Shown here: piece by piece, positions 1 to 64,000 of the stretch
Numbering within the stretch: the stretch's first letter is position 1
Layout of the letters: each line of letters opens with the position of its first letter
Source: Tumebacillus sp. BK434
GTDB taxonomy: Bacteria; Bacillota; Bacilli; Tumebacillales; Tumebacillaceae
NCBI RefSeq assembly: GCF_004340785.1
Contig: NZ_SLXS01000003.1
Span: 219,689 to 283,688, forward strand
Reading direction: 5' to 3'
DNA length: 64,000 nt
Position numbers and translations under genes: made by a program
The notes under the pieces: generated by a model
What the model was told of the DNA's origin: nothing
The model's input: the letters and a program-made list of their open reading frames with translations, nothing else
Database searches by the model: none

Positions 1-2
1 CT

Positions 3-575
3 CCGTTCTGCGGCCTGATCGAAAAAGGCTATGTACAGGCAGTCCTGTCGGGCAACGCGCTGGCGACGCATGACATCGAAAACGCGCTGTACTCGACCTC
101 GCTTGGCATCAGCACGAAGACGGCCGACGTCGTCTCCGGCGGCCACCGCCACCACTTGTCGGCGATCAACCGCATGCGCTTCCACGGCTCGATCGAAAAC
201 GCCGTGCGGGCGGGCGAGCTGCGCTCCGGCATCATGTACACGCTGGTCCAGCACAACGTGCCGTTCTCTCTGGCCGGCTCGATCCGCGATGACGGACCGC
301 TGCCGGACACCGAGATGGACCTGTGCAAGGCACAGGCGCGCTACTCCGAGCTGGTGCAAGGCACCGATATGGTGATCATCATCTCGACGATGCTCCATGC
401 GATCGGCACGGCGAACATGATTCCGGCGACCTGCAAGACGATCTGCGTCGACATCAACCCGGCGGTCGTCTCTAAGCTTGCCGACCGCGGTTCCACGCAG
501 ACGATCGGGATCGTCACCGACGCCGGCCTGTTCGTCGAACAGCTCAACCGCGAACTCGATCTGTTTGAAGTCTAA
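3..575 (+). CDS. TIGR00300-like protein, C-terminal part (LOR/SDH, ornithine cyclodeaminase-like)
   Basis: The frame is open from the left edge, so this is the last 190 residues of a gene that starts outside the window. The product resembles the C-terminal Rossmann-type half of TIGR00300 proteins (the LOR/SDH bifunctional region of AgrE/ArgZ-type enzymes of arginine/ornithine metabolism). Supporting stretches are FCGLIEKGYVQAVLSGNALA near the start, the GGHRHHLSAIN segment and the closing IGIVTDAGLFVEQLNRELD. Without the N-terminus I cannot tell whether the arginine dihydrolase or ornithine cyclodeaminase activity is present. A terminator follows directly. Family assignment is from memory of conserved segments; the exact reaction is inferred. 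Confidence 0.7.
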   Translation, partial: PFCGLIEKGYVQAVLSGNALATHDIENALYSTSLGISTKTADVVSGGHRHHLSAINRMRFHGSIENAVRAGELRSGIMYTLVQHNVPFSLAGSIRDDGPLPDTEMDLCKAQARYSELVQGTDMVIIISTMLHAIGTANMIPATCKTICVDINPAVVSKLADRGSTQTIGIVTDAGLFVEQLNRELDLFEV

Positions 576-591
576 GAATCGCTGCCAACCG

Positions 592-622
592 ACCCGGCAT
601 TAGATGCCGGGTTTTCTTTTTT
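592..622 (+). terminator. Rho-independent terminator
   Basis: A 9-bp stem (ACCCGGCAT / ATGCCGGGT) with a 3-nt loop and a T-rich tail, placed 17 bases after the stop of the TIGR00300-like gene. Confidence 0.9.
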
Positions 623-666
623 ACGTTATACTAACGGAAGAGAGATGCAGATAGGAGGAACTATTC

Positions 667-1278
667 TTGTTGTCACTGCTTGGACGATTGATGTTCCGCT
701 CACAGGAGTCAATCCAACTGCTGTTGCAAAAGCCCAATGCGAATCTGACAAGCCGCCTGGCCAACGTCGTCATTGTGCTGCTGATGATCAACATGGCGTT
801 TTACTTCGCCATCGACCCCTTTTTCGAATCGCAATTTGGCAATTACAAATGGATTTTCGTGCTGCTGTTGCCGCCGGTGCAATTTATCGTGCAGCGCTTT
901 TTGTTTGTGCTGACCTCGCGTCTTGGCCTGTTGATGTTTGCGTCCGACCGTCTGCCGGTCGACAAGATCGAACGCCAGTCGAAATGGAACCTGTTGAAAA
1001 AATACTATCCGTACACCTTTTATCCGACCGCCGTGCTAAGCGTGCTCGCCGCACCGCTGAGCGCCTCCTTTTTCCTGATCTTCCTCGTCTTCCTGGGGCT
1101 GATCTACATGTACCTGCTGCGCGTACAGCTGCTCAAAGAAGTGTTTGGCGTCTCCGGCGCGGTCGCCTTCTGGGGTCCGCTGCTCGTCGAACTGCTGATC
1201 TCCTTTGTGATCACCATGATCGTGTTTCTGCTCACCTTCATCGCGATCTCTGTGTTCAACATCCCGCTGGCTCCTTAA
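667..1278 (+). CDS. Multi-pass membrane protein of unknown function
   Basis: A 203-residue protein starting at TTG behind a clear AGGAGG site (655-660). Hydrophobic segments lie near residues 30-52, 62-82, 118-150 and 170-197, so it is an integral membrane protein with about five spans. The central loop (residues 90-115) is basic and hydrophilic. Size and layout recall Yip1-domain membrane proteins of Firmicutes, but I see no diagnostic motif, so this is only a suggestion. It stands alone between two terminators and faces the convergent icmF gene. Confidence 0.7.
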   Translation: MLSLLGRLMFRSQESIQLLLQKPNANLTSRLANVVIVLLMINMAFYFAIDPFFESQFGNYKWIFVLLLPPVQFIVQRFLFVLTSRLGLLMFASDRLPVDKIERQSKWNLLKKYYPYTFYPTAVLSVLAAPLSASFFLIFLVFLGLIYMYLLRVQLLKEVFGVSGAVAFWGPLLVELLISFVITMIVFLLTFIAISVFNIPLAP

Positions 1279-1295
1279 TTGATTCGAAAGACAGC

Positions 1296-1330
1296 AAAAA
1301 GCGACTCTCCTTGCGAAGGGTCGCTTTTTT
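1296..1330. terminator. Bidirectional terminator
   Basis: AAAAAGCGA ... TCGCTTTTTT hairpin between the convergent membrane-protein gene and icmF. A- and T-runs on both sides allow it to serve both strands. Confidence 0.85.
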
Positions 1331-1337
1331 GTGTGTC

Positions 1338-4300
1338 TTACATGTTGCGGCGGTATTGTCCGCCCACTTCGTACAGAGCTTGGGTGATCTGGCCGAGGGA
1401 GCAGGTCTTGACCGTCTCCATCAGCTCGGCGAAGATGTTGCCACCGTTCATCGCCGTCGCTTTCAGCGACTTCAATGCTGCGGCCGACTCCGCTGCGTTT
1501 TCCGTCTGGAAGGCGCGCAGGTTGGCGATCTGCAGCTCTTTTTCTTCTTTCGTCGCGCGGGCCAGTTCGATCTCCGGCGCTTCATAGTCGTCGCCTTGGG
1601 TCTTCGGGTTGAGGTAGGTGTTCACTCCGATGATCGGCAGGGAGCCGTCATGTTTCTTGTGCTCATAGTACATCGATTCCTCTTGGATCTTGCCGCGCTG
1701 GTACTGCGTCTCCATCGCGCCGAGCACGCCGCCGCGGTCGGAGATGCGCTGGAACTCCTGAAGTACCGCTTCTTCGACAAGGTCGGTCAGCTCTTCGACG
1801 ATGAACGCGCCTTGCACCGGGTTTTCGTTCTTCAAGAGGCCAAACTCTTTGGTCAGGATCATCTGGATCGCCATCGCGCGGCGCACCGATTCTTCGGTCG
1901 GCGTGGTGATCGCTTCGTCGTAGGCGTTGGTGTGCAGGGAATTGCAGTTGTCCTGCAGCGCCAGCAGCGCTTGCAGCGTGGTGCGGATGTCGTTGAAGTC
2001 GATCTCCTGCGCATGCAGGGAGCGGCCGGACGTCTGCACGTGGTACTTCAGCTTCTGCGAGCGGTCGTTGCCACCGTATTTGTTCTTGATCGCCGTCGCC
2101 CAGATCCGGCGCGCCACGCGGCCGATGACGGTGTATTCCGGGTCCATGCCGTTCGAGAAGAAGAACGACAGGTTCGGCGCAAAATCGTCGATGTTCATGC
2201 CGCGGCTCAAGTAGTACTCCACGTAGGTGAACGCGTTCGCCAGCGTGAAGGCCAGCTGCGAGATCGGGTTGGCGCCCGCTTCGGCGATGTGGTAGCCGGA
2301 GATGGACACCGAGTAGTAGTTGCGCACTTTGTGGTCGATAAAATACTGCTGGATGTCGCCCATCATGCGCAGGGCAAATTCGGTCGAGAAGATGCAGGTG
2401 TTCTGACCCTGGTCTTCCTTGAGAATGTCAGCTTGCACGGTGCCGCGCACGGTCGACAAGGTGTAAGCGCGGATCTTTGCCGCTTCTTCCTCGGTCGGTT
2501 GGCGGCCGTTGTCCGCTTCGAACTTCGCCAGCTGCTGGGTGATCGCCGTGTTCATGTACATCGCGAGGATCATCGGCGCCGGGCCGTTGATCGTCATCGA
2601 CACAGAGGTCGACGGCGCGCAGAGGTCAAAGCCCGCATACAGTTTCTTCATGTCTTCCAAGGTGCAGATCGAAACGCCCGATTCCCCGATCTTGCCGTAG
2701 ATGTCCGGGCGGTAGTCCGGATCTTCACCGTACAGGGTGACCGAGTCAAACGCGGTGGACAGGCGCTTCGCATCGTCGTTTTTGGACAGGTAATGGAAGC
2801 GGCGGTTGGTACGCTCCGGCGTCCCTTCACCGGCGAACTGGCGCTTCGGGTCTTCGCCTTCGCGCTTGAACGGGAATACGCCGGCGGTGTACGGGAACTC
2901 GCCCGGCACGTTTTCGTTCATCAGCCACTTCAGCAGGTCGCCCCAGTCTTCGTACTTCGGCAAGGCGACTTTCGGAATCTTGGTGCCGGAGAGCGACTCG
3001 GTGAACAGGATGGTGCGGATTTCTTTGTCACGGATCTTGGTGACAAATTCATCGGCGGTATACAGCTCTTTCAACTTCGGCCAGTTTTCGATCAGGCGCT
3101 TCGCTTCCGGATGCAGCTGTCCTTCGAAGTTGTCGATCTGCGCATCGAGCGCCGCCAGCATGTCCGTTTGGCCGTTGAACAGTTCACGCACGCCTTTCAG
3201 TTGGAACAGCTTGCGGGCGATCGCCGCCTGGGCGTTGATGAACTTCTTGTAGTCGCGGACCGAGCTGACGATCTCGCCGAGGTACTGGGTGCGCTCCGGC
3301 GGGATGATGTAGTTCTTCTTGGAGATGCTCTCTTTGACATCGAGCTGGGACTCCCAATTCAGGCCCTTTTTCTCGTTGATCTTGTCGATCAGGGCGCGGT
3401 AGAGGACGTTGGTGCCCGGGTCGTTGAACTGGCTGGCGATCGTGCCGTAGACCGGCATGTTGTCAGCGTTTTGCTCCCACAGGTTGTGGTTGCGCTGATA
3501 TTGCTTCTTGACGTCGCGCAACGCGTCCTGCGAGCCTTTGCGCTCAAACTTGTTGATCGCGACGAGGTCGGCAAAATCGAGCATGTCGATCTTCTCCAAC
3601 TGCGACGGCGCGCCAAACTCGGACGTCATCACGTACAAGGAGAGGTCGGTGACTTTGGTGATCTCCGCGTCGCCTTGGCCGATGCCCGACGTTTCAACGA
3701 TGATCAGGTCATAGCCTGCCACTTTCACCACGTCGATCGCTTCTTTGATCGCCGCCGACAGCTCGGAGCGGGATTCGCGGGTCGCCAGCGACCGCATGTA
3801 GACGCGGGAGTTGTTGATCGCGTTCATGCGGATGCGGTCGCCGAGCAGCGCGCCGCCGGTCTTCTGCTTCGACGGGTCGACGGAGAGGATGGCGATCGTC
3901 TTGTCGGTGAAATCGTTCAGGAAACGGCGCACCAGTTCGTCGGTCAAGGACGATTTGCCCGCGCCGCCGGTGCCGGTGATGCCGATGACCGGCACGTTCT
4001 GCACCGAATCGCGGATCTCGGTGAGCAGCTTTTGGTGCTGTTCATCATTTTGGTAGACCGCTTCTTCCGCCACGGTGATCAGCTTGGCGATCGCCAGGGC
4101 ATTTTTCTCTTTCAGCTTGGCCAGTTCCGCTTCCGCCTGCTTGGCGGTCGGGAAGTCGGAGCTCTCCAGCATGTGGTTGATCATGCCCTGCAGGCCCATC
4201 TTGCGGCCGTCTTCCGGCGAGTAGATCTTGGCGATGCCGTAGTTTTCCAGATCGCGGATCTCTTCCGGGACGATGACGCCGCCGCCGCCGCCGAAGATCT

Positions 4301-4583
4301 TGATGTGCGTCGCGCCGCGCTCTTGCAGCAGGTCGTAGATGTATTTGAAAAACTCGACGTGGCCGCCTTGGTAAGACGAGATCGCGATGCCTTGCGCGTC
4401 TTCCTGCACCGCCGCGTTGACGATCTCTTCGGCGGAGCGGTTGTGGCCAAGGTGGATGACTTCTGCGCCCGACGACTGCAGAATGCGGCGCATGATGTTG
4501 ATCGATGCGTCATGGCCGTCAAACAGCGCGGAGGACGTAACAAAGCGAACCTTATGTTTCGGACGATAGATGGTGGTCTCCAT
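1338..4583 (-). CDS. icmF: Fused isobutyryl-CoA mutase (IcmF)
   Basis: The 1081-residue product catalyses the coenzyme-B12-dependent interconversion of isobutyryl-CoA and n-butyryl-CoA (some homologs act on pivalyl- or isovaleryl-CoA). Domain order matches the IcmF family. A B12-binding domain comes first (about 10-140; [10 protein letters not shown] holds the cobalt-ligating His). A MeaI-type G-protein chaperone follows (about 190-420; Walker [13 protein letters not shown]). The TIM-barrel mutase domain comes last (about 530-1081; [16 protein letters not shown] substrate region). It starts 3 bases after the stop of the upstream tetR gene, with GAAAGGGG as its ribosome binding site, so the two form one operon. 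An upstream palindrome suggests repression by that TetR protein. It links branched-chain or butyrate metabolism to beta-oxidation. Confidence 0.95.
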
Positions 4584-4586
4584 GTA

Positions 4587-5249
4587 TCAGGTTTCCCCTT
4601 TCCCGTGGCCCGGTCTTGATGAAGCCGGGCAGATTTCCTGCAGCAGCAAAGATGTTTGCTTTTCCGTGTACTGCTCAAGGGTATAAATGCGATGCAGTGC
4701 CCAGCGGCGGAATGTCCACATCTGGCCGAGCACAACAATGTTGTGTGCGAATAGCTTGACGCTGTCGGCGGAGAGCAGCAGCGTGCCGTCGGAGCGTCCA
4801 CGCTCGAGAATGCCGGCGAACAGGCCGGTGATCTCAGCTTCCTGGCGCAGCACCAGCTTCAAACGGTCGTCGGACAGCGATTTCGTTTCCTGATAGATGA
4901 GCAGCACATAGTCTTGCAATTCGTCGACACAGGCAAAAAAGTGCCGGATCGATGCGACCAGCAAGTCCCGGCCCGGCGCAGTGCCGTGCAGCACTTCGTC
5001 GAGACGCCGTTTCACCTCGCTGTGAATGTAAGCGCAGACCAGATAGAGCACATCTTCTTTGGACTCAACATATTCGTAGAGCGTTCCGATGCCAAGCCCG
5101 CTGGCTTTGGCAATCTCGCGCGTCGTCGTCTTGTGAAAGCCTTTCTCCACAAACAGGTCGACAGCCGCCTTGACGATCTGCCGGCGCCGCTGCTCGACCA
5201 GCTGCGGATCGGCGACGCGGGAGGGAATCGGTCTGGAGTTGTCTGTCAT
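4587..5249 (-). CDS. TetR/AcrR family repressor, probably of acyl-CoA metabolism
   Basis: A 220-residue regulator. The N-terminal helix-turn-helix (about 20-65; FVEKGFHKTTTREIAKASGLG) is typical of TetR proteins; the rest is a ligand-binding helical domain resembling FadR/YsiA-type regulators of fatty-acid degradation. I chose the ATG at 5249 because GGAGGTG lies 4-11 bases upstream; an upstream TTG at 5267 has no spacing for a ribosome binding site. It is the first gene of an operon with icmF, and a near-perfect 22-bp palindrome just upstream is its likely autoregulatory operator. The ligand (an acyl-CoA) is inferred. Confidence 0.88.
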   Translation of the reverse strand: MTDNSRPIPSRVADPQLVEQRRRQIVKAAVDLFVEKGFHKTTTREIAKASGLGIGTLYEYVESKEDVLYLVCAYIHSEVKRRLDEVLHGTAPGRDLLVASIRHFFACVDELQDYVLLIYQETKSLSDDRLKLVLRQEAEITGLFAGILERGRSDGTLLLSADSVKLFAHNIVVLGQMWTFRRWALHRIYTLEQYTEKQTSLLLQEICPASSRPGHGKGET

Positions 5250-5266
5250 CTCACACCTCCCCTCCA

Positions 5267-5288
5267 ACCGACTGAGCGCTCGCTCGGT
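5267..5288. promoter_or_regulatory. Predicted TetR-type operator of the tetR-icmF operon
   Basis: A 22-bp imperfect palindrome with outer arms ACCGA/TCGGT and core GAGCGCTC, 18 bases upstream of the tetR start. CCGACC/GGTCGG-related palindromes also occur upstream of the fad operon and of the acyl-CoA thioesterase. Confidence 0.65.
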
Positions 5289-5352
5289 TATGATTCTCTT
5301 TCAGTGTATTCGGTTTCAGGGCGGTTCGTCAATGCAAAAAGTACGGGAACAT

Positions 5353-5386
5353 ACAAAAGAGAGCGGATCGAAATCCGCTCTCTTGT
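5353..5386 (-). terminator. Terminator of the lipoprotein gene
   Basis: GAGAGCGGAT / ATCCGCTCTC stem with T-rich tail on the minus strand, about 30 bases beyond the lipoprotein stop codon. Confidence 0.85.
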
Positions 5387-5418
5387 AATCCGTAACGTAT
5401 CGGATGGTATAAGTTAAA

Positions 5419-6012
5419 TTACTTAGCCAAAGTGCCTTCTTTGTTGATCACTTTGTAGGAGTTGCCGTCTTTCTTGACGGTGTAGGTGAGGCCTTTGTAG
5501 GTCAAAGCGTAGTTGCCGTCTTTAGCTTCGACTTTTGCATCTTCGTATTTAGCGGTCGCGGACAGCGCGTTTGCGCGGATCGCTTCAGCTTTTGCAATTT
5601 CGGTCTCAGCTTTGAAGTCTTTTTTGTTCTTCTTCGCGAGAGCTTCGATTGCTTTGTTCGCTTGGTCGAGCAGAGCCTTGTCGCCGAGGAGTGCGGAGTA
5701 TTCCTTGTCAGCCAGTGCGGAATCCCAGTAGGTGCCCAGGAATTTCAGAGCTTCGTCTTTGGACTTAGCCGGCTTGGAGAAGGTTACTTCTTTGTCGCCT
5801 TCCAGACCTTTGACGGTGGAGAACTGAGATTGCAATTTTTCTTCCGCGATTACTGCAGCTGCGAATACAGCCTTGTAAGTTTTTTCTGCGTCTTCTTTTT
5901 TCGGAGCTTCAGCAGCCGGCTTGTCGGTGGTAGCTTCGCTACCGCAACCTACGCCAGCAACAACGGTCGTTGCGAACGCTGCAGCCAGAAGAAGTTTCGA
6001 GAACTTTTTCAT
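5419..6012 (-). CDS. Putative small lipoprotein, function unknown
   Basis: A 197-residue protein with a lipoprotein signal (residues 1-23; basic start, hydrophobic stretch, lipobox-like VAGVGC), so it should be lipid-anchored outside the membrane. The mature part is rich in Lys, Ala, Asp and Glu and looks helical up to about residue 150; a C-terminal stretch (YALTYKGLTYTVKKDGNSYK) looks like beta strands. Ribosome binding site AAGGGGGAA. It is a single gene between a terminator and an AT-rich upstream region holding a perfect 14-bp palindrome. No family recognised; a substrate-binding or cell-envelope role is possible. Confidence 0.75.
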   Translation of the reverse strand: MKKFSKLLLAAAFATTVVAGVGCGSEATTDKPAAEAPKKEDAEKTYKAVFAAAVIAEEKLQSQFSTVKGLEGDKEVTFSKPAKSKDEALKFLGTYWDSALADKEYSALLGDKALLDQANKAIEALAKKNKKDFKAETEIAKAEAIRANALSATAKYEDAKVEAKDGNYALTYKGLTYTVKKDGNSYKVINKEGTLAK

Positions 6013-6121
6013 AACTAAAATTCCCCCTTTTCAGGCACGAGTGTATCACAGAAAACTCACAATTGGGAATAGCACTTTAAAATTTCGCAATGTTCAAAAT
6101 AGTGTTATTTATGCGCAAAAT

Positions 6122-6135
6122 TGAATAATTATTCA
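6122..6135. promoter_or_regulatory. Perfect 14-bp palindrome upstream of the lipoprotein gene
   Basis: TGAATAATTATTCA reads the same on both strands and lies about 110 bases upstream of the lipoprotein start in an AT-rich stretch (6013-6293) that holds no gene. It may be a regulator binding site; there is no direct evidence of which one. Confidence 0.35.
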
Positions 6136-6293
6136 TATTTTATTCACCCTTTTCAGGGGGAATCTGGTGTTTAATGCGTTATCCTGCTAAACCGCTCCTT
6201 GGCAGCATGCCCAATTCTCAATATTTGTAAAAGAATAGCGGAATACCTGCTAATTTGCAGACTGAATATTCCTCGCATGATTTTTTCCAAAAA

Positions 6294-6521
6294 TTATCGT
6301 TTTCCGGGACCGCCTTGGTCGAGTTCGGTATAGGCGCGGCGCAACGCCAGTTTGAATTTGGTGTAGTCTTCCGTGTCGAGATGCTTGTCTTCGTAAAGGT
6401 CATCCAGTTCCAGATCCATCAGCACGATGTCGTCGATCTGGCTGCCGGTGTAGATGATGATGGCAAATCGTTTGAGAAACTCGCGCACTTTCAGCACGTC
6501 ACGATGGGTGTTGAGATCCAT
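6294..6521 (-). CDS. yqgQ: YqgQ family protein (DUF910)
   Basis: A 75-residue cytoplasmic protein matching the Firmicute YqgQ/DUF910 family in length and in the pattern TGSQIDDIVLMDLELDDLYE, followed by a basic helical tail. Members form a small three-helix fold proposed to bind nucleic acid; the role is not established. It is the last gene of a three-gene run (7775 to 6294), 13 bases after the DUF3109-like gene. In Bacillus yqgQ sits next to the glucokinase gene; here a decayed FGGY kinase lies just beyond the other end of the cluster, which may be coincidence. Confidence 0.85.
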   Translation of the reverse strand: MDLNTHRDVLKVREFLKRFAIIIYTGSQIDDIVLMDLELDDLYEDKHLDTEDYTKFKLALRRAYTELDQGGPGKR

Positions 6522-6534
6522 GGTTCCCCTCCTC

Positions 6535-7341
6535 TCAATCTCGCAGGCAAGCGGCTTCGATCTGCTGCCACAGCGTCTCGCCGAACGTGTTGCAGAGGAT
6601 CTCCTTCATCTCTTGCCACGCCGGCCGGTAGCGCTCCGGCGCAAAGGCGTCTGCCGCCAGCTCCCGCCGCACGTTCGGGGAGATCTCCGCCGCCCGCGGC
6701 GTCCGCTCCGCCTGCAGGCGCAAAGGCAGGTTGGCGCAGACAAAATCGTCAAGGTACAGGCTGCCCCAGCGGGAGAAGCGGGCCGTCTCGGCTGTCAGCG
6801 CCGTGACCAGCACGCGCCCGTCCTCGCCTGTGATCAGCTCAAGTGGAAACAAGGAGCAGGAAAACGGTTTCATCTGCTCGGGTGCCAGTCCCTCCTCCAG
6901 CGCATAGCGGTGAGCGGCGCAGGCCGGCCCCGTCCCTTCGACCGCGCAGAGCAGGCAGTTGCCTTCGTGCGTGGCGATCGTCGGCAGTCCCTCCGTCTCG
7001 GCGTGCTGCTGCCAGAGCCCGTTTTGCCGGATCTGCTCCCGTTTCTCGTCAGGCAGGTGTCTCGCCGCGATCACCGGCAGATGCTGTTCGAGGAGCGGCA
7101 CTTGCCTGACCGCGGGCGGAAACGGATAGCCGCCTTCGCAGCACGATTCGTGATGCGCGCGGTGACAGTGGCGGCAGTCGAGCTGAACGGGCGTATTCAA
7201 GGCGGGCAGATCGAGGTCATAGCCTGCCCACGCTTCGATCGCGCCGCTCTTGCGCCCCTTTTTCCAATACTTCTGCAGGTGGTACGCTTCGCGTTCCGTA
7301 AGCGTCAGCGGCGTGCCGACATAACGGTAGCGGGGCTTCAT
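6535..7341 (-). CDS. YkgJ/DUF3109-like cysteine-cluster protein
   Basis: A 268-residue protein. Cysteine-rich motifs near residues 55-70 (CRHCHRAHHESCC), about 145-165 (GNCLLC, then a Cys-Ala-Ala-His) and MKPFSCSLFPLEL match the YkgJ/DUF3109 family, thought to coordinate zinc or an iron-sulfur cluster. No reaction is known. The ATG at 7341 overlaps the TGA of the upstream gene (translational coupling). Longer upstream reading frames overlap the neighbouring gene and are not needed. Confidence 0.75.
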   Translation of the reverse strand: MKPRYRYVGTPLTLTEREAYHLQKYWKKGRKSGAIEAWAGYDLDLPALNTPVQLDCRHCHRAHHESCCEGGYPFPPAVRQVPLLEQHLPVIAARHLPDEKREQIRQNGLWQQHAETEGLPTIATHEGNCLLCAVEGTGPACAAHRYALEEGLAPEQMKPFSCSLFPLELITGEDGRVLVTALTAETARFSRWGSLYLDDFVCANLPLRLQAERTPRAAEISPNVRRELAADAFAPERYRPAWQEMKEILCNTFGETLWQQIEAACLRD

Positions 7342-7775
7342 TCCGGCTGCGGCACCGGGTGCTTGATCTTGCCGATCTCGCGGATCTTCTGAATCTCTTC
7401 GACATCGATCTGGTTGGACAGCACGGCGGTGCGGAAGACGATGCCGGCGCGGCCTTCGTATTCGATGCCGTACAGGTCGAGCACGACGCCGGTCAGCATG
7501 TATTCTTCGTCGCCGAGGTAAACGGCGTTGATCAGCCCGAGGACCGCTTCGACGATCTTCTCCGGCCCTTGGTCGCGCAGGCCCTCGCTCACTTCGTCGA
7601 GGTAGCAGAGCAGGTCGACAAGGCCGACGTTCTTCCCTTCCACCTCGTACTGGTAGGCGCCGTCCACTTGGTGCGGGGTGAGGCGGCTCGGCGCCCACAT
7701 CGCTTTCATCAGTTCATCGGTAAAGACGATCTGTCCGTTCTCAAACGTTACTTCTACATGTATTTGATCGCTCAT
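7338..7775 (-). CDS. Hypothetical cytoplasmic protein
   Basis: A 145-residue acidic protein without signal or membrane segments, and no family I can name. It opens with beta-strand-like sequence (IHVEVTFENGQIVFTDEL), has a helical middle and ends with a second strand-rich part containing VLDLYGIEYEGRAG. The ATG at 7775 is preferred over the adjacent GTG at 7778. Its stop overlaps the start of the DUF3109-like gene, so it is the first gene of the three-gene yqgQ cluster. Confidence 0.7.
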   Translation of the reverse strand: MSDQIHVEVTFENGQIVFTDELMKAMWAPSRLTPHQVDGAYQYEVEGKNVGLVDLLCYLDEVSEGLRDQGPEKIVEAVLGLINAVYLGDEEYMLTGVVLDLYGIEYEGRAGIVFRTAVLSNQIDVEEIQKIREIGKIKHPVPQPE

Positions 7776-7883
7776 CACGTGTCACTCCGCTCTCTGGGTT
7801 CGTAAAAGCCGAAAGTAATTATACCATAAAAATGCCGCCTGCTCCCAGAACGGGAAACAAGCGGCTCTTGAACCAGCGCCCGC

Positions 7884-8133
7884 TCAGTCGTTTTTGACGA
7901 CCGCGTGGCCGCCGAATTCGTTGCGAATCCGCCGGACGCTGCGGTTGTCCGCCCAGATGATCACGCGGGTCAGCGGCTTGTGATCGTCTCCCAACGCGAT
8001 CACCGAGTGCATCGCCGTGCTCATGCCGATCGCCACGGCCCGACTTGCGCAGCGCCCCGCGCAGGCCGAAGACCACCGCTTTGGTCGAGGTGGTGCCAAT
8101 ATCAAGTCCGATCACGACTTGCGTTTCTTTCAT
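7884..8133 (-). pseudogene. Decayed FGGY sugar kinase (gluconokinase/xylulokinase type)
   Basis: A ribosome binding site and ATG (8133) open a typical FGGY kinase N-terminus, VVIGLDIGTTSTKAVVFG (phosphate-binding motif). Around 8050-8065 the homology jumps to another frame, GMSTAMHSVIALGDD then VIIWADNRS, matching gluconokinase residues near 80-110. The frame then stops at 7884. About 60 codons are missing internally and over 350 at the end. The kinase is clearly non-functional. The remaining family signature points to GntK; xylulokinase is the alternative. Confidence 0.85.
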
Positions 8134-8286
8134 CCCCAATCCCACCTTTTGGCTAAGGAGTTCCGTTTGGGTAGTGTTTCCTGATGCGGAAAAAGTATCA
8201 CTTCCGGCGAACCTAATATTGGAATCCTGCCGATTCCATAGTATAGTTAGACTCATAGAGAACCAGAGGCGAGCGGGGGAAGAACT

Positions 8287-8682
8287 GTGTACCAGACGGG
8301 AGACTTTGGACAGCTGATCGTGTTGTTTTTGCTGATGATGCCGGTGCTATTGTTTTTGGGGTACCATCTGGCCAAACTTGCCTACGGGGACCGGGAGCAT
8401 GCGGAGCCGACAGACGTTGTGGTCATGCCGCATGATCTGGCGTGGATGCAATATACGAGCGACATCAACATCATCACCGAGATCTCCCGCGTCGTCATCC
8501 GGCTGCGACAAGAGCCGCCCGTGACGTATGAACAGATCAAGCCGCTGCTCGAAACGTATGAAGCGCACAAGGTCGCCCAGGCGGTCGGGGTGTTCCACGT
8601 CTACCGGGAACAGGCGATTCGCGACTACCTGCGCACCGTTCAAACGACGAAAGCGGGCGCTCAACTGCGCCCGCACCTATAG
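8287..8682 (+). CDS. Hypothetical protein with one N-terminal membrane segment
   Basis: A 131-residue protein starting at GTG behind GGGGGAAG. Residues 9-30 form one membrane helix; the rest (residues 38-131) is soluble and helical, with a DLAWMQYTSDINIITEISRV segment and a basic C-terminus. It lies 44 bases upstream of menA on the same strand and could be cotranscribed with it. I do not recognise the family. Confidence 0.7.
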   Translation: MYQTGDFGQLIVLFLLMMPVLLFLGYHLAKLAYGDREHAEPTDVVVMPHDLAWMQYTSDINIITEISRVVIRLRQEPPVTYEQIKPLLETYEAHKVAQAVGVFHVYREQAIRDYLRTVQTTKAGAQLRPHL

Positions 8683-8726
8683 CCCGGCCACACCATGACC
8701 GTACCGAAACAGAAAGGAACGAAACG

Positions 8727-9650
8727 ATGCCTGCGAACGCCAAAGTGACCCGACCTTCTCAACTGCAAATCTGGCTTCGCGCCGTACGCGCTCCTTCTTT
8801 GATCTCCACGCTGATCCCCGTCCTGCTCGGCGGCGGACTGGCCCTGATCGACCGCGGCTTTGAAGGCTGGACGTTTCTGGCGATCATCATCGCCGTCATG
8901 CTCGTCCAGGCGGGAAGCAACCTCTTTAACGACTATTTCGACTACCACAAAGGCGCGGATGACGAATCGTCGCTCACCGCGCCCAATCCGCTGCGCCAAG
9001 GCTGGCTGTCCCTGTCGAGCGTCTATCGCGGCGGCTGGATCTGCTACCTCTCCGCAGCGCTGATCGGCGGCTACCTCCTCTCCGTCGGCGACTGGCTTGT
9101 GCTGGTCTTCGGCGTGATCGGACTGCTGCTCGGCTACCTGTACACCGGCACCCGCTATGCCCTCGCTTATCACGGGCTTGGCGAGCTGACCGTGTTTGTC
9201 GTGATGGGTCCGCTGATCGTGCTCGGCACCTACTACGCGATGGTGAAGATCCTCTACGGCCACGTGATCTTGAACGCGCTGCCGTTCGGCCTGCTCTCCG
9301 CCGCCGTGCTGCATGCGAAAAATGTCCGCGATCTGCGCCACGACCGCGCGATCGGCAAGCGGACCTTGGCGACGATCCTCGGCGAGCGCAAATCCAAGTG
9401 GGAGCTGTACGTGCTGCTGGCACTGAGCTACGCGATGATGGTGCTGATCTGGCTGCTCGGCTATACGCCGGTCTCTTCGCTGCTCGTGCTGATCACCTTG
9501 CCCTTGGCTTGGAAGACGGTGCAGATCGTCGCCCGGACGGACGATCCGATGGAGTTAAACCTCGGACTCGGGCTGTCGATGCTCTTGCAGTTGCTGTTTG
9601 GCATCTTGAATGTGTTTGGGATTTTCCTGTATTACTTTTTGCAGATCTAA
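8727..9650 (+). CDS. menA: 1,4-dihydroxy-2-naphthoate polyprenyltransferase (UbiA superfamily)
   Basis: A 307-residue integral membrane prenyltransferase that attaches the polyprenyl chain to 1,4-dihydroxy-2-naphthoate, giving demethylmenaquinone. Both magnesium-diphosphate motifs of the UbiA family are visible: NLFNDYFDYHKGAD (about 71-84) and DLRHDRAIGKRTLA (about 203-216). About eight membrane helices follow the family pattern. Start ATG behind AAAGGAACG. Other UbiA members (heme O synthase, UbiA) are less likely given the NDYFDYHKG form. The convergent bcrC gene shares the following terminator. Confidence 0.9.
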   Translation: MPANAKVTRPSQLQIWLRAVRAPSLISTLIPVLLGGGLALIDRGFEGWTFLAIIIAVMLVQAGSNLFNDYFDYHKGADDESSLTAPNPLRQGWLSLSSVYRGGWICYLSAALIGGYLLSVGDWLVLVFGVIGLLLGYLYTGTRYALAYHGLGELTVFVVMGPLIVLGTYYAMVKILYGHVILNALPFGLLSAAVLHAKNVRDLRHDRAIGKRTLATILGERKSKWELYVLLALSYAMMVLIWLLGYTPVSSLLVLITLPLAWKTVQIVARTDDPMELNLGLGLSMLLQLLFGILNVFGIFLYYFLQI

Positions 9651-9686
9651 AAAGCCATCTTCCCACTCAGGGGAAGATGGCTTTTT
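9651..9686. terminator. Bidirectional terminator menA/bcrC
   Basis: AAAGCCATCTTCCC / GGGAAGATGGCTTT, a 14-bp stem between two convergent genes; the 3' end of bcrC runs into it. Confidence 0.9.
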
Positions 9687-10164
9687 CGATGAGGATGGCG
9701 ATCACTGTGCCCAGCACAGCGCCGAACGTCACATCGGACGGGTAGTGCAGGCCGACATAGACGCGGGAGACGGCGAGCACAGCCGCCATGAGCAGCATGC
9801 AGGCGCCGACGAGCGGCATGAGCAGCCAGACGGCCGCGGCGAGCGCAAACCCACAGGCGGCGTGGTTGCTCGGAAACGAGGCGCTGGGGCGGTGCTTGAG
9901 CAGCGGCGTGAATCCTTCTCTGACAAACGGGCGCACCCGAAAGCAGATGCGTCCGACCAGCTCGTTCACCCCGCGGGTGACGGTGGCGGCGAGGACGGCG
10001 AGCAGTGCGGCGAGGCGCTCCGTCCGGCCGCCGGGAATGGCGAGCAGGCCCAGCACGGCGAAGAACCAGAGCGGGCCGTATTTAGCGATATGCACCATCG
10101 TGCGGTCCAGCAGGCGGGAGCGTCCCACATAGCGGCGAATGGATTGCATCATCAGTTTGTCCAT
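9667..10164 (-). CDS. bcrC: PAP2-family undecaprenyl-diphosphatase (BcrC type)
   Basis: A 165-residue membrane phosphatase. The three PAP2 phosphatase motifs are present: FRVRPF (KxxxxxxRP-like, about 77-82), PSNHAACG (about 98-105) and SRVYVGLHYPSDV (about 132-144), the last with the catalytic His. BcrC-type enzymes dephosphorylate undecaprenyl diphosphate outside the membrane, recycling the lipid carrier for wall synthesis and giving bacitracin tolerance. Start ATG behind AGGGGG. Phosphatidylglycerophosphate or other lipid phosphatase activity is the main alternative. Confidence 0.85.
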   Translation of the reverse strand: MDKLMMQSIRRYVGRSRLLDRTMVHIAKYGPLWFFAVLGLLAIPGGRTERLAALLAVLAATVTRGVNELVGRICFRVRPFVREGFTPLLKHRPSASFPSNHAACGFALAAAVWLLMPLVGACMLLMAAVLAVSRVYVGLHYPSDVTFGAVLGTVIAILIEKAIFP

Positions 10165-10181
10165 GGTACCCCCTGCATTTC

Positions 10182-10216
10182 AAAAGACCCTGCTCCGTCG
10201 AGGAACAAGGTCTTTT
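10182..10216 (-). terminator. Terminator of the Pro/Thr-rich membrane protein gene
   Basis: AAAAGACC ... GGTCTTTT hairpin between bcrC and the stop at 10229. Confidence 0.8.
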
Positions 10217-10228
10217 CTGTTACGTTGA

Positions 10229-11380
10229 TTATCTTCTCGCTTCAATATACCCGTAATTCGAAGCTGTGTCGATATGGAATTGGACGCTGGAAGCGCCCGG
10301 GTAGACGCCGTTCCAATAGATGTCACGGCCGCTCTTGCTCGACGGGTTCGCTTTCGACATCCCGGCGACGATGCGCATGAACTCTTCATAGTACGCCATG
10401 CTCTCCCCTTGCGGAGTGAGCCGTTCGAAGCGCATGTTGATGGCGGTCGCCGTGTCGCCGCTGAAGGTGACTTCGACGATCGATGCCCCGCGCAGGTAGA
10501 CGAGCTTCCCGCCGGAACCGCCGAGCGACTGGTTGAACTGGAAGAACGACTGCACGTCGGCGCGCGAGGCGCCCAGCACGGAGCTCAACACGCCACCGTC
10601 AATCAGCGCCGGAGTCTCCACCGGGGCAGGTGTCGGTTCCGGCTGCGGAGTTGGCGCAGGTGTCGGAGTCGGCTGCGGTGCAGGCGTCGGCTTCGGAGTG
10701 GGCGTCGGTGCCGGGGTCGGCTTGGTCGTCGACGGAGGCTGCTGCGGCGTGGTCGACGGCTGTTGGCCCGCCGCACCGCCCGGCAGATTGCCCGGCTTGC
10801 TCTGGCCTGCGTCCACCTTGCTGCCGGAGCCGGTCGTGCTGCCCTGCTGCGGCTGGTAGGATTGGAATGGATTCGGAGCGCCAGAAGCGACCTTCGTGCC
10901 GTTCGTCGGCTTGTTCGGCACCGGCTGCAAAATCGGCTTCGGCGCGTTATTTTCTTGCGAGACTTGCGTCAGACTCGCCCCGCCATCCGGCAGCAAGGCC
11001 AGATATTCGGGCGGGATTGGCTTGTTGTTTTTAATCAGATCGAGCACGATCACCAGAAAGGACAGGTCGTCAGCCTCGCTGTGCACCGCGCTGTCGTCAG
11101 AAGAGGACGGAGCCGGTGTCGATGTGCCCTTGGCCGGGTCGGCCGTGGCAGACAGTTCTTTGGACTGGTGTGCCTCTTTCCCTGTCTGGTCTTCCATCGC
11201 TTCGACAGGCGGCATGAACATCTGGAGCAGCAGCAAAAAGCCGCAGAGCGCGACCGACAGGAACGAGAACATCGCCCACGTTTTGCCGTACTTCCCCTTG
11301 TTCAGCACATTGCCTATCATCATTGCGATGGAGAACACAGCGATCACACCGAGCGCGATCAACCCAAGTGTCAGCAACAT
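10229..11380 (-). CDS. Membrane-anchored protein with Pro/Thr-rich linker and conserved C-terminal domain
   Basis: A 383-residue protein. Two membrane helices (about 2-25 and 35-56) are followed by a low-complexity exported or loop region rich in Ser, Gln, Pro and Thr. A TPTPKPTPAP-type linker (about 215-260) leads into a globular C-terminal domain of about 120 residues (ALIDGGVLSSVLGASRADVQ onward). The C-terminal domain sequence (FERLTPQGESM, GRDIYWNGVYPG) suggests a ligand- or wall-binding beta fold, but I do not recognise it. It is a single gene. A similar Pro/Thr linker plus C-terminal domain layout occurs in the protein at 55910-56539. Confidence 0.7.
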   Translation of the reverse strand: MLLTLGLIALGVIAVFSIAMMIGNVLNKGKYGKTWAMFSFLSVALCGFLLLLQMFMPPVEAMEDQTGKEAHQSKELSATADPAKGTSTPAPSSSDDSAVHSEADDLSFLVIVLDLIKNNKPIPPEYLALLPDGGASLTQVSQENNAPKPILQPVPNKPTNGTKVASGAPNPFQSYQPQQGSTTGSGSKVDAGQSKPGNLPGGAAGQQPSTTPQQPPSTTKPTPAPTPTPKPTPAPQPTPTPAPTPQPEPTPAPVETPALIDGGVLSSVLGASRADVQSFFQFNQSLGGSGGKLVYLRGASIVEVTFSGDTATAINMRFERLTPQGESMAYYEEFMRIVAGMSKANPSSKSGRDIYWNGVYPGASSVQFHIDTASNYGYIEARR

Positions 11381-11497
11381 GCGTTCACCACCTTATCACC
11401 CATTGCTTATTCTTTTCCCCACATTTCGACATCGATCGTAAAAACTCCTGTTCACTTTTTAAAAAAGCGGCTGAAAGATACATATTATACATTATAG

Positions 11498-11526
11498 TTT
11501 ACAAAGTTGTTTTTGTGGCCTATACT
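11498..11526 (+). promoter_or_regulatory. Sigma-A type promoter of the decayed MFS gene
   Basis: TTTACA, a 17-bp spacer and TATACT, 55 bases upstream of the ATG at 11581. It matches the vegetative consensus well, so the dead gene may still be transcribed. Confidence 0.7.
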
Positions 11527-11580
11527 GAAGCCATAACCGATACAAATGTTGGGAACGCACCCAAGAACGAGGTGATTGTG

Positions 11581-12072
11581 ATGTTTCGAGGATTTGACCG
11601 CAGCATTTGGATTCGCTTCTCCGGCGTCACCCTGTTATCGATTGGCAATTTTATGATCAAGCCGTTTCTGGCTTTATATCTGGCAACCACGCTTGGCGCT
11701 TCGATCGGCGTGCCAAGGCCGGCGCCTTGCTGTACGCGCTGGGCCTGCTGCTCGTCGCGCTCACCGCCAACGCCTGGCTGCTTCTGGCAGGCTTTGTGAT
11801 CTTCACCGTCGGCGAGGTCACCGTCACGGCGGTGAGAAGCGATCCTCGCCGACATCTCGCCTGACGACATGCGCGCCCGCTATCAAAGCGCCGGGTCGCT
11901 TGCCTGGACGGCAGCCGCGACCGGCGGCCCGCTGATCGGCGGCTTGGTGATGGAGCAGTTCGGCGGCCACGCGCTGTTTGTCACCTTCGCCTGCGTGATG
12001 GCGAGCGCGGTGTTCTTCTACCGCTTGATGGAAGTGAAAAAAACGGGGAAGCGGCATTCCCTGGCTCACTAA
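11581..12072 (+). pseudogene. Decayed MFS transporter
   Basis: A good ribosome binding site and ATG open a typical Firmicute MFS N-terminus (FRGFDRSIWIRF ... NFMIKPFLALYLATTLG). At about 11700 the homology jumps frame and skips some 250 residues to helices near the C-terminal half (AGALLYALGLLLVALTANAW). At about 11835 it shifts frame again to ILADISPDDMRARYQSAGS and runs to a normal end. One large deletion and two frame changes make it non-functional. Its substrate cannot be told; drug efflux is typical of this subgroup. Confidence 0.85.
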
Positions 12073-12076
12073 AAAG

Positions 12077-12106
12077 AAAAGAGGACTTCGCGCGAAGTCC
12101 TCTTTT
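12077..12106. terminator. Bidirectional terminator
   Basis: AAAAGAGGACTTCGC / GCGAAGTCCTCTTTT forms a near-perfect hairpin between the MFS remnant and bioY. Confidence 0.9.
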
Positions 12107-12121
12107 CTCTGGCCAGAATCA

Positions 12122-12715
12122 TCAGTCGAGCGTGACGACTTTCGTGCCGCCTTTGCCGACCAAGCGCTGCGGGGTGTAGACGTGGCGCACTTGCAGGATG
12201 ATCAGCGTCGCGACGACCGCTTTGGCGAGGTCGCCCGGCCAGAACGGGTAGAAACCGCCGACCAGCGCTTTGTTCCACGAGAGGTCCGCGACGACTTTCA
12301 GCCACGGCACCCCGCCCAGATACAAGGTCAGCGAGCCGAGGATGAATGTGACGAACAGCATCTGGATGTGTGCCGCCACGCCGCGCCCTTTGATGGAGTT
12401 CGCCGCCCAGCCGACGAGGAATGCAGCGACCGGATACATGACGATAAAGCCGCCGGTCGGGCCGGCGACGAGACCGATCCCGCCTTGGCCGTGCCACATC
12501 GGCAGGCCGATCAGGGTCAGGATGACGACGAGCGCCATCGAGAAAAAGCCGTAAAACGGGCCGAGCAGCGCTCCGGCCAGCAGGATGGTCATGTTGCTGA
12601 GCGTGATCGGTACGAGAGAGAAACCAAGGTTGATGTTGACGTAGCTGAGGACGACCAGCAAAGCGGCAAACAAGGCGCTGAACACCACACCGCGCACGGA
12701 AAATTGTACCCCCAT
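12122..12715 (-). CDS. bioY: Biotin transporter substrate-binding component BioY (ECF S component)
   Basis: A 197-residue integral membrane protein with about six helices and the BioY signature region GLPMWHGQGGIGLVAGPTGGF (split: GLPMWHGQGG, then LVAGPTGGF; about 69-90). It binds biotin and works with EcfA ATPases and EcfT. Start ATG behind GGAGG. The divergent ecfA genes at 12819-15307 probably supply its energising module. A likely BirA operator lies in the shared intergenic region, which supports biotin as the substrate. Confidence 0.92.
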   Translation of the reverse strand: MGVQFSVRGVVFSALFAALLVVLSYVNINLGFSLVPITLSNMTILLAGALLGPFYGFFSMALVVILTLIGLPMWHGQGGIGLVAGPTGGFIVMYPVAAFLVGWAANSIKGRGVAAHIQMLFVTFILGSLTLYLGGVPWLKVVADLSWNKALVGGFYPFWPGDLAKAVVATLIILQVRHVYTPQRLVGKGGTKVVTLD

Positions 12716-12733
12716 TGATAAGCCTCCAAATCT

Positions 12734-12765
12734 TTGTTAACTTGAGTATGTCAGGAAGATGACAA
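12734..12765 (-). promoter_or_regulatory. Predicted BirA (biotin repressor) operator upstream of bioY
   Basis: Half-sites TTGTCATC and GTTAACAA (minus strand) are separated by 16 bases. This matches the Firmicute BirA pattern TTGTTAAC-N14-16-GTTAACAA with 14 of 16 positions. It lies between a TAAAAT -10-like box (minus strand, 12772-12777) and the bioY ribosome binding site. Confidence 0.7.
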
Positions 12766-12818
12766 TCCGCATTTTAGCACAGTTCGAAACCATGTGAAAA
12801 GCATAATTTGGAGGAACC

Positions 12819-13613
12819 ATGAAAAAGAAACTGACCCTTTCCGGCGTGAGTGTCGCCTTTGCCGCGCCGGACGGTGTGCATACCGTGTTGACGGAGATTG
12901 ATTTGACGATCGCACAAGGCGAGTGGGTCGCCTTGATCGGGCAGAATGGCAGCGGGAAAAGCACGCTGGCCAAAGTGCTCTGCGGGCTGTGTCCCGTGTC
13001 GAAAGGCTTGGCCGAACAGGAGGAGTTGCAGGTGCAGATGGTGTTTCAGAATCCGGAAGCGCAGATCGTCGGCGAAACGGTTTACGAAGACGTCTGTTTC
13101 GGCATGGAGAACTGCGCCGTGCCCCCGGACGAGATGCCGGAGCGGGCGCTTGCGGCGCTGGAAAAAGTGGGTCTGGCGCCGCTGATCGAGCAGGCGGTCA
13201 CAACGCTGTCCGGCGGGCAGAAACAGCTGCTCGGCATCGCCGGGTGTCTGGCGGTGGAGGCGGATGTGATCGTGTTTGACGAGTGTACGGCGATGCTCGA
13301 CCCGGCATCGCGGGAGATGGTGCTTCGCGTGGCGCAGGAGCTGCAGCGCCAAGGCAAGACGCTGATCTGGATCACGCAGTGGATGGAAGAGCTGGCCTGT
13401 GCCGACCGGGTGGTGGCGCTGTCCGGGGGCCGTGTGGCGTATGACGGGACGGCACGGGCTTTCTTCTATGACGGAGTCTGTGCAGCGCTCGGCTTTGTGC
13501 CCCCGTACGCGGTGCAGGTGGCGGAGCAACTGCAGGCGAAAGGCGTCGTGCTGGCCGGGCAGCCGCTTACGCCCCAAGAGCTGAGTGCAGCGGTAGGTGC
13601 AAGATGCCAATAA
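12819..13613 (+). CDS. ecfA1: ECF transporter ATPase component EcfA (first copy)
   Basis: A 264-residue ABC ATPase of the energy-coupling-factor type. Visible motifs: Walker A GQNGSGKST (about 46-54), Q-loop VFQNPEAQIVG (typical EcfA), signature LSGGQKQ, and Walker B VIVFDECTAMLDP. The switch His, normally in a TH[DE] motif, is replaced by Gln (IWITQWMEE, about 187-195), so hydrolysis at that site may be impaired and the second ATPase may dominate. Start ATG behind GGAGG. Its end overlaps the next gene by 10 bases. It probably energises BioY and other S components. Confidence 0.9.
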   Translation: MKKKLTLSGVSVAFAAPDGVHTVLTEIDLTIAQGEWVALIGQNGSGKSTLAKVLCGLCPVSKGLAEQEELQVQMVFQNPEAQIVGETVYEDVCFGMENCAVPPDEMPERALAALEKVGLAPLIEQAVTTLSGGQKQLLGIAGCLAVEADVIVFDECTAMLDPASREMVLRVAQELQRQGKTLIWITQWMEELACADRVVALSGGRVAYDGTARAFFYDGVCAALGFVPPYAVQVAEQLQAKGVVLAGQPLTPQELSAAVGARCQ

Positions 13614-15307
13614 TCGTGGATCGTGTTGCGCTGGGAAGTATTCTTCAGGATGTGTCGTTTGAGTTGGAAGAAGGGACGATCACGCTGCTGATCGGGCAGA
13701 CGGGGGCGGGGAAGTCGAGCCTGCTCGATGTGCTGACCGGGCTGAACCGCTTTGATCATGGGTCGGTGCTGTATGACGGTAGACCGCTGTGGGACGGCAA
13801 GCAGGTACAGGCGGAGGTGCTGCAGGAGATCGGGGTGGTGTTCCAGTTTCCGGAGCACCAGCTGTTTGCGCGGACGGTGCAGGGGGAGTTCGATTATTCG
13901 CTGAAGCCGCTCCGCCTGGCAAAACCGGAAGCGCAGGCACGGACGCTTACAGCGCTGCGGGAAGTCGGGCTGCCGGAGGAGATGACCACACAGTCCCCGC
14001 TGGTGCTCAGCGGCGGGCAAAAACGGCGCGTGGCGCTGGCGACGACCTTTGCGACGATGCCAAAGTGGCTGTTTCTCGACGAGCCGACCGCCGGCCTCGA
14101 CCCGCTGGCGGTGCAGCATCTGGTCGAGTTCCTGCAGAGCTGCAAGGGGCAGACCACAGGCGGCATCGTCATCGCCACCCATGACCTCGACGCCTTCTTC
14201 CCGATCGCCGACCGCGTCCTGCTCCTCGACCACGGACGCCTCGCCGCCTCGACCACGCCGCAAGCGCTGTGCGAAGACCCGCACCTGCTGCGCCAGGCGA
14301 GAGTCGGGGTGCCGAGCAGCACGGCGTTGGCGCATGCTTTTGCCGCGCAAGGAATCAGGCTCACACCACACCCCTTGCCGCCCGAGCAGATGGCCGATGA
14401 GATTTTGGAAAGTTGGAACGTGTTGCCTTCGGCAATGTCTCATGCTGAATCCTCTCCGTCTGCTACCGCTCAAACGGTGCACCAGTCTGCAGTAGCGGTA
14501 CAGGCTGAATTCAGGCACTCGGCTCCTGCGCAGCAGGAATCGAAACAACAGCCCCCAACAGGGGTTTTCAGTCTTAGCGCGGTGATCCGTCAGTTGGACC
14601 CGCGCGCCAAGTGGGCGTTTTACCTGCTGGTGTCTCTGGGCGTGCTGGTGCAGGCCAGCTGGGCGGGCCTTACCATCGCTACGGCGGTGACAGCTCTGTG
14701 CATGTGGACAGCCGGGATGTGGAAACGGGATGTGTGGCGGATGATGAAGCCATTTCTGTTCTTCATTCTGTTTTCGGTGGTGCTCTCCGGCCTGCGCTTT
14801 GGCGACGGGATCGGCTATGAGTGGGCGGCCGCCGAGCGGACGCTGGGGCAGCTGTACAAGTTTTTGCTGCTGATGCTGCTCGGAATGTGGCTGTCGGCGA
14901 CGACGAGCCAGCTGATGATGAAACAGGGCCTCGAGACCGCGCTGGCGCCGCTGAAGAAACTCAAGCTGCCCGTGGAGGCGTTTGCGCTTGCCACCTCGCT
15001 GATGCTGCGCTTCGTGCCGGTCATCCTTCAGGAGTTGCGCCGCTTCTCCCGCATCACCAAAGCGCGTGGCAAATCGGTCAAAGGCAATTTCCGCCTGCGC
15101 GACACCAGCGCCATCGTCGTGCCGTTGCTGCTTTCCGTCCTCCGCCTCGGCGAAGACCTCTCCGTCGCGATGGAAGCGCGCGGTTACGCCAAGTTCGGCA
15201 ACCGGCGTACCTCGGCGGTCAAACTGCGCATCGTGCGCCATGACCGGGTCATCCTGCTCGCCGGTGGTGTGCTGTTCGCCGTGCTGCTTTGCGCCCGCTA
15301 TTTGTAG
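13604..15307 (+). CDS. EcfA-EcfT fusion protein (ECF transporter ATPase and transmembrane component)
   Basis: 567 residues where two separate proteins are usual. Residues 1-260 are an ABC ATPase with Walker A GQTGAGKSS, Q-loop FQFPEHQLF, signature LSGGQKRR, Walker B WLFLDEPTAGLDP and switch His in ATHDLD. Residues 260-325 are a low-complexity Ser/Ala/Gln linker. Residues 325-567 are EcfT: about five helices plus a cytoplasmic coupling part carrying two Ala-Arg-Gly motifs (KARGKS and EARGYA) that contact the ATPases. The frame is continuous and the linker lacks a ribosome binding site, so this is a true fusion unless a sequencing error removed a stop. With ecfA1 and BioY it forms a complete importer. 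Confidence 0.88.
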   Translation: MPIIVDRVALGSILQDVSFELEEGTITLLIGQTGAGKSSLLDVLTGLNRFDHGSVLYDGRPLWDGKQVQAEVLQEIGVVFQFPEHQLFARTVQGEFDYSLKPLRLAKPEAQARTLTALREVGLPEEMTTQSPLVLSGGQKRRVALATTFATMPKWLFLDEPTAGLDPLAVQHLVEFLQSCKGQTTGGIVIATHDLDAFFPIADRVLLLDHGRLAASTTPQALCEDPHLLRQARVGVPSSTALAHAFAAQGIRLTPHPLPPEQMADEILESWNVLPSAMSHAESSPSATAQTVHQSAVAVQAEFRHSAPAQQESKQQPPTGVFSLSAVIRQLDPRAKWAFYLLVSLGVLVQASWAGLTIATAVTALCMWTAGMWKRDVWRMMKPFLFFILFSVVLSGLRFGDGIGYEWAAAERTLGQLYKFLLLMLLGMWLSATTSQLMMKQGLETALAPLKKLKLPVEAFALATSLMLRFVPVILQELRRFSRITKARGKSVKGNFRLRDTSAIVVPLLLSVLRLGEDLSVAMEARGYAKFGNRRTSAVKLRIVRHDRVILLAGGVLFAVLLCARYL

Positions 15308-15312
15308 CCAAC

Positions 15313-15349
15313 AAAAAGAGCCGTTCCTCCCGCTGAGGAACGGCTCTTT
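15313..15349. terminator. Bidirectional terminator ecfT/fadE
   Basis: AAAGAGCCGTTCCTC / GAGGAACGGCTCTTT, a 15-bp stem between convergent operons. Confidence 0.92.
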
Positions 15350-15372
15350 CGCTTTCATTCGAGCTCAGGCCG

Positions 15373-17145
15373 TTAGCAAACGTAGCCCTCTTGGTCTACG
15401 ATCGTGTTCGCCAGTTCGCGCTTGATCGCGATGGTGTTTTGCGGGGTGTAGCGGGTCAGCTTTTTCAGGACCGACAGCTGCGTGCGGAGCATGTCGCCCT
15501 CTTCCATCGCGGCAAGGGTTTCGCGGGCGAGCAGTTCGATCTTGCCGAAGGTGTCGTTGACATACACCTTGGTCATGTTGATCTTGTGCTGCGCTTTCTC
15601 TTCGCCGTCTTTCGCGATCTGCTTCTTCGCGCGGAGCAGGCAGGACTCCATCGCATAGATCTCGATCATGATGTCAGCCATGTTGTGCAGGATCTCCTGA
15701 TGCTGCTCCAGCGTGGTCATGTACTTCTGCACGCCGTAGCCGCCGACCATCAGGAAGATCTTCTTCGCCTTTTCGATCAGGTCCGATTCAACGGCGAGGG
15801 TTTCGCTTTCGTCGATCACAGACGGCATCATCATCATCAGTTCGCCTTGCAGCGCCTGCGCAGCTTGCAGGAGCGGCAGTTTGCCTTTCATCGCGTTCTT
15901 GACGAGCGTGCCCGGAATCAGCAGGCGGTTGACTTCGTTGGTGCCTTCGAAGATGCGGTTGATGCGGGAGTCTCGGTACATCGTCTCGATCGGGTATTCG
16001 TTGATGAAGCCGTAGCCGCCGTGGATCTGGACGCCTTCGTCGACCACGAAGTCGAACGCTTCAGAAGCGAAGACTTTCGAGATCGAGCACTCGATCGCAT
16101 ACTCCGCGATGGCGTCTGCCACCGCTTTGCCCGATTTCTGCTCGCCGGTCAGCGCCGCGTCGATCAGGCCGCCGATGCGGTAGACCATCGACTCGGTCGC
16201 GTAGGTGCGGATGTTCATTTCGGCAAGCTTTTCGCGGATCAGCGGGAAGTTCGCGATCGGCTGGCCGAACTGCTTGCGCTCGTTCGCATACTTCGAGGAG
16301 AGCTCGATCGCATGCTTCGAGGAGCCGATGCAGCCTGCTGCCAGCTTGTAACGCCCGATGTTCAGGATGTTGAACGCGATCACGTGGCCGCGGCCGACTT
16401 CGCCGAGCAGGTTTTCCACCGGAACGGCAACGTCTTCGAGGATCAGCGGACGGGTCGAAGATGCCTTGATGCCCATCTTCTTCTCTTCCGGACCGGTCGA
16501 GACGCCCGGGTAGTCTTTTTCCACGATAAACGCGGAGAACTTGTCGCCGTCCACTTTCGCGTAGACCACAAACACGTCGGCAAAACCGGCGTTGGTGATG
16601 AACTGCTTGGTGCCGTTCAGGACGTAGTGGGTGCCTTCTGCGTTCAGAACGGCGGTCGCTTTCGCGCCCAGCGCGTCAGAGCCGGAACCCGGCTCGGTCA
16701 GGCAGTACGCCGCGAATTTCGCTCCGCTCGCCAGGTCGGGCAGATATTTCGCCTTCTGCTCTTCGTTGCCGAAGAACACGATCGGCAAGGTGCCGATGCC
16801 GACGTGCGCGCCGTGGGACAGCGCGAAGGAGCCGCCGCGGGTGATGTACTCGGTGATCAGCGTCGACGAGATCTTGTCGAGTTCCAGACCCTCGTTCGCT
16901 TCCGGGACGTCGGCAGCCAGCAAGCCGAGTTCGCCCGCCTGCTTGAGCAGTTTGACGGTCAGTTCGATGTCGAGCTTTTCGAGGTGCTCGCGATGCGGAA
17001 CCACTTCGCCTTCGATAAAGTCAGCGGTGGTCTTCGCGATCATCTTCTGCTCGTCCGTGAAGTCTTCCGGGGTGAACACGTCTTGGGCTTCCGTCTGGGT
17101 GATGACAAAAGAACCGCCGCGCACAATGTCTTTCAAATCGCTCAT
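15373..17145 (-). CDS. fadE: Acyl-CoA dehydrogenase (FadE)
   Basis: A 590-residue flavoprotein catalysing the first, alpha-beta dehydrogenation step of fatty-acid beta-oxidation. The FAD/substrate motif CLTEPGSGSDALG (about 167-179) and the catalytic Glu in RINRIFEGTNEVNRLL (about 396-411) are present. The extra C-terminal domain beyond residue 430 gives the long form seen in Bacillus FadE. Start ATG behind GAGGAGG; the longer in-frame extension to 17220 overlaps fadA and is not needed. It is the last gene of the operon fadN-fadA-fadE. Confidence 0.93.
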   Translation of the reverse strand: MSDLKDIVRGGSFVITQTEAQDVFTPEDFTDEQKMIAKTTADFIEGEVVPHREHLEKLDIELTVKLLKQAGELGLLAADVPEANEGLELDKISSTLITEYITRGGSFALSHGAHVGIGTLPIVFFGNEEQKAKYLPDLASGAKFAAYCLTEPGSGSDALGAKATAVLNAEGTHYVLNGTKQFITNAGFADVFVVYAKVDGDKFSAFIVEKDYPGVSTGPEEKKMGIKASSTRPLILEDVAVPVENLLGEVGRGHVIAFNILNIGRYKLAAGCIGSSKHAIELSSKYANERKQFGQPIANFPLIREKLAEMNIRTYATESMVYRIGGLIDAALTGEQKSGKAVADAIAEYAIECSISKVFASEAFDFVVDEGVQIHGGYGFINEYPIETMYRDSRINRIFEGTNEVNRLLIPGTLVKNAMKGKLPLLQAAQALQGELMMMMPSVIDESETLAVESDLIEKAKKIFLMVGGYGVQKYMTTLEQHQEILHNMADIMIEIYAMESCLLRAKKQIAKDGEEKAQHKINMTKVYVNDTFGKIELLARETLAAMEEGDMLRTQLSVLKKLTRYTPQNTIAIKRELANTIVDQEGYVC

Positions 17146-17171
17146 CGTGATTGCCTCCTCAAGGGTTGTTG

Positions 17172-18350
17172 TTATACCAGTTCGAACACGCCTGCTGCTC
17201 CCATGCCGCCGCCGATGCACATCGACACGACACCGTAGCGCCCGCCACGGCGGCGCAGTTCGCTTAAGATCGAAACGGTCAGCTTGGTGCCGGTGCAGCC
17301 CAGCGGGTGGCCGAGCGCGATCGCACCGCCGTTGACATTGACTTTCTCCGGGTCGAGACCCAGCTGCTGGGTCACATAGAACGCCTGGGAAGCAAACGCC
17401 TCGTTGATCTCAAACAGGTCGATGTCGTCGATCGACAGGCCGGCCAGCTTCAGCGCTTTTGGAATCGCCACGACCGGACCGACGCCCATGATGTCCGGGT
17501 CGACCCCGCCCACAGCGAAGGAGCGGAACACGGCGAGCGGCTGAGCGCCGATCTGCGCCGCTTTTTCAGCAGACATCAGCACGGTCGCCGCCGCGCCGTC
17601 AGACGTTTGCGACGAGTTGCCGGCGGTGACGGAGCCTTGCACGTGGAACGCCGGGCGGAGTTTGCCGAGCACTTCCAGCGTGGTGTCGGGGCGCACGCCT
17701 TCGTCGGTGTCAAAGATGAACTCCGACACTTTCTGCTTGTTGTTCGCGTCGACCGTCACGTTGCGCACGGTGACCGGAACGATCTCGTCTTTGAATTTGC
17801 CCGCTGCGATCGCCGCCGCGGCGCGCTGGTGCGAGCGGACGGCAAATTCGTCCTGCTGTGCACGGGTGATGCCGAAGCGCTGCGCCACTTGCTCGGCGGT
17901 GTGGCCCATGCTCATGTACACTTCCGGCATGTTGTCGACCAGCCACGGGTTCGGAGCCAACTTGTAGCCGACCATCGGCACCATCGACATGCTCTCCACG
18001 CCGCCTGCGACCACCACGTCAGCTGCGCCGAGCATGATGTTCTGCGCGCCGAGGGCGATCGTCTGCAGACCGGACGAGCAGAAACGGTTGACCGTCATGC
18101 CCGATACGTTGGTCGGGAGCCCGGCGCGCATCGCGACGATGCGGCCGAGGTTCATCCCTTGTTCACCTTCCGGGATTGCACACCCGATGATGACGTCTTC
18201 AATCTCTTTCGGGTCGAGCCCGCCGACCCGGTTGATCGCTTCCTGCACGACCAGACCGCCAAGGTCTTCCGGGCGCGTGTTTGTAAGCGACCCTTTATGT
18301 GAGCGGCCTACAGCCGTTCTGACTCCCGATACGATCACTGCTTCACGCAT
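17172..18350 (-). CDS. fadA: Acetyl-CoA C-acyltransferase (3-ketoacyl-CoA thiolase)
   Basis: A 392-residue thiolase that cleaves 3-ketoacyl-CoA with CoA in the last beta-oxidation step. Nucleophilic Cys in [16 protein letters not shown] (about 87-102), His in [15 protein letters not shown] (about 340-354) and the C-terminal Cys in [10 protein letters not shown]. Start ATG behind GAGGAGGG. The spacing of 36 bases from fadN and 26 bases to fadE indicates one transcript. A biosynthetic acetoacetyl-CoA thiolase would look similar; the context decides for degradation. Confidence 0.94.
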
Positions 18351-18386
18351 TCTGGGTTCCCTCCTCTATCCAATCATCCCCGCGAA

Positions 18387-20726
18387 CTAGTTGCGGAGCG
18401 GTTTGCCTTTGGTCAGCATGTGCTGCATGCGCTGCTGTGTGAGCGGTTCGCCGCACAGGGACAGGAACGCTTCACGCTCGAGATCGAGCAGGTATTGTTC
18501 TGTCACCTCGGTGCCCGCTGCGATGCGTCCGCCGGAGAGCACGGTCGCGATTTTTTCTGCGATCTTCACATCATGCGCCGATGCATAGCCGCTCAACTGC
18601 AGCTGTTTCGCGCCCAGCTTCAGCACGGAGAAGCCCGCTTCGCCGACGACTTTGATCTTCTTCTGCACCGGCGCGCGGTAGTTCTCCGCCATCGCCAGCA
18701 CCGATTGTTTCGCATCGTACAGCAGGTAGTCGTTGTTGACCGTCATCTCATCCGACTTGCGGAAGTAGCCGAGCTCCTGGCCTTCGCGGAACGAGGTGGA
18801 GACTTTCGCCATCGCGATCGTTTCGAACGCGCGGTTGACCATCGGCTGCAGGTCGGTGCCCGGCGCTGCGTTTTCGATGTTGCGCAGCAGCAGCTCCTTG
18901 TTGCCGCCGCCGCCCGGAAGCAGGCCGACGCCGACTTCGACGAGGCCAAAATAGGACTCGGCCGCGCCTTGGATCTTGTCGGCCGGGAAGCAGACTTCCG
19001 CGCCGCCGCCGAGCGTCATCGAGAACGGAGCCGCCACGACCGGCTTGTCGAGGTATTTCAGCGCCATCGTCGCATTTTGGAACTGGCGCACGATCAGATC
19101 GATCTCTTCCCAGTTGTCGTCTTGCGCTTCCATCAGGATCATCATCAGGTTCGCGCCGACGCAGAAGTTTTTCGCCTGGTTGCCGATCACCAGGCCCTTG
19201 TAGTTCTTGGAGACCTCTTCTGCCGCGTAGAACATCATCTGGATGATGTCCGCGCCGATCGCCTGGTTCAGGGAGTGGAACTCCAGTGCGGCCACGCCGT
19301 CGCCGAGGTCGATCAGCGAAGCGCCGGTGTTTTTCTTAATCACTTTGTTCTGCTCTTTCAGAGCGGCCAGCGAGATGATCTCTTTCTTCTCTTCGATGCC
19401 TTGGAAGTCGCCGTGCAAAGTGTAGAACGACTTGTGGCCGGCCGCTTCTTCATAGAAAGATTTCTTGCCGGATGCGAGCAGGTTCTTCACCCAAGCCGGG
19501 ACGGTATCGCCTTCCGCCTCCATGCGCTCCACCGATTTTGCCACGCCGAGCAGGTCCCACGTTTCGAACGGGCCGGTTTCCCAGTTGAAGCCCCATTTCA
19601 GCGCTTTGTCGATGTTCACGATGTCGTCGGCGATCTCTTCGGCGCGCTCTGCGGTGTAGAGCAAGGTGCGCTTCAGGACGCTCCAGAGGAACTCGGAGGC
19701 CGCGTCTTTGCCGTAGACGAGGGCGCGGACTTTGTCCTTCAAAGTCTTTTGCAGTTTCGCCGCTTCCAGTGAAGCCGATTTCAGCTTCTGGCGCGGGCGG
19801 TATTCGAGCGTCTCGTAGTCGAGCGCGAGGATTTCTTTGCCTTCTTTTTTGAAGAAGCCTTGCTTCGTTTTTTGGCCGAGCATGCCGCGTTCGACCATCT
19901 GCTGCAGGAAGTCCGGGATGACGAACGTCGCTTGTTCCGCAACGTCTGTCACCGAGTCGTGGCAGTTGTTCGCCACGTGCACGAACGTGTCGAGGCCGAC
20001 GACGTCGAGGGTGCGGAACGTGGCAGATTTCGGGCGGCCGATCACCGGACCGGTCAGCGCATCGACTTCATCGACGCCAAGGCCGCGCTTGATCATCTCC
20101 TGCACGGTGACCATCAGGCCGTACGTGCCGATGCGGTTGGCGATGAAGTTGACGGTGTCTTTCGCAAACACGACGCCTTTGCCGAGACGCTTTTCGGCAA
20201 ACGCTGCCATGAAATCGAGCACGTCTTGCTTCGTGTCCGGGCCCGGGATGATCTCGAGCAGTTTCATGTAGCGCGGCGGGTTGAAGAAGTGCGTGCCGAG
20301 GAAGTGTTCGCGGAACGCCTGGCTTCTGCCTTCGACCATCGCGGCGATCGACAGGCCGGACGTGTTCGAGGACACGATCGTGCCCGGGCGAACGACTCCT
20401 TCCAGCTTTTCGAACAGGCTTTGTTTGATCGCGAGGTTCTCGACGACAACTTCGATGATCCAGTCGACGTCCGCCAGGCGATGCAAGTCGTCTTCCAGGT
20501 TGCCCACCTCAATCAAGGCGAGGTTGTGCGGGCTATAGAGTGCAGCCGGCTTTTGCTTCAGCAAGCCGTCGCGGCCGCGTTTTGCGAGTGCGTTACGGTC
20601 TTCTGCCCCTTGGGGCACGATGTCGAGGAGCAGGCTCGGCACCCCTACGTTGGCCAGATGTGCTGCGATCCCTGCGCCCATGACGCCGGAGCCGATCACG
20701 GCCACCTTGCGAATCTTACGTTCCAT
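18387..20726 (-). CDS. fadN: 3-hydroxyacyl-CoA dehydrogenase / enoyl-CoA hydratase (FadN)
   Basis: A 779-residue bifunctional beta-oxidation enzyme. The N-terminal Rossmann domain (IGSGVMGAGIAAHLANVG, about 11-28) and 3HCDH domains are followed by a C-terminal enoyl-CoA hydratase (crotonase) domain from about residue 460 (NQAKNFCVGANL; VGVGLLPGGGGNKE). This order, dehydrogenase first, is the Bacillus FadN arrangement, opposite to E. coli FadB. Start ATG behind AAGGAGG. It heads the operon; two palindromes upstream suggest TetR-type repression. Confidence 0.94.
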   Translation of the reverse strand: MERKIRKVAVIGSGVMGAGIAAHLANVGVPSLLLDIVPQGAEDRNALAKRGRDGLLKQKPAALYSPHNLALIEVGNLEDDLHRLADVDWIIEVVVENLAIKQSLFEKLEGVVRPGTIVSSNTSGLSIAAMVEGRSQAFREHFLGTHFFNPPRYMKLLEIIPGPDTKQDVLDFMAAFAEKRLGKGVVFAKDTVNFIANRIGTYGLMVTVQEMIKRGLGVDEVDALTGPVIGRPKSATFRTLDVVGLDTFVHVANNCHDSVTDVAEQATFVIPDFLQQMVERGMLGQKTKQGFFKKEGKEILALDYETLEYRPRQKLKSASLEAAKLQKTLKDKVRALVYGKDAASEFLWSVLKRTLLYTAERAEEIADDIVNIDKALKWGFNWETGPFETWDLLGVAKSVERMEAEGDTVPAWVKNLLASGKKSFYEEAAGHKSFYTLHGDFQGIEEKKEIISLAALKEQNKVIKKNTGASLIDLGDGVAALEFHSLNQAIGADIIQMMFYAAEEVSKNYKGLVIGNQAKNFCVGANLMMILMEAQDDNWEEIDLIVRQFQNATMALKYLDKPVVAAPFSMTLGGGAEVCFPADKIQGAAESYFGLVEVGVGLLPGGGGNKELLLRNIENAAPGTDLQPMVNRAFETIAMAKVSTSFREGQELGYFRKSDEMTVNNDYLLYDAKQSVLAMAENYRAPVQKKIKVVGEAGFSVLKLGAKQLQLSGYASAHDVKIAEKIATVLSGGRIAAGTEVTEQYLLDLEREAFLSLCGEPLTQQRMQHMLTKGKPLRN

Positions 20727-20820
20727 CTTCCATGCCTCCTTCGTCTCGTCCGTTGCTTCTTATAGAAATGTATGGATCGGACGCTGCAATTATCTCTGTT
20801 CGCAGAGCGTTTCCTCGCTC

Positions 20821-20836
20821 CCGACCAAACGGTCGG
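20821..20836. promoter_or_regulatory. Predicted TetR-type operator upstream of the fad operon
   Basis: CCGACC-AAAC-GGTCGG, perfect 6-bp arms, 95 bases upstream of the fadN start and followed by a further TCGGTC-like stretch. It is similar to sites at 5267-5288 and 22668-22677. Confidence 0.6.
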
Positions 20837-20870
20837 TCGAACCGAGACAAAAAAATTTAAGCAATCAAAA

Positions 20871-20886
20871 TTGACTGTTCAGTCAA
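20871..20886. promoter_or_regulatory. Second palindrome in the fadN upstream region
   Basis: TTGACTG-TT-CAGTCAA with perfect 7-bp arms. On the minus strand TTGACT could also be a -35 box, so a bound repressor would block the fadN promoter. It differs in sequence from the CCGACC-type operator, so a second regulator is possible. The 20727-21069 gap holds these sites and no gene. Confidence 0.5.
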
Positions 20887-21069
20887 AACTCTCTTTGATC
20901 TTATTCTATTCCATCTTGCGAAATCCTTCTACCCCCAAAGTGATATTTCCGGCGGGAAATTTTCGCTAATTCCGAAAGTTTTTGCAGTACTAGGTTTATA
21001 GACTTCCAATGCTGGCAAATCTGGTGAACAGGAAATCAAAAATTCGAATGTTGAACGGAGGTCACAATC

Positions 21070-21807
21070 ATGATGAACAGGAATCGCACGATGATCGCAA
21101 TGGTGATGAGTCTCATTTTCTACTTCACAATGATGATCAGCCCGGTAGCTGCCGGATATGAACCGCCGGTTTTCGCGGTGGCGACCGATAAGGATGGACA
21201 GACGGTGGTCTACGGCCCGCCGATCCCGAAACTTCCGCCGCTCGCTTCCCGCTCCGGCTCGAACATGTTGAAAGATGTGCTCACCTTGACCCCGAAGACG
21301 CTGGCCTATACGGTCAAGTCAGGAGATTCGCTGTATGAGATCGCCAGAGTGTTCGGCACCTCGACCAAAGAGCTGTCCAGTTTGAATGATATTGAGAATC
21401 CGAATCTTCTGTCGGTTGGCCAGGAGCTGCAAGTTCCGAACGTAGCCAACGAAGCGATCGCGACCGACTATACGATCAAGCAAGTGCTCAACGCCGACCT
21501 GACCGCCTACACGGCCGGACCGGAGTCGACCGGCAAAGCGCCGGGCCACCCGGCGTACGGCATCACCGCCAGCGGCAAGTACGTCAAAGACCAGCATACG
21601 ATCGCCACCGACCCGTCTGTCATCCCGCTCGGCACCAAAGTCTATATTGAAGGAATCGGCATCCGCACCGCCGAAGACACCGGCGGCGCAATCATCGGCA
21701 ACCGCATCGACGTCTACATGAGCGACCTGTCTGCCGCCATCCAATTCGGCGTCAAACGCAACATCAAAGTCTACATCCTCGAAGACACCGAAGCAGCCTC
21801 CGCATAA
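21070..21807 (+). CDS. Secreted LysM and 3D-domain cell-wall protein
   Basis: A 245-residue exported protein. Signal peptide about 1-28; one LysM peptidoglycan-binding domain (about 77-120; [19 protein letters not shown]); C-terminal 3D domain (about 140-240) with conserved Asp residues ([41 protein letters not shown]), the double-psi barrel of MltA/Sps-type lytic transglycosylases and YocH/YabE. It is likely an autolysin or muralytic enzyme acting on peptidoglycan. Start ATG behind CGGAGG. A hairpin terminator follows. Confidence 0.88.
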
Positions 21808-21816
21808 CGCACACTC

Positions 21817-21854
21817 AGGCGAAGGGATACGCGCGCATCCCTCCGCCTTTTTGG
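21817..21854 (+). terminator. Terminator of the LysM/3D gene
   Basis: AGGCG..AGGGAT / ATCCCT.CGCCT stem followed by TTTTT. Confidence 0.85.
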
Positions 21855-21890
21855 CATGAATCTATGAAAGCCTCAGGCAATGCCCGTCAG

Positions 21891-22020
21891 AGCGCGACCC
21901 TTTTGCTCGTGAGGACACGTTTCCCGTTAGAATGAATCCTGCATGTCACAAAAATGTCCTTCAGACTGCGATCTTTTGTACGTAGGACACGTTTCCCTTT
22001 GGAAAAATATCCTTTGCATA
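21891..22020. repeat. Imperfect direct repeat, period about 74 bp, two copies
   Basis: Copies at about 21891-21946 and 21965-22020 share an identical AGGACACGTTTCCC core, flanked by related sequence (GCGACCCTTTTG / GCGATCTTTTG before, AATCCTGCAT / TATCCTTTGCAT after). It lies between the LysM/3D terminator and a convergent hypothetical gene, with no open frame of its own. Confidence 0.6.
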
Positions 22021-22079
22021 CTCGTAGATCTTATTTGTTAGGTTGCCGCTTTGGCGTTCGACAATTTCCTAGGAAATAT

Positions 22080-22568
22080 TTAGGGAGATGGTGTCGATTC
22101 GACGCGTACCGCAAACAGGTCGTGGGTGAGGACGCGGATGCGGTCCTGCGGGTGCAGGCCTTGGAGGAGTTTGCCCGGAAAGTAGTAGCGGGAGGGTTGC
22201 CCGGCTACGTTGAGCGTCACATGGTAGAGCTGGCCGATATACGGAAGGCGCACATGTCGCACCTCTTCGATCGTGCCGGTGATCAATTCCATCTCCTCCG
22301 ATTTTTCCAAAAAGTGCAAACATGCGTTATAGTACATGGCGACCAGCATCGTGTTCGCATACGCGGAAAGCCCAAATAGAAACGTTGCCAGCCCCGCGAT
22401 GCCGAGCAGCGATGCGGCCAGCCAATTCATCTCAGTGCCCGTTGCCGTCTTCCAGATCATCACAGCAGCGACAGCCAGCACGACAACCCCCGACCCGAAC
22501 ACGACACGTTTGACGCGGTCGCGTTTCGCTTGCCATTCGACAGCCCGGCGTTTCATGTCACGGATCAA
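22080..22568 (-). CDS. Membrane protein of unknown function
   Basis: A 162-residue protein starting at TTG behind GAGAGGTG. A basic N-terminal helix (1-22) is followed by two membrane helices (about 22-40 and 48-70) and a soluble C-terminal beta-rich domain (about 85-162; MELITGTIEEVRHV, GQLYHVTLNVAGQPSRYYFP), which looks like a small barrel of the NfeD/OB type. That fold is a guess. Single gene, convergent with the LysM/3D gene. Confidence 0.7.
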   Translation of the reverse strand: MIRDMKRRAVEWQAKRDRVKRVVFGSGVVVLAVAAVMIWKTATGTEMNWLAASLLGIAGLATFLFGLSAYANTMLVAMYYNACLHFLEKSEEMELITGTIEEVRHVRLPYIGQLYHVTLNVAGQPSRYYFPGKLLQGLHPQDRIRVLTHDLFAVRVESTPSP

Positions 22569-22667
22569 GTGCGTTCACCTCTCTCTATGCCCATATCACT
22601 TCTCCATTATGACACGAACCACGCCGCTTTTCCGTGCAAAAATCTTGCCAGCCGCCGAAACTTGACC

Positions 22668-22677
22668 GACCGGTCGT
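22668..22677. promoter_or_regulatory. Predicted TetR-type operator upstream of the thioesterase
   Basis: CGACCGGTCG, a perfect 10-bp palindrome inside the longer imperfect GACCGACCGGTCGTTC, 38 bases upstream of the thioesterase start. It matches the CCGACC/GGTCGG arms of the fad operator. Confidence 0.6.
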
Positions 22678-22714
22678 TCGAATTATAAGATGGAAAGACA
22701 AGAGGAGGTTGTCG

Positions 22715-23173
22715 ATGATGGACCTGGAAGTATTGTCGAAGTTCCGTTTTGTTTCGCCGGCCAAAGTGCGCTTTGCCGAAACGGATGCGAACGGACATAT
22801 GAACCACGTGTCGGTGGTGATCTACATGGAGCAGGCGCGGACCGACTATATGACCGCGCTCGGGCTGTTCAATCCGGAAGAGATGGCGCGGGCAGGCAAA
22901 ACGTTCGTCCTGGCCCGCCAAGCGGTCGACTACAAATCGCAAGCCTATTTCAATGACACGGTCGACACGTACGCCCGTGTGTCGCGCTACGGCAACTCGT
23001 CGCTCGACATCGATTATGTGCTGATCAATCGTGCCACCCGCGCGATCGTCGCCGTCGCGACCAGCACCGTGGTCTATTTTGATGCCCGCGCACAAAAAAG
23101 CATCCCGCTGCCGAGCGACCTGCAAGCTCGCGTCGAACAACTGGATGCTTCCTTCCCTCCGATCACGCTGTAA
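22715..23173 (+). CDS. Acyl-CoA thioesterase (4-hydroxybenzoyl-CoA thioesterase/YbgC type hotdog fold)
   Basis: A 152-residue hotdog-fold protein. The family active-site stretch RFAETDANGHMNHVSVVIYMEQART (Asp and His of the D-x-x-GH-N motif, about 19-44) is clear. It hydrolyses acyl-CoA thioesters; chain length is unknown. Start ATG at 22715 behind AGAGGAGG. The upstream palindrome resembling that of the fad operon suggests co-regulation with fatty-acid breakdown. Confidence 0.85.
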   Translation: MMDLEVLSKFRFVSPAKVRFAETDANGHMNHVSVVIYMEQARTDYMTALGLFNPEEMARAGKTFVLARQAVDYKSQAYFNDTVDTYARVSRYGNSSLDIDYVLINRATRAIVAVATSTVVYFDARAQKSIPLPSDLQARVEQLDASFPPITL

Positions 23174-23210
23174 AGCGGATCGGAGTTTATTCTATCGGGA
23201 ATCGGAAAAA

Positions 23211-23246
23211 GAAAAAGCCCCTTTCGGCATCGTTCGCGAAAGGGAC
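23211..23246 (-). terminator. Terminator of speH
   Basis: On the minus strand CCCTTTCG / CGAAAGGG with a GCTTTTTC tail. It sits between the convergent thioesterase and speH genes and may stop both. Confidence 0.75.
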
Positions 23247-23283
23247 CACCTCCAATTTGGGGCTTCAACCCAACCGTTTTTTG

Positions 23284-23661
23284 TTACTTAAGTACTTCGA
23301 TCGGACCTTCCATACCGCGCTTCAGCATTTTGTCAAAAATGCGCTCCGGCTTGAAAATCTCCAACAGGTAGTCGATCGCAACTTGAGGATCCACAGTATC
23401 ACCACAGGTGTAACAATCCAACGCAGCAAAACCTTTTTCCGGATACGTATGAATCGACAGATGAGATTCGGACAACAATACGAGCACAGTTGCGCCTTGC
23501 GGATCGAACTGTTTGTACTGCACCGAAAGAACGGTCGCGCCGCTCTTCTCAGCTGCTTCCACCATACGATCTTTCAAAAATTCGCCATCGTTCAGGATGT
23601 CAAAATTTACACCCCATGTGTCAACTGCAACGTGTCTGCCGAAAGTAGAATATTCTTCCAT
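23284..23661 (-). CDS. speH: S-adenosylmethionine decarboxylase proenzyme
   Basis: A 125-residue pyruvoyl enzyme of polyamine (spermidine) synthesis, removing the carboxyl group of S-adenosylmethionine. The self-cleavage site is visible as SESHLSIHTYPE (Ser forms the pyruvoyl group, about 63-74), and ALDCYTCGD carries the catalytic Cys. Length matches the bacterial SpeH class 1b. Start ATG. No other spermidine gene is adjacent. An inverted repeat (AACAAT-N9-ATTGTT, 23686-23706) lies just upstream. Confidence 0.95.
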   Translation of the reverse strand: MEEYSTFGRHVAVDTWGVNFDILNDGEFLKDRMVEAAEKSGATVLSVQYKQFDPQGATVLVLLSESHLSIHTYPEKGFAALDCYTCGDTVDPQVAIDYLLEIFKPERIFDKMLKRGMEGPIEVLK

Positions 23662-23685
23662 CTACTTCGTCCCCCTTCCCTATCA

Positions 23686-23706
23686 AACAATAGTTCGGTC
23701 ATTGTT
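23686..23706. promoter_or_regulatory. Inverted repeat upstream of speH
   Basis: AACAAT, 9 bases, ATTGTT, ending 25 bases before the speH start. It could be an operator or an RNA hairpin in the leader; not recognised. Confidence 0.35.
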
Positions 23707-23748
23707 CGCTAGGACCTGCGTCATTCACTACAGGGGGAGGTTAGTCCG

Positions 23749-24066
23749 ATGAGGTCCCAACCCTTTCAAGTGAATCCTGGTTCCTATTGTTTATTTGACT
23801 CAACAGCAAAGAGAATATCATGTTTCACGATGAACTTCAATAGGATTCGCCTAAGTTTTTTGATACAGCTGAATCTATTTTTTAGGGTGGCTGTATGTTT
23901 ATGGTGCTTTGTCGGTTTTTGGCGAATAATTATACATTCTGTTGAAAGGTACATTGCAAGATTTCACGGCTATCATATGTACGGATCGCTTGTTTTGACT
24001 GTGTTTTGGACAAATTGTTACGAAATTTTTACCTTTGGGATATGCATGCGCCTTCTGTGGAGATAA
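23749..24066 (+). CDS. Doubtful AT-rich open frame with membrane segments
   Basis: A possible 105-residue product with ATG behind GGGGGAGG at good spacing (23732-23738). It has two hydrophobic stretches (about 36-62 and 78-102), several Cys and Trp, and much Phe/Ile. The stretch is far more AT-rich than the rest of the window, codon choice is unlike the neighbours, and I know no relative. It may be foreign DNA or simply a non-coding promoter region. No other gene fits in the 23662-24110 gap. Confidence 0.25.
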   Translation: MRSQPFQVNPGSYCLFDSTAKRISCFTMNFNRIRLSFLIQLNLFFRVAVCLWCFVGFWRIIIHSVERYIARFHGYHMYGSLVLTVFWTNCYEIFTFGICMRLLWR

Positions 24067-24110
24067 TACGGAGGAAAATGAGCCACACGATGACAAAGGA
24101 GGAGTTTAGC

Positions 24111-24374
24111 GTGGAACATGTGACTCCGAACAGCGGGGAAATTGAGCAATCGGTCGATGCGTTCTGCCAATACATCTGGGATCATTACGAGGAGAATCCG
24201 GGTATTTTGCCTTGTGAAGTGACCCTGAACAATGTTGGCACCGGCATCTTTGCCAAAGCGGATGAAGAAGGGCTGTATTTTGAAGCGAACGGCGAAGAGT
24301 TTGACATGGAAGAGTTCTTTATGATGAACAATCTGCGTTCTGACACGCTGGGGTTGAAACCGCATTCTTCATAA
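24111..24374 (+). CDS. Hypothetical acidic protein
   Basis: An 87-residue acidic protein. I chose GTG at 24111 because AAAGGAGGAG (24095-24104) sits at ideal distance; ATG codons at 24078 and 24090 are in frame, and the first has GGAGG only 3 bases away. The sequence EVTLNNVGTGIFAKADEEGLYFEANGEEFD (split around GIFAKADEEG) looks like a small beta-rich domain, followed by an acidic Met-rich helix. No membrane segment, no family recognised. A hairpin terminator follows. Confidence 0.7.
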   Translation: MEHVTPNSGEIEQSVDAFCQYIWDHYEENPGILPCEVTLNNVGTGIFAKADEEGLYFEANGEEFDMEEFFMMNNLRSDTLGLKPHSS

Positions 24375-24378
24375 AAAG

Positions 24379-24411
24379 AGGCAGTCTCCGGAGCGGAGGC
24401 TGCCTGTTTTC
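24379..24411. terminator. Bidirectional terminator
   Basis: AGGCAG.CTCCG / CGGAG.CTGCCT stem between convergent genes, followed by GTTTTC. Confidence 0.8.
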
Positions 24412-24422
24412 ATTTGATGAGG

Positions 24423-25184
24423 TTAGCTGCGGTCGACCGCGAGGCGGTTCAGCTTCATGAACAGTGTCGGTCCGGCCGCTTTGACCGTTTCGATCAGTTC
24501 GTCGGTGATCTCAGTGCCTTGGGCGGCCAGCAGTTCTCCGGTGTCGGTGACGAGGTCGCCGCTGAGTACCTTGCCGGCGAGATAGCTGGGTACGGCTGCA
24601 GGCGGCGCGGGCGATTCTGCGGTTGCGGCCGTCTCCGCAGCAACGTCAGCGTCCGCGACCAGGGTGAGCGCAGCAGGCGCTGTTGCCTGTTCTTCGAGAG
24701 TTGAGGTGATCTCCGCTTCGTCGCGGATGACGATCACGTCGCGGCCGAATGTCATGATGTTAGCCCGGCGGAAGTATTTGACTGCAGACGGGTTGCCCTG
24801 CTCGACGAAGGAGCAGGCGGTGATGTCGCCCGTTTCTACCTCAACATAATATTCATCGACGGTGCCGAGCAGTTGCCCTTTGCGTGACAGGACGCGGGTG
24901 CCGATGACGCCGTAGCCGCGGAGGACGAGCTCGCGGGCGCCTTCGATCTGGGCGAGTTCCTGGATCGAGGCGGGCGATTCGACGGTCACGGCAAAATCTC
25001 CCACGCCGATGACGTTGGAGTAGGGCAATGCGTAGATACTGACGGCGATGCTGTCATTTTCAACGAGGAAAAGAAAGACTTTCCCGGTCTCAGGCTGAAG
25101 GATCAGCTGTCTGACCGTCCCGATCTGTGCGCCGTCGATGAGGCTGAAGATGGGCAGGCCTTGGATTTCGATGCTTTTTTTCAT
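24423..25184 (-). CDS. PRC-barrel domain protein
   Basis: A 253-residue protein with two PRC-barrel domains. The first (about 6-80; GLPIFSLIDGAQIGTVRQLIL) and second (about 88-155; GYGVIGTRVLSRKGQLLGTV) both show the characteristic G-x-x-hydrophobic-G-x-V pattern. An Ala/Pro-rich linker (about 170-205) leads to a C-terminal part (YLAGKVLSGDLVTDTGELLAAQGTEIT; split here at VLSGDLVTD). PRC barrels occur in RNA-processing and sporulation proteins (YlmC/YrrD type). It resembles YrrD. Start ATG behind AAGGAGCG. The next upstream gene lies 41 bases away on the same strand. Confidence 0.82.
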   Translation of the reverse strand: MKKSIEIQGLPIFSLIDGAQIGTVRQLILQPETGKVFLFLVENDSIAVSIYALPYSNVIGVGDFAVTVESPASIQELAQIEGARELVLRGYGVIGTRVLSRKGQLLGTVDEYYVEVETGDITACSFVEQGNPSAVKYFRRANIMTFGRDVIVIRDEAEITSTLEEQATAPAALTLVADADVAAETAATAESPAPPAAVPSYLAGKVLSGDLVTDTGELLAAQGTEITDELIETVKAAGPTLFMKLNRLAVDRS

Positions 25185-25225
25185 TGTGGATACGCTCCTT
25201 GCTAGGTAGATCGGATCAGTATGTA

Positions 25226-25924
25226 TTAAGATGCATGCCGTACGTTCGTTTGTTCAGTTGCCGGAAGCTGAGCCAGACAGACTTGTAATTCCTCGTCCAG
25301 CATCCCTTTCAGCTCCCGATCCGCACACACCGCCACCGCCGCCTCAAACGCAGCAGCAGCCACTTCCCACAGACCGTTCCCCTTCGCCTCATACCCCTCC
25401 GAGATCCGAATGTTCAGCCACGCTGCCATCTCCTCGGTGAGTACTGCTGCCGGTGCAGGCTCGGTAAAAGTCACCTCTGTAGATACAGACTCCTCTGCAA
25501 GTACGATCTCTTCTGCAAGAACGATCTCTTCTGCAAGAACGATCTCTTCTGCAAGTACGATCTCTTCTGCAAGTACGATCTCTTCTGCAAGATCGGATTC
25601 TTCAAGAAGCGCAGACTCTTCTGCAGGGTGATGCTTTTCTTGTGCTAGAAGCGGAGCTATTTCTACTGGAGTGTTTATCGTTTCCACCGGGTGGTGGTAG
25701 CCGCGGAGGCTGAGGGCGAGAGTGAGACAGGAGCAGGCGGCGGCGACCGGGAGCGGGCCGGCGAGGGCGGCGATGATCGGGGCGGTCCCCAGGGCACCGA
25801 CCGTCAGGATGAGACTCCCCCACAGTTTTCTGCGAATCTGCCAGTTGCGCTGACCTGCCCATTCTAGAAACAGCCCGAGCAGCGCCACCGCACAGCCGAT
25901 CGACAAGGCGTACGTGATGAACAT
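25226..25924 (-). CDS. Membrane protein with hexapeptide Leu-Ala-Glu-Glu-Ile-Val repeats
   Basis: A 232-residue protein. Two or three membrane helices (about 3-20, 32-60) are followed by a cytoplasmic or external acidic region containing five head-to-tail copies of LAEEIV (18-bp DNA units, about residues 114-145). A helical C-terminal domain (about 165-220; ISEGYEAKGNGLWEVAAAAF) looks like a TPR-like pair. I prefer the second ATG (25924) because AAGGAGG is 7 bases upstream; the first ATG (25930) is only 1 base from it. Function unknown; possibly cotranscribed with the PRC-barrel gene. Confidence 0.7.
   Translation of the reverse strand: MFITYALSIGCAVALLGLFLEWAGQRNWQIRRKLWGSLILTVGALGTAPIIAALAGPLPVAAACSCLTLALSLRGYHHPVETINTPVEIAPLLAQEKHHPAEESALLEESDLAEEIVLAEEIVLAEEIVLAEEIVLAEEIVLAEESVSTEVTFTEPAPAAVLTEEMAAWLNIRISEGYEAKGNGLWEVAAAAFEAAVAVCADRELKGMLDEELQVCLAQLPATEQTNVRHAS
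25494..25583. repeat. 18-bp tandem repeat, five copies plus a partial sixth
   Basis: Unit TCTGCAAGTACGATCTCT with T/A variation at one position. It is in frame inside the membrane-protein gene, encoding LAEEIV. Copies are nearly identical at DNA level, so the array is young and probably length-variable. Confidence 0.95.
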
Positions 25925-26084
25925 TCTCATGCCTCCTTCGCTCGCGAAACATACAAACTACTTTTAGATAAATGTAATCATGACTTATACGACTCTATTA
26001 TATTTCGAACTCTTCCCTTTTCGCGTAAGACAAAAGACATAAATTCTGACAACTTCGACATGCCAGAAGTCCCATTTTGGCACG

Positions 26085-26118
26085 CAAAAAAGCACTCTGA
26101 ACGAATCAGAGTGCTTCT
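26085..26118 (-). terminator. Terminator of the S1-domain gene
   Basis: AAGCACTCTGA / TCAGAGTGCTT with a TTTTTT tail on the minus strand. Confidence 0.9.
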
Positions 26119-26140
26119 TCTAACTCAAGAAGAGTAAGCC

Positions 26141-26575
26141 TTACGCCATGCCGGCTTTCTTAGCCCATTCTTTGAGTTGATCAGCCATGGTGTTGAACGG
26201 TTCGGTAGAAACGTCCGAGTGAGCGATGGTAGTAGCCGGGCCGCCAGCTTTGCGAGCGCCGCCCTTGTTGCCACCTTTCGCGTTGTTGGAACGGCCACCG
26301 CCGTTGCCACCGCGGCGCGGACGGTCGGAACCTTCCGGCTTCGGTTGAGTTTCCTTGATCGACAAGGAGATCTTGCCGCTATCTTCCACGTTCAGTACCT
26401 TAACTTGAACAACATCGCCGACGTTCAGAACATCGTTGATATCATTGATAAAGGTATGAGAAACTTGGGAGATGTGGACAAGACCGGTCTTGCCCTCTGC
26501 CAGCTCTACAAACGCACCAAACGATTTAATACCTGTGACTTTGCCTTCGACGACGGAACCAACTTCAATAGACAA
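26141..26575 (-). CDS. yabR: S1 RNA-binding domain protein (YabR/GSP13 type)
   Basis: A 144-residue protein. The S1 OB-fold (about 3-75; GSVVEGKVTGIKSFGAFVEL, then GLVHISQVSH) binds RNA. A Gly/Arg/Asn-rich unstructured segment (about 80-115) and a short C-terminal helix follow. It closely resembles B. subtilis YabR; GSP13/CvfD are related. Starts at TTG behind AAAGGAG. In Bacillus yabR sits beside divIC; that context is absent here. Confidence 0.85.
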   Translation of the reverse strand: MSIEVGSVVEGKVTGIKSFGAFVELAEGKTGLVHISQVSHTFINDINDVLNVGDVVQVKVLNVEDSGKISLSIKETQPKPEGSDRPRRGGNGGGRSNNAKGGNKGGARKAGGPATTIAHSDVSTEPFNTMADQLKEWAKKAGMA

Positions 26576-26664
26576 ATTACAACGCTCCTTTTATCAACAC
26601 AAAAGATAGATACTATTATACCGTTTTTCCTACAAAATCACCACTAAAAAATTACTTTCCCCTA

Positions 26665-26692
26665 AAAAAGCCCCCCGCAGAGCGAGGAGCCC
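26665..26692 (-). terminator. Terminator of the orphan ABC ATPase gene
   Basis: Minus-strand imperfect GC-rich stem (GGGCTCC ... GGGGGGC) followed by TTTTTT, just after the stop at 26698. Confidence 0.6.
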
Positions 26693-26697
26693 TTCGA

Positions 26698-27459
26698 TTA
26701 GCGCTGCCCGGCCCACCAAAGATAGGCGTCCGTAAGCGTCGGCGTGACTTGGCTGACTTCTTCCACCGGCACAAAATCGGCGATCTCGCGCACATAGACG
26801 CCGTCTTCCAACATTTTCACTGCCGTGACGATCCGGCCGCTTTTGGCAGCCGGCAGCTGCGGCGCCACGTATTCCCACACTTTTCCTTCCACCCAGGAGT
26901 AGGCGGTGTTCGCGCTGACATGCACCGTCTCTTTCTCCGGGTGCAGCATGCAGACCGTGTCGAGCAGCCCTTCCAGCGAATCGCCGACGTTGCTCGCCAC
27001 CACCACCACACGCTCTTTTGCCGCTTCGCCCATCGCGTAGCCGATCATCATCCGCTCCTGCTCGCTCAGGCCGGACAGGACTTCATCTAGCAGCAGCACC
27101 TGCGATTCGCTGAGCAGCGCTTTTGCCACCAGCGCCTTGCTTTTCATCACTTTCGACAATTGGCCAATCGATTGGTTCGCGTAGCGATTCAAATACATCA
27201 TCTCTATGCTGTCATTCACCTTGCGGGTTACGTATTCTCTTGGGATCGCCTTGTCACCGGCCATATAGCAGAGGTATTCTTTGACCGTCAGTTCATGGAA
27301 AGCTTCCATTTCCCGCGATACATAACAGGACAGCTGGCTGTTCGCGCCCTCTTCTGTCTGGGCCATCTTCTTTAACAGCCGGGTCTTGCCCGCACCGCGC
27401 GGTCCTAACACCCCGTTGTAGCCTGTGCCGAATTGCAAACCATCTACTTGAATCTTCAT
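26698..27459 (-). CDS. Orphan ABC-type ATPase
   Basis: A 253-residue ATPase. Walker A GPRGAGKT (about 21-28) and Walker B SQVLLLDEVLSG (about 125-136) are clear. The signature is unusual, IGQLSKVMKSK in place of LSGGQ. The switch region reads VVVASNVGDS without an obvious His. The final 70 residues form a domain resembling the C-terminal part of Bcr/Nat-type ATPases. No permease is adjacent, so it may work with a distant partner or as a soluble ATPase. Start ATG at 27459 behind GGGAGGG; the longer frame to 27480 has no ribosome binding site. Confidence 0.75.
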   Translation of the reverse strand: MKIQVDGLQFGTGYNGVLGPRGAGKTRLLKKMAQTEEGANSQLSCYVSREMEAFHELTVKEYLCYMAGDKAIPREYVTRKVNDSIEMMYLNRYANQSIGQLSKVMKSKALVAKALLSESQVLLLDEVLSGLSEQERMMIGYAMGEAAKERVVVVASNVGDSLEGLLDTVCMLHPEKETVHVSANTAYSWVEGKVWEYVAPQLPAAKSGRIVTAVKMLEDGVYVREIADFVPVEEVSQVTPTLTDAYLWWAGQR

Positions 27460-27604
27460 GGTCGATCCCTCCCGTTTCACGCTCTATAGGATTAGTCGAA
27501 GAAGTCAGTTATTTGGTTTCATGATCCGACAACTTTTTGCAAAATTTTTTTGACCCCGCTTTTTAACGCTCTGTCCTCGAACTTTATAGAAAGGAGGATG
27601 GACG

Positions 27605-27796
27605 ATGAATTTGACCAGCGCATTTTCGAACAAACGGGACATCTCCCAATTAAAAATGGAAGAACTTGAAGACCTTGAATTCCACTTGCAAAACAGGGAA
27701 AAAAGCTTGCGATTGAAGGTGGAGCAACTGCGCCGCGATCTGGCCGACATCGAGACAGACCGGGCAAAAGTTAAGACGGAACTCAGCAAACGCTGA
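27605..27796 (+). CDS. Small coiled-coil protein
   Basis: A 63-residue highly charged protein predicted to form one long coiled coil (about 14-60; EELEDLEFHLQNREKSLRLK). Start ATG behind AAAGGAGGA, and its own terminator 10 bases after the stop. No family recognised; small Firmicute coiled coils of this type often act at membranes or in sporulation, but nothing here shows it. Confidence 0.7.
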   Translation: MNLTSAFSNKRDISQLKMEELEDLEFHLQNREKSLRLKVEQLRRDLADIETDRAKVKTELSKR

Positions 27797-27802
27797 TCGA
27801 TA

Positions 27803-27834
27803 AAAGACGCAGCCTCCGGGTTGCGTCTTCTTCA
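27803..27834 (+). terminator. Terminator of the small coiled-coil gene
   Basis: AAGACGCAGCC / GGTTGCGTCTT stem with a TTCTTCATTTT tail. Confidence 0.85.
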
Positions 27835-27918
27835 TTTTAATAAAAAATAATTCCTCATCCAACGAAAGTATTTTATAATAAAATAGAATCCATCATGTAA
27901 ATGGAAGGAGGTGCAGTG

Positions 27919-28818
27919 ATGCTGCGTATTTCAAAAATGTTTTATTTTTTGTTAATCGCACTGATGCTCTTGACCGGTTGTCAGTTATACCGCCCGGTCC
28001 CCGGCTATCTCTACCTCTGCCTGTTTTTGCTGCTGCTCCTGTTCGCGCTGCGCCTGCAAAGCGACCGGTCGGCACGAATCATGCAGCGGGAACTGGAACT
28101 GGCGTTGCGCCGCACCGAGCAGTTGGAGACCGTCTCCCAGATGGCGGCGTCTGTCGCGCATGAAGTGCGCAATCCGATGACCAGCGTGCAGGGCTTTCTG
28201 CAGCTGATGAGCCGGGATATCCCTTCCGAGCACGCGCACGCGATGTATCTGAAAGTGATGGAGGAAGACCTCAAGCGCATCTCCACGATCATCACCGAAT
28301 ACCTGAACGTCTCCCGCATCAGCGGCGGCATGCTCGAAGAAGTGGAGCTCGGTGAGCTTTTGCAAAACACTTGCGCCCTGCTGCAGAGTGAAGCAAACCT
28401 GCGCGGCATCGCGCTCACCCTCGACCTGCCCGCAGACAGCCTGCGCCTGACGCTGGAGCCAGGCGGACTGAAACAGGTGCTGATCAACCTCGCCCGCAAC
28501 GCCATGGAAGCGATCGGCGAGTCGAGCGGCACCGTCACCCTCGCGCTGGAAGACCGCGGCAACACCGTCTGTCTGAAGGTCAAAGATACCGGACCCGGCA
28601 TTCACGCGCGCGACCTGCCTCGCATCTTCAACCCGTTCTATACCACGAAAGCGACCGGCACCGGCCTTGGCCTCGCCATCTCCAAGCGCATTATCGAAGA
28701 ACAAGGGGGCTCGCTTGCCGTGCAAACAGAAGAAGGCAAAGGCACCACCTTTTTCCTTCACCTCCCGAAACACCCCTTCCCGCCTTCCGACTCCGTTCGA
28801 CGCTCTGTCGAAAAATGA
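27919..28818 (+). CDS. Orphan sporulation-type sensor histidine kinase
   Basis: A 299-residue kinase. Two adjacent hydrophobic segments (about 8-20 and 29-46), then a linker, HisKA dimerisation domain (about 75-140; phospho-acceptor His in SVAHEVRNPMTSVQGFLQLM) and a HATPase domain (N box LINLARNAMEA, G1 DTGPGI, F/G2 FYTTKATGTGLGLAIS). The HEVRNPMTS motif is that of the KinA-E/AtoS group that feeds Spo0F/Spo0A. There is no response regulator next to it. The first segment ends in LLTGC, which looks like a lipobox. Start ATG 27919 behind AAGGAGGTG. Confidence 0.88.
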   Translation: MLRISKMFYFLLIALMLLTGCQLYRPVPGYLYLCLFLLLLLFALRLQSDRSARIMQRELELALRRTEQLETVSQMAASVAHEVRNPMTSVQGFLQLMSRDIPSEHAHAMYLKVMEEDLKRISTIITEYLNVSRISGGMLEEVELGELLQNTCALLQSEANLRGIALTLDLPADSLRLTLEPGGLKQVLINLARNAMEAIGESSGTVTLALEDRGNTVCLKVKDTGPGIHARDLPRIFNPFYTTKATGTGLGLAISKRIIEEQGGSLAVQTEEGKGTTFFLHLPKHPFPPSDSVRRSVEK

Positions 28819-28906
28819 CCACCCTTGCTAACTTTTAACAGGATTCCCAGTCCCTAAAGCGAAGTAACTACATAACCGAACTGAAAACTGTTAAAGGGGG
28901 AATTCG

Positions 28907-31900
28907 ATGCAACAGCACCGCCGGTCCGCGAAATTGCGGACCCCGCTTGCGCTGCTCACCGTGTTTTTGTTGCTTCTGACCTTGCTGCCGATCCTGCCGG
29001 CCCAACAGGCCGTGGCGGACGGAGATCTCACACTCTCCAACTCCATCTTCCCCGCCGGATACAGCAACACGCGGATCTACATCACCGGGGGCAGCCTGTT
29101 TCCGTTTCACAGCAAGACGCAGGTCATGCTCTACGACGCGAGCGGGAAACAGGTTAACAAGCTGCGGGAATTCTCGTACGCGGATGACCGCCACATCTCG
29201 ATCGAGCTGATCGCAGGCCTCCCGCAGGGGCGCTATCAGCTGCTCGTCATGTCCTATGAAACGGCGATCGCCGAGATCCAGGTGATGAGCAACTACGACC
29301 CGGCGAACGTGCAGATCACGCCGGGCACCGACCGCGACATTCGCATCGACTGGAAAGATCCCGGCGCGATCGACCTGCGCGAGATCGTCATCCAGTACGG
29401 GCTGATCGACTCGACCAGCTACCAACGGTCTTTCGTCGTCCCGCGCACCCAGCAGTCCTATACGCTGCGGGACTTGGAGCATAACAAGAAATACCGGATT
29501 AAACTATTCGGGCGCAAAGTGGACGGTTCGTCCTCGCCCGGCACCGAATTCACCAACGGCGGCGCCGGCTACCTCGCCACCGACAGCACGCCGCCGGGCG
29601 AGTTGACCAATCTCGTCGTCCGCGCGATCCCAAACGGATTTGACTTGAGCTGGAGCGACCCGCTCGATTCCGACTTGAGCATGATCACCGTGCAGTACGC
29701 GGAGCACGGCACGACCCGCTGGATGGACGGCTTTGTCGTCGCCAAAGGGGTCGGACACGGCCTGCTGAGCCAGATGAACATGTCGAAGCGCTACGATTTC
29801 CGCTTTACGAAGACGGATCTCCTCGGCAACTTCTCGCAGCAGACGGCCACTAACAATGGCTACGGGTACACGTTTGACACCACTCCGCCGTCCAATGTCA
29901 GCGGGCTGAACGTCTCCGTGCAGTCCAAGTCGGAAGCGCTGCTGACCTGGCAGGACCCAAGCGATGCTGCCAGCACCGATTTTCATCATGTAAACGTCTA
30001 CATCAAATCATCACTGACCGACTGGATCTCCGTCGGGCGGGTGGAAAAAGGCGTCCGGCAGCTGACCTTGAGCGGACTGGCCGGCAATATCGACTATACG
30101 TTCAAAGTCGTGTCGGTCGACAGCTTCGGCAACGAGGCGAGCGGTGCGCTCACCACGCGCCAAGTCGATACCTATTCGCTGACCGACCTGCGGAAGGTGA
30201 CCGTCGCTCAGGAACCGGAAGGCGGGCTGCAACTGCAGTGGCCGGATAGCGTCGATGCGATCAACTTCAACCTGTTCAAAGTCTATTACGCACCGACCGG
30301 CACCACCGACTTCCGCGAGACGGCGCTGAGCAACAAAGGCACCCGTTCCGCCCTGCTGCGCGATTTGCCGCGCGGCACGTACGACCTGCAATTCCGTCTG
30401 TTTGACCGCCACGGGGTGGAGAAAGATTTCCACCTGATGACCAACAACGGCTACGGTTATTTTGCCGCCGGCAAATCGGGCGGCAACTTCCCGGTCGAGC
30501 TCGGCGATGTGCGCATTCAGCCGTACAGCACCAAAAGCATGCTGATCACGTGGAACCCCGCTTCCACCGACGGCACGCATGTGGAGATTTACACGGCGGA
30601 GCGCTCCGTCTCCCCCGCTTGGCGACTTGCCGCTCAGGTGGACAAGCGCACACAGCGCTATGAAGTGCTGAACCTCGCGGAAGACAAGGACTACTTTTTC
30701 AAGCTCGTCGTGGTCGACACGGTCAAAAATACCCGCACCTACGGGGTGATCTACGACAACTCGGGCTACGGCTTCAACCTGTCGGGCGGCGACCGCTATC
30801 CGCCGCGGGAAGTGACCAATGCCGGCGCCAACGTCATCGGCGGCGGGATCACCGTCACCTACTTCGAACCGACCGATTCCGATTTTGACAAGGTGACGAT
30901 CTACGCAGAGCGCGTCGGCACATCAGACGTGAAGCGCTTTGATGTCGCGCGCGGCGCAAACGGCACGACGATCCGCGACCTGCTGCCCGGCGCGACCTAC
31001 CGCCTGCGCATCACCACCGTCGACACTTACGGCAATGAGTCGCAGGGGATCATCCTGAACAACAACGGACCGGGCTACACGATCCCGACTTCGGCCGGGT
31101 CCGGCCAAAACGAAGTGAACAACGCGCTGCTGATCCCGGAAACGAACAAGCTGACCGTTCGCTTCCAGGACCCGCTGGCTGCCGATTACAGCCGCGCGGT
31201 GATCTCGATCAAGAAGAACAGCAGCACAAGCTACACGACCAGCAAGACGGTCTACAAAGGCACCAATGAAGTGACGTTTGACGGTCTCGATGCCAACTCG
31301 TTCTACCATGTGCGCATCGTGACGGTGAACAGCACGAACAAGGAGTCGGCCGGCCTCTACCTCGGCGGCACGACCGGCATCGGCCTGCAGCCGGTGACCA
31401 AAGTCACCAACGGCAATGTCACCGAAAGTAAAGGCCAGCTGATCGTCACCTGGATCGACCCGACCGGTATCAACCCGTCCGGGGTGATGGTGGAAGTGCA
31501 GGCGCGCGGCTCCAGCCTCTGGAGCGACCCGCTGATCGTGCAGCCTGGCACCCAGCGTGCCGTTTTCTCCGGTCTCAGCGATGCGGAGTACTACAAAGTC
31601 CGCCTGACTACGCTGCTGACTCCTGTCGCGTCGGCGCCCGTGCTGCTCGACAACGGCACGGTCGGTTATCGCCCGGAGCGGTCGCAGCTGATCGCCACGC
31701 CATCGCAGATCGCGTACCATGAGTCGGCGACGCAGCGCATCACCTTGACCGGGGTGAACACGCGCCTGCCCTACAGCGCGAATGAGATCCGCGCCAAGCT
31801 GTACACCTCGGGCGGCACCGACATCTCAGAAGCGATCACCGCGCAGAGCACCTACTCCTCGACCCGCTACGATGTGACGCTGCGCCGCTCCTTGCAGCCG

Positions 31901-32563
31901 GGCTTGTACAAGCTGGTCGTCACGACGAAAGAGGACGGCGAGTTCAGCTCGTGGATCAAAGTGGCGTCGAGCGCGCCGCTCGTGCAGGCGATCGCCCTCG
32001 ACCAAGGAGCTGTCGCCTACGGCTACAGCGCATTTACCGTCAAACTGACCGGCAGCGGCTTCAAGACGGGCGCGAAAGTGCAGATCGACAACGCCCAGGA
32101 AGTGACGCCGTTCTCGATCTCCGGGGAGCAGCTCAGCTTCACGATGCCGAGCGGTCTGATGCCGGGCGTGCACAAAGTGTCGGTGAAGACGAGCGACGGC
32201 ACGTCGCTTCCGGTCGGCTTTACGGTACACCCGTTCAGCAGCAAAGTGGTCTACACCCCGGCCACCACGCGCACCGGCCTGCACAAAGCGGAACTGCAGA
32301 TCAAGAACCATGACAGCCACGTGCGCTCAGGCAAAGTGCTCGTGCAGATTCGCAAGAACGGCAAATTGATCGAAATCCGCGAGTTGGAAGGCACGTTCAG
32401 CGCCTACGAAACGCTCACCTTCAAGCTCGACTTGGGCGGTGTGAACTCCGTCTATGCGGACGGCCCGCTGAGCTCGCTGTCGATCCAGGCCTTTGTGGTC
32501 GATCCGTACACCTACACGCCGCTGGCCGAGCCGGTCACGCATGCTCGAACGCTCAATCTCTAA
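28907..32563 (+). CDS. Large secreted protein with FN3-like repeats and an IPT/TIG domain
   Basis: 1218 residues. Signal peptide about 1-37. An N-terminal beta domain (about 40-125) is followed by about eight FN3-like modules of some 90 residues, several ending in a recurring N-G-Y-G-Y motif (TNNGYGYTFDTTPP, MTNNGYGYF, DNSGYGFN). A beta module with an YHESATQRITLTG start (about 925-1025) precedes an IPT/TIG-like domain (about 1025-1110) and a terminal beta domain. No transmembrane anchor or sorting signal is seen. The SLH-domain gene follows 15 bases later, so this is likely a surface-layer-associated structural or adhesive protein. The ligand is unknown. Confidence 0.85.
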   Translation: MQQHRRSAKLRTPLALLTVFLLLLTLLPILPAQQAVADGDLTLSNSIFPAGYSNTRIYITGGSLFPFHSKTQVMLYDASGKQVNKLREFSYADDRHISIELIAGLPQGRYQLLVMSYETAIAEIQVMSNYDPANVQITPGTDRDIRIDWKDPGAIDLREIVIQYGLIDSTSYQRSFVVPRTQQSYTLRDLEHNKKYRIKLFGRKVDGSSSPGTEFTNGGAGYLATDSTPPGELTNLVVRAIPNGFDLSWSDPLDSDLSMITVQYAEHGTTRWMDGFVVAKGVGHGLLSQMNMSKRYDFRFTKTDLLGNFSQQTATNNGYGYTFDTTPPSNVSGLNVSVQSKSEALLTWQDPSDAASTDFHHVNVYIKSSLTDWISVGRVEKGVRQLTLSGLAGNIDYTFKVVSVDSFGNEASGALTTRQVDTYSLTDLRKVTVAQEPEGGLQLQWPDSVDAINFNLFKVYYAPTGTTDFRETALSNKGTRSALLRDLPRGTYDLQFRLFDRHGVEKDFHLMTNNGYGYFAAGKSGGNFPVELGDVRIQPYSTKSMLITWNPASTDGTHVEIYTAERSVSPAWRLAAQVDKRTQRYEVLNLAEDKDYFFKLVVVDTVKNTRTYGVIYDNSGYGFNLSGGDRYPPREVTNAGANVIGGGITVTYFEPTDSDFDKVTIYAERVGTSDVKRFDVARGANGTTIRDLLPGATYRLRITTVDTYGNESQGIILNNNGPGYTIPTSAGSGQNEVNNALLIPETNKLTVRFQDPLAADYSRAVISIKKNSSTSYTTSKTVYKGTNEVTFDGLDANSFYHVRIVTVNSTNKESAGLYLGGTTGIGLQPVTKVTNGNVTESKGQLIVTWIDPTGINPSGVMVEVQARGSSLWSDPLIVQPGTQRAVFSGLSDAEYYKVRLTTLLTPVASAPVLLDNGTVGYRPERSQLIATPSQIAYHESATQRITLTGVNTRLPYSANEIRAKLYTSGGTDISEAITAQSTYSSTRYDVTLRRSLQPGLYKLVVTTKEDGEFSSWIKVASSAPLVQAIALDQGAVAYGYSAFTVKLTGSGFKTGAKVQIDNAQEVTPFSISGEQLSFTMPSGLMPGVHKVSVKTSDGTSLPVGFTVHPFSSKVVYTPATTRTGLHKAELQIKNHDSHVRSGKVLVQIRKNGKLIEIRELEGTFSAYETLTFKLDLGGVNSVYADGPLSSLSIQAFVVDPYTYTPLAEPVTHARTLNL

Positions 32564-32578
32564 CAAGGAGGACTCGCG

Positions 32579-34243
32579 ATGAACTGGAAACGCTGCGCCC
32601 TGATCGGGTGTTTGACGGCGGGCCTCCTGCTTGGCCCGCTTCCGCTGGCTCCGTCTGCGTCTGCCGAGACGACGATCGCCGTCAAAACGTACGGCTCAGG
32701 CCTGACGGTGGAAGGGTTGTACCTCAGCCAAGGGGTGTCGCTCGGCGGCACTCCGGTGCTGTTGACCGTGGAGTTCCTGAACGGCGACACCCTGTCTTAC
32801 GATCAAACGACAACCGATGAACACGGCACCTACCGTTTTGACATGACCTTGCCCCACGATCTGGACAGCGGCGTGCTGCGCGCGATCATCAGCGTGCAAG
32901 GCGAGCAGAAAAGCGCCACGTTCAACTATTCCAGATCGACCGGCGACGGCGTGATCTCGCCGATCGACATGGGGCCGTACCGCTTTACCGGCGAGTTGAA
33001 CGGCGGTCAGAAACAAGCGGTGCTCTACGACACCGCGACCGGAGTCAACTTGTCCCGCAGCGGCGGACTGGCCACTGTGACGCTGAATGAAAGCAAAGCG
33101 TTGAGCGCTGTACGAAGCGCTGAGAGCGGCACCAAGTACCTGACGATCTCCGTCCCGGCCAATGACCCGTCGGCAGAAGTGACGGTGCCCCGCACGGTGA
33201 TCCAAGAGATGATCACCAGACTTGGCAGCGACGCGCACCTGCTGATCGCCGCCGAAAAAGGCAGCTATGACCTGCCCTTGGATGCGATCAACCCGCTCCT
33301 GATGAAACAGGTGCTGGACAGCAGCCGCGGCGGTCTGTCCTTTCGGATCGCGGCGGTCGGCAACGCGGAGAGCTCCGCGGTCGCGCAAAAGCTGCAGCGC
33401 CAAAAGATGCCCGACCCGCTGGTCACTCCGGTCTCGTTTGCTGTGCAGGCGATCTTGGACAGCTCCACCGTTCAGTTGCTCGACTACGGCAGCCGTTTTG
33501 CGCAGATGTCGATCGACCTGACCGGCTCTACGCTCGCTGCCAACCGCACGGTTTCCGCCCTGCTCCAGCACGCGCAAGTGGAGAATCTGACGCCGACCCC
33601 GTCCAAAGTCTTCCGTGACGCGGTCGGACACGGCAAACTGGTGATCAAGCGCTCCGGAAACGGCATCTACGTGCCGATCCAGGATGCGCGGTCGTTCTCC
33701 GACCTGCAGTACACCTCGCAGAAAGACAAGATCCAGCAACTGGCCAACCGCCACATCATCAACGGGCGGACGACCACGTCTTTCGCCCCGCAAGGCGACA
33801 TCACGCGCGCCGAGTTTGCGACGTTGATGATGCTGTCGCTCGGCCTGAGCGACAAGCAGGGCACGAGCCTGTTCCGCGATGTGCCGGCCAACCAGTGGTA
33901 TACCAAGCCGGTCGCGATCGGTTCGACCTTGGGCCTGATCAGCGGCCACGATGCGCGGACGTTCGCGCCGCACAATCCGATCACCCGCGAGGAGATCGCG
34001 TCGCTGATGGTGCGCTGTCTGAGCTATGTCGAGCAGCGTCCGTACGTCGATACGACCCGCATTCTGGGTCAGGTCCAAGACCGCAGCAACATCTCCTCCT
34101 GGGCCCGGGAAGACATCGCCTTGGCGATCTCGACCGGCATCCTCGACAAGAATACCAGCTTCGTCGAGCCGCGCCGCTCCGCTACCCGTGCGGAAAGTGC
34201 CGAGATGCTCTACAACCTGCTGACCTACCTCAAGATGATCTAG
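32579..34243 (+). CDS. S-layer homology (SLH) domain surface protein
   Basis: A 554-residue exported protein. Signal peptide about 1-29; beta-rich ectodomain about 30-370; then three SLH domains (about 376-554), seen in FSDLQYTSQKDKIQQLANRHIINGR (split at KIQQLANRH), ITRAEFATLMMLSLGLS, and ITREEIASLMVR. SLH domains bind pyruvylated wall polysaccharide, anchoring the protein to the wall. Start ATG behind AAGGAGGA, 15 bases after the FN3 protein gene, so the pair is an operon and the SLH protein may anchor its partner. Confidence 0.9.
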   Translation: MNWKRCALIGCLTAGLLLGPLPLAPSASAETTIAVKTYGSGLTVEGLYLSQGVSLGGTPVLLTVEFLNGDTLSYDQTTTDEHGTYRFDMTLPHDLDSGVLRAIISVQGEQKSATFNYSRSTGDGVISPIDMGPYRFTGELNGGQKQAVLYDTATGVNLSRSGGLATVTLNESKALSAVRSAESGTKYLTISVPANDPSAEVTVPRTVIQEMITRLGSDAHLLIAAEKGSYDLPLDAINPLLMKQVLDSSRGGLSFRIAAVGNAESSAVAQKLQRQKMPDPLVTPVSFAVQAILDSSTVQLLDYGSRFAQMSIDLTGSTLAANRTVSALLQHAQVENLTPTPSKVFRDAVGHGKLVIKRSGNGIYVPIQDARSFSDLQYTSQKDKIQQLANRHIINGRTTTSFAPQGDITRAEFATLMMLSLGLSDKQGTSLFRDVPANQWYTKPVAIGSTLGLISGHDARTFAPHNPITREEIASLMVRCLSYVEQRPYVDTTRILGQVQDRSNISSWAREDIALAISTGILDKNTSFVEPRRSATRAESAEMLYNLLTYLKMI

Positions 34244-34260
34244 GGCGTCAGGCACAACAA

Positions 34261-34300
34261 AAAGGCACCAACCTCCTCTGCCGGACGGTTGGTGCCTTTT
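34261..34300 (+). terminator. Terminator of the FN3-SLH operon
   Basis: AAAGGCACCAACC / GGTTGGTGCCTTTT, a strong 13-bp stem with T tail. Confidence 0.92.
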
Positions 34301-34302
34301 AA

Positions 34303-34655
34303 TTTGGATGTTCCATGTGTTTGAACCAAAACTGAACGTTGATCCGATCGAAAGACTTCCTCTCGCTGTCACGCTCCTTTACGAAAAGATCACCTGAGCC
34401 CATCTCGTTGTCATCTTCCTGTATCGCGCTCCTTTCGGGTGATAGTTAAAGTGAAGAACGCTTGCTCGGAACTTGTCGTTCGTTTCGGTAGAGCCTCCTT
34501 TCCTCGACCCGCTGTGTGTGGGAGCGGGTTGTTGTTGAACCTATTGTAAAACAATTATCTGATTATTTGAAATACATAGACAAGTCATATGAAGCGATTG
34601 AGCTCGATTAGAAATCATTTTCGCTCGCATCCGCCGCCATTCGCATGATTTCTAC
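34303..34655. other. Gene-free stretch with possible small minus-strand frame and a long inverted repeat
   Basis: No convincing gene. On the minus strand there are three AAAGGAG(G/C) sites and a 34-codon frame starting MGSGDLFVKERD and ending HMEHPN near the SLH terminator, with poor start spacing. A 10-bp perfect inverted repeat TAGAAATCAT (34609-34618) / ATGATTTCTA (34645-34654) lies near the oppA terminator. A 7-bp stem (ACCCGCT/AGCGGGT, about 34518-34540) is also present. None has an assigned function. Confidence 0.4.
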
Positions 34656-34688
34656 AAAAAAAACAGGAGCCGGCGCCGGCTCCTGTCG
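34655..34688 (-). terminator. Terminator of the oppA-like gene
   Basis: ACAGGAGCCGGC / GCCGGCTCCTGT, a perfect 12-bp self-complementary stem followed on the minus strand by eight T. Confidence 0.92.
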
Positions 34689-34699
34689 AGTGGTGGTGA

Positions 34700-36322
34700 T
34701 TATTTCTTGCCTTCGATCTTGACGTTCTTCAGGTCGTAGTCGATGCCGTACGGCAGGGTGACCAGACCTTTGACGTATTCTTTGGTTGCGAACGCTTTGC
34801 CGCGGAAGAAGACCGGACCGATCGGCATGTCCTTCATCAGGAGCTTCTCAGCTTCGACGAGGTACTGAGCGCGCTTCTTGGTGTCCGCTTCAGCTTTTGC
34901 CTTGTTGATCAGTTCGTCATACTTCGGGTTCTTGTACTTGACTTTGTTGAACTCGCCATCTGCGAGGAACAGGTCAAGGAAGGTCATCGGGTCGTTGTAG
35001 TCAGCGCCCCACAGGGAGAGGCCGATCTGGTATTGCATGTTCTTTTCTTTCTCCAGACGCAGCTTGAACGGCACCGATTGTACATTAATGGTGATGCCAA
35101 GCTTGGAGCGCCATTGCTCTTGGAGCAGCTCGGACGATTTTTTCGCCACGTCGGAGTCGTCGACGAGCAGTTCGAGTTTCAGGTCGGAAGCTTTCAAGCC
35201 GGCTTCTTTCAAGCCTTCTTCAAAGATCGCCTTCACTTCAGCGTCGGTCTTCTTGGTCAACGTGTCGCCAGCCGTTTTGCGGAAGTCGCCGCCCGCAGAG
35301 TCGGAGGTGCCGTTCGGAACGAAACCGGTCGCGCCGACGGTGCCGTTGTGGTACACGATGTCAGCATACATGTCGCGGTCGATCGCCCAAGTAATCGCGG
35401 TGCGGATCTTCGCGTTGTCGAGGCCTTTGATTGCCGGGTTGAAGATGATGTACCCGTTGGTCAGCTCCGGCTTCAGGGAGTATTCTGCCGAATCCTTGTA
35501 GCGGTCTACATGGTCACGCACGAGGCCGACGCGGTCGAGTTGGCCCGCTTCGTACATGTTCACCGCTGCGGTCGAGTCCTTGATCACCTGGTAGTTGACC
35601 GTGCCCAGTGCAACTTTGGACGCATCCCAGTAGTCGGCGTTCTTTTCGAGGGTGACAGAAGTGTCATGCTCCCACGCGGTCATCTTGAACGGACCGTTGG
35701 AGAGAATGGTGTCGAACGAAGTGCCGTATTTGTCGCCTTTTTCTTCGACAAACTTCTGGTTTTGTGCGAAGAAGATCGGGAAGGACATTTGGTTCAGGAA
35801 GAACGGAGTCGGGTTGTTCAAGGTGACTTCCAGCGTCTTGTCGTCGATCGCTTTCACGCCGACTTCATCTGCAGAGCCTTTGCCTTGGTTGTATTCGGTT
35901 GCGCCTTTTACCCAGTACAGCATGAAGGAGTACTGAGAGCCGGTGTCCGGGTTCAAGGTGCGCTTCCAGGAGTAAACGAAGTCGTTCGCGCTCACCGCGT
36001 CGCCGTTTGCCCATTTTGCGTCACGCAGTTTGAAGGTGTAAGTCTTGCTGTCCGGGGAGATCTCCCAGGATTCTGCGAGGCCCGGCTGTGCGTTGCCAGT
36101 TGCGTCGAGGCGCACCAGACCTTCCATCGTGTTCGCCATCATCAGGAACGAGTAAGCGTCGGTCGCTTTCGATACGTCCATGTTCGGGAGGTCGTCGCCG
36201 ATGTACAGGTTCAGAACCTGCTCATCTGCATTTTTGCCGGTCGCAGCGTCATCGCCGCAGCCAACGAGCACAGTACCCATCATCACAGCAGCCATCCCAA
36301 TGCCAAACCATTTCTTTTGCAT
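34700..36322 (-). CDS. Peptide ABC transporter substrate-binding lipoprotein (OppA/DppE type)
   Basis: A 540-residue lipoprotein (lipobox LVGC at Cys 22). SBP family 5 features: NLYIGDDLPNMDVSKATD, GLAESWEISPDSKTYTFKLR (the solute-binding family 5 signature region, about 83-102) and WGADYNDPMTFLDLF. It should capture oligopeptides at the outer membrane face for an Opp permease, but no permease or ATPase gene is adjacent. A perfect 14-bp palindrome overlaps a TTGACT promoter box about 105 bases upstream, suggesting repression. Confidence 0.9.
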   Translation of the reverse strand: MQKKWFGIGMAAVMMGTVLVGCGDDAATGKNADEQVLNLYIGDDLPNMDVSKATDAYSFLMMANTMEGLVRLDATGNAQPGLAESWEISPDSKTYTFKLRDAKWANGDAVSANDFVYSWKRTLNPDTGSQYSFMLYWVKGATEYNQGKGSADEVGVKAIDDKTLEVTLNNPTPFFLNQMSFPIFFAQNQKFVEEKGDKYGTSFDTILSNGPFKMTAWEHDTSVTLEKNADYWDASKVALGTVNYQVIKDSTAAVNMYEAGQLDRVGLVRDHVDRYKDSAEYSLKPELTNGYIIFNPAIKGLDNAKIRTAITWAIDRDMYADIVYHNGTVGATGFVPNGTSDSAGGDFRKTAGDTLTKKTDAEVKAIFEEGLKEAGLKASDLKLELLVDDSDVAKKSSELLQEQWRSKLGITINVQSVPFKLRLEKEKNMQYQIGLSLWGADYNDPMTFLDLFLADGEFNKVKYKNPKYDELINKAKAEADTKKRAQYLVEAEKLLMKDMPIGPVFFRGKAFATKEYVKGLVTLPYGIDYDLKNVKIEGKK

Positions 36323-36426
36323 GTCTGTGTTCCCCCATTCTCTATAAGTAAAAAATCATCTCAGCTTCGCTTCGAAGGTATTCAGAGTTGCCATACTGGT
36401 TATGATAAAGGAGGCAGGGACGAAAA

Positions 36427-36440
36427 GTCAATATATTGAC
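36427..36440. promoter_or_regulatory. Palindromic operator candidate at the oppA promoter
   Basis: GTCAATATATTGAC is a perfect 14-bp palindrome. On the minus strand it overlaps TTGACT (-35), which has TATCAT 18 bases further on (-10). Confidence 0.5.
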
Positions 36441-36518
36441 CAATAGTCTCAACCTTATGAAGACTTACACTACTTCCACTACTCATAAGTTTTGGAATTG
36501 AGGGATCGAAAAATAAAA

Positions 36519-36555
36519 AAGAAGCCGGGAGCATAAGTCTCCACGGCTTCTTTTG
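36519..36555 (-). terminator. Terminator of queF
   Basis: GAAGCCG.GAG / CTC.CGGCTTC stem with T-rich tail on the minus strand, 11 bases past the queF stop. Confidence 0.85.
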
Positions 36556-36565
36556 CTGTTTACTT

Positions 36566-36940
36566 TTAGGCGCGGCTGCGCTTGTATTCCGGGTTGTGTT
36601 CCACGCGGACGTTGGTGTAGATGCCGCCGCGGACGTTAAATTCGCCTTCGACTTGCATCCAGCGCGGTTCGAGCGATGCCACGAGGTCGTTCAGGATGAT
36701 GTTGGTCACGTCTTCGTGGAAATGGCCTTCATCGCGGAACGCCCAGAGGTACAGCTTGAGCGACTTCAGCTCAATGATGTGCGGGCCCGGCACATAGCGG
36801 ACGGTGATCGTCGCGAAATCAGGCTGGCCGGTCTTCGGGCAGAGCGCGGTGAATTCCGGGCAGCGGATTTCTACTTCATATTCACGCTCCGGGTGCGGGT
36901 TTGGCACCGGATCGAGCGTTTTCGTCGGTTTTGTCGACAT
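36566..36940 (-). CDS. queF: NADPH-dependent 7-cyano-7-deazaguanine (preQ0) reductase
   Basis: A 124-residue T-fold enzyme that reduces the nitrile of preQ0 to preQ1 in queuosine tRNA modification. Family hallmarks: catalytic Cys in [14 protein letters not shown] (about 34-47) and the QueF motif [21 protein letters not shown] (split: [10 protein letters not shown], then [10 protein letters not shown]). Start ATG at 36940 with GGAGG at ideal spacing; the longer frame start at 36955 overlaps that site. It is a single gene; queC/D/E are not here. No preQ1 riboswitch was seen upstream. Confidence 0.95.
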
Positions 36941-37013
36941 ATGTATACCCTCCAAAGGTGTAAAATCTAAAATTTACTATATCCCACCGTGTCCGACTTT
37001 TCAACCACAAGCC

Positions 37014-37045
37014 ATAAAAAGCCTGCGAAAGCGGTCCGCAGGCTG
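37014..37045 (-). terminator. Terminator of the 16-residue-repeat protein gene
   Basis: AGCCTGCG / CGCAGGCT stem followed on the minus strand by TTTTT. Confidence 0.85.
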
Positions 37046-37058
37046 ATGAGCGGTCGGG

Positions 37059-38474
37059 CTATTGCTGGCGCTGCACCGGATCGTTATACGGAGGGTTCAT
37101 CTGCTGAGCGTTGTAGTTGTTCGGATGGAAGCGGTCCAGGTTGAACGACTGCGCAATGTTCTGCACCTGCTTGTTCATGCGGTCCGCCAAGCTGCGCATC
37201 TCGTTGTACTGCTCCATCGCGCGGCGTTCTTCGTTGAACAGCTGCGGCGGCACCGGCATGTTTGTGCTGGGCTGCATGTTTGAACTGGACTGCCTTCTTG
37301 TGTTGGACTGCATGCTTTGCTGGCCGCTCATGTACGAGCCTTGCCCGCCTTGACCTGCGCCGCCCGTCATGCCTATCTGACCGGAGCGCTGACCGCCTTG
37401 GCCCGTGCTGCTGTACTGGGTCGGGTCGACCGCACCGCCATAGTTATTGTTCGGATTCGGGTGGTACACGCCTTGCTGAGACCCTTGTGCACCTTGGGCG
37501 GTGCTGTAATACATCCCTTGTTGGCTCGTTCCTTGCGTGCTTTGGCTGGAAGTGCCGAACGCCCCTTGTTGACCCGTTCCTTGTGCGCCTTGGCTGGAGC
37601 TGCCGTACATTCCCTGCTGGCTCGTTCCTTGCGCGCCTTGGCTGGAACTGCCGTACATCCCCTGCTGGCTCGTTCCTTGCGTGCTTTGGCTGGAAGTGCC
37701 ATATATCCCTTGTTGACCCGCACCTTGCGTGCTTTGGCTGGAGCTGCCGTACGTCCCCTGCTGACTTGTTCCTAGCGCGCTTTGGCTGGAACTGCCGTAC
37801 ATCCCCTGCTGGCTCGTTCCTTGCGCGCTTTGGCTGGAGCTGCCGTACATCCCTTGCTGGCTCGTTCCTTGCGCGCTTTGGCTGGAGCTGCCGTACATCC
37901 CTTGCTGGCTCGTTCCTTGCGCGCCTTGGCTGGAACTGCCGTACGTCCCTTGCTGGCTCGTTCCTTGCGCACCTTGGCTGGGGCTGTTGTTCATGCCCTG
38001 TTGACCGGAGCGCTGTGCGCTTTGACCTTGGCCGGGGTAGCTGGTCGGGTCGACGGCACCGCCGTAGTTGTTGTTGGGGTTCGCGTGGTAGAGGTTCTGC
38101 TGGCCTTGGTTCATGCTGTACACCATTTGGTCTTGATTGGCGCTGCCGTACTGGCCTTGACCAGAGCTGCCTTGCCCTTGAGCGTTCTGGAAGGTGCTCG
38201 GGTCGAGCGCGCCGCCGTATGCAGCGCCGCCTTGCTGGCCTGCGGTGTTGAACTGACTCTGGGAACTTCCTTGCACGCCTTCTTGCACGCCTTCTTGCAC
38301 GCCTTGGCCTTGCATGCCTTGGCCCTGCATGCCGGGCTGGCGCGAAAGCATTTGCACCGTTTGCTCTTCGGTGCGGATCAGCGAACCGATCATCTGGCTG
38401 ACCTGGCGCAGTTCGATCTGCACGCGGGTGATCTCCGTTTCGAGTTGCTGCATGTGTCGTCTGTTATGTGGCAT
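37059..38474 (-). CDS. Gln/Ser/Gly-rich repeat protein with N-terminal coiled coil
   Basis: A 471-residue protein without signal peptide. Residues 1-45 form a coiled coil (LETEITRVQIELRQVSQMIG). A long disordered region holds about ten 16-residue repeats of the form TSQQGMYGSSSQSAQG (48-bp DNA units, about 37485-37980). These are flanked by duplicated NPNNNYGGAVDPT modules. A C-terminal helical part (about 415-460; EERRAMEQYNEMRSLADRMN) ends the protein. A divergent gene encodes a similar design. Composition resembles spore-coat or exosporium glutamine/glycine-rich proteins and low-complexity scaffold proteins; function is not known. Start ATG behind GGAGGAG. Confidence 0.8.
   Translation of the reverse strand: MPHNRRHMQQLETEITRVQIELRQVSQMIGSLIRTEEQTVQMLSRQPGMQGQGMQGQGVQEGVQEGVQGSSQSQFNTAGQQGGAAYGGALDPSTFQNAQGQGSSGQGQYGSANQDQMVYSMNQGQQNLYHANPNNNYGGAVDPTSYPGQGQSAQRSGQQGMNNSPSQGAQGTSQQGTYGSSSQGAQGTSQQGMYGSSSQSAQGTSQQGMYGSSSQSAQGTSQQGMYGSSSQSALGTSQQGTYGSSSQSTQGAGQQGIYGTSSQSTQGTSQQGMYGSSSQGAQGTSQQGMYGSSSQGAQGTGQQGAFGTSSQSTQGTSQQGMYYSTAQGAQGSQQGVYHPNPNNNYGGAVDPTQYSSTGQGGQRSGQIGMTGGAGQGGQGSYMSGQQSMQSNTRRQSSSNMQPSTNMPVPPQLFNEERRAMEQYNEMRSLADRMNKQVQNIAQSFNLDRFHPNNYNAQQMNPPYNDPVQRQQ
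37485..37980. repeat. 48-bp tandem repeat, about ten copies
   Basis: In-frame units of 48 bp encode 16 residues each, with variation mainly at the Met/Thr/Ile and Ser-Ala/Gly-Ala/Ser-Thr positions. Boundaries are approximate. Confidence 0.9.
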
Positions 38475-38616
38475 GATGGAATCTCCTCCTGCAAATGTTC
38501 ATTCCATCATTACAATGTCCTTTTCTGCCCTTTTTTATAAACCGGCGCATATTTCTTCCTGCACAAGGTGCAAGATAGAGACAGCAAACTTGTTCCAGCA
38601 CGAAGGAGGAAGAGAG

Positions 38617-39777
38617 ATGCAACAAAGTATCGAACGCATGTCCGGCCAAGTGCAGGATCTGCAGCAGGAAGTCAGCCAACTGGCGCAGCTCGCCCAGCAA
38701 TTGGCGCAGCAGAACATGAACCAATATCAGCAAATGCAAAACAGCGCCACGCAAGATACGCACCGCACCTACTATCAGGCGGCATACCAGGAACATCAGG
38801 CTGGCCGTCTGCTGCATGAAATTGCGAACGTCTGCAATGAGATGAACAACCATATCCGCACGATCTCCCAACAGCTGCAAGATCAGGGCATGATCGGCAA
38901 CAACCAGAATACGCAGGACTCGCAAGGCGTGCAGTCCCAGCGGATGACCTACTCGATGAAGCAGCAGCAGTCCCAACAGCAATCCCAGCAGCAAAACAGT
39001 ATGGCACAGGCAGGGCCGATCGCCACCGATACCACACACTATCATAAAACGCAGTCTCCGGGCTGGGAGCAATCCCGCACCACGTCGAGCACCGACGGCT
39101 CCAACATGCTGAACAGCCAGTCCAGCACCGGCGGTACCACCGGCACGAGCTCGCAGCTCTCGATGAGCACCGGTTCGAACAACTCATCCGCCATGGGCAG
39201 TTCCGCTCAATCGCGCACTTCGATGAACAGCACGTCCATGAACAGTTCGTCGAGTTACGGCGCCGCCGGTCAAAGTGCCTCTGGTCAAAGTGCCTCTGGT
39301 CAAAGTACTTCTGGTCAAAGTGCCTCTGGTCAAAGCGTCTCTGGTCAAAGCGCCTCTGGTCAATCTGCTCAATCTGCTCAATCTGGTCAAAGTCCTTCCG
39401 GTCAAACGGGCAACAGCGTGTTCGGCGGCTTTGAAGCCAGCTCGATGAGCAACAGCCCGTCACTGAACAACAGCACGTTCAACAACAAGTCGAATGCCGC
39501 CATGTACCATGGGAAGTCGAACGACAACGGCGCGTCTGTGACGAACACCATGTCCGGCTCCGGAGGCAGCAACAACACCCCTAAGCACGACCAAAACCAA
39601 GGCGGCCGCACGCAAAACGCCATGCCGCCCGAACCCAATGCCGCTCCGGGCGGGCTGTCGATGCACAGCAACCAGCACGGCGCGATGAGCATGGGCGGCG
39701 GCCAGAACCACAGCCAGAGCGTCGCCGGGCACAGCCCGATGTACAGCAACCAAGGCACCGAAAGCGAACCATCATAA
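38617..39777 (+). CDS. Gln/Ser-rich low-complexity protein with N-terminal coiled coil
   Basis: A 386-residue protein, no signal peptide. Residues 1-110 are helical and Gln-rich (VQDLQQEVSQLAQLAQQLAQ) with a second helix (HQAGRLLHEIANVCNEMNNH). A disordered Ser/Gln/Gly/Asn region then carries six 15-bp repeats encoding GQSAS and ends in a Met/His/Asn-rich tail. The MTYSMKQQQ segment parallels MVYSMNQGQ in the divergent neighbour, so the two are probably related partners. Start ATG at 38617 behind AAGGAGGA; the longer frame overlaps the neighbour. A spore-surface or matrix role is my guess. Confidence 0.8.
   Translation: MQQSIERMSGQVQDLQQEVSQLAQLAQQLAQQNMNQYQQMQNSATQDTHRTYYQAAYQEHQAGRLLHEIANVCNEMNNHIRTISQQLQDQGMIGNNQNTQDSQGVQSQRMTYSMKQQQSQQQSQQQNSMAQAGPIATDTTHYHKTQSPGWEQSRTTSSTDGSNMLNSQSSTGGTTGTSSQLSMSTGSNNSSAMGSSAQSRTSMNSTSMNSSSSYGAAGQSASGQSASGQSTSGQSASGQSVSGQSASGQSAQSAQSGQSPSGQTGNSVFGGFEASSMSNSPSLNNSTFNNKSNAAMYHGKSNDNGASVTNTMSGSGGSNNTPKHDQNQGGRTQNAMPPEPNAAPGGLSMHSNQHGAMSMGGGQNHSQSVAGHSPMYSNQGTESEPS
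39268..39357. repeat. 15-bp tandem repeat, six copies
   Basis: Unit GGTCAAAGTGCCTCT (Gly-Gln-Ser-Ala-Ser) with single-base changes, followed by degenerate GGTCAA/CAATCTGCT units. Confidence 0.93.
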
Positions 39778-39785
39778 AATTTTCC

Positions 39786-39823
39786 AAAAAGACCGGCAAC
39801 TTCTCCCATGCCGGTCTTTTTTT
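39786..39823 (+). terminator. Terminator of the Gln/Ser-rich gene
   Basis: AAAGACCGGCA / TGCCGGTCTTT with a run of T. Confidence 0.92.
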
Positions 39824-39864
39824 CTTGTACAATAAGAAGAAAACACATCGGGAGCGTGAACCTC

Positions 39865-40818
39865 TTGACCACGACCAAAACTCTTCCCTCCGCCAAACAC
39901 TTCACCTTGCAGCAGCTCGCAGACGGCGTCTACGCAGCATATGTCAAAGAACACATGGGCGCGTTCTCCAACGGCGGCTTCGTCGACCTCGGCGAGTCGG
40001 TGCTCGTCATCGACGCCTTCCTCACTCCGCAGGCGGCTCAGGAACTGCGCGACATCGCCGAAGCGATCACCGGCCACCCGGTTCGCCACATGGTCAACAC
40101 CCACTGGCACGGCGACCACGTGCGCGGCAACCAAGTCTATGCTGACGTAGCGATCATCGCCACCGATACCACCAAAAACCTGATCGCCGAGCACCTGCCG
40201 CCCCGCATCGAAGCGATCCGTGCCCAGGCGCCTGCGCAGCTGAAAGCGCTGCAAGAGCAATTCGACAACGCAACGGACGAAGCGCAAAAGGCGGCGTTTG
40301 CCGTCGAGCTCGCCCAGTTCCACGAGATCGATTCCACGTTTCATACTTTGCAGATCACCGTCCCGAACGTCACCTTCGAAAACAAGATGACCCTGCACGG
40401 CACCCGCCGCAGCGCGGAGCTGATCACCTTGGGCGGCGGCCACTCTCCGAGCGACATCTTTGTCTACCTGCCGCAGGATAAGATCATCTTCATGGGCGAC
40501 CTGCTGTTCGTGAACAACCAACTCGCCTGCTGGAACGCCAACGAGCGCGAATGGGTGCAGATCCTCGAGCAGATCGAAGCGTTTGACGCCGTTCAGTTCG
40601 TCCCCGGCCACGGCCCGCTCGGCACCTTGGAAGACGTGCGCGCCAACAAGCAATACCTGCTCGACCTGCTGCAGCTCGTCGAAGCGCACATCGCAGACGG
40701 CGGCACCGAAGCTGGCCTTGCCGATCTGAAAGTGCCCGCCGCGTATGAAGCGTGGGAGTTCGGTTCGATATTCCCGGGCAACGTGCAAAAGCTGTACGCC
40801 CAGTTGAAAAACAGCTAA
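39865..40818 (+). CDS. Metallo-beta-lactamase fold hydrolase
   Basis: A 317-residue protein with the MBL zinc motif THWHGDHVRGN (about 79-89), the downstream metal His/Asp residues in LGGGHSPSD and IFMGDLLF, and a late His in VPGHGPLG. The fold resembles quinoprotein relay/SoxH-type MBL proteins; glyoxalase II-like thioester hydrolysis is another possibility. I chose TTG at 39865 because GGGAG is 10 bases upstream; the GTG at 39856 is too close. A single gene between two terminators. Confidence 0.85.
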   Translation: MTTTKTLPSAKHFTLQQLADGVYAAYVKEHMGAFSNGGFVDLGESVLVIDAFLTPQAAQELRDIAEAITGHPVRHMVNTHWHGDHVRGNQVYADVAIIATDTTKNLIAEHLPPRIEAIRAQAPAQLKALQEQFDNATDEAQKAAFAVELAQFHEIDSTFHTLQITVPNVTFENKMTLHGTRRSAELITLGGGHSPSDIFVYLPQDKIIFMGDLLFVNNQLACWNANEREWVQILEQIEAFDAVQFVPGHGPLGTLEDVRANKQYLLDLLQLVEAHIADGGTEAGLADLKVPAAYEAWEFGSIFPGNVQKLYAQLKNS

Positions 40819-40831
40819 GCGCTCTCCACGC

Positions 40832-40872
40832 AAAAAGAGGTCAACCGGATTCCCTCCGCTTGACCTCTTTTT
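40832..40872. terminator. Bidirectional terminator
   Basis: AAAAAGAGGTCAA / TTGACCTCTTTTTT between the MBL gene and the convergent small gene. Confidence 0.9.
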
Positions 40873-41141
40873 TAATGCAGCCGCCGGGTCAGCGCCGCCT
40901 GATACTGTTCGTACATCGCACGCTGGCGATCCGCGTCCTTGATCGTCGACAAGTACGCCTCGCGCAGATCCATCCGCTCATCGGGCGTCATAAACGCTTC
41001 AAAATCGGCGATGATCAGCGCCACCACCTGCTGGCGTTCCGTGGCGGACCACTTGAGAAATTCCTCATACGGCAAGGTCCGCATGTCATTGCGAAACTGC
41101 GCCAGCATCTCCGGCGGCATGTTCTCGTATTTGATTCCCAA
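40872..41141 (-). CDS. Hypothetical small protein
   Basis: An 89-residue helical, charged protein starting at TTG behind AAGGGGGAA. It contains MPPEMLAQFRNDMRTLPYEE and a LREAYLSTIKDADRQR helix. No signal or membrane segment, no family recognised. It is the last of two same-strand small genes (with 41187-41366). Confidence 0.65.
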   Translation of the reverse strand: MGIKYENMPPEMLAQFRNDMRTLPYEEFLKWSATERQQVVALIIADFEAFMTPDERMDLREAYLSTIKDADRQRAMYEQYQAALTRRLH

Positions 41142-41186
41142 CGCAATTCCCCCTTTTTCTTTACTTTACCATAAAGGGGGCGGTGT

Positions 41187-41366
41187 TCAACTCTGCAGAT
41201 GCCGGACAAACAGCACCATGTTCCCGCCGTCCGGCTTGATCTCTTCAATGACGTACGTATCTTCGGTGAACGAGATCTCGTCGCCGATCCCGATCGCGGT
41301 CGGCACCTGATCGTCCGCACCGTTCCAGATCAAGGCGCCCGTCTCTTTGTTGTACACGTTGACCAT
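41187..41366 (-). CDS. Hypothetical small protein
   Basis: A 59-residue protein. I use ATG 41366 with GAGGTG upstream; the longer frame to 41450 has no binding site. The sequence (VNVYNKETGALIWNGA then GDEISFTEDTYVIEEI) looks like a small beta barrel. Not recognised. It lies 45 bases upstream of the 89-residue gene on the same strand. Confidence 0.65.
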   Translation of the reverse strand: MVNVYNKETGALIWNGADDQVPTAIGIGDEISFTEDTYVIEEIKPDGGNMVLFVRHLQS

Positions 41367-41501
41367 TTCTTTCACCTCACAGAGATACTGTGCGACAAAG
41401 TGGCAGCGCTTATCCAAGCGTCCGGGGCATGAAGGGACAGCCTGCGTCATACCATGAAAGGACGTGAAGAAGGGACAGACGGTCCAAGCGGAGGTGTGCC
41501 T

Positions 41502-43055
41502 GTGGTTCAGCCGTTTCCGGTGCGGGAATCGAGCATTTTAAGCCTGTCAGAGCTGTTGTCGCGGCTGCTGGGCCTCTTGTTTTTGGCGCGTTTTGTGGCG
41601 AAGCTGGGGCTGCACGAAAGCGCGGAGTTTCGCATGCTGCTGCCCTTGATCGGCATCGCAGCCACGCTCGGCTCGATCGGGTTGCCGCAAGCGCTGACCC
41701 GGCTGTTTGCTTCGGCCGTGCTCGACGCCGGCCGCCCGGTGCCGCACTCGCTCTTGCGAGCGGCGCTCTGGGGCACGCTGTGCGCGGCCGGTTTTGCCTT
41801 GCTCACCATGCTGCTCCTGTCCCTGCTGGCCGTGCAGGACGGAATCTTCAAAAGCGAGTTCGCCCGACTCCTCGAAGCGGCGGTGCCACTCCTGCTCTTG
41901 ATGTGTGCGACCGGCAGCCTGCGCGGGATGCTGCTCGGGCTCGGCAGCACCTATGCGCCCGCTTGCGCCCAAGTCGTTGAAGTCGGTGTCCGGCTGGGGG
42001 CGCTGCTCCTGCTGCTGCCCGATGCAGCGGCAGCTCATCTGCCGGCCGCCGAGGTCGGGATCTTGACGCTGACGGCCGGAGAAGGACTGGCCGGGCTGTT
42101 TTTAGGCGCGGTGTTGTGGCGGGAAGTCGCCAAGCGGGGCGTGGTGCGGGATCGGGCTTCCGGCGCCCTGTTCAGCGTGCTGCGCATGTCGCTGGCGCCG
42201 ACCGGGCAGTCGCTGCTCGCAACGCTTGGCTATGCGCTGGAGCTGCCGTTGGCCCACGAGCTGCTGTCGCGGACACACGGCGCAGCGGCGGCGTCACAGC
42301 TGATCGCCGAATACGCGAGTATCGCCCTGCCGCTTCTCTGCGCGCCGATGGTGCTGACCGACGGGATCGCCACCGCTCACCTGCCCCTCGCCTCGGCCGA
42401 GCGGGCAGCGAGCGGCGGACAGGCGTTTGCTGTGCACCTGCGGCGCGTGCTCGGCGCGGTGATGATGGTCGCGCTGCCGGCGACAGGCATGGCGCTGGTG
42501 CTGGCCCCGACGCTGGCCGGCTGGTTCCATGCCCCCGAGGCGGCGCTGATGCTCCTGTTGCTGGCCCCGGCCGCTTTGCCCTTGTACCTGCAAGCCCCGC
42601 TGTCGGCGCTGCTGCAGGCGCAGGGCCGGAGCCGGGCGCTGCTCTACGCCGGGCTGCTCGGCGATCTGGTGCGGCTGGGGATGATCCTCGCTGCCTTCGG
42701 ACTGTGGCAGGCCGGACGCGCCGGCTTTGCGCTGGCGTTTGCAGCGTCTGCGCTCGTCCAGACCGGGTCGCTGCTCTGGATGCTCCGCCGCTATTCGACA
42801 CTCGTCATGCCGTGGCGCACCTTGTACCGCTCCGTCCAAGCCGCGCTGGCTGCCGTCGCCCTGCTTTTGGTCGCCTTGCATGCCCCGCTGCCCTACTCCT
42901 ACTCCTTCTCCGCCCAGCCCATCGCTTGGGGTGCCGGCGCGCTGCTGCTCGCCGGGTGGATCTTGCTATACGCCGAAGAGATCACGCCGCAGACTCTGTC
43001 CCGTCTTCCGCTGCTCGGAATCCTTTTCGATACCAGACGTAAAACACGCGGGTGA
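41502..43055 (+). CDS. MOP-superfamily flippase (MurJ/SpoVB-like)
   Basis: A 517-residue membrane protein with 12-14 helices and the polysaccharide-transport pattern of the SpoVB/MurJ group (SILSLSELLSRLLGLLFLAR at the start; GLPQALTRLFA, as in MATE/MOP proteins). These flip lipid-linked wall or polysaccharide precursors. Very rich in Leu and Ala. I prefer GTG 41502 with GGAGG 7 bases upstream over the ATG at 41454. Its 3' end overlaps the convergent CBO0543-like gene by 74 bases. Exact lipid substrate unknown. Confidence 0.8.
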   Translation: MVQPFPVRESSILSLSELLSRLLGLLFLARFVAKLGLHESAEFRMLLPLIGIAATLGSIGLPQALTRLFASAVLDAGRPVPHSLLRAALWGTLCAAGFALLTMLLLSLLAVQDGIFKSEFARLLEAAVPLLLLMCATGSLRGMLLGLGSTYAPACAQVVEVGVRLGALLLLLPDAAAAHLPAAEVGILTLTAGEGLAGLFLGAVLWREVAKRGVVRDRASGALFSVLRMSLAPTGQSLLATLGYALELPLAHELLSRTHGAAAASQLIAEYASIALPLLCAPMVLTDGIATAHLPLASAERAASGGQAFAVHLRRVLGAVMMVALPATGMALVLAPTLAGWFHAPEAALMLLLLAPAALPLYLQAPLSALLQAQGRSRALLYAGLLGDLVRLGMILAAFGLWQAGRAGFALAFAASALVQTGSLLWMLRRYSTLVMPWRTLYRSVQAALAAVALLLVALHAPLPYSYSFSAQPIAWGAGALLLAGWILLYAEEITPQTLSRLPLLGILFDTRRKTRG

Positions 43056-43479
43056 GCAGCAGCAGGGTCAGTGTGATCCCGAAGCGCAGAAAGAAGTTCG
43101 TATAGACCAGTTTCACCAGCTCCGTGTACCGGTCGAGCGCATAGATAAACAAGACGATCAGCAGTGTCCACAGCGCATGATAACCGACCCGCACCGGCCA
43201 GCCGCGCCGCTCCGGAACAAACAGGGCGTACAGTACGAACACGCCCGGATAAAAGATGTAGTGCAACGTAAAACTCGTTTTTGTCGCATACTGGAACTCC
43301 CGATACGGAAACTGCACCAGATCGAACTGCACATTCAACAGGTCGATCGTCCAGGTCAGCAATTGCGCGAACAGAAACACGATGTGCGCATCCGGAACTT
43401 TCGTGCGCGGCACCAACAGATACAGCACCAGCGGAATGCTCAGCCAAGCGAAGATCCAGATCCAGATTTCCAGCCGCAT
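42982..43479 (-). CDS. CBO0543-family membrane protein (copy 1)
   Basis: A 165-residue membrane protein with about five helices, resembling the Firmicute CBO0543 family (LTWTIDLLNVQFDLVQFPYR, then LHYIFYPGVFVLYAL). The function of this family is unknown; some members sit near spore genes. Start ATG 43479. It lies 5 bases downstream of a second CBO0543-like gene on the same strand, and a third lies at 45302-45847. It overlaps the end of the convergent flippase gene. Confidence 0.78.
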   Translation of the reverse strand: MRLEIWIWIFAWLSIPLVLYLLVPRTKVPDAHIVFLFAQLLTWTIDLLNVQFDLVQFPYREFQYATKTSFTLHYIFYPGVFVLYALFVPERRGWPVRVGYHALWTLLIVLFIYALDRYTELVKLVYTNFFLRFGITLTLLLLTRVFYVWYRKGFRAAEDGTESAA

Positions 43480-43484
43480 ACGGC

Positions 43485-43955
43485 TCACCTGCCTGCCAAA
43501 GATGTGCGAAACCAGAGAAAGTACAGCCGGCTGATGTAAAACGTGACCCAGACGGTGAGAAACGTCCAGTACCACTCCCATCCGTGATATTCGATCAGGT
43601 CGGTGTACACTTCCAGCACTTTTTCAAACGCGGTGATCCCCACGGTCGCGCCCGCATACCAGAAAAACCGCTTGAGCCGCGAGCCCTGCTCCGGAAAATG
43701 CAGATTGAACAGCACGACGAGCGCAGGATACACAAAATACTCAAAGTCTATGCTCGACCGCGTCACCTTCGGCAGCGAACGCACCGGGTACTCGATCAAC
43801 TTCCATTTCACCACCACCAGACCGAACAGCCACGTGATGGCCTGTGGAAACAAAAAAAGCAGCACCGCCTCGCGAAGTTTGCGCTTGGGGATCCCAACCA
43901 GCAAGGCGAAGACGGTGCCGACTAAAGAGCCGTACAAAATGAAGTGTTCCAACAA
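43485..43955 (-). CDS. CBO0543-family membrane protein (copy 2)
   Basis: A 156-residue membrane protein with about five helices and the CBO0543 pattern (VVVKWKLIEYPVRSLPKVTR, DFEYFVYPALVVLFNLHFPE). It begins at tandem TTG codons; the binding site is weak, so the exact start is uncertain. Clearly paralogous in layout to the gene at 42982-43479, with which it forms a two-gene operon. Confidence 0.78.
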   Translation of the reverse strand: MLEHFILYGSLVGTVFALLVGIPKRKLREAVLLFLFPQAITWLFGLVVVKWKLIEYPVRSLPKVTRSSIDFEYFVYPALVVLFNLHFPEQGSRLKRFFWYAGATVGITAFEKVLEVYTDLIEYHGWEWYWTFLTVWVTFYISRLYFLWFRTSLAGR

Positions 43956-44054
43956 GGCATCCTCTCTTCTTGTGCGGATGAAATCACCTTGTCTATGTTG
44001 CCCTTTTTTTACCGCAAATCATTCAGGCACGCCGCGGCCGTGAGCAACGCTCAA

Positions 44055-44090
44055 TAAAAAAAACACGGGAGGCAGGACCTCCCGTGTCTG
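44055..44090 (-). terminator. Terminator of the M42 peptidase gene
   Basis: ACACGGGAGG / CCTCCCGTGT with eight T on the minus strand, 20 bases past the stop codon. Confidence 0.92.
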
Positions 44091-44109
44091 ATTGGCAGAA
44101 ATGATGCCC

Positions 44110-45156
44110 CTACTTGACCAGATCGCTCTGCAGGTAGGCAACGATCAGTTTGACCGAGTTTTCGAAAGAGGATTTGTGCGTGCGCTCCATCGAGTGCGAC
44201 GCGTCGATGCCCGGGCCGATCAGACCGTGCTTCACGTCGACGCCTGCGCTCATCGCCGCCGAGGCGTCGGAGCCGTAGAACGGATAGATGTCGACCGCAT
44301 AGTTCAAGCCGTTCGCTTTCGCAAGCTCCACAAGGTGCTTGCGCATGCCGTAGTGGTACGGGCCGGAGGAGTCTTTGGCGCAGATCGAGACGCAGTATTC
44401 ATCGGTGGTCTGGCCGTCGCCGATCGCGCCCATGTCGATCGCCAGGAATTCAACCGTCTGCGGCGGGATGTTCGAGTTCGCGCCGTAGCCGATCTCCTCG
44501 TTGTTGGAGATCAGGAAGTGCGTGGTATACGGCAGTTGCTCGCCGCTTTCCAACACCGATTTCAACGCGCCGAACATGCAGGCGACCGACGCTTTGTCAT
44601 CGAGGTGGCGGGTTTTGATGAAACCGGTCTCCGTCACTTCGCAGCGCGGGTTGAAGGAGACGAAATCGCCGACTTCGATGCCCAGCTCGCGCACGTCGTC
44701 CGCGGTTTTCACGACCGCGTCGAGGCGGACTTCCATCGTGTCGGCGTTGCGCTCATGCGTGCGAGTGTCCTTGTGGACGTGGACGGACGCATGGGTCGAT
44801 TGGATCGTGCCGGTGATCAGCTTGCCGTCTGCCGTTTCGACGGTGCAGTATTCGCCTTCGATCGCGTTAAACGCAAAACCGCCGATCAGGGTCAGCTTGA
44901 GGCGTCCGTTGCCTTTGATCTCTTTGACCATCGCGCCCAGCGTGTCGACGTGAGCCGTCAGAACGCGGTGCACGTCGTTGTTTTTGCCCGGAACAGACAG
45001 GATCAGGCCGCCCTTGTTGTTGCGCTTGTTTTCCACACCGAGGCGCGCGCACTCCGCTTCAATGAATTGAATCACTTGCTCCGTATTGCCGGAGGGGCTC
45101 GGGATGTTGACCAAGCTGACCAAGAAATCCACTACGTATTGCAAATCAATTTTCAT
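44110..45156 (-). CDS. M42-family aminopeptidase (FrvX/YsdC type)
   Basis: A 348-residue cytoplasmic metallo-aminopeptidase. Metal and catalytic residues are visible: AHVDTLGAMV (His/Asp, about 66-75), HLDDKASV (Asp), NNEEIGYGAN (Glu-Glu), IDMGAIGD (Asp) and DASHSMERTH (last His ligand). M42 enzymes form tetrahedral complexes that trim peptides. Start ATG behind AAGGGGG. Bacillus paralogs YsdC, YtoP and YhfE are of this type; which one it corresponds to is unclear. Confidence 0.92.
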   Translation of the reverse strand: MKIDLQYVVDFLVSLVNIPSPSGNTEQVIQFIEAECARLGVENKRNNKGGLILSVPGKNNDVHRVLTAHVDTLGAMVKEIKGNGRLKLTLIGGFAFNAIEGEYCTVETADGKLITGTIQSTHASVHVHKDTRTHERNADTMEVRLDAVVKTADDVRELGIEVGDFVSFNPRCEVTETGFIKTRHLDDKASVACMFGALKSVLESGEQLPYTTHFLISNNEEIGYGANSNIPPQTVEFLAIDMGAIGDGQTTDEYCVSICAKDSSGPYHYGMRKHLVELAKANGLNYAVDIYPFYGSDASAAMSAGVDVKHGLIGPGIDASHSMERTHKSSFENSVKLIVAYLQSDLVK

Positions 45157-45301
45157 GAACTGTGGAACCCCCTTTACGTATCTGAATCTAGTATACAGAA
45201 ATTAGCAAGGGCGCGCTATGAGCGCCGGGAAAAATGGGAAGCCTAGCCATGTGAACCTGTTGCGCGCAGGTACCGCTACGCGATGAAGGGTTGTTGGGAA
45301 C

Positions 45302-45847
45302 ATGTGGTTTCAATATGCCGTCTTGGGCCTGCTCTTGCTGCTCTTTCTTGCGCTGCGAGCTTATCAAGTGCCCAAAGCCATCACGCTCTGGCTGCTGTTT
45401 AGCGCGTGCGCGGAGGCGTTCTGTCTGTTTCTCGTGCAAGGCGGCTGGTACAGCTATCCGATTCGCCCGCTGCCGGAGATCTTTCGAGATAACGTTTTGT
45501 TCAACTGGGTGCAGTACCCGCTCGTCGTGCTGATCATGCTGCGCTTCGTGCGCCCGACCTGGTTTCAGAATCTGATGCTTGGGATGACGGCGGCGATGTA
45601 CGCCTTGTTGCTCGAAATGCTTGCCAAAGATCATTTTGGATTGATCAAATACGAGACGTGGTCACCGCTGGCCTCCTATTTTACCTGGTGGGGCTCGCTG
45701 CTTTTCTCGCTGCTCGTGTACCGGTCGCTCAACCGCGTTCGATTTGCGCGCGGTGCCGAGCTGGGCGCGTTTGCCTTCCTGCGGCCGGGTTGGTTCCTGT
45801 TTCACCTGTCGATGCTCAGCGTCTTTTTTTACTTTTTGGCTCAGTAA
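45302..45847 (+). CDS. CBO0543-like membrane protein (copy 3)
   Basis: A 181-residue membrane protein with about five helices and the family-like segment FVQ... in the form LFLVQGGWYSYPIRPLPEIF then FNWVQYPLVVLIMLRFV. It is probably a third relative of the genes at 42982-43955, here on the opposite strand across the M42 peptidase gene. Start ATG; only a weak GGG binding site, so the start is moderately sure. Confidence 0.72.
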   Translation: MWFQYAVLGLLLLLFLALRAYQVPKAITLWLLFSACAEAFCLFLVQGGWYSYPIRPLPEIFRDNVLFNWVQYPLVVLIMLRFVRPTWFQNLMLGMTAAMYALLLEMLAKDHFGLIKYETWSPLASYFTWWGSLLFSLLVYRSLNRVRFARGAELGAFAFLRPGWFLFHLSMLSVFFYFLAQ

Positions 45848-45884
45848 AAAGCCTCTTTTCCGCCGAAGGAAAAGAGGCTTTTGC
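45846..45884. terminator. Bidirectional terminator
   Basis: AAAAAGCCTCTTTTCC / GGAAAAGAGGCTTTT between convergent genes. Confidence 0.92.
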
Positions 45885-45896
45885 GCGAGCTGTCTC

Positions 45897-47216
45897 TCAA
45901 CGAGCGCTGGTGTCGATCCATTCGATCTTCCACGGCGCGTTTTGACTTTCTTTGACCACGCCGACGAACAGCGCATTGATGCCGTCCGGCTGTTCGGTCT
46001 GCGTTTTGTATTTCACGTCGAGCGTCACTTGATACTGCTGCTCCCCGACCGGTTTGCGGCCCAGTCGGGAGCCTTTGTACGACTCGGCCGGCACCCAGAC
46101 GTCGGGCGCTTTCACCGCCTGCACGTCGATCACTTTGGCGAACGTCAGGTTCTGCGGGCTCAGTCCGCCGCGGCTCCACTCCTTAGCGATCAGCGTCTGC
46201 CCGGTCTCGTAGGTCCAGAACGTGCTCTGGTACGCTTTCGAATACAGGTTGTACGCGGTCGCATAGTTGCCGTTTTGGATCGCTTCGTAGTATTTCAAGA
46301 TCACCTGCTGCGGCGTCCAGTCTTTCATCTCGGCATCCGGGCCATCTGTGTAGGAGACCTGTCCCTCCTGCTGCAACCACTCATCCCAGGAAACGCCGGC
46401 CAAGTCGGCAAAATCGCGCCGTTGCAGCGATGCGGCCATCTCTCCGCCTTTTTCCAGCCAGGCGCCGACAACTTCGCCGTCTTTCTCCAGCACGATCGCT
46501 TCGGTGTTCATCTTCAGCCCGTCATCCCACATCTCTTTGAGCAGGATGGTGTGGGCGACGACCGTCTCGCCGAGGTAACGGGTCAGGTCGAGACCGATGT
46601 CTTTGGAGAACAGGTTGTGTTTTGCCCAGTACAGGCCTTGCGGATAGACACCCGGCGCGTCTTGGAACGAGTCTGGCAGCGTCACCGTCTGCTGGTGCAC
46701 CGCTTCGCCGGACGGGGTCCAGCTGTATTTGCTGAGCAGTTGGGTGATCTTCGGGCTGAGTGCATCGGCCATGTTGGACATCTTCAGCTCATCTTTTTTC
46801 AGTCCGCCACTCTCAAAAATGGAGGACTGATTCCCGTCTTCGCGCTCGGTGCTCATCTCCTTGTTGACAGGCGCTCCGCTTCCGCTGCTCTGCATGCTCG
46901 CGTCCCGACTCGGCTTGCTGATATAGCCCGGCACCTGCACGGCGACGAACAGCACGCAGGCGGCTGCGACGCCGGCGGTGGCATAGCGGGAGAAGCGGCG
47001 CCACCTGTGGGCGTTGACCGCTCGGGCGATCTCCGCTTGCGGCGGGAGCAGCGAGCGGCTCGGCATCGGGATCTCTTCGAGGTCGAGCGTCATGCCGATC
47101 CCCTGCACCAGATTCTGTTCCTTCTGGCAGGCCGAACAGGACAACACGTGTTCGATCATCTCCGGCGTGAGGTCTGCGCTCCAGATCGCCTCTTGGACTT
47201 CTTGGCATTGGATCAT
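45897..47216 (-). CDS. Membrane-anchored anti-sigma factor with large external domain
   Basis: A 439-residue protein encoded 26 bases after the ECF sigma gene. N-terminal ZAS-type zinc motif H-x3-C-x2-C (HVLSCSAC, about 23-30) binds the sigma factor; one membrane helix (about 80-98) follows. The large C-terminal ectodomain (about 150-439) includes PQGLYWAKHNLFS and a segment resembling DUF4829-type (NTF2-like) folds (QQVILKYYEAIQNGNYATAY). The ectodomain probably senses an envelope signal and releases the sigma factor. Family of the ectodomain is uncertain. Confidence 0.85.
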   Translation of the reverse strand: MIQCQEVQEAIWSADLTPEMIEHVLSCSACQKEQNLVQGIGMTLDLEEIPMPSRSLLPPQAEIARAVNAHRWRRFSRYATAGVAAACVLFVAVQVPGYISKPSRDASMQSSGSGAPVNKEMSTEREDGNQSSIFESGGLKKDELKMSNMADALSPKITQLLSKYSWTPSGEAVHQQTVTLPDSFQDAPGVYPQGLYWAKHNLFSKDIGLDLTRYLGETVVAHTILLKEMWDDGLKMNTEAIVLEKDGEVVGAWLEKGGEMAASLQRRDFADLAGVSWDEWLQQEGQVSYTDGPDAEMKDWTPQQVILKYYEAIQNGNYATAYNLYSKAYQSTFWTYETGQTLIAKEWSRGGLSPQNLTFAKVIDVQAVKAPDVWVPAESYKGSRLGRKPVGEQQYQVTLDVKYKTQTEQPDGINALFVGVVKESQNAPWKIEWIDTSAR

Positions 47217-47242
47217 CGTTCTTCACCTCCAGTCGTTTCGAT

Positions 47243-47740
47243 TTACAAATGTCCTCGGAGCCGGTCCCGCAAGCGGAACAGCCTGGTTTTGACAGTTGCT
47301 TCTTTCATTTCCAGCAAGGATGCGACTTCTTTTAACGGCAAGTCCTGCACGAAACGCAGGATGAAGATCTGGCGGTCGACGCCGGTCAGCTCGCCGAGCA
47401 TCTTCTGAATCAGCATTTTCATGTTGACCTGGCTCTCGAATCCCTCGCTGGTCGAAGCGGTTTCGGACAGCTCGACCATCGTGACGTTTTTCTTCTTCCG
47501 CACGGCGTCACGCTGCGTATTGAGGATGATCCGGTACACCCAGCTCTGGATCGCACAATCGCCCCGGTAGGTGTGGAGATTACGGCAGACTTTCATCAGC
47601 GAGTCCTGCGCCAAATCCTCGGCGTCATGCTGATGTCCGGTCAGGTGATAGCAAACCCGGTAGACAAACGGTTCCAATTCCTTCAAAAATTCGGTCATCG
47701 CGCCTGCGTCCTGCAGCGCGCGCTGAATCTGCAATTCCAA
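47243..47740 (-). CDS. ECF-subfamily RNA polymerase sigma factor
   Basis: A 165-residue sigma-70 family protein with only regions 2 and 4. Region 2 (about 22-85; DAEDLAQDSLMKV for core binding and SWVYRIILNTQRD for -10 recognition). Region 4 (about 110-160; LPLKEVASLLEMKEATVKTR helix-turn-helix). Its cognate anti-sigma is the next gene. A TTG start behind GGGGAGGTG. Upstream is a promoter of the alternative-sigma type that it probably recognises itself (autoregulation). Confidence 0.92.
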   Translation of the reverse strand: MELQIQRALQDAGAMTEFLKELEPFVYRVCYHLTGHQHDAEDLAQDSLMKVCRNLHTYRGDCAIQSWVYRIILNTQRDAVRKKKNVTMVELSETASTSEGFESQVNMKMLIQKMLGELTGVDRQIFILRFVQDLPLKEVASLLEMKEATVKTRLFRLRDRLRGHL

Positions 47741-47779
47741 AACAAGGCCACCTCCCCAAGCAGGGCATTTCTATTCAAT

Positions 47780-47807
47780 AAGACGCAGGCAGAGCGAAAA
47801 AGGATTC
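47780..47807 (-). promoter_or_regulatory. Predicted ECF-type promoter of the sigma/anti-sigma operon
   Basis: On the minus strand TGAATCCTTTTTCG (-35 core GAATCC at 47802-47807), 16 bases, then CGTCTT (-10, 47780-47785). It resembles the TGAAAC-N16-CGTCTA pattern of B. subtilis ECF sigma factors and lies 40 bases before the start codon. Confidence 0.75.
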
Positions 47808-47814
47808 ATACAAA

Positions 47815-47845
47815 TAAAAACCACCCGCCATCAGGCAGGTGGTGA
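47815..47845 (-). terminator. Terminator of the amphi-Trp gene
   Basis: CCACC.GC / GC.GGTGG stem with a TTTTTAT tail on the minus strand, overlapping the end of the gene at 47831. Confidence 0.75.
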
Positions 47846-48232
47846 AGGAACTGCAGGCTGCTGCTCCCGGCTGCGGATGTCCGGCTGGTCATCGGTGCCG
47901 GGGAGGTCGAGTGGAGGCGGCGGGACGTCATGGTCTGAGTCGGGGAGGTCCTCTTGATCAACGTCTGCGGGACGCTTGCTTTTGTCGCCGTCGATCTTGA
48001 ACTGATCGCCCAGCTCTTCGTCCCAGGACAAGGTCAGCGTGTAGTCGTGCGCAAGGCCCTCTTTCTTGTAGTCTTGGCGCACTTGTACTTGGTTGGCGAT
48101 CATGACCCGCAGACCGTCGAAGCTGAAGCTGTGCTGTTCTTCGATCTGGTCGGCAAGGCGTCTCAGCAGGTCTGCCGCGCCTTGTGCTGTCATGATGTCA
48201 CGACGCTTGATTTTGATTTCCGTGCCACTCAT
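47831..48232 (-). CDS. Amphi-Trp domain protein with acidic tail
   Basis: A 133-residue protein. The first 75 residues match the amphi-Trp domain (IKRRDIMTAQGAADLLRRLA helix then beta strands ending in DYTLTLSWDEE). The C-terminal 55 residues are acidic and Pro-rich, probably disordered. Amphi-Trp domains are amphipathic domains with no firm function. Start ATG behind GGAGG. It lies 34 bases after pepA on the same strand and may be cotranscribed. Confidence 0.78.
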   Translation of the reverse strand: MSGTEIKIKRRDIMTAQGAADLLRRLADQIEEQHSFSFDGLRVMIANQVQVRQDYKKEGLAHDYTLTLSWDEELGDQFKIDGDKSKRPADVDQEDLPDSDHDVPPPPLDLPGTDDQPDIRSREQQPAVPSPPA

Positions 48233-48266
48233 CGTACATCCCTCCGCAAGTGTGTCATGGTGATCT

Positions 48267-49724
48267 TTACTTCGCCAGACGCTCCGCCACTTTGATCAGC
48301 GAGCGGGTCGAGAAGCCGGTCGCTTCTTCGACGATGTAGCCGTTCGTCTTCTTCGCTTTCGAAACGTTGGCCATGTCGATGTGCACAAACGGCACCCCGT
48401 CTGCAAACGCCGCCAGGAACACGCCGCCGGCGATCGATGCCGCATTGCGGTAGGAGTAGTTGATATAGTCGGCGATCGAGCTTTCGATCAGCTTCTGGTA
48501 CTCCGGATAGTTCGGCAGCGGGAACAGGCGCTCGCCCGCTTCTGCGCCGGCCTGCTTCACTTCTTCTACCCAAGCATCGTCGTTGCCATACAGGGAAGCT
48601 GCTTCGTTGCCGAGCACGACGGTCACCGCACCGGTCAGCGTCGCCGTATCGACGATCTTCGTCGCGCCCAGATGCTTGACGTAGGCGATGCCGTCGGCCA
48701 GTACCAGGCGGCCTTCGCAGTCGGTGTCGATCATCTCAACCGTCTTGCCGTTAAACGCCACCGCCACATCGCCCGGCTTGAACGCGCTGCCGGACACCAT
48801 GTTCTCCGCCAGCACGAGGATGCCGATCGCGTTCAGCTTCAGCCCGCGCTGTGCGATCGCGCGCATCGCGCCGAGCACGCACGCCGCGCCGCCCATGTCG
48901 GTCTTCATGTCGCCCATGCCGTTCTCCGGCTTGAGGATGTAGCCGCCGGTGTCAAAGGTCACGCCTTTGCCGACCAGACCGAGCACTTCCTGCGACTCCG
49001 GTGCGCCGCTATAGCGCAGCACGACGAGGCGCGGCGGGATCTCCGAGCCTTTGCCGACCGACCAGAGCAGGTTCATGCCGAGCTCCTGCAGCTTCACTTC
49101 GTCCAGCACTTCGACTTCGAGACCTGCCGCGGTGCCCAGTTCGACCGACTTGTCGGCGAAGATCACCGGGTCGAGCAGGTTGGCCGGCATGTTGGTCAGG
49201 TCGCGCGCCAGGTTGACCGCCTCTGCGTCGATCCTTGCTGCTTCCACCTCCGCCTGCACATCGCCCGGCGTGACGATCGCAAGCGTTGTGAAGCGCTTGT
49301 CTGCTTCCGGCTCCGATTTGTGGTTGTGATACGCATAGCGGCCCATCAGGAAGCCTTCGGTGACCGCTGCCGCATATTCGGCAGGCGTCGCTGCCGCCAC
49401 ATGGTCGCCGAGCACGCTGCGGGATGCCGTGCCGGCTGCCTTGCGCACAACTTCTGCGTTCAAGTCATCCTTCTTGCCAAGTCCGACCAGATAGAGGTGT
49501 TTCGCCGCGATGCGGCCGTTCGAGCGGACGTGCACGACCGAATTGGCTTTGCCTGTCGCTTCCTCTTCTGCAAACAAGGCGGTCAGCTCGCCGCCCAGCG
49601 CTTGATCAAGCGCAGTCATGCCTTCCGAGATCTCCTTTCGTTCGTGGTAAAACAGAACCAAAGAATCGGCGCTGACCGTCGACAGCTTGGAATACTGGTC
49701 TTCTTTATGTACAAAAACGTTCAC
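48267..49724 (-). CDS. pepA: Leucyl aminopeptidase (M17)
   Basis: A 485-residue metallo-exopeptidase. M17 signature IDTDCEGRLVLADG (standard NTDAEGRL) near residue 345, catalytic Lys region GKGVTFDTGGYILK (about 262-275) and metal-site Asp/Glu residues are present. It removes N-terminal amino acids in the cytoplasm; some members also bind DNA. I prefer GTG 49724, which has GGGGGAC at good spacing; the ATG 49745 has none. The NTDA to DTDC change at the motif is minor and seen in related proteins. Confidence 0.9.
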   Translation of the reverse strand: MNVFVHKEDQYSKLSTVSADSLVLFYHERKEISEGMTALDQALGGELTALFAEEEATGKANSVVHVRSNGRIAAKHLYLVGLGKKDDLNAEVVRKAAGTASRSVLGDHVAAATPAEYAAAVTEGFLMGRYAYHNHKSEPEADKRFTTLAIVTPGDVQAEVEAARIDAEAVNLARDLTNMPANLLDPVIFADKSVELGTAAGLEVEVLDEVKLQELGMNLLWSVGKGSEIPPRLVVLRYSGAPESQEVLGLVGKGVTFDTGGYILKPENGMGDMKTDMGGAACVLGAMRAIAQRGLKLNAIGILVLAENMVSGSAFKPGDVAVAFNGKTVEMIDTDCEGRLVLADGIAYVKHLGATKIVDTATLTGAVTVVLGNEAASLYGNDDAWVEEVKQAGAEAGERLFPLPNYPEYQKLIESSIADYINYSYRNAASIAGGVFLAAFADGVPFVHIDMANVSKAKKTNGYIVEEATGFSTRSLIKVAERLAK

Positions 49725-49859
49725 TTTTACGTCCCCCTTGCCCATTTTCCTAACCTTGGAGTATGCTCAATCTAAGTATAACAAAAAGAGAGCCAAAAGG
49801 CTCCCAGAGAGTGTTTATATTGTAATTCTAGTCATACACTTAGAGTGGAGGTGACAGCA

Positions 49860-50144
49860 GTGAACAAGCAGGAAGAGCAACAGCAGGAACAGGAACAGAA
49901 ACGGGAGCAGAACGTAAAACACGGTGAAAAAAATGAAGCATGGCGCGCATTTGGACTGGTCTCAGCCATCGGGCTCGACTTGGCCATCTGCACGATCGGC
50001 GGCACGGTGCTCGGCAATTGGCTGGACGGATGGCTCGGCACATCGCCCTGGCTGCTTTTGCTTGGCATTATGCTTGGTCTCACCGCCGGAATCTACGGGA
50101 TCACGAAGCTGATCGCCGTGTTTCAACCCGAACAGAAAGAGTGA
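49860..50144 (+). CDS. AtpZ/AtpI-family protein
   Basis: A 94-residue protein with a Gln/Glu-rich N-terminus (about 1-28) and two membrane helices (about 33-53 and 60-82) showing the AtpZ pattern GTVLGNWLDGWLGTSPWLLL. AtpZ/AtpI proteins help assemble the F-type ATP synthase c-ring or import Mg/Ca. Normally they lie in the atp operon; no ATP synthase gene is in this window. GTG start at 49860 with TGGAGGTG upstream. It ends 1 base before the convergent gene. Confidence 0.8.
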   Translation: MNKQEEQQQEQEQKREQNVKHGEKNEAWRAFGLVSAIGLDLAICTIGGTVLGNWLDGWLGTSPWLLLLGIMLGLTAGIYGITKLIAVFQPEQKE

Positions 50145-50145
50145 A

Positions 50146-50724
50146 TCACGTCTCGGCGGACGGGTTGCTTTTCAGCACTTCATCGATCTTGGAAAGTTCC
50201 TCACTGAAGGATTGCAAGCGGCCGAACGTTTCTGCTTCCAGGTCCGCGTCGCCTCGTTTTTTGGCTTCGGCGTACTGTTCAAGCGTCATGTACAAGTGTC
50301 CCATGATGATCTCCCGTGTCAATCGCAGATCAAAATCAGCCGGCAGTTTGCGCTCATGAAACGGTCCTTCATCCATGATGAGGCCGTTTAAGTACAAGGT
50401 ACGGTATAGATCCCCGCGGTTCGTTTCGTACTTCTCTCCACGCAACTTAAACTCACTGATCAATGCGTCGACCGCTTTGACCATTCGACCATCCCCCTTT
50501 TTCACCCGCAGATATTCGATCAGCACGTGCAGCGTCTTCCCGTTTTCATACATGTAGAAGATCACTTCGTCATCTCGAAGATACAGGTGAAAGATCAGGG
50601 TCTTGCCTTTCCCTTTCTCCTCCAGTTGGATACCGGTGCGAGTTACGCGTGCTTTCCAAAGATCGACCTGTGCACGGGTCGTTTCGCCCGAAATGTTTCG
50701 GTAGATCACAATCTGGTTTTCCAT
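50146..50724 (-). CDS. Hypothetical cytoplasmic protein
   Basis: A 192-residue soluble protein. The first half is beta-rich (QIVIYRNISGETTRAQVDLW, then LIFHLYLRDDEVIFYMYENG). The second half is helical (EIIMGHLYMTLEQYAEAKKR). Start ATG behind GAGGGGG. No family recognised and no operon partner. Confidence 0.7.
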   Translation of the reverse strand: MENQIVIYRNISGETTRAQVDLWKARVTRTGIQLEEKGKGKTLIFHLYLRDDEVIFYMYENGKTLHVLIEYLRVKKGDGRMVKAVDALISEFKLRGEKYETNRGDLYRTLYLNGLIMDEGPFHERKLPADFDLRLTREIIMGHLYMTLEQYAEAKKRGDADLEAETFGRLQSFSEELSKIDEVLKSNPSAET

Positions 50725-50833
50725 GTTTGCGTCCCCCTCCTCGGTGCTCGGAGGCTTTTTTAGAGAGAAAAAGGTTTGACATATCCTATGTCCAAGAGTC
50801 GATTTTAGAACTTCAATCTGAGAAAAATGGGCA

Positions 50834-50862
50834 CAAAAAAAGACCCCTTATCGGGGTCTGTC
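50834..50862 (-). terminator. Terminator of the LCP gene
   Basis: AGACCCC / GGGGTCT stem with seven T on the minus strand. Confidence 0.88.
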
Positions 50863-50882
50863 GAAGTCTTAGGATCCTCGCC

Positions 50883-52106
50883 TCACAGCAGTTGGACAAG
50901 TGACGCCGCCACATAGCCATACATGCCGTCCGGGGTGCGAACGTAGTACCAGTCGCCGGCCGTCTCTTCGATGACCAGCACTTCGCCGGCGTAGACCTGG
51001 CCGATCACTTCGTTCTCCGTGCCCGGCTTCTGGCGCAGGTTGACGTATTCGCCGGTGACCTGCCCTTTTTGCTTGCCGCTGTCGGACGGGTTACCCACGT
51101 TCGATTGCTGCTGCCCTTGGCCTTGCCCGTTGCCGGACGACGCTGCCGTGCCGGTGCTGCTGTCGGCCGTCTTGGCAGGCGATTCTGCGCTTTTGGTGGC
51201 GCCGATCTTTTCGTGGACGAACTGGCGCGTTGCGGCGATGTCCGGCCACAATACCTGTTCGCCGTACATGTTGTATTCCTCCGACAAAAACTCCACCGGC
51301 GGCAGCTGCTCGGTCTGCATGCCGGACGTGTCCGCCTGCAGGCCCAAGGCGATCAGCTTGTAAAGGTCGCCCGCTGCGATATTGCTCTGCGTGTACGGCG
51401 TGATCTCTTTTAAGATCTTCGGCAGTTTCAGCGCCATGCCTGGCGAGCTCATCTTCTGCCCGACGATCTTCACCATCTCGCGCTGGCGTTCCGTGCGGTC
51501 GAAGTCTGCTCTCGCCGTGCCGCGGTACCGCACGTACATCAGCGCCTGCTCGCCGCTTAGGTGCTGCTTGCCCGCTTCGAGCAGGATGTCATGGATGCCG
51601 TCATCCGCATGCACCATCCGTTCGGCGACGTTGACATCCACCCCGCCGATGGCGTCGATGATCTTGGCGAACCCTTGGAAGTCGGTGGCAACGTAATAAT
51701 GAATCGGAATGTCTAAAAATTCCTGCACCGTCGAGATCAACAGCTCCGGTCCGCCGTTGGCGAACGCCGCGTTGATCTTGGCCTGCCCGACCCCTTCGAT
51801 GTCGAGGTAGGTGTCGCGCATGATCGAGAACAGGGATGCTTTTTTCGTGACCGGGTTGACGCTGAGCAACAGGATGGTATCGGAGCGCGGCCGCTCTCCT
51901 TTGACGCGGCTGTCGACCCCGAGGAAGAGGATGTTCACTTGTTCCTTGCCTTCCCAAGTCGCGGTGGTCAGCGGACTGTCTCCGGTGGAGAACTTGGTCG
52001 TGCTCACCGCATCTAAAAATGAAAACATCGAGTATACGTAATACCCGGCAAATAACAAGAGTACCGTCAGCACGAATCCGACGAGCCGAAGCCATTTTTT
52101 CTTCAC
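50883..52106 (-). CDS. LytR-CpsA-Psr (LCP) family protein with C-terminal SH3 domain
   Basis: A 407-residue membrane-anchored enzyme that transfers anionic polymers (teichoic acid or capsule) from lipid carrier to peptidoglycan. One N-terminal membrane helix (about 6-27). The LCP domain (about 55-285) shows RSDTILLLSVNP, IMRDTYLDIEGVGQAKINAA and ALMYVRYRGTARADFDRTER, including the lipid-phosphate-binding Arg residues. A Gln/Ser/Gly linker and a C-terminal SH3b domain (about 345-407; GEYVNLRQKPGTENEVIGQV) that probably binds the wall. GTG start with GGAGGAG upstream; the longer frame has no site. Confidence 0.92.
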   Translation of the reverse strand: MKKKWLRLVGFVLTVLLLFAGYYVYSMFSFLDAVSTTKFSTGDSPLTTATWEGKEQVNILFLGVDSRVKGERPRSDTILLLSVNPVTKKASLFSIMRDTYLDIEGVGQAKINAAFANGGPELLISTVQEFLDIPIHYYVATDFQGFAKIIDAIGGVDVNVAERMVHADDGIHDILLEAGKQHLSGEQALMYVRYRGTARADFDRTERQREMVKIVGQKMSSPGMALKLPKILKEITPYTQSNIAAGDLYKLIALGLQADTSGMQTEQLPPVEFLSEEYNMYGEQVLWPDIAATRQFVHEKIGATKSAESPAKTADSSTGTAASSGNGQGQGQQQSNVGNPSDSGKQKGQVTGEYVNLRQKPGTENEVIGQVYAGEVLVIEETAGDWYYVRTPDGMYGYVAASLVQLL

Positions 52107-52239
52107 GCATTCATCTCCTCCACTCAATTCTATTCCACGTTTCGCGCTCTTTTCCTGTGTTCTTGACGATTTCTTTCCCTTTTTACCTATTCCGTGGTAC
52201 TCTTTTGGTACAAGTATCCATCTGGAGGAGGTTCTATTC

Positions 52240-52581
52240 ATGTCGGACTGCATCTTCTGCAAGATCATCGCCGGGGAGATCCCGTCGAAGAAAATCTACG
52301 AGGACGAACATGTCTACGCATTCCATGACATCAACCCGATCGCGCCGGTACACGCGCTGGTCATCCCGAAGAAACACATCCAGAGCATCCTGCACGTCGG
52401 CCAGGACGACGCCGAGTCTGTACATAAGATCCACCTCGCGATCCAAGAGGTCGCGAAGATCCTCGGCGTCGCCGAGTCGGGCTTCCGCGTGATCACCAAC
52501 ACCGGCGAGCACGGCCAGCAGACCGTCTTCCACATTCACTACCATGTGATCGGCGGACGCCAGCTGAAATGGGACATGTAG
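52240..52581 (+). CDS. HIT-family protein (HinT-like nucleotide hydrolase)
   Basis: A 113-residue histidine-triad protein. C-x-x-C start (CIFCKIIAGEIP) and the H-x-H-x-H active site in VFHIHYHVIGG (about 96-106) are clear. HinT-type enzymes hydrolyse nucleoside phosphoramidates such as AMP-lysine. Length and the C-terminal GRQLKW match HinT. Start ATG behind TGGAGGAGG. Own terminator. Confidence 0.93.
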   Translation: MSDCIFCKIIAGEIPSKKIYEDEHVYAFHDINPIAPVHALVIPKKHIQSILHVGQDDAESVHKIHLAIQEVAKILGVAESGFRVITNTGEHGQQTVFHIHYHVIGGRQLKWDM

Positions 52582-52601
52582 TCCCTGCTTCACGCATTGC
52601 G

Positions 52602-52643
52602 CAAAGACCTGCATTCGGCATCTTGTCGAACGCAGGTCTTTTC
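52602..52643 (+). terminator. Terminator of the HIT gene
   Basis: AAAGACCTGC / GCAGGTCTTT stem with TTCAGTTTTT tail. Confidence 0.88.
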
Positions 52644-52694
52644 AGTTTTTCATTTTCACCAACTCTAAAATTTAAATTAAAATAATTGTTTCGA

Positions 52695-52723
52695 TTGATA
52701 ATCTCTTGATTCGATGATAGAAT
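52695..52723 (+). promoter_or_regulatory. Sigma-A type promoter of the small secreted protein gene
   Basis: TTGATA, 17-bp spacer, TAGAAT, 39 bases upstream of the ATG, within a conspicuously AT-rich stretch. Confidence 0.65.
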
Positions 52724-52761
52724 TGAAATTGTAATTAAGACATAAAAAGGGGTGTTGACGT

Positions 52762-53007
52762 ATGAAGAAGTTGATTCTCGCAGTAGCACTGGCTGCCGGT
52801 ACGCTGTCCGTTGCCATTCCGGCACAAGCCGCAACGGTGATCACGCCGGAGTGGAATGAAGACTGGGTGGTTGCTGAGCTGTGGTTCGATACCTACCCGC
52901 CGCAATTCTACTACAATGTGGACACCGGTTATTCCGGTCAGCTGCAACGCGTCTACCCGCAACCGGGCGGCGGCTACGTCGGCGTCTACTACGGTTCTTG
53001 GCTGTAA
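52762..53007 (+). CDS. Small secreted aromatic-rich protein
   Basis: An 81-residue exported protein. Signal peptide about 1-23 (cleavage after PAQA). The mature 58 residues are rich in Tyr, Trp, Gly and Pro (WNEDWVVAELWFDTYPPQFY), with no Cys, and could form a small beta domain. Start ATG behind AAAGGGGTG. Own strong promoter and terminator, so it may be well expressed. No family recognised. Confidence 0.75.
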   Translation: MKKLILAVALAAGTLSVAIPAQAATVITPEWNEDWVVAELWFDTYPPQFYYNVDTGYSGQLQRVYPQPGGGYVGVYYGSWL

Positions 53008-53011
53008 GACC

Positions 53012-53051
53012 AAAAGTCCCCTTGCGAGCGATTCGCAAAGGGACTTTTTTC
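53012..53051. terminator. Bidirectional terminator
   Basis: AAAAGTCCC.TTGCGA / TCGCAA.GGGACTTTT between convergent genes. Confidence 0.9.
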
Positions 53052-54387
53052 ATTTCCGGCGCAGTTTGCCTGCGACTTTGCCGATCAGGTTCTTGTACTG
53101 CTGAATCTCATCTTGCTGCAGGACAAACATCTTCCAGAACGGATAGCCCGTCGCCCGGCAGAAGTAGATGATCGCGATCAGGAAGATGATCGCAAAACCG
53201 CTCGTCTTGGCCAGCGCCATCCCGGCCGCGCCCATGTGGAAGACGCCGAAGAACAAAAGCGAGAGGATGACGTTCGAAAGGATCGAGACTGCCTCCAGCC
53301 GGATCAGCACTTTCGGCTGCCCGAGCTGGTTGGTGAAGAAATTGGTCAAGACCTGCGCCAGTCCCAACAAGGCGACGCCCGGCAGCAAGATGTAATACGG
53401 CGCGAGCGACGGCTCGAATTTTTCACCAAAGGCGTAGCGTATCACGTACGGCATCACCAAGTAAAACAGAATCAGCGAGAAAAACAGGATCACGGCGGTA
53501 TGCCGGAACGTGCGTGCGGTCAGCAGTGAGGAGTCTTTTTCCTCCAAAGAGGAGACACGGGTCACCACGACCTGCAACAAGGACATGGACACGAACAAGA
53601 GCATGTCGGCCACCGTGACGGCCACGGAATAGATGCCCGCCGACTCGACACCGATCAGATAGAGCACGAAGAAGTAGTCGATCCGGTAGTTGAGCTGCGT
53701 CAACAGCCGACTGCCGGCCAATTGGTTGCCATACCTGAAGATTTCCTTGCTCAGTCCTTTTACCGGCTTGGGCACGAGGCTGACTTTTCCTTTTTTGACG
53801 GCGACGATCGCCGAGATGGAAGCGGTCACGATATAGGAGGCCAACCAAGCAAAAAAAGACCAGACCACTTTCTCGTTCTGTTCGTCGGGCAACGTCAGCG
53901 CCAGAAAAAACAACGGAATCGCCAGCAGCGATTGCAGCGTGTTCAGGCGGTTTAACCACTCCAGCTCGTTGAGCCCGAGGATCAGCCGCGTTACAAAGAC
54001 GTGGAACAAAGCAAACGGACCGGCAAGACCTGCAATCCACCAGGTCATCTGCTCAGACGGCACGAGATTCATCAGGTCGTCCCAGAATAACGGTGTTACT
54101 GCGAGCGCTGCCACAAAGAGCGCCAGAACGAACAGAAAGCAGTAAAATAGCGCCGTCGTAAACACATCGGAAGGCGGTTGTCTACGCTTGTTAATGCCGT
54201 ACGGGATATACTCCGAATACGACCCGACGACCGGTGAGTAGACGGCGAGGTTGTTCGTCACCGAGGATAAAAATCCCCGCCCTTGCGGCCCGATATAGTT
54301 GGCGGTCATCACGGCGGTGACAAAGACCAGCCCCGCCCCTAAAAATTTGTAAAACATGGCCCAGAGGACCCGCATGTATTGTGACAT
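53050..54387 (-). CDS. Oligosaccharide flippase-type membrane protein (MOP superfamily)
   Basis: A 445-residue membrane protein with 12-14 helices. The N-terminal region (MFYKFLGAGLVFVTAVMTAN, then YIGPQGRGFLSS) is the typical Wzx/flippase start, and a C-terminal KVLIRLEAVSILSNVILSLL segment fits too. It probably translocates a lipid-linked saccharide, but no glycosyltransferase genes are nearby, so the substrate is unknown. Start ATG 54387 behind AAGGGG; the frame extending to 54441 is not supported by a binding site. Confidence 0.82.
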   Translation of the reverse strand: MSQYMRVLWAMFYKFLGAGLVFVTAVMTANYIGPQGRGFLSSVTNNLAVYSPVVGSYSEYIPYGINKRRQPPSDVFTTALFYCFLFVLALFVAALAVTPLFWDDLMNLVPSEQMTWWIAGLAGPFALFHVFVTRLILGLNELEWLNRLNTLQSLLAIPLFFLALTLPDEQNEKVVWSFFAWLASYIVTASISAIVAVKKGKVSLVPKPVKGLSKEIFRYGNQLAGSRLLTQLNYRIDYFFVLYLIGVESAGIYSVAVTVADMLLFVSMSLLQVVVTRVSSLEEKDSSLLTARTFRHTAVILFFSLILFYLVMPYVIRYAFGEKFEPSLAPYYILLPGVALLGLAQVLTNFFTNQLGQPKVLIRLEAVSILSNVILSLLFFGVFHMGAAGMALAKTSGFAIIFLIAIIYFCRATGYPFWKMFVLQQDEIQQYKNLIGKVAGKLRRK

Positions 54388-54542
54388 AGAAACCCCTTCT
54401 TTTTCCAAATCGTTCCCAGTATGCAGATACCATTTTATCACAGACTGTCCCGCTCTCCTACGCCCGTTTGTTTACAATCGCATGTCTGTCCCCTTTTTCG
54501 CATAGGTATCAAGGAAGGACATGGGACGAGGAGTGAGGGGCA

Positions 54543-54866
54543 GTGGGATTTTTGAGTACGGTCATCCTCGACTTTTTTGTAGCGCTCGGGATCGTGCTCG
54601 GCGGCTCGGTGTTCGGGGCGATGGGCGCGTTTCTCACGCATCGGCCGCCGATGACCGAGATGGTGGACATGGCGGAAAAATTGAAAATCTGGGCGCTCGT
54701 CGCCGCACTCGGCGGCACGATGGACGCTTTGAAAGTACTGGAGACCGGCGTGCTCGGCGGGCAGTTTGGCGCCCCCGTCAAGCAGCTGTGCTATATCGTC
54801 GCGGCGTTTCTCGGCTGCAATGTCGGCTATTTTCTCATCAAGTGGATGGTCGGTGAAATCAAATGA
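54543..54866 (+). CDS. ytrH: YtrH-family sporulation protein
   Basis: A 107-residue membrane protein with three helices. VALGIVLGGSVFGAMGAFLTHRP then MTEMVDMAEKLKIWALVAAL (about 13-56) match the Firmicute YtrH family, needed for forespore envelope/late sporulation in Bacillus and controlled by sigma E. GTG start behind AGGAGTGAGG. Its end overlaps ytrI by four bases (ATGA). Confidence 0.9.
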   Translation: MGFLSTVILDFFVALGIVLGGSVFGAMGAFLTHRPPMTEMVDMAEKLKIWALVAALGGTMDALKVLETGVLGGQFGAPVKQLCYIVAAFLGCNVGYFLIKWMVGEIK

Positions 54867-55363
54867 GAACCCGCCAGTTTCTCGCCACCTTCGGGGTTGG
54901 CGCCCTGTTCGGCTCGGCGGTGCTGCTCACGCTCAGCGGGCATGACCTCGATCTGCTGTACCTGCGCTTGACCGAGCGCCAGACGCAGATCGCCCAGCTC
55001 AAGGAAGACAATGAGAAACTGCAGGCCAAGCTCAGCACGATCGAAAAGTCGAACGTGCGCAAGATCCAGAAGATCAGCGTCATCGTCGTCGCCTCGCCCG
55101 ACGAGTTCATCAAGCTCGCCGTGCAAAAAGAAGTCAAAAAACGCTTGAAACGGCTGGTCGGCAGCAACATCAAGCTGTTCGAAGAGAACCCCGACATTTT
55201 TATCGAATTCCTGAACGAACGCCAATTCCGCATCACCGACCACGTCGTGTCGATCACAGTCAAACATGTCGTGATCGGCGAAACGACGACGATCTTCATC
55301 GAAGCGTCCAAAGAGGCCGGGACGTCGCTGACCCATACGCCGTCTTTGACGCCGGAGCCATGA
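54863..55363 (+). CDS. ytrI: YtrI-like sporulation membrane protein
   Basis: A 166-residue protein with one N-terminal membrane helix (about 7-25), a coiled coil (about 30-62; TERQTQIAQLKEDNEKLQAK) and a C-terminal conserved domain (VQKEVKKRLKRLVGSNIKLF then a VSITVKHVVIGETTTIFIEA strand pair). Matches the B. subtilis YtrI layout and follows ytrH as in Bacillus. Proposed to act with YtrH in the developing spore. Confidence rests largely on gene order. Confidence 0.85.
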   Translation: MRTRQFLATFGVGALFGSAVLLTLSGHDLDLLYLRLTERQTQIAQLKEDNEKLQAKLSTIEKSNVRKIQKISVIVVASPDEFIKLAVQKEVKKRLKRLVGSNIKLFEENPDIFIEFLNERQFRITDHVVSITVKHVVIGETTTIFIEASKEAGTSLTHTPSLTPEP

Positions 55364-55394
55364 AAAGACCCGCCAGCTAGTGGCGGGTCGTTTT
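55364..55394. terminator. Bidirectional terminator
   Basis: GACCCGCC / GGCGGGTC stem with GTTTT tail. It includes the end of the convergent gene. Confidence 0.85.
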
Positions 55395-55886
55395 GGCTTG
55401 CTCTTGCATGCGGATCATCTGGATCTTCAGGCGGTGCAGTTCGGTCGCGTCAAACTGGCAGACGAACGTCGTGACGCGGGTGAGATGCTCGACCATCTCG
55501 TCTTTGCCGGACAGCTTGGGCGGCATCTTGTCGGTCAGCCCGAGAATGCCGAGTTCGGCGATCGACTCGATCAGCGTGCGGTCCTGCGCCCAGTCGAGAT
55601 GGAAATAGGTCGTGTGCTCTCCCTCGCCATACGCGTAATCGACGCGGCCGACGAGATAGAAGTTCTCTTCAAAGGCGATCAGGCCGGTGACGAGGCCGTA
55701 GGTGAGCTGTTTGTCTTTGTTGTCCGGCTCCAAGGTGATCTGGAGACCGCCTTGAGGCACGAGCAGCGGCCAGGTCAGCTGGTTCGGAATATGAAAGAGC
55801 CCGGTCGCGACGGGCGCGGGGAACTGTTTGAGCTGTTCGGCCGCTTCGACGCCGGTGACGAGAGCTAAGTGTGGTTTGGGCTGCAT
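55377..55886 (-). CDS. Hypothetical cytoplasmic protein
   Basis: A 169-residue soluble protein. Beta-rich core (LQITLEPDNKDKQLTYGLVT, FYLVGRVDYAYGEGEHTTYF) then helices. The final segment TELHRLKIQMIRMQEQAKTT is a basic helix. No family recognised. It is encoded 23 bases after the Gmad2-like gene on the same strand, so the two are probably one transcript. ATG start behind AAGGAGG. Confidence 0.7.
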   Translation of the reverse strand: MQPKPHLALVTGVEAAEQLKQFPAPVATGLFHIPNQLTWPLLVPQGGLQITLEPDNKDKQLTYGLVTGLIAFEENFYLVGRVDYAYGEGEHTTYFHLDWAQDRTLIESIAELGILGLTDKMPPKLSGKDEMVEHLTRVTTFVCQFDATELHRLKIQMIRMQEQAKTTRH

Positions 55887-55909
55887 GGTGTTCCTCCTTA
55901 CAGGTCAGG

Positions 55910-56539
55910 CTATTCCGGTTTGATCTTCAGAGGCAGGATGTTGATGCGCGAGCCGTCTTTGGCGCTCTTCGCGTAGAATTCGACGACGAGGACTTTGCCC
56001 CGGTACTCGTCGACCAGCGGGACCTGCGCCTGTACCGGGCTCCAGGCCGGGGCGCCTTGGGTGGCCCGCAGCACGCTTTCCGGTTCGAGCAGGGTGCCGT
56101 TTTCATCTTTGACGCGAAAATAGGCCACGCCTTCAAACGCGCGCATGTCGGCCGAGACGTATAAGGTGCGGCTCGTGTCCGACCAGTCGATGTTCTTCAA
56201 GCGGAACGCGCCGTTTTCCAAACCGCGGCTGCGGATGTCGAGCGAGCCGCTGCCATCGTAGGCGTTGATCGCGATCACATCGCCTGCCGGTGCCGGCGTT
56301 TGCGGCGTGCCCGGATCGGACGGCTGCGGTGTGGGCGTCGGGGTTGGGTCTGGCGTTTGTTCCGGCTGCGGAGTCGGTGTTGGGTCGGGTGTCTGCTTGG
56401 CCGGCTCTTCGTTCACCGGCTGCGAGACCGGCTCCGATTGCTTGGAAAAATAATAGCCGCCGGTAAACGCGACCGCACCGACGATCACGACCGCGCTGAG
56501 CCAGCCCAGCCACGTCTTCTTGTTGTCACGGTTCCCCAT
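55910..56539 (-). CDS. Membrane-anchored protein with Pro/Thr linker and Gmad2-like domain
   Basis: A 209-residue protein. One membrane helix (about 11-30), a TPDPTPTPQPEQ-type linker (about 45-85) and a C-terminal beta domain (about 88-209) that resembles the immunoglobulin-like Gmad2 domain (LYVSADMRAFEGVAYFRVKD then a strand with SAKDGSRINILPLK). Gmad2 occurs in spore-germination/wall proteins. Start ATG behind GGAGGAG. The layout recalls the protein at 10229-11380. Confidence 0.78.
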   Translation of the reverse strand: MGNRDNKKTWLGWLSAVVIVGAVAFTGGYYFSKQSEPVSQPVNEEPAKQTPDPTPTPQPEQTPDPTPTPTPQPSDPGTPQTPAPAGDVIAINAYDGSGSLDIRSRGLENGAFRLKNIDWSDTSRTLYVSADMRAFEGVAYFRVKDENGTLLEPESVLRATQGAPAWSPVQAQVPLVDEYRGKVLVVEFYAKSAKDGSRINILPLKIKPE

Positions 56540-56607
56540 CTGCGTCTCCTCCTCTGACTGTCTTCCCTAAATCATCGCAGAGTTCGGCATGAACTGTCAA
56601 ATGACTC

Positions 56608-56643
56608 GATGAAAAAACCTCCGCCCGGTAAGCGGAGGTTTCG
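56608..56643 (-). terminator. Terminator of the gene at 56658
   Basis: AACCTCCGC / GCGGAGGTT stem followed by TTTTTC on the minus strand. Confidence 0.88.
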
Positions 56644-56657
56644 GTGAATCGCAGCGG

Positions 56658-57182
56658 TCAGCGGTCGTCATGCAGGTCTTCGCCGCTTTCCAGATACGTC
56701 TTCTTTTGCAGCTTGCTCAATTTTGCGTACGCCCAGTTTGCTTGCACCGTCATTCGGTTCAACTCAGCGGCGAACGCTTGCGGGTCGTCTTCCGTTTCGC
56801 CGTAGAGATATGCTTCCATGTAGCTGTAGACGTTTTCAAAACGGGCCATGACTTCCATGTAGCCCAAGTGGAACTCTTCGTATTCGTCCGGATAGCGGAT
56901 GAATTTCACTTCCCGGGTCAGCGCCAAGGTATCTTCGACACTTTGGAACAGCTCTTCCGAATCAGGCTGGGTCTTCATCAGTTTTTCTGTGTTGTCATAA
57001 CGCAACTTAAACTTGAGCTGGTGTGCGCTCAAAGCGTCCCAGTACGCTTTTTGTTCTTCAGTTAGGCCGGGCTCTGCGTTTTGGATCCGGGTCTGTTCAT
57101 GCTGGACAAAAACAAACGCAAGAAACAGCCCCAAGACGAGCACGCCAAGCACGCTGCTAAGCCAAATCATCCATTTTCTCAT
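56658..57182 (-). CDS. Membrane-anchored hypothetical protein
   Basis: A 174-residue protein with one N-terminal membrane helix (about 5-27) and an extracytoplasmic helical domain (FKLRYDNTEKLMKTQPDSEE, FIRYPDEYEEFHLGYMEVMA). Start ATG behind GGGGGGAATG. No family recognised. It is a single gene divergent from yfhH. Confidence 0.7.
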   Translation of the reverse strand: MRKWMIWLSSVLGVLVLGLFLAFVFVQHEQTRIQNAEPGLTEEQKAYWDALSAHQLKFKLRYDNTEKLMKTQPDSEELFQSVEDTLALTREVKFIRYPDEYEEFHLGYMEVMARFENVYSYMEAYLYGETEDDPQAFAAELNRMTVQANWAYAKLSKLQKKTYLESGEDLHDDR

Positions 57183-57300
57183 CTGTCATTCCCCCCATTC
57201 GATGCTAACATTGCGAAGATTTGCACGGAAGACGGAAAATGGAGGAAATGTGTATAATGGAAAGATCGACAGGAGTTTGCAAAAGGAGACACAGAAAACG

Positions 57301-57627
57301 ATGGCGAAACTGTACCGGGATATGAGCGCGGAGGAGCTGGCGGCGGAGATGAAGCGCCTGCAGGACGAAGGGCACCGCGCCTTGGCGGAGCACCGCTACG
57401 AGGAACTGGACGTGCTGGAGCGTAAATATTATTTGGCGCTTTCGTATACGATGGACAAAGATCTGATCAAGATCGGCAAGACCTACACGATCATCGACTC
57501 GAACGACCGCTTCGAAGTGACGCGGACGGACGGCGTGATGGCATGGGGCTATCTGAACGGGGTGCGGCTGGAAGAAGCGTACCCGTTTGCGATGCTGGTC
57601 GATCCGGAGCAAGGGGGCGGACAGTGA
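57301..57627 (+). CDS. yfhH: YfhH-family protein (DUF1811)
   Basis: A 108-residue protein. The N-terminal helix (YRDMSAEELAAEMKRLQDEG) and the small beta barrel (DLIKIGKTYTII then GVMAWGYLNG) match the Firmicute YfhH/DUF1811 family, function unknown. ATG behind AAAGGAGA. Its stop TGA overlaps the GTG start of the next gene, so translation is coupled. Confidence 0.85.
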   Translation: MAKLYRDMSAEELAAEMKRLQDEGHRALAEHRYEELDVLERKYYLALSYTMDKDLIKIGKTYTIIDSNDRFEVTRTDGVMAWGYLNGVRLEEAYPFAMLVDPEQGGGQ

Positions 57628-58247
57628 GCCGCAAGCACCGCCACCGCGAGAACAAAGTCAAGAAGATGCACACGATCATCGGCGGCTATGAGAAGGTGCT
57701 GGAGGAGTTGGGCGCGATCCCGCAGGTGCGCTCGGTGATCACCGGCGTCATCTCGCCGCACAAGTCGGAGACCGAAGAGCTGACGTTTCAATATTTCACC
57801 GATACGGGGCTCAAGCTGCTGGCGAAAACGACCGAAGCGATCCAAGAGATTTTCATCGTCTGCGAAGACAGTGACAAACAGCGGGTGCTGGAAGAGCTGC
57901 GCGCCCGCGGCCATCTGAAGGAGAAGGTGAAAAAGATGAAAAAAGGCAAAAGCAAACCGAAAAACAGCGGTCAATCTGCCGCCCAGCGCGACCCGCTGGA
58001 CAACTACCGCGTCGGCAAAGGCGACCTGCCGAAAGAAAAAGGCACCACGCTCAAAGACATGCTCAATCCGGAGATGCTGAAGAAGTTGCAAGCCAAGTCC
58101 TCCGAGATGAAAGAGCAGGAGCGCGCCCAAGACGAACAGCGCCGCCAAGCGGAGATCTCCCGCCGCGAAAAAGAGCAGAAAGCGCTCGAAAACAACTTCG
58201 AATACCTGCTCAAGAACTCCAAGCAGAACTGGAAAGACTTCAAATAG
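57624..58247 (+). CDS. DUF2103-like domain fused to a YqkE-like (DUF3886) tail
   Basis: A 207-residue basic protein. The first 95 residues (SRKHRHRENKVKKMHTIIGG, then VITGVISPHKSETEEL) resemble DUF2103, a predicted metal-binding domain. The middle is Lys-rich and disordered. The last 70 residues (LKDMLNPEMLKKLQAKSSEM then EKEQKALENNFEYLLKNS) match the YqkE/DUF3886 family. In Bacillus YqkE is a separate small protein. GTG start overlapping the end of yfhH. Function unknown; both domain matches are from memory. Confidence 0.75.
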   Translation: MSRKHRHRENKVKKMHTIIGGYEKVLEELGAIPQVRSVITGVISPHKSETEELTFQYFTDTGLKLLAKTTEAIQEIFIVCEDSDKQRVLEELRARGHLKEKVKKMKKGKSKPKNSGQSAAQRDPLDNYRVGKGDLPKEKGTTLKDMLNPEMLKKLQAKSSEMKEQERAQDEQRRQAEISRREKEQKALENNFEYLLKNSKQNWKDFK

Positions 58248-58279
58248 AAACGATAGCGGCGCACCCCTGCACTCCTAAC

Positions 58280-58320
58280 AAAAAGCCCTTGCCTGTATGT
58301 ATACAGGACAAGGGCTTTTT
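58280..58320 (+). terminator. Terminator of the yfhH operon
   Basis: AAAAAGCCCTTG / CAAGGGCTTTTT stem with an inner 6-bp stem. Confidence 0.92.
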
Positions 58321-58449
58321 ATCGAGCTTTCGTTTCCCGCGTGTCACAGCGACACCTTCTGAATCGATGGCCGGCACGGTCTGACAGGCGGCCAAGTATT
58401 CCTTCCGCCGTCCGGTGCCAACGCGAGGTGCAGGACAGGTCAGTTGGTG

Positions 58450-58869
58450 CTACTTCTTCCCTCCGGCCTGTTTCACAGCAGCTGGAACGACAGTCGGGCC
58501 GTTTGCGGCGCGTTTGACGGGCAGGACGGGGCGCAGATAGCGGTCGTAGAAGCCTTGGCGGGCCAGAAATGTATGCAAGGGGTCCTCGACGAACATGCGC
58601 CAGAGGACGCGGCGGCCGCCCGGCTCTGGAAAGATCACGTAGCGGCGCAACGGCTCTCCACTCAGGTCGGCCAGCCACAGGGATGTGACCGCTTCCAAGT
58701 CGCGCACCCGCTTGTACAGCAGATCCGCCCCGCACTTCAAGCAGGACGAAGCTTGCCACGGCACGTCTTCAAAACTGCCTTCCGACGTCGCGATCTCCTC
58801 AAAAGCTGCTCCGTTCGCTTCACAGTGCGGGCAGGTCACCCGCTCCCCGTAACACTCCTCAAATACCAT
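58450..58869 (-). CDS. Small double-CxxC (zinc-ribbon-like) protein under a ZTP riboswitch
   Basis: A 139-residue soluble protein. Two C-x-x-C knuckles (CPHC at 13-16, CLKC at 43-46) probably bind one zinc. A basic-aromatic C-terminal part contains RYVIFPEPGGRRVLWRMFVE. No family recognised. ATG start behind GGGAGG. The start lies 42 bases after an intrinsic terminator that belongs to a predicted ZTP riboswitch. The protein is therefore likely to have a role when 10-formyl-tetrahydrofolate or purine supply is low (inference from the riboswitch only). Confidence 0.75.
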   Translation of the reverse strand: MVFEECYGERVTCPHCEANGAAFEEIATSEGSFEDVPWQASSCLKCGADLLYKRVRDLEAVTSLWLADLSGEPLRRYVIFPEPGGRRVLWRMFVEDPLHTFLARQGFYDRYLRPVLPVKRAANGPTVVPAAVKQAGGKK

Positions 58870-58911
58870 CTCAACACGCCTCCCTCTCTATCCTGACGAT
58901 GCTCGGCTCAG

Positions 58912-58965
58912 AAAAAGACAAAACCGCCCTGAGCCTTGGATATAATCCAAAGGTGCCCAGGCGGT
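58912..58965 (-). terminator. Regulated terminator (expression platform) of the ZTP riboswitch
   Basis: Long stem ACCGCC.TGGG.CCTTTGGAT / ATCCAAGG.CTCA.GGCGGT followed on the minus strand by TTTTGTCTTTTT. Its 5' arm CCGCC (58960-58964) is the same segment that forms the riboswitch pseudoknot, so the two structures exclude each other. Confidence 0.85.
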
Positions 58966-59031
58966 CGGCTATGTTTGTTCCTCTCGCACTCCCTCGTGGT
59001 ACACTCCACGTTTCCGCCAGTTATGCGAGAC
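58954..59031 (-). ncRNA. Predicted ZTP (pfl) riboswitch aptamer
   Basis: On the minus strand: P1 TCTCGCA (59024-59030) / TGCGAGA (58982-58988); ACTGGCGG (59014-59021); P2 CGTGG-AGTGTA-CCACG (58995-59010); GGGAG; then after a short linker the conserved CCGCCTGGGCA (58954-58964). These match the ZTP/ZMP riboswitch consensus in order and sequence. GGCGG (59014-59018) can pair with CCGCC (58960-58964), the known pseudoknot. Ligand binding would disrupt the downstream terminator, an ON switch. Confidence 0.85.
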
Positions 59032-59327
59032 GGTTCTCAGTTGTAAGGCTGTCAGCAATCCAATTCGATGCGAGCTTTCTTGTTGAGCTTTCTTGTTGAG
59101 CTTTCTTGTTGCTCTCTTTTTCAGCTCTCTGTATCGAGTATTTTCCTCGATCTCTCTCTCTTGATTCTAAATCATTTTCCGATTCCTGACAAGCCACACT
59201 GCTGCCGAGAGCGAATGCCCGCATTTCCGGCGCTTCCCCAAGCGCCGTCCCCCCCGGGTACCGGCACCCGCTCTCCCGTGGCAGCTCGTAATTCGCTGCT
59301 TCACTGCTTTAAATAAGTGCATCCCCC
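59032..59327 (-). ncRNA. Long structured leader RNA upstream of the ZTP riboswitch
   Basis: About 300 nt lie between the promoter and the aptamer. A 13-bp stem (GCTGCC + GAGAGCG at 59269-59285 pairing with 59201-59213) encloses a junction with hairpins at 59214-59225 (AATG/CATT) and 59229-59246 (GGCGCTT/AAGCGCC), plus a GC-rich third arm. An AG-rich stretch with three 13-bp repeats follows. It does not match a riboswitch or ncRNA class I know. A 51-codon frame (59322-59167) overlaps it but starts only 5 bases after the predicted transcript start. This region and the riboswitch fill the 535-base gap with no other gene. Confidence 0.5.
59072..59110. repeat. 13-bp tandem repeat, three copies
   Basis: Three identical copies of GAGCTTTCTTGTT (plus strand) inside the long leader of the riboswitch-controlled gene. 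Confidence 0.95.
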
Positions 59328-59333
59328 AAGAAC

Positions 59334-59362
59334 ATTATACGACATAATTTTCGGTCTTTCAA
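59334..59362 (-). promoter_or_regulatory. Sigma-A type promoter of the ZTP-controlled transcript
   Basis: Minus strand TTGAAA (59357-59362), 17-bp spacer, TATAAT (59334-59339), a near-consensus vegetative promoter. Transcript start is expected near 59327, about 295 nt before the aptamer. Confidence 0.85.
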
Positions 59363-59404
59363 CATAAATAGACAGAAATTTAATAATAATCGAACAAAAA
59401 TCGG

Positions 59405-59785
59405 TTAGCGCACAAACATCGTCGACAGGTAGAACAGCACGCTGTACAAAAACGCGCTGCCAAGCCAAATCCACACGCTGTCCTTGTTCGACCGCGCATA
59501 CGCCCGGTACGGCAGCAACGCGCCCCACAAGCCGCCGACATAGACGCTGAGCACAAACAGCACTTTCGCGCCGCCGCCGACATCGCCTGCCTGCGCCAGC
59601 CCGTACAGGTACAGGCCGAGGTAGGTCGCAAACAGCCAGGTCACGAGGAACCCGACGATCCAATAGATCAGCATCGCGCCGATGCTGTCCACCGCCTGCT
59701 GGTATTTCGCCTTGCGCTTGATCACATAAAACAGCCACACCACCGCAAGCAGCGGCAGAAGCAGCGTGATGATCAGTTTCGTCAT
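59405..59785 (-). CDS. Small multi-pass membrane protein
   Basis: A 126-residue protein with four membrane helices (about 4-22, 35-60, 75-95, 105-124). Pattern IITLLLPLLAVVWLFYVIKR opens it. No family recognised. Its ATG overlaps the TGA of the upstream small gene, so the two are translationally coupled. Confidence 0.7.
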   Translation of the reverse strand: MTKLIITLLLPLLAVVWLFYVIKRKAKYQQAVDSIGAMLIYWIVGFLVTWLFATYLGLYLYGLAQAGDVGGGAKVLFVLSVYVGGLWGALLPYRAYARSNKDSVWIWLGSAFLYSVLFYLSTMFVR

Positions 59786-60000
59786 TTCGCGTCTTCCCCT
59801 TCCGATTGTGCCGGTTCCAGCACTTCTCCTGCAAAACGCTCTGCGTATTGCAAAAATACTTCGCGCGTCACCGGTCCGAGATTGGCCTTGTACATCCCAA
59901 GCGAAATCTCAAATCCGTCACGCTTGTCCATGTCGGCAAACCGCGCCTGCATCGGCCCGACCGCTTCGACCGCAAAGGTCGCGTAGTACAGATCTGACAT
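59782..60000 (-). CDS. Hypothetical small protein
   Basis: A 72-residue soluble acidic protein; ATG 60000 behind GGGAGG. YYATFAVEAVGPMQARFADM suggests a short helix. The in-frame extension to 60030 runs into the terminator of the next operon and is not supported. Coupled to the downstream membrane protein gene by an ATGA overlap. Not recognised. Confidence 0.65.
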   Translation of the reverse strand: MSDLYYATFAVEAVGPMQARFADMDKRDGFEISLGMYKANLGPVTREVFLQYAERFAGEVLEPAQSEGEDAK

Positions 60001-60025
60001 CTTATGTAAGCCTCCCTTCGCAAAG

Positions 60026-60058
60026 GACAAGGCAACCTGAGCAGACAGGTTGCCTTGT
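60026..60058 (-). terminator. Terminator of the tyrosine catabolic operon
   Basis: AAGGCAACCTG / CAGGTTGCCTT stem just after the flavin reductase stop at 60067; the T tail is weak (TTGTCCTTT). Confidence 0.7.
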
Positions 60059-60066
60059 TTAGCGTA

Positions 60067-60675
60067 CTATTTTTTCCGCACCATTTCAAACGTATCGGTG
60101 ACGCGCACATAGTCGGCCCCGGCGAGACGTCCGATCGGCTGGAGTTTTGCGGTGTCGATCTTGCCGTCAAAATGAATCTCATCGTCGACGTGCACCTGCA
60201 CGACCTGTCCGATCACCAGCGACCCGGCGCCTTTGCCTTCGCCGATGTGTACGATCTCGGTCAGTTTGCATTCGAAATTGACCAGCGACTCCTTGACGCG
60301 CGGCGCTTTGACGACCGTGCTCGGCGCAGGCGTCAGGCCCGACTCGGCGAACTCGGAGACGCCGTGCGGGAATTCGGCAGCCGTCGCGTTCATCTGGTTG
60401 GCGAACGATTCGGAGACGATGTTGACGACAAATTCCTTGGTGTGCTCAATGTTGACCAAGGTGTCCTTCTTCTCACCGTCGGTGCCGCGGCGCATGACGG
60501 AAAAGCAGATCGTCAGCGGATTCGCCGCCACCGCGGTGAAGAAGGAGAACGGCGCGAGGTTGGTGTTCCCTGCTTCATCGACCGTGGAGACAAAAGCGAT
60601 TGGACGCGGCAGGATCGCCCCGTTCAGGTATTTGTAAGCAGCTTCCCAAGAGAGTGTTGCCGGATCGAGTTGCAT
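60067..60675 (-). CDS. Flavin reductase-like protein (flavoredoxin family)
   Basis: A 202-residue FMN-binding split-barrel protein of the flavin reductase/flavoredoxin type (ILPRPIAFVSTVDEAGNTNL then FSFFTAVAANPLTICFSV, about 21-62). Such proteins reduce flavin or serve as FMN carriers for oxygenases. It is the last gene of the operon with hppD, fah and hmgA (gap of 19 bases to hmgA). Which oxygenase it serves is unclear, as the homogentisate enzymes do not need flavin. Confidence 0.85.
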   Translation of the reverse strand: MQLDPATLSWEAAYKYLNGAILPRPIAFVSTVDEAGNTNLAPFSFFTAVAANPLTICFSVMRRGTDGEKKDTLVNIEHTKEFVVNIVSESFANQMNATAAEFPHGVSEFAESGLTPAPSTVVKAPRVKESLVNFECKLTEIVHIGEGKGAGSLVIGQVVQVHVDDEIHFDGKIDTAKLQPIGRLAGADYVRVTDTFEMVRKK

Positions 60676-60694
60676 AGAAGGTTCCTCTCTTTCT

Positions 60695-61855
60695 TTACGC
60701 TTTCGGTGGCAGCCAGGAGTACATGTAGTTCTCGTCTTCCACCTTATGCGCAGCTTTGGCGATATGGAGCGGCTTGAACGTGTCGACCATCACGGCCAGC
60801 TCGTTGGTTTCCTTTTTGCCGATCGACGCTTCGATCGTGCCCGGATGCGGGCCGTGCGGGATGCCCATCGGATGCAGGGTGACCGAGCCTTCTTCGATGC
60901 CTTTGCGGCTCATAAAGTTGCCGTCGACGTAGTACAAGACTTCGTCCGACTCGATGTTCGAGTGGTAGTACGGCGCCGGAATCGCCAGCGGATGGTAATC
61001 GTACAGGCGCGGCACGAACGAGCAGATGACAAACCCTTCGGCCTGGAAGGTCTGATGCACCGGCGGCGGCTGGTGCAGACGCCCGGTGATCGGCTCGAAG
61101 TCCCCGATGTTGAATGCGTACGGGAACAGGTAGCCGTCCCAGCCCGCCACGTCGAGCGGATGGAAGTCGAAAATGTACGAGTGCAGCATGTCACGCGATT
61201 TGACGCGGACTTCGAACTCGCCTTTTTCATCGTGGGTGATCAGCTCAGACGGCGGACGGATGTCGCGCTCGTAGAACGGCGCATGCTCTTCGAGCTGCCC
61301 GTGCTCATTGCGGTAGCGGCGCGGCACTTTGATCATCGACGCCGACTCGATCACGAAAAAGCGGCTCGGGGTGTTCATCACCACGCGGTAGGTCGTGCCG
61401 ACCGGGATGACGAGGTAGTCCCCTTTGCCGTAGGTCAGGTTGCCGAAGATCGTCTCCAGCACGCCTTCGCCTTCGTGGACGAACAAGACTTCGTCACAGT
61501 CGGAGTTGCGATAGTAGTAATCCATCGCTGCGGTCGGCTTGGAGATCGCCAGCGACACGTCGCTGTTGAACATCAGCACTTGGCGGGAATCGATCGGGTC
61601 GCCGGAGAGCTCAGCGCGGTGCGCCAGGAAGTGGCGATGCTTCAGCGCGCCCTGCTCTTCTTTTTCGATCACGATGTCACGAATCTTCTCGACCCGCGTC
61701 ACTTGCGTCGGCGGATTGATGTGATACGTCAGCGAATAGATGTCGGAAAAGCCTTTCGTCGACATCAGCTGTTCGCGGTACAAGGAGCCGTCAGCCTGGC
61801 GGAACTGCGTGTGGCGTTTCGCCGGCACTTGGCCCAGTTTATGATAAAACGGCAC
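60695..61855 (-). CDS. hmgA: Homogentisate 1,2-dioxygenase
   Basis: A 386-residue cupin-type iron enzyme that opens the ring of homogentisate to maleylacetoacetate. Family segments include CDEVLFVHEGEGVLETIFG (about 119-137), the iron-ligand region GIPHGPHPGTIEAS (about 331-344) and the ESDEVLYYVDG strand. Length fits the bacterial class shorter than the ~430-residue proteobacterial form. GTG start behind GAGGAGG. Third gene of the tyrosine catabolic operon. Confidence 0.9.
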   Translation of the reverse strand: MPFYHKLGQVPAKRHTQFRQADGSLYREQLMSTKGFSDIYSLTYHINPPTQVTRVEKIRDIVIEKEEQGALKHRHFLAHRAELSGDPIDSRQVLMFNSDVSLAISKPTAAMDYYYRNSDCDEVLFVHEGEGVLETIFGNLTYGKGDYLVIPVGTTYRVVMNTPSRFFVIESASMIKVPRRYRNEHGQLEEHAPFYERDIRPPSELITHDEKGEFEVRVKSRDMLHSYIFDFHPLDVAGWDGYLFPYAFNIGDFEPITGRLHQPPPVHQTFQAEGFVICSFVPRLYDYHPLAIPAPYYHSNIESDEVLYYVDGNFMSRKGIEEGSVTLHPMGIPHGPHPGTIEASIGKKETNELAVMVDTFKPLHIAKAAHKVEDENYMYSWLPPKA

Positions 61856-61887
61856 AGCTTCTGCCTCCTCTCTGGATTCAAGTTCGT

Positions 61888-62850
61888 CTATTTTACCCGG
61901 TTCTTCAAGACCCCGAGCCGTTCGATTTCCAGTTCCACCACGTCACCGGGCACAAGCCAGCGGTGTACCTCGGTGCCGAGCTCGAGAATGCAGCCGGTGC
62001 CGACCGTGCCCGAGCCGATCACATCGCCTGGATAGAGCGTCACACCGTCCGAAGCACGGGCGATCAGCTCCGCGAAGGAGAAGTAGATCGTGCCGAAATT
62101 GCCGCGCGACAACTCCTGTCCATTCACTTTCGCCGTCATCGTCAGCTGCCAGCGGTCGCCGTCGCGCACGTCCTCCAGCTCGTCGAGCGTCAGCAGGTAC
62201 GGGCCCATCGACGTGGCAAAGTCCTTGCCTTTCGCCGGGCCCAGGCCCACCTTCACCTCTTCGCGCTGCACGTCGCGGGCCGACCAGTCGTTGAGCACGG
62301 CAAACCCAGCGATGTGCGCCGCCGCCTCTTCCGGCTTGATGTCGCGCCCCGTCTTGCCGATCACGCAGGCGATCTCCAGCTCATAGTCGAGCCATTCGGT
62401 ATACGCCGGGCACTCGACGTCCGCATCGGGGCCGACAAACGCGTTGTGGTTGGAGAAATAAAACACCGGAAAGTCGTACCACTCCGGCACCATGTCGAGC
62501 CCGCGGCGGCCCCGTGCCGTCTTCACATGCTCTTCAAACGCATAGAAGTCGCGGAACGAGCGCGGACGGGGCAGCGGCGCCAGCAGATGCGCTTCCGAGA
62601 GCGGCAGGGCAAAAGGAAGTTCGGCTGCCGGCGTTTCTGCGGTCGCTTCGGCGATGGCGCGCGCCCGGTCCAGCCCGCTGCCTTCCGCTTCCAATATCCC
62701 GGCCATCGTGACAGGAAGAGGACGTTGCATCGCACAACGTCCTTGCTCCTGCGCCCAAGACTCGGCGAGCGCGAGGTCGAGCACATGATCGTGCTGCAGA
62801 TACCCCGCCCGTTCGCCCAATTCTTTGTGCAGATACGATACGAGTTTCAT
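61888..62850 (-). CDS. Fumarylacetoacetate hydrolase-family protein
   Basis: A 320-residue FAH-family enzyme. Metal-binding Glu/Asp pattern YELEIACVIGKTGRDI (about 148-163) and DWSARDVQREE, SFAELIARAS then VTLYPGDVIGSGTVGTG are typical. In this operon it should cleave fumarylacetoacetate to fumarate and acetoacetate. It is shorter than the ~420-residue eukaryote/proteobacterial FAH. Starts at ATG overlapping the TAA of hppD. No maleylacetoacetate isomerase gene is in the operon. Confidence 0.88.
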   Translation of the reverse strand: MKLVSYLHKELGERAGYLQHDHVLDLALAESWAQEQGRCAMQRPLPVTMAGILEAEGSGLDRARAIAEATAETPAAELPFALPLSEAHLLAPLPRPRSFRDFYAFEEHVKTARGRRGLDMVPEWYDFPVFYFSNHNAFVGPDADVECPAYTEWLDYELEIACVIGKTGRDIKPEEAAAHIAGFAVLNDWSARDVQREEVKVGLGPAKGKDFATSMGPYLLTLDELEDVRDGDRWQLTMTAKVNGQELSRGNFGTIYFSFAELIARASDGVTLYPGDVIGSGTVGTGCILELGTEVHRWLVPGDVVELEIERLGVLKNRVK

Positions 62851-63950
62851 TACAGGGTGCCGCGACGCTCTTGTTCGCGCTCGATCGCTTCGAACAGCGC
62901 CTTGAAGTTGCCTTTGCCGAAGCTCTTCGCGCCTTTGCGCTGGATGATCTCAAAGAAGAAGGTCGGGCGGTCCATGATCGGCTTGGTGAAGATCTGGAGC
63001 AGGTAGCCGTCTTCGTCACGGTCGACGAGCAGGTTCAGCTTCTTGATCTCTTCGATCTCCTCGTCGATCTCGCCGACGCGGCTCTTCAGGTCTTCGTAGT
63101 AGGTGTCCGGAACGTTGAGGAACTCGACGCCGTTCTCGCGCAGTTTCGCAACCGTTTCGATGATGTCATGGGTGAGCAGCGCCATGTGCTGTGCGCCCGG
63201 ACCGTTGTAGAAGTCGAGGTACTCTTCGATCTGCGATTTCTTCTTGCCTTGCGCCGGCTCGTTGATCGGGAACTTGATGCGGCCAGTGCCGTTTTGCATC
63301 ACTTTCGACATCAGCGCCGTGTATTCGGTGGAGATGTCGTTGTCGTCGAAGGAGATCAGTTGGGTGAAGCCCAACACCTGCGCATAGTAGTCCATCCATT
63401 CGTTCATCTTGCCTTCTTCCACGTTGCCGACGATGTGGTCGCAGGCGACGAGGCCGGTGTCGTTGACCGGCATCTTGCCGGTGTAGGCTTGGAAGCCCGG
63501 CAGGAAGATGCCTTTGTAGTTGTCGCGCTCGACAAATGTATGCAGGGTCTCGCCATAAGTATAGATCGCCGCCAGTTTGACGGTGCCGTTTTCATCGGAG
63601 ATTTCTTTCGGTTCGAACGCAGATTTCGCGCCGCGCTTGATCGCCTCTTGGTACGCGGCCGCTGCATCGTCGACGCGCATCGCGATGTCTTTGACGCCGT
63701 CGCCGTGCACTTTCACGTGCTCTGCGATCTCGTTGTCCTGCACCAGGGTGCCGGTGAGGACGATGTTGATGTCGCCCGACTGCATCAAATAAGAAACGCG
63801 GTCACGGGAGCCCGTCTCAAGACCTTTGTACGCGACCGGCTTGAAGCCATACGCGCCGGCGAGGTAGTAGGCCGCCTGTTTCGCGTTCCCTACATAAAAC
63901 TCTACAAAATCGACATGACGAAGCGGTAAAAAGTCCATTTGTTCTGCCAT
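62850..63950 (-). CDS. hppD: 4-hydroxyphenylpyruvate dioxygenase
   Basis: A 366-residue non-haem iron enzyme making homogentisate from 4-hydroxyphenylpyruvate. Two vicinal-oxygen-chelate domains; iron ligands visible as His in VACDHIVGNV (about 168), His in AQHMALLTHDI (about 250) and Glu in FFFEIIQRKG (about 332). I use ATG 63950 (8 bases after GGGGG); ATG 63956 is only 2 bases from it. It is the first gene of the operon; its promoter lies at the window edge. Confidence 0.94.
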   Translation of the reverse strand: MAEQMDFLPLRHVDFVEFYVGNAKQAAYYLAGAYGFKPVAYKGLETGSRDRVSYLMQSGDINIVLTGTLVQDNEIAEHVKVHGDGVKDIAMRVDDAAAAYQEAIKRGAKSAFEPKEISDENGTVKLAAIYTYGETLHTFVERDNYKGIFLPGFQAYTGKMPVNDTGLVACDHIVGNVEEGKMNEWMDYYAQVLGFTQLISFDDNDISTEYTALMSKVMQNGTGRIKFPINEPAQGKKKSQIEEYLDFYNGPGAQHMALLTHDIIETVAKLRENGVEFLNVPDTYYEDLKSRVGEIDEEIEEIKKLNLLVDRDEDGYLLQIFTKPIMDRPTFFFEIIQRKGAKSFGKGNFKALFEAIEREQERRGTL

Positions 63951-64000
63951 TTCCATATTCCCCCTACTATAAAAGGTCTCTCGAAAAGTAGACTTCCCTC

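Follow-up and report, generated by a model that had tools for sequence, protein, structure and literature searches.

The window, that is the whole stretch of DNA analysed here, comprises 64,000 nt of Tumebacillus sp. BK434 (GCF_004340785.1, NZ_SLXS01000003.1, positions 219,689-283,688 of the forward strand). On its minus strand lie, in the direction of transcription, a likely promoter (59164..59192), a ZMP/ZTP riboswitch aptamer (58948..59034), an expression platform with an intrinsic terminator (58909..58964), a Shine-Dalgarno-like motif (58879..58885) and the gene of a 139-residue protein (58450..58869), hereafter the orphan protein, followed by a probable transcript-end hairpin with a T run (58275..58325). 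ZTP riboswitches sense ZMP/ZTP, the signal of low 10-formyl-THF, and their usual targets are purine and folate genes (purH, folD, glyA, fhs).

Aptamer, terminator and transcript of the orphan gene

The aptamer was identified by the covariance model RF01750, which matched positions 59034-58948 of the minus strand over the full model (model positions 1-86) at 64.8 bits, where the gathering threshold is 39, with an E-value of 3.2e-8 for the entire window against 4227 families and of 2.8e-10 in a local scan. It is the sole gathering-level Rfam match across the 64-kb window, and a genome-wide search found no second ZTP riboswitch in the assembly, which is 97.85% complete. The alignment and pair table place P1 at 59032-59023 with 58989-58980 (9 of 10 pairs form), followed by the core AACTGGCGG, P2 (GTGG/CCAC), GGGA and CCGCCTGGGC, so that P1, P2, P3 and the conserved core blocks CTGGCGG, CCAC..GGGA and CCGCCTGGGC are all present in order, and GGCGG at 59018-59014 is complementary to CCGCC at 58964-58960, giving the potential for a pseudoknot. 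In a plain energy fold the aptamer alone was no better than its shuffles (z -0.40; 68 of 200 folded as well); since the folding program cannot form a pseudoknot, it is the covariance model and the relatives that support the aptamer. The original prediction, made from the DNA letters, had listed the ZTP aptamer elements in the right order and had proposed RF01750 on the minus strand as a check; the score, the alignment and the pair table bear it out. The region it had delimited does hold the riboswitch, although its end at 59031 misses 3 bases of the aptamer as modelled. The RNA is thus almost certainly a ZTP riboswitch.

The 3' strand of the aptamer, CCGCCTGGGC, also provides the 5' arm of the intrinsic terminator, whose hairpin (58964-58924) folds at -24.2 kcal/mol in context with a z-score of -3.17 (matched by 2 of 200 shuffles) and runs into the T-rich tail TTTTGTCTTTTT. 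CCGCC is accordingly both a strand of the potential aptamer pseudoknot and part of the terminator hairpin, as had been predicted, and the same arrangement was recovered by hairpin folding in all six riboswitch-bearing genomes of the family, where the terminator hairpins starting at CCGCC range from -20.6 to -24.4 kcal/mol and the T tail is weakest in G005. The motif AGGGAGG, read from the sequence, lies outside the terminator and nine bases 5' of the ATG start of the orphan gene. Upstream, the likely riboswitch promoter TTGTCA-17-TAGAAT matches 10 of 12 consensus positions, and TTGTCA-17-TACAAT stands at the equivalent place in two further genomes of the genus (G001 and G002), the spacer differing in G002.

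Downstream of the orphan gene the next gene lies on the opposite strand (57543-58247, plus strand), and the strong T-run hairpin between the two (-29.9 kcal/mol, z -9.0) probably ends the transcript; as it faces the convergent gene, it may work in both directions. A generic terminator scan of 58200-59450 returned no terminators, though both hairpins fold well. With this hairpin and the convergent gene beyond its 3' end, the orphan gene is probably monocistronic here, which agrees, for the window, with the earlier claim that only one gene lies downstream. Its 3' end overlaps the following gene by ATGA in G003 and G006 (L006 and L008), the overlapping gene of G006 being glycosyltransferase-like; the gene is therefore not monocistronic in every genome. 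The convergent neighbour encodes DUF2103 (predicted metal-binding) and DUF3886 domains, and L050 and L051 have genes resembling it by eye beside the orphan gene. On the other side of the locus, 60067-63956 of the minus strand holds genes that by eye resemble those of tyrosine/homogentisate catabolism (dioxygenases, a fumarylacetoacetase-like and a flavin reductase-like gene).

Several other features were observed upstream of the riboswitch. A structured RNA region (59329-59192, minus strand), preceded by a promoter-like, near-consensus TTGAAA-17-TATAAT at 59362-59334, is predicted to fold into a long, branched stem with 40 pairs, of which two show double-sided changes and three are broken or gapped in one sequence. 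It was present in 3/3 genomes of the window's genus, absent from the 11 other genomes of the order by DNA search and without an Rfam match, and it is possibly a new small RNA or a tandem leader element; a coding reading was rejected, the frame from its ATG being stopped early in G001. A 13-base tandem repeat, GAGCTTTCTTGTT, present in about three copies at 59111-59072, lies between the aptamer and its likely promoter; G001 and G002, the relatives aligned here, lack it. All four genomes of the sister genus have an adenine deaminase gene that ends shortly before the riboswitch or, in G006, before the orphan gene itself (L053, 5410-7209; L051, L052 and L054; domains were named for one of them), and in the window's genus all three genomes show no more than weak matches to its protein. 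A promoter-like site matching 9 of 12 positions separates the adenine deaminase gene from the aptamer in G005; the same scan found none in G003, G004 and G006.

The orphan protein and its conservation in the Tumebacillus family

The orphan protein carries two CxxC pairs, C13/C16 (CPHC, near the N-terminus) and C43/C46, 26 residues further, and all four cysteines are invariant in the seven orthologues, which measure 130-142 residues and share 61-87% identity with the window's protein. Conservation is highest in the C-terminal half, with 38 of 51 positions invariant in residues 62-112 against 27 of 61 in residues 1-61, and this conserved half is rich in arginine and aromatic residues. The gene has a dN/dS of 0.06-0.26 in the 19 of 21 pairs that allowed its calculation, two pairs lacking a usable dS, and the protein is under purifying selection.

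No family was assigned to the window's protein by Pfam, NCBIfam or PHROGs (two PHROGs matches, both with E > 0.1), and a PDB sequence search gave two matches, both with E > 1; the earlier description of a 139-residue protein with two CxxC knuckles and no recognised family therefore stands. PF12760, the zinc ribbon of IS1595 transposases, exceeded its 25.4-bit cut-off in two of the seven orthologues, where its best stretch spans 21-22 of the 46 profile positions, and gave the window's own protein 13.4 bits, far below that cut-off. The CxxC knuckle is common to the orphan protein and to the zinc ribbons PF12760 and PF14354 (Lar), but no transposase catalytic domain was matched in the orphan protein and the PF12760 profile is covered in part. 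Two AlphaFold2 models were built from three-row alignments, one with a mean pLDDT of 57.8 and one, of the T. permanentifrigoris orthologue (residues 1-115), with 67.9. Foldseek found nothing at E 0.001 or below with either of these uncertain models; VIA-align reached a best Z of 4.8 (rmsd 3.9, 66 aligned) with these low-confidence models, its rows being mostly beta-barrel proteins, and no zinc-ribbon protein stands out among the structure-search matches listed. Neither the sequence of the orphan protein nor its predicted fold holds anything indicating folates. Because the four cysteines are invariant, the family-model matches being marginal, the protein likely binds zinc.

The distribution of the protein is narrow. 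A protein search of 101 genomes (the window's own and 100 relatives) recovered it in seven, all of one family, and a profile search in all seven genomes of that family (Tumebacillus and its kin, among them Tumebacillus avium and T. permanentifrigoris) and in none of seven other genomes of the order. No relatives were found in plasmids and phages at E 0.01, no convincing one in 397 other genomes of the phylum (profile search, at most about ten candidates scored in each), and none with the C-terminal 60 residues against 391 genomes of the class outside the family, a sample that overlaps the former. Two partial matches in the phylum (E 0.006 and 0.009; one region holds ribosomal-protein genes by eye) and nine in the class (E 4e-4 to 5e-3; three were read and show no likeness beyond the matched stretch) were taken as chance, four of these 11 regions having been read, since per-genome E-values make such matches expected among hundreds of genomes.

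Within the family, six of the seven genomes, the window's included, have RF01750 immediately 5' of the orphan gene, and under stricter filters for the relatives no second ZTP riboswitch was found in any of these six. The exception is G006, which keeps the orphan protein and in which no ZTP aptamer was found at either threshold; riboswitch control is therefore not indispensable. In P1, standard-pair changes on both sides occurred at pairs 3, 4, 6 and 9 of 10. The depth of this covariation is modest, the six sequences representing three distinct P1 versions; 7-9 of the 10 pairs form across the six genomes, with 7 in G005, and the two outer pairs fail to form in the sister genus, so that few independent changes stand behind it. 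The core blocks are invariant and the GGCGG and CCGCC strands complementary in 6/6; as these strands never vary, there is no covariation for or against the pseudoknot. Both outcomes that the original prediction had looked for in relatives, homologues that also follow ZTP riboswitches (6/7) and covariation (four P1 pairs, at this modest depth), were thus obtained. The aptamer, the strand-sharing terminator, the gene and their joint conservation are accordingly established as read from sequence and comparison, and on the same footing the pairing of riboswitch and orphan gene is old.

Genes that follow ZTP riboswitches in other families

First genes were collected from 52 ZTP loci outside the family, made up of 24 of the 33 non-family RF01750 matches and 28 new loci (of 30 given), a sample that leans to strong matches as the loci come mostly from the best-scoring ones. 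They were clustered by BLASTP (E 1e-10) and one representative per cluster was named by its best family model. The first gene was pfl at 20 loci, serA at 11, TIGR01440 at five, folD, fhs and an MFS transporter (best model L-lactate MFS) at three each, purT and purH at two each, and serC, a class-V aminotransferase and a DJ-1/PfpI gene at one each. The representatives of serA, fhs, purH, TIGR01440 and MFS scored above curated NCBIfam cut-offs and that of pfl above its Pfam cut-off; folD, purT and serC carry the names of their best models, under the NCBIfam cut-offs in the matches listed, and the purT and serC representatives are cut by the locus end. Enzymes of one-carbon, purine, serine and formate metabolism (pfl, serA, folD, fhs, purT, purH and serC) thus account for 42 of the 52, and the orphan gene for none of these loci in other families. 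This survey agrees with Weinberg et al. 2010 (PMC2864571), in which terminators overlap pfl RNAs and the targets belong to purine and formyl-THF metabolism, and with a 2020 review (PMC7266159).

In the other families of the order, the switch precedes a serA, folD, serC, purT or class-V aminotransferase gene in nine of ten matches examined, and the relatives G007, G011 and G012 each have a single ZTP switch, on serA. Non-canonical first genes do occur elsewhere, namely that of the DJ-1/PfpI family protein (L027, 842-1492) and those of the MFS transporters (L085, L091 and L097); an orphan target therefore need not be a folate gene. The closest parallel is TIGR01440, likewise a small uncharacterised protein encoded by the first gene (5/52 loci, representative L029), but these genes adjoin a glyA-like gene (5/5, by eye) whereas the orphan gene stands alone in the window, and the TIGR01440 model does not match the orphan protein.

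Compared with the pfl switch of C. beijerinckii (PMC10085676), the RNA in the window has in common the full aptamer model, the GGCGG/CCGCC pseudoknot potential, a terminator formed from the aptamer's 3' strand and a 5' UTR position; it differs in its target, which here is the orphan protein and not a purine, folate, serine or formate gene. The RNA is ordinary for the ZTP class and the novelty lies in the target gene. No report of a ZTP riboswitch with the orphan gene was found in the literature searched, and the lists in Kim et al. 2015 and in the supplement of Weinberg 2010 may include the gene; no paper on Tumebacillus with a riboswitch was found.

Proposed role of the riboswitch and its target

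By analogy with strand displacement in the pfl switch of C. beijerinckii (PMC10085676), a shortage of 10-formyl-THF would raise ZMP/ZTP, and the bound ligand would hold the GGCGG/CCGCC pseudoknot and keep the CCGCC strand from the terminator, allowing RNA polymerase to continue into the orphan gene. With no ligand bound, invasion by the downstream strand would let the terminator form, and the gene would be off. The riboswitch is thus very probably of the transcriptional ON type, the ligand, the direction of the response and the folate-stress setting being those we infer from the riboswitch class. Both purH and fhs are present in 7/7 genomes of the family, so that ZMP and 10-formyl-THF metabolism is present there, and the adenine deaminase gene next to the locus in the sister genus also speaks for a setting of this kind. 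Since established purine and folate genes are the customary targets of ZTP switches, the orphan protein probably belongs to the response to folate stress as a component not recognised before, and its place in the one-carbon stress response, as originally proposed, is a fair reading of the switch and of the genes behind such switches elsewhere; its action in folate or purine stress is held to be likely, and the reading as a whole, a ZTP ON-switch with a lineage-specific folate-stress effector as its target, is put forward with considerable confidence. Given the pair of cysteine knuckles, a conserved half rich in arginine and aromatic residues and the lack of any recognised catalytic family, the protein could tentatively be seen as a small zinc-ribbon adaptor or regulator binding protein or nucleic acid rather than as an enzyme, a guess that we place somewhat short of even. 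A bolder and rather unlikely extension is that the ZTP alarm has been rewired, the lone riboswitch driving a small zinc-ribbon protein that would act in trans, as regulator or allosteric adaptor, on switch-less purine and one-carbon enzymes. This fits the finding of no other ZTP riboswitch in these genomes; the single serA switches of G007, G011 and G012 imply that one switch per genome is not unusual in itself. If true, it would to our knowledge be without precedent as a protein relay dedicated to the ZTP alarmone.

The riboswitch might instead be inherited baggage which, after the loss of a former one-carbon target, now stands by chance before an unrelated gene to which it is of little benefit. 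The presence of the orphan gene without the RNA in G006 would suit this, as would the targets in the other families of the order, which differ from the orphan gene and so make it a derived or displaced target. However, a useless switch should decay, and six of the seven genomes have retained both aptamer and terminator despite strong synonymous divergence of the gene across the genera (dS 0.90-2.65 in the 11 of 12 cross-genus pairs that allowed its calculation), with the P1 changes being double-sided; this explanation is considered improbable.

A role of the orphan protein in zinc homeostasis or zinc sparing, with the switch linking folate and zinc, has a rationale in that folate synthesis includes a zinc-dependent enzyme (GTP cyclohydrolase), and the four invariant cysteines and the convergent neighbour with its predicted metal-binding DUF2103 are in keeping with it. 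Against it, no metal-homeostasis family was matched in Pfam or in NCBIfam (the latter for the window's protein only), and no zinc transporter or regulator was seen among the few neighbours scanned. The zinc-sparing factor of the original prediction consequently found no real support, the metal link coming down to the one convergent neighbour and zinc binding to the cysteines and marginal model matches, and we regard this role as very improbable. Equally hard to credit is a ZTP look-alike with altered ligand specificity, a phenomenon known in other riboswitch classes and suggested here by the unusual target, given that the full-length score falls within the 41.5-69.3 bit range of 39 RF01750 matches and near the 65.2 bits of a switch before serA in the order (L018), and that the core blocks are unchanged in 6/6.

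Taken together, the favoured reading remains that of a ZTP ON-switch controlling a folate-stress effector peculiar to this lineage. As ZTP switches mostly precede genes at the junction of 10-formyl-THF and purine metabolism, the orphan gene, which stands under the only ZTP switch found and is kept in this arrangement in six of seven genomes of the family, is a promising starting point for finding a folate-stress factor so far overlooked, and the finding may bear on the response to antifolate stress.
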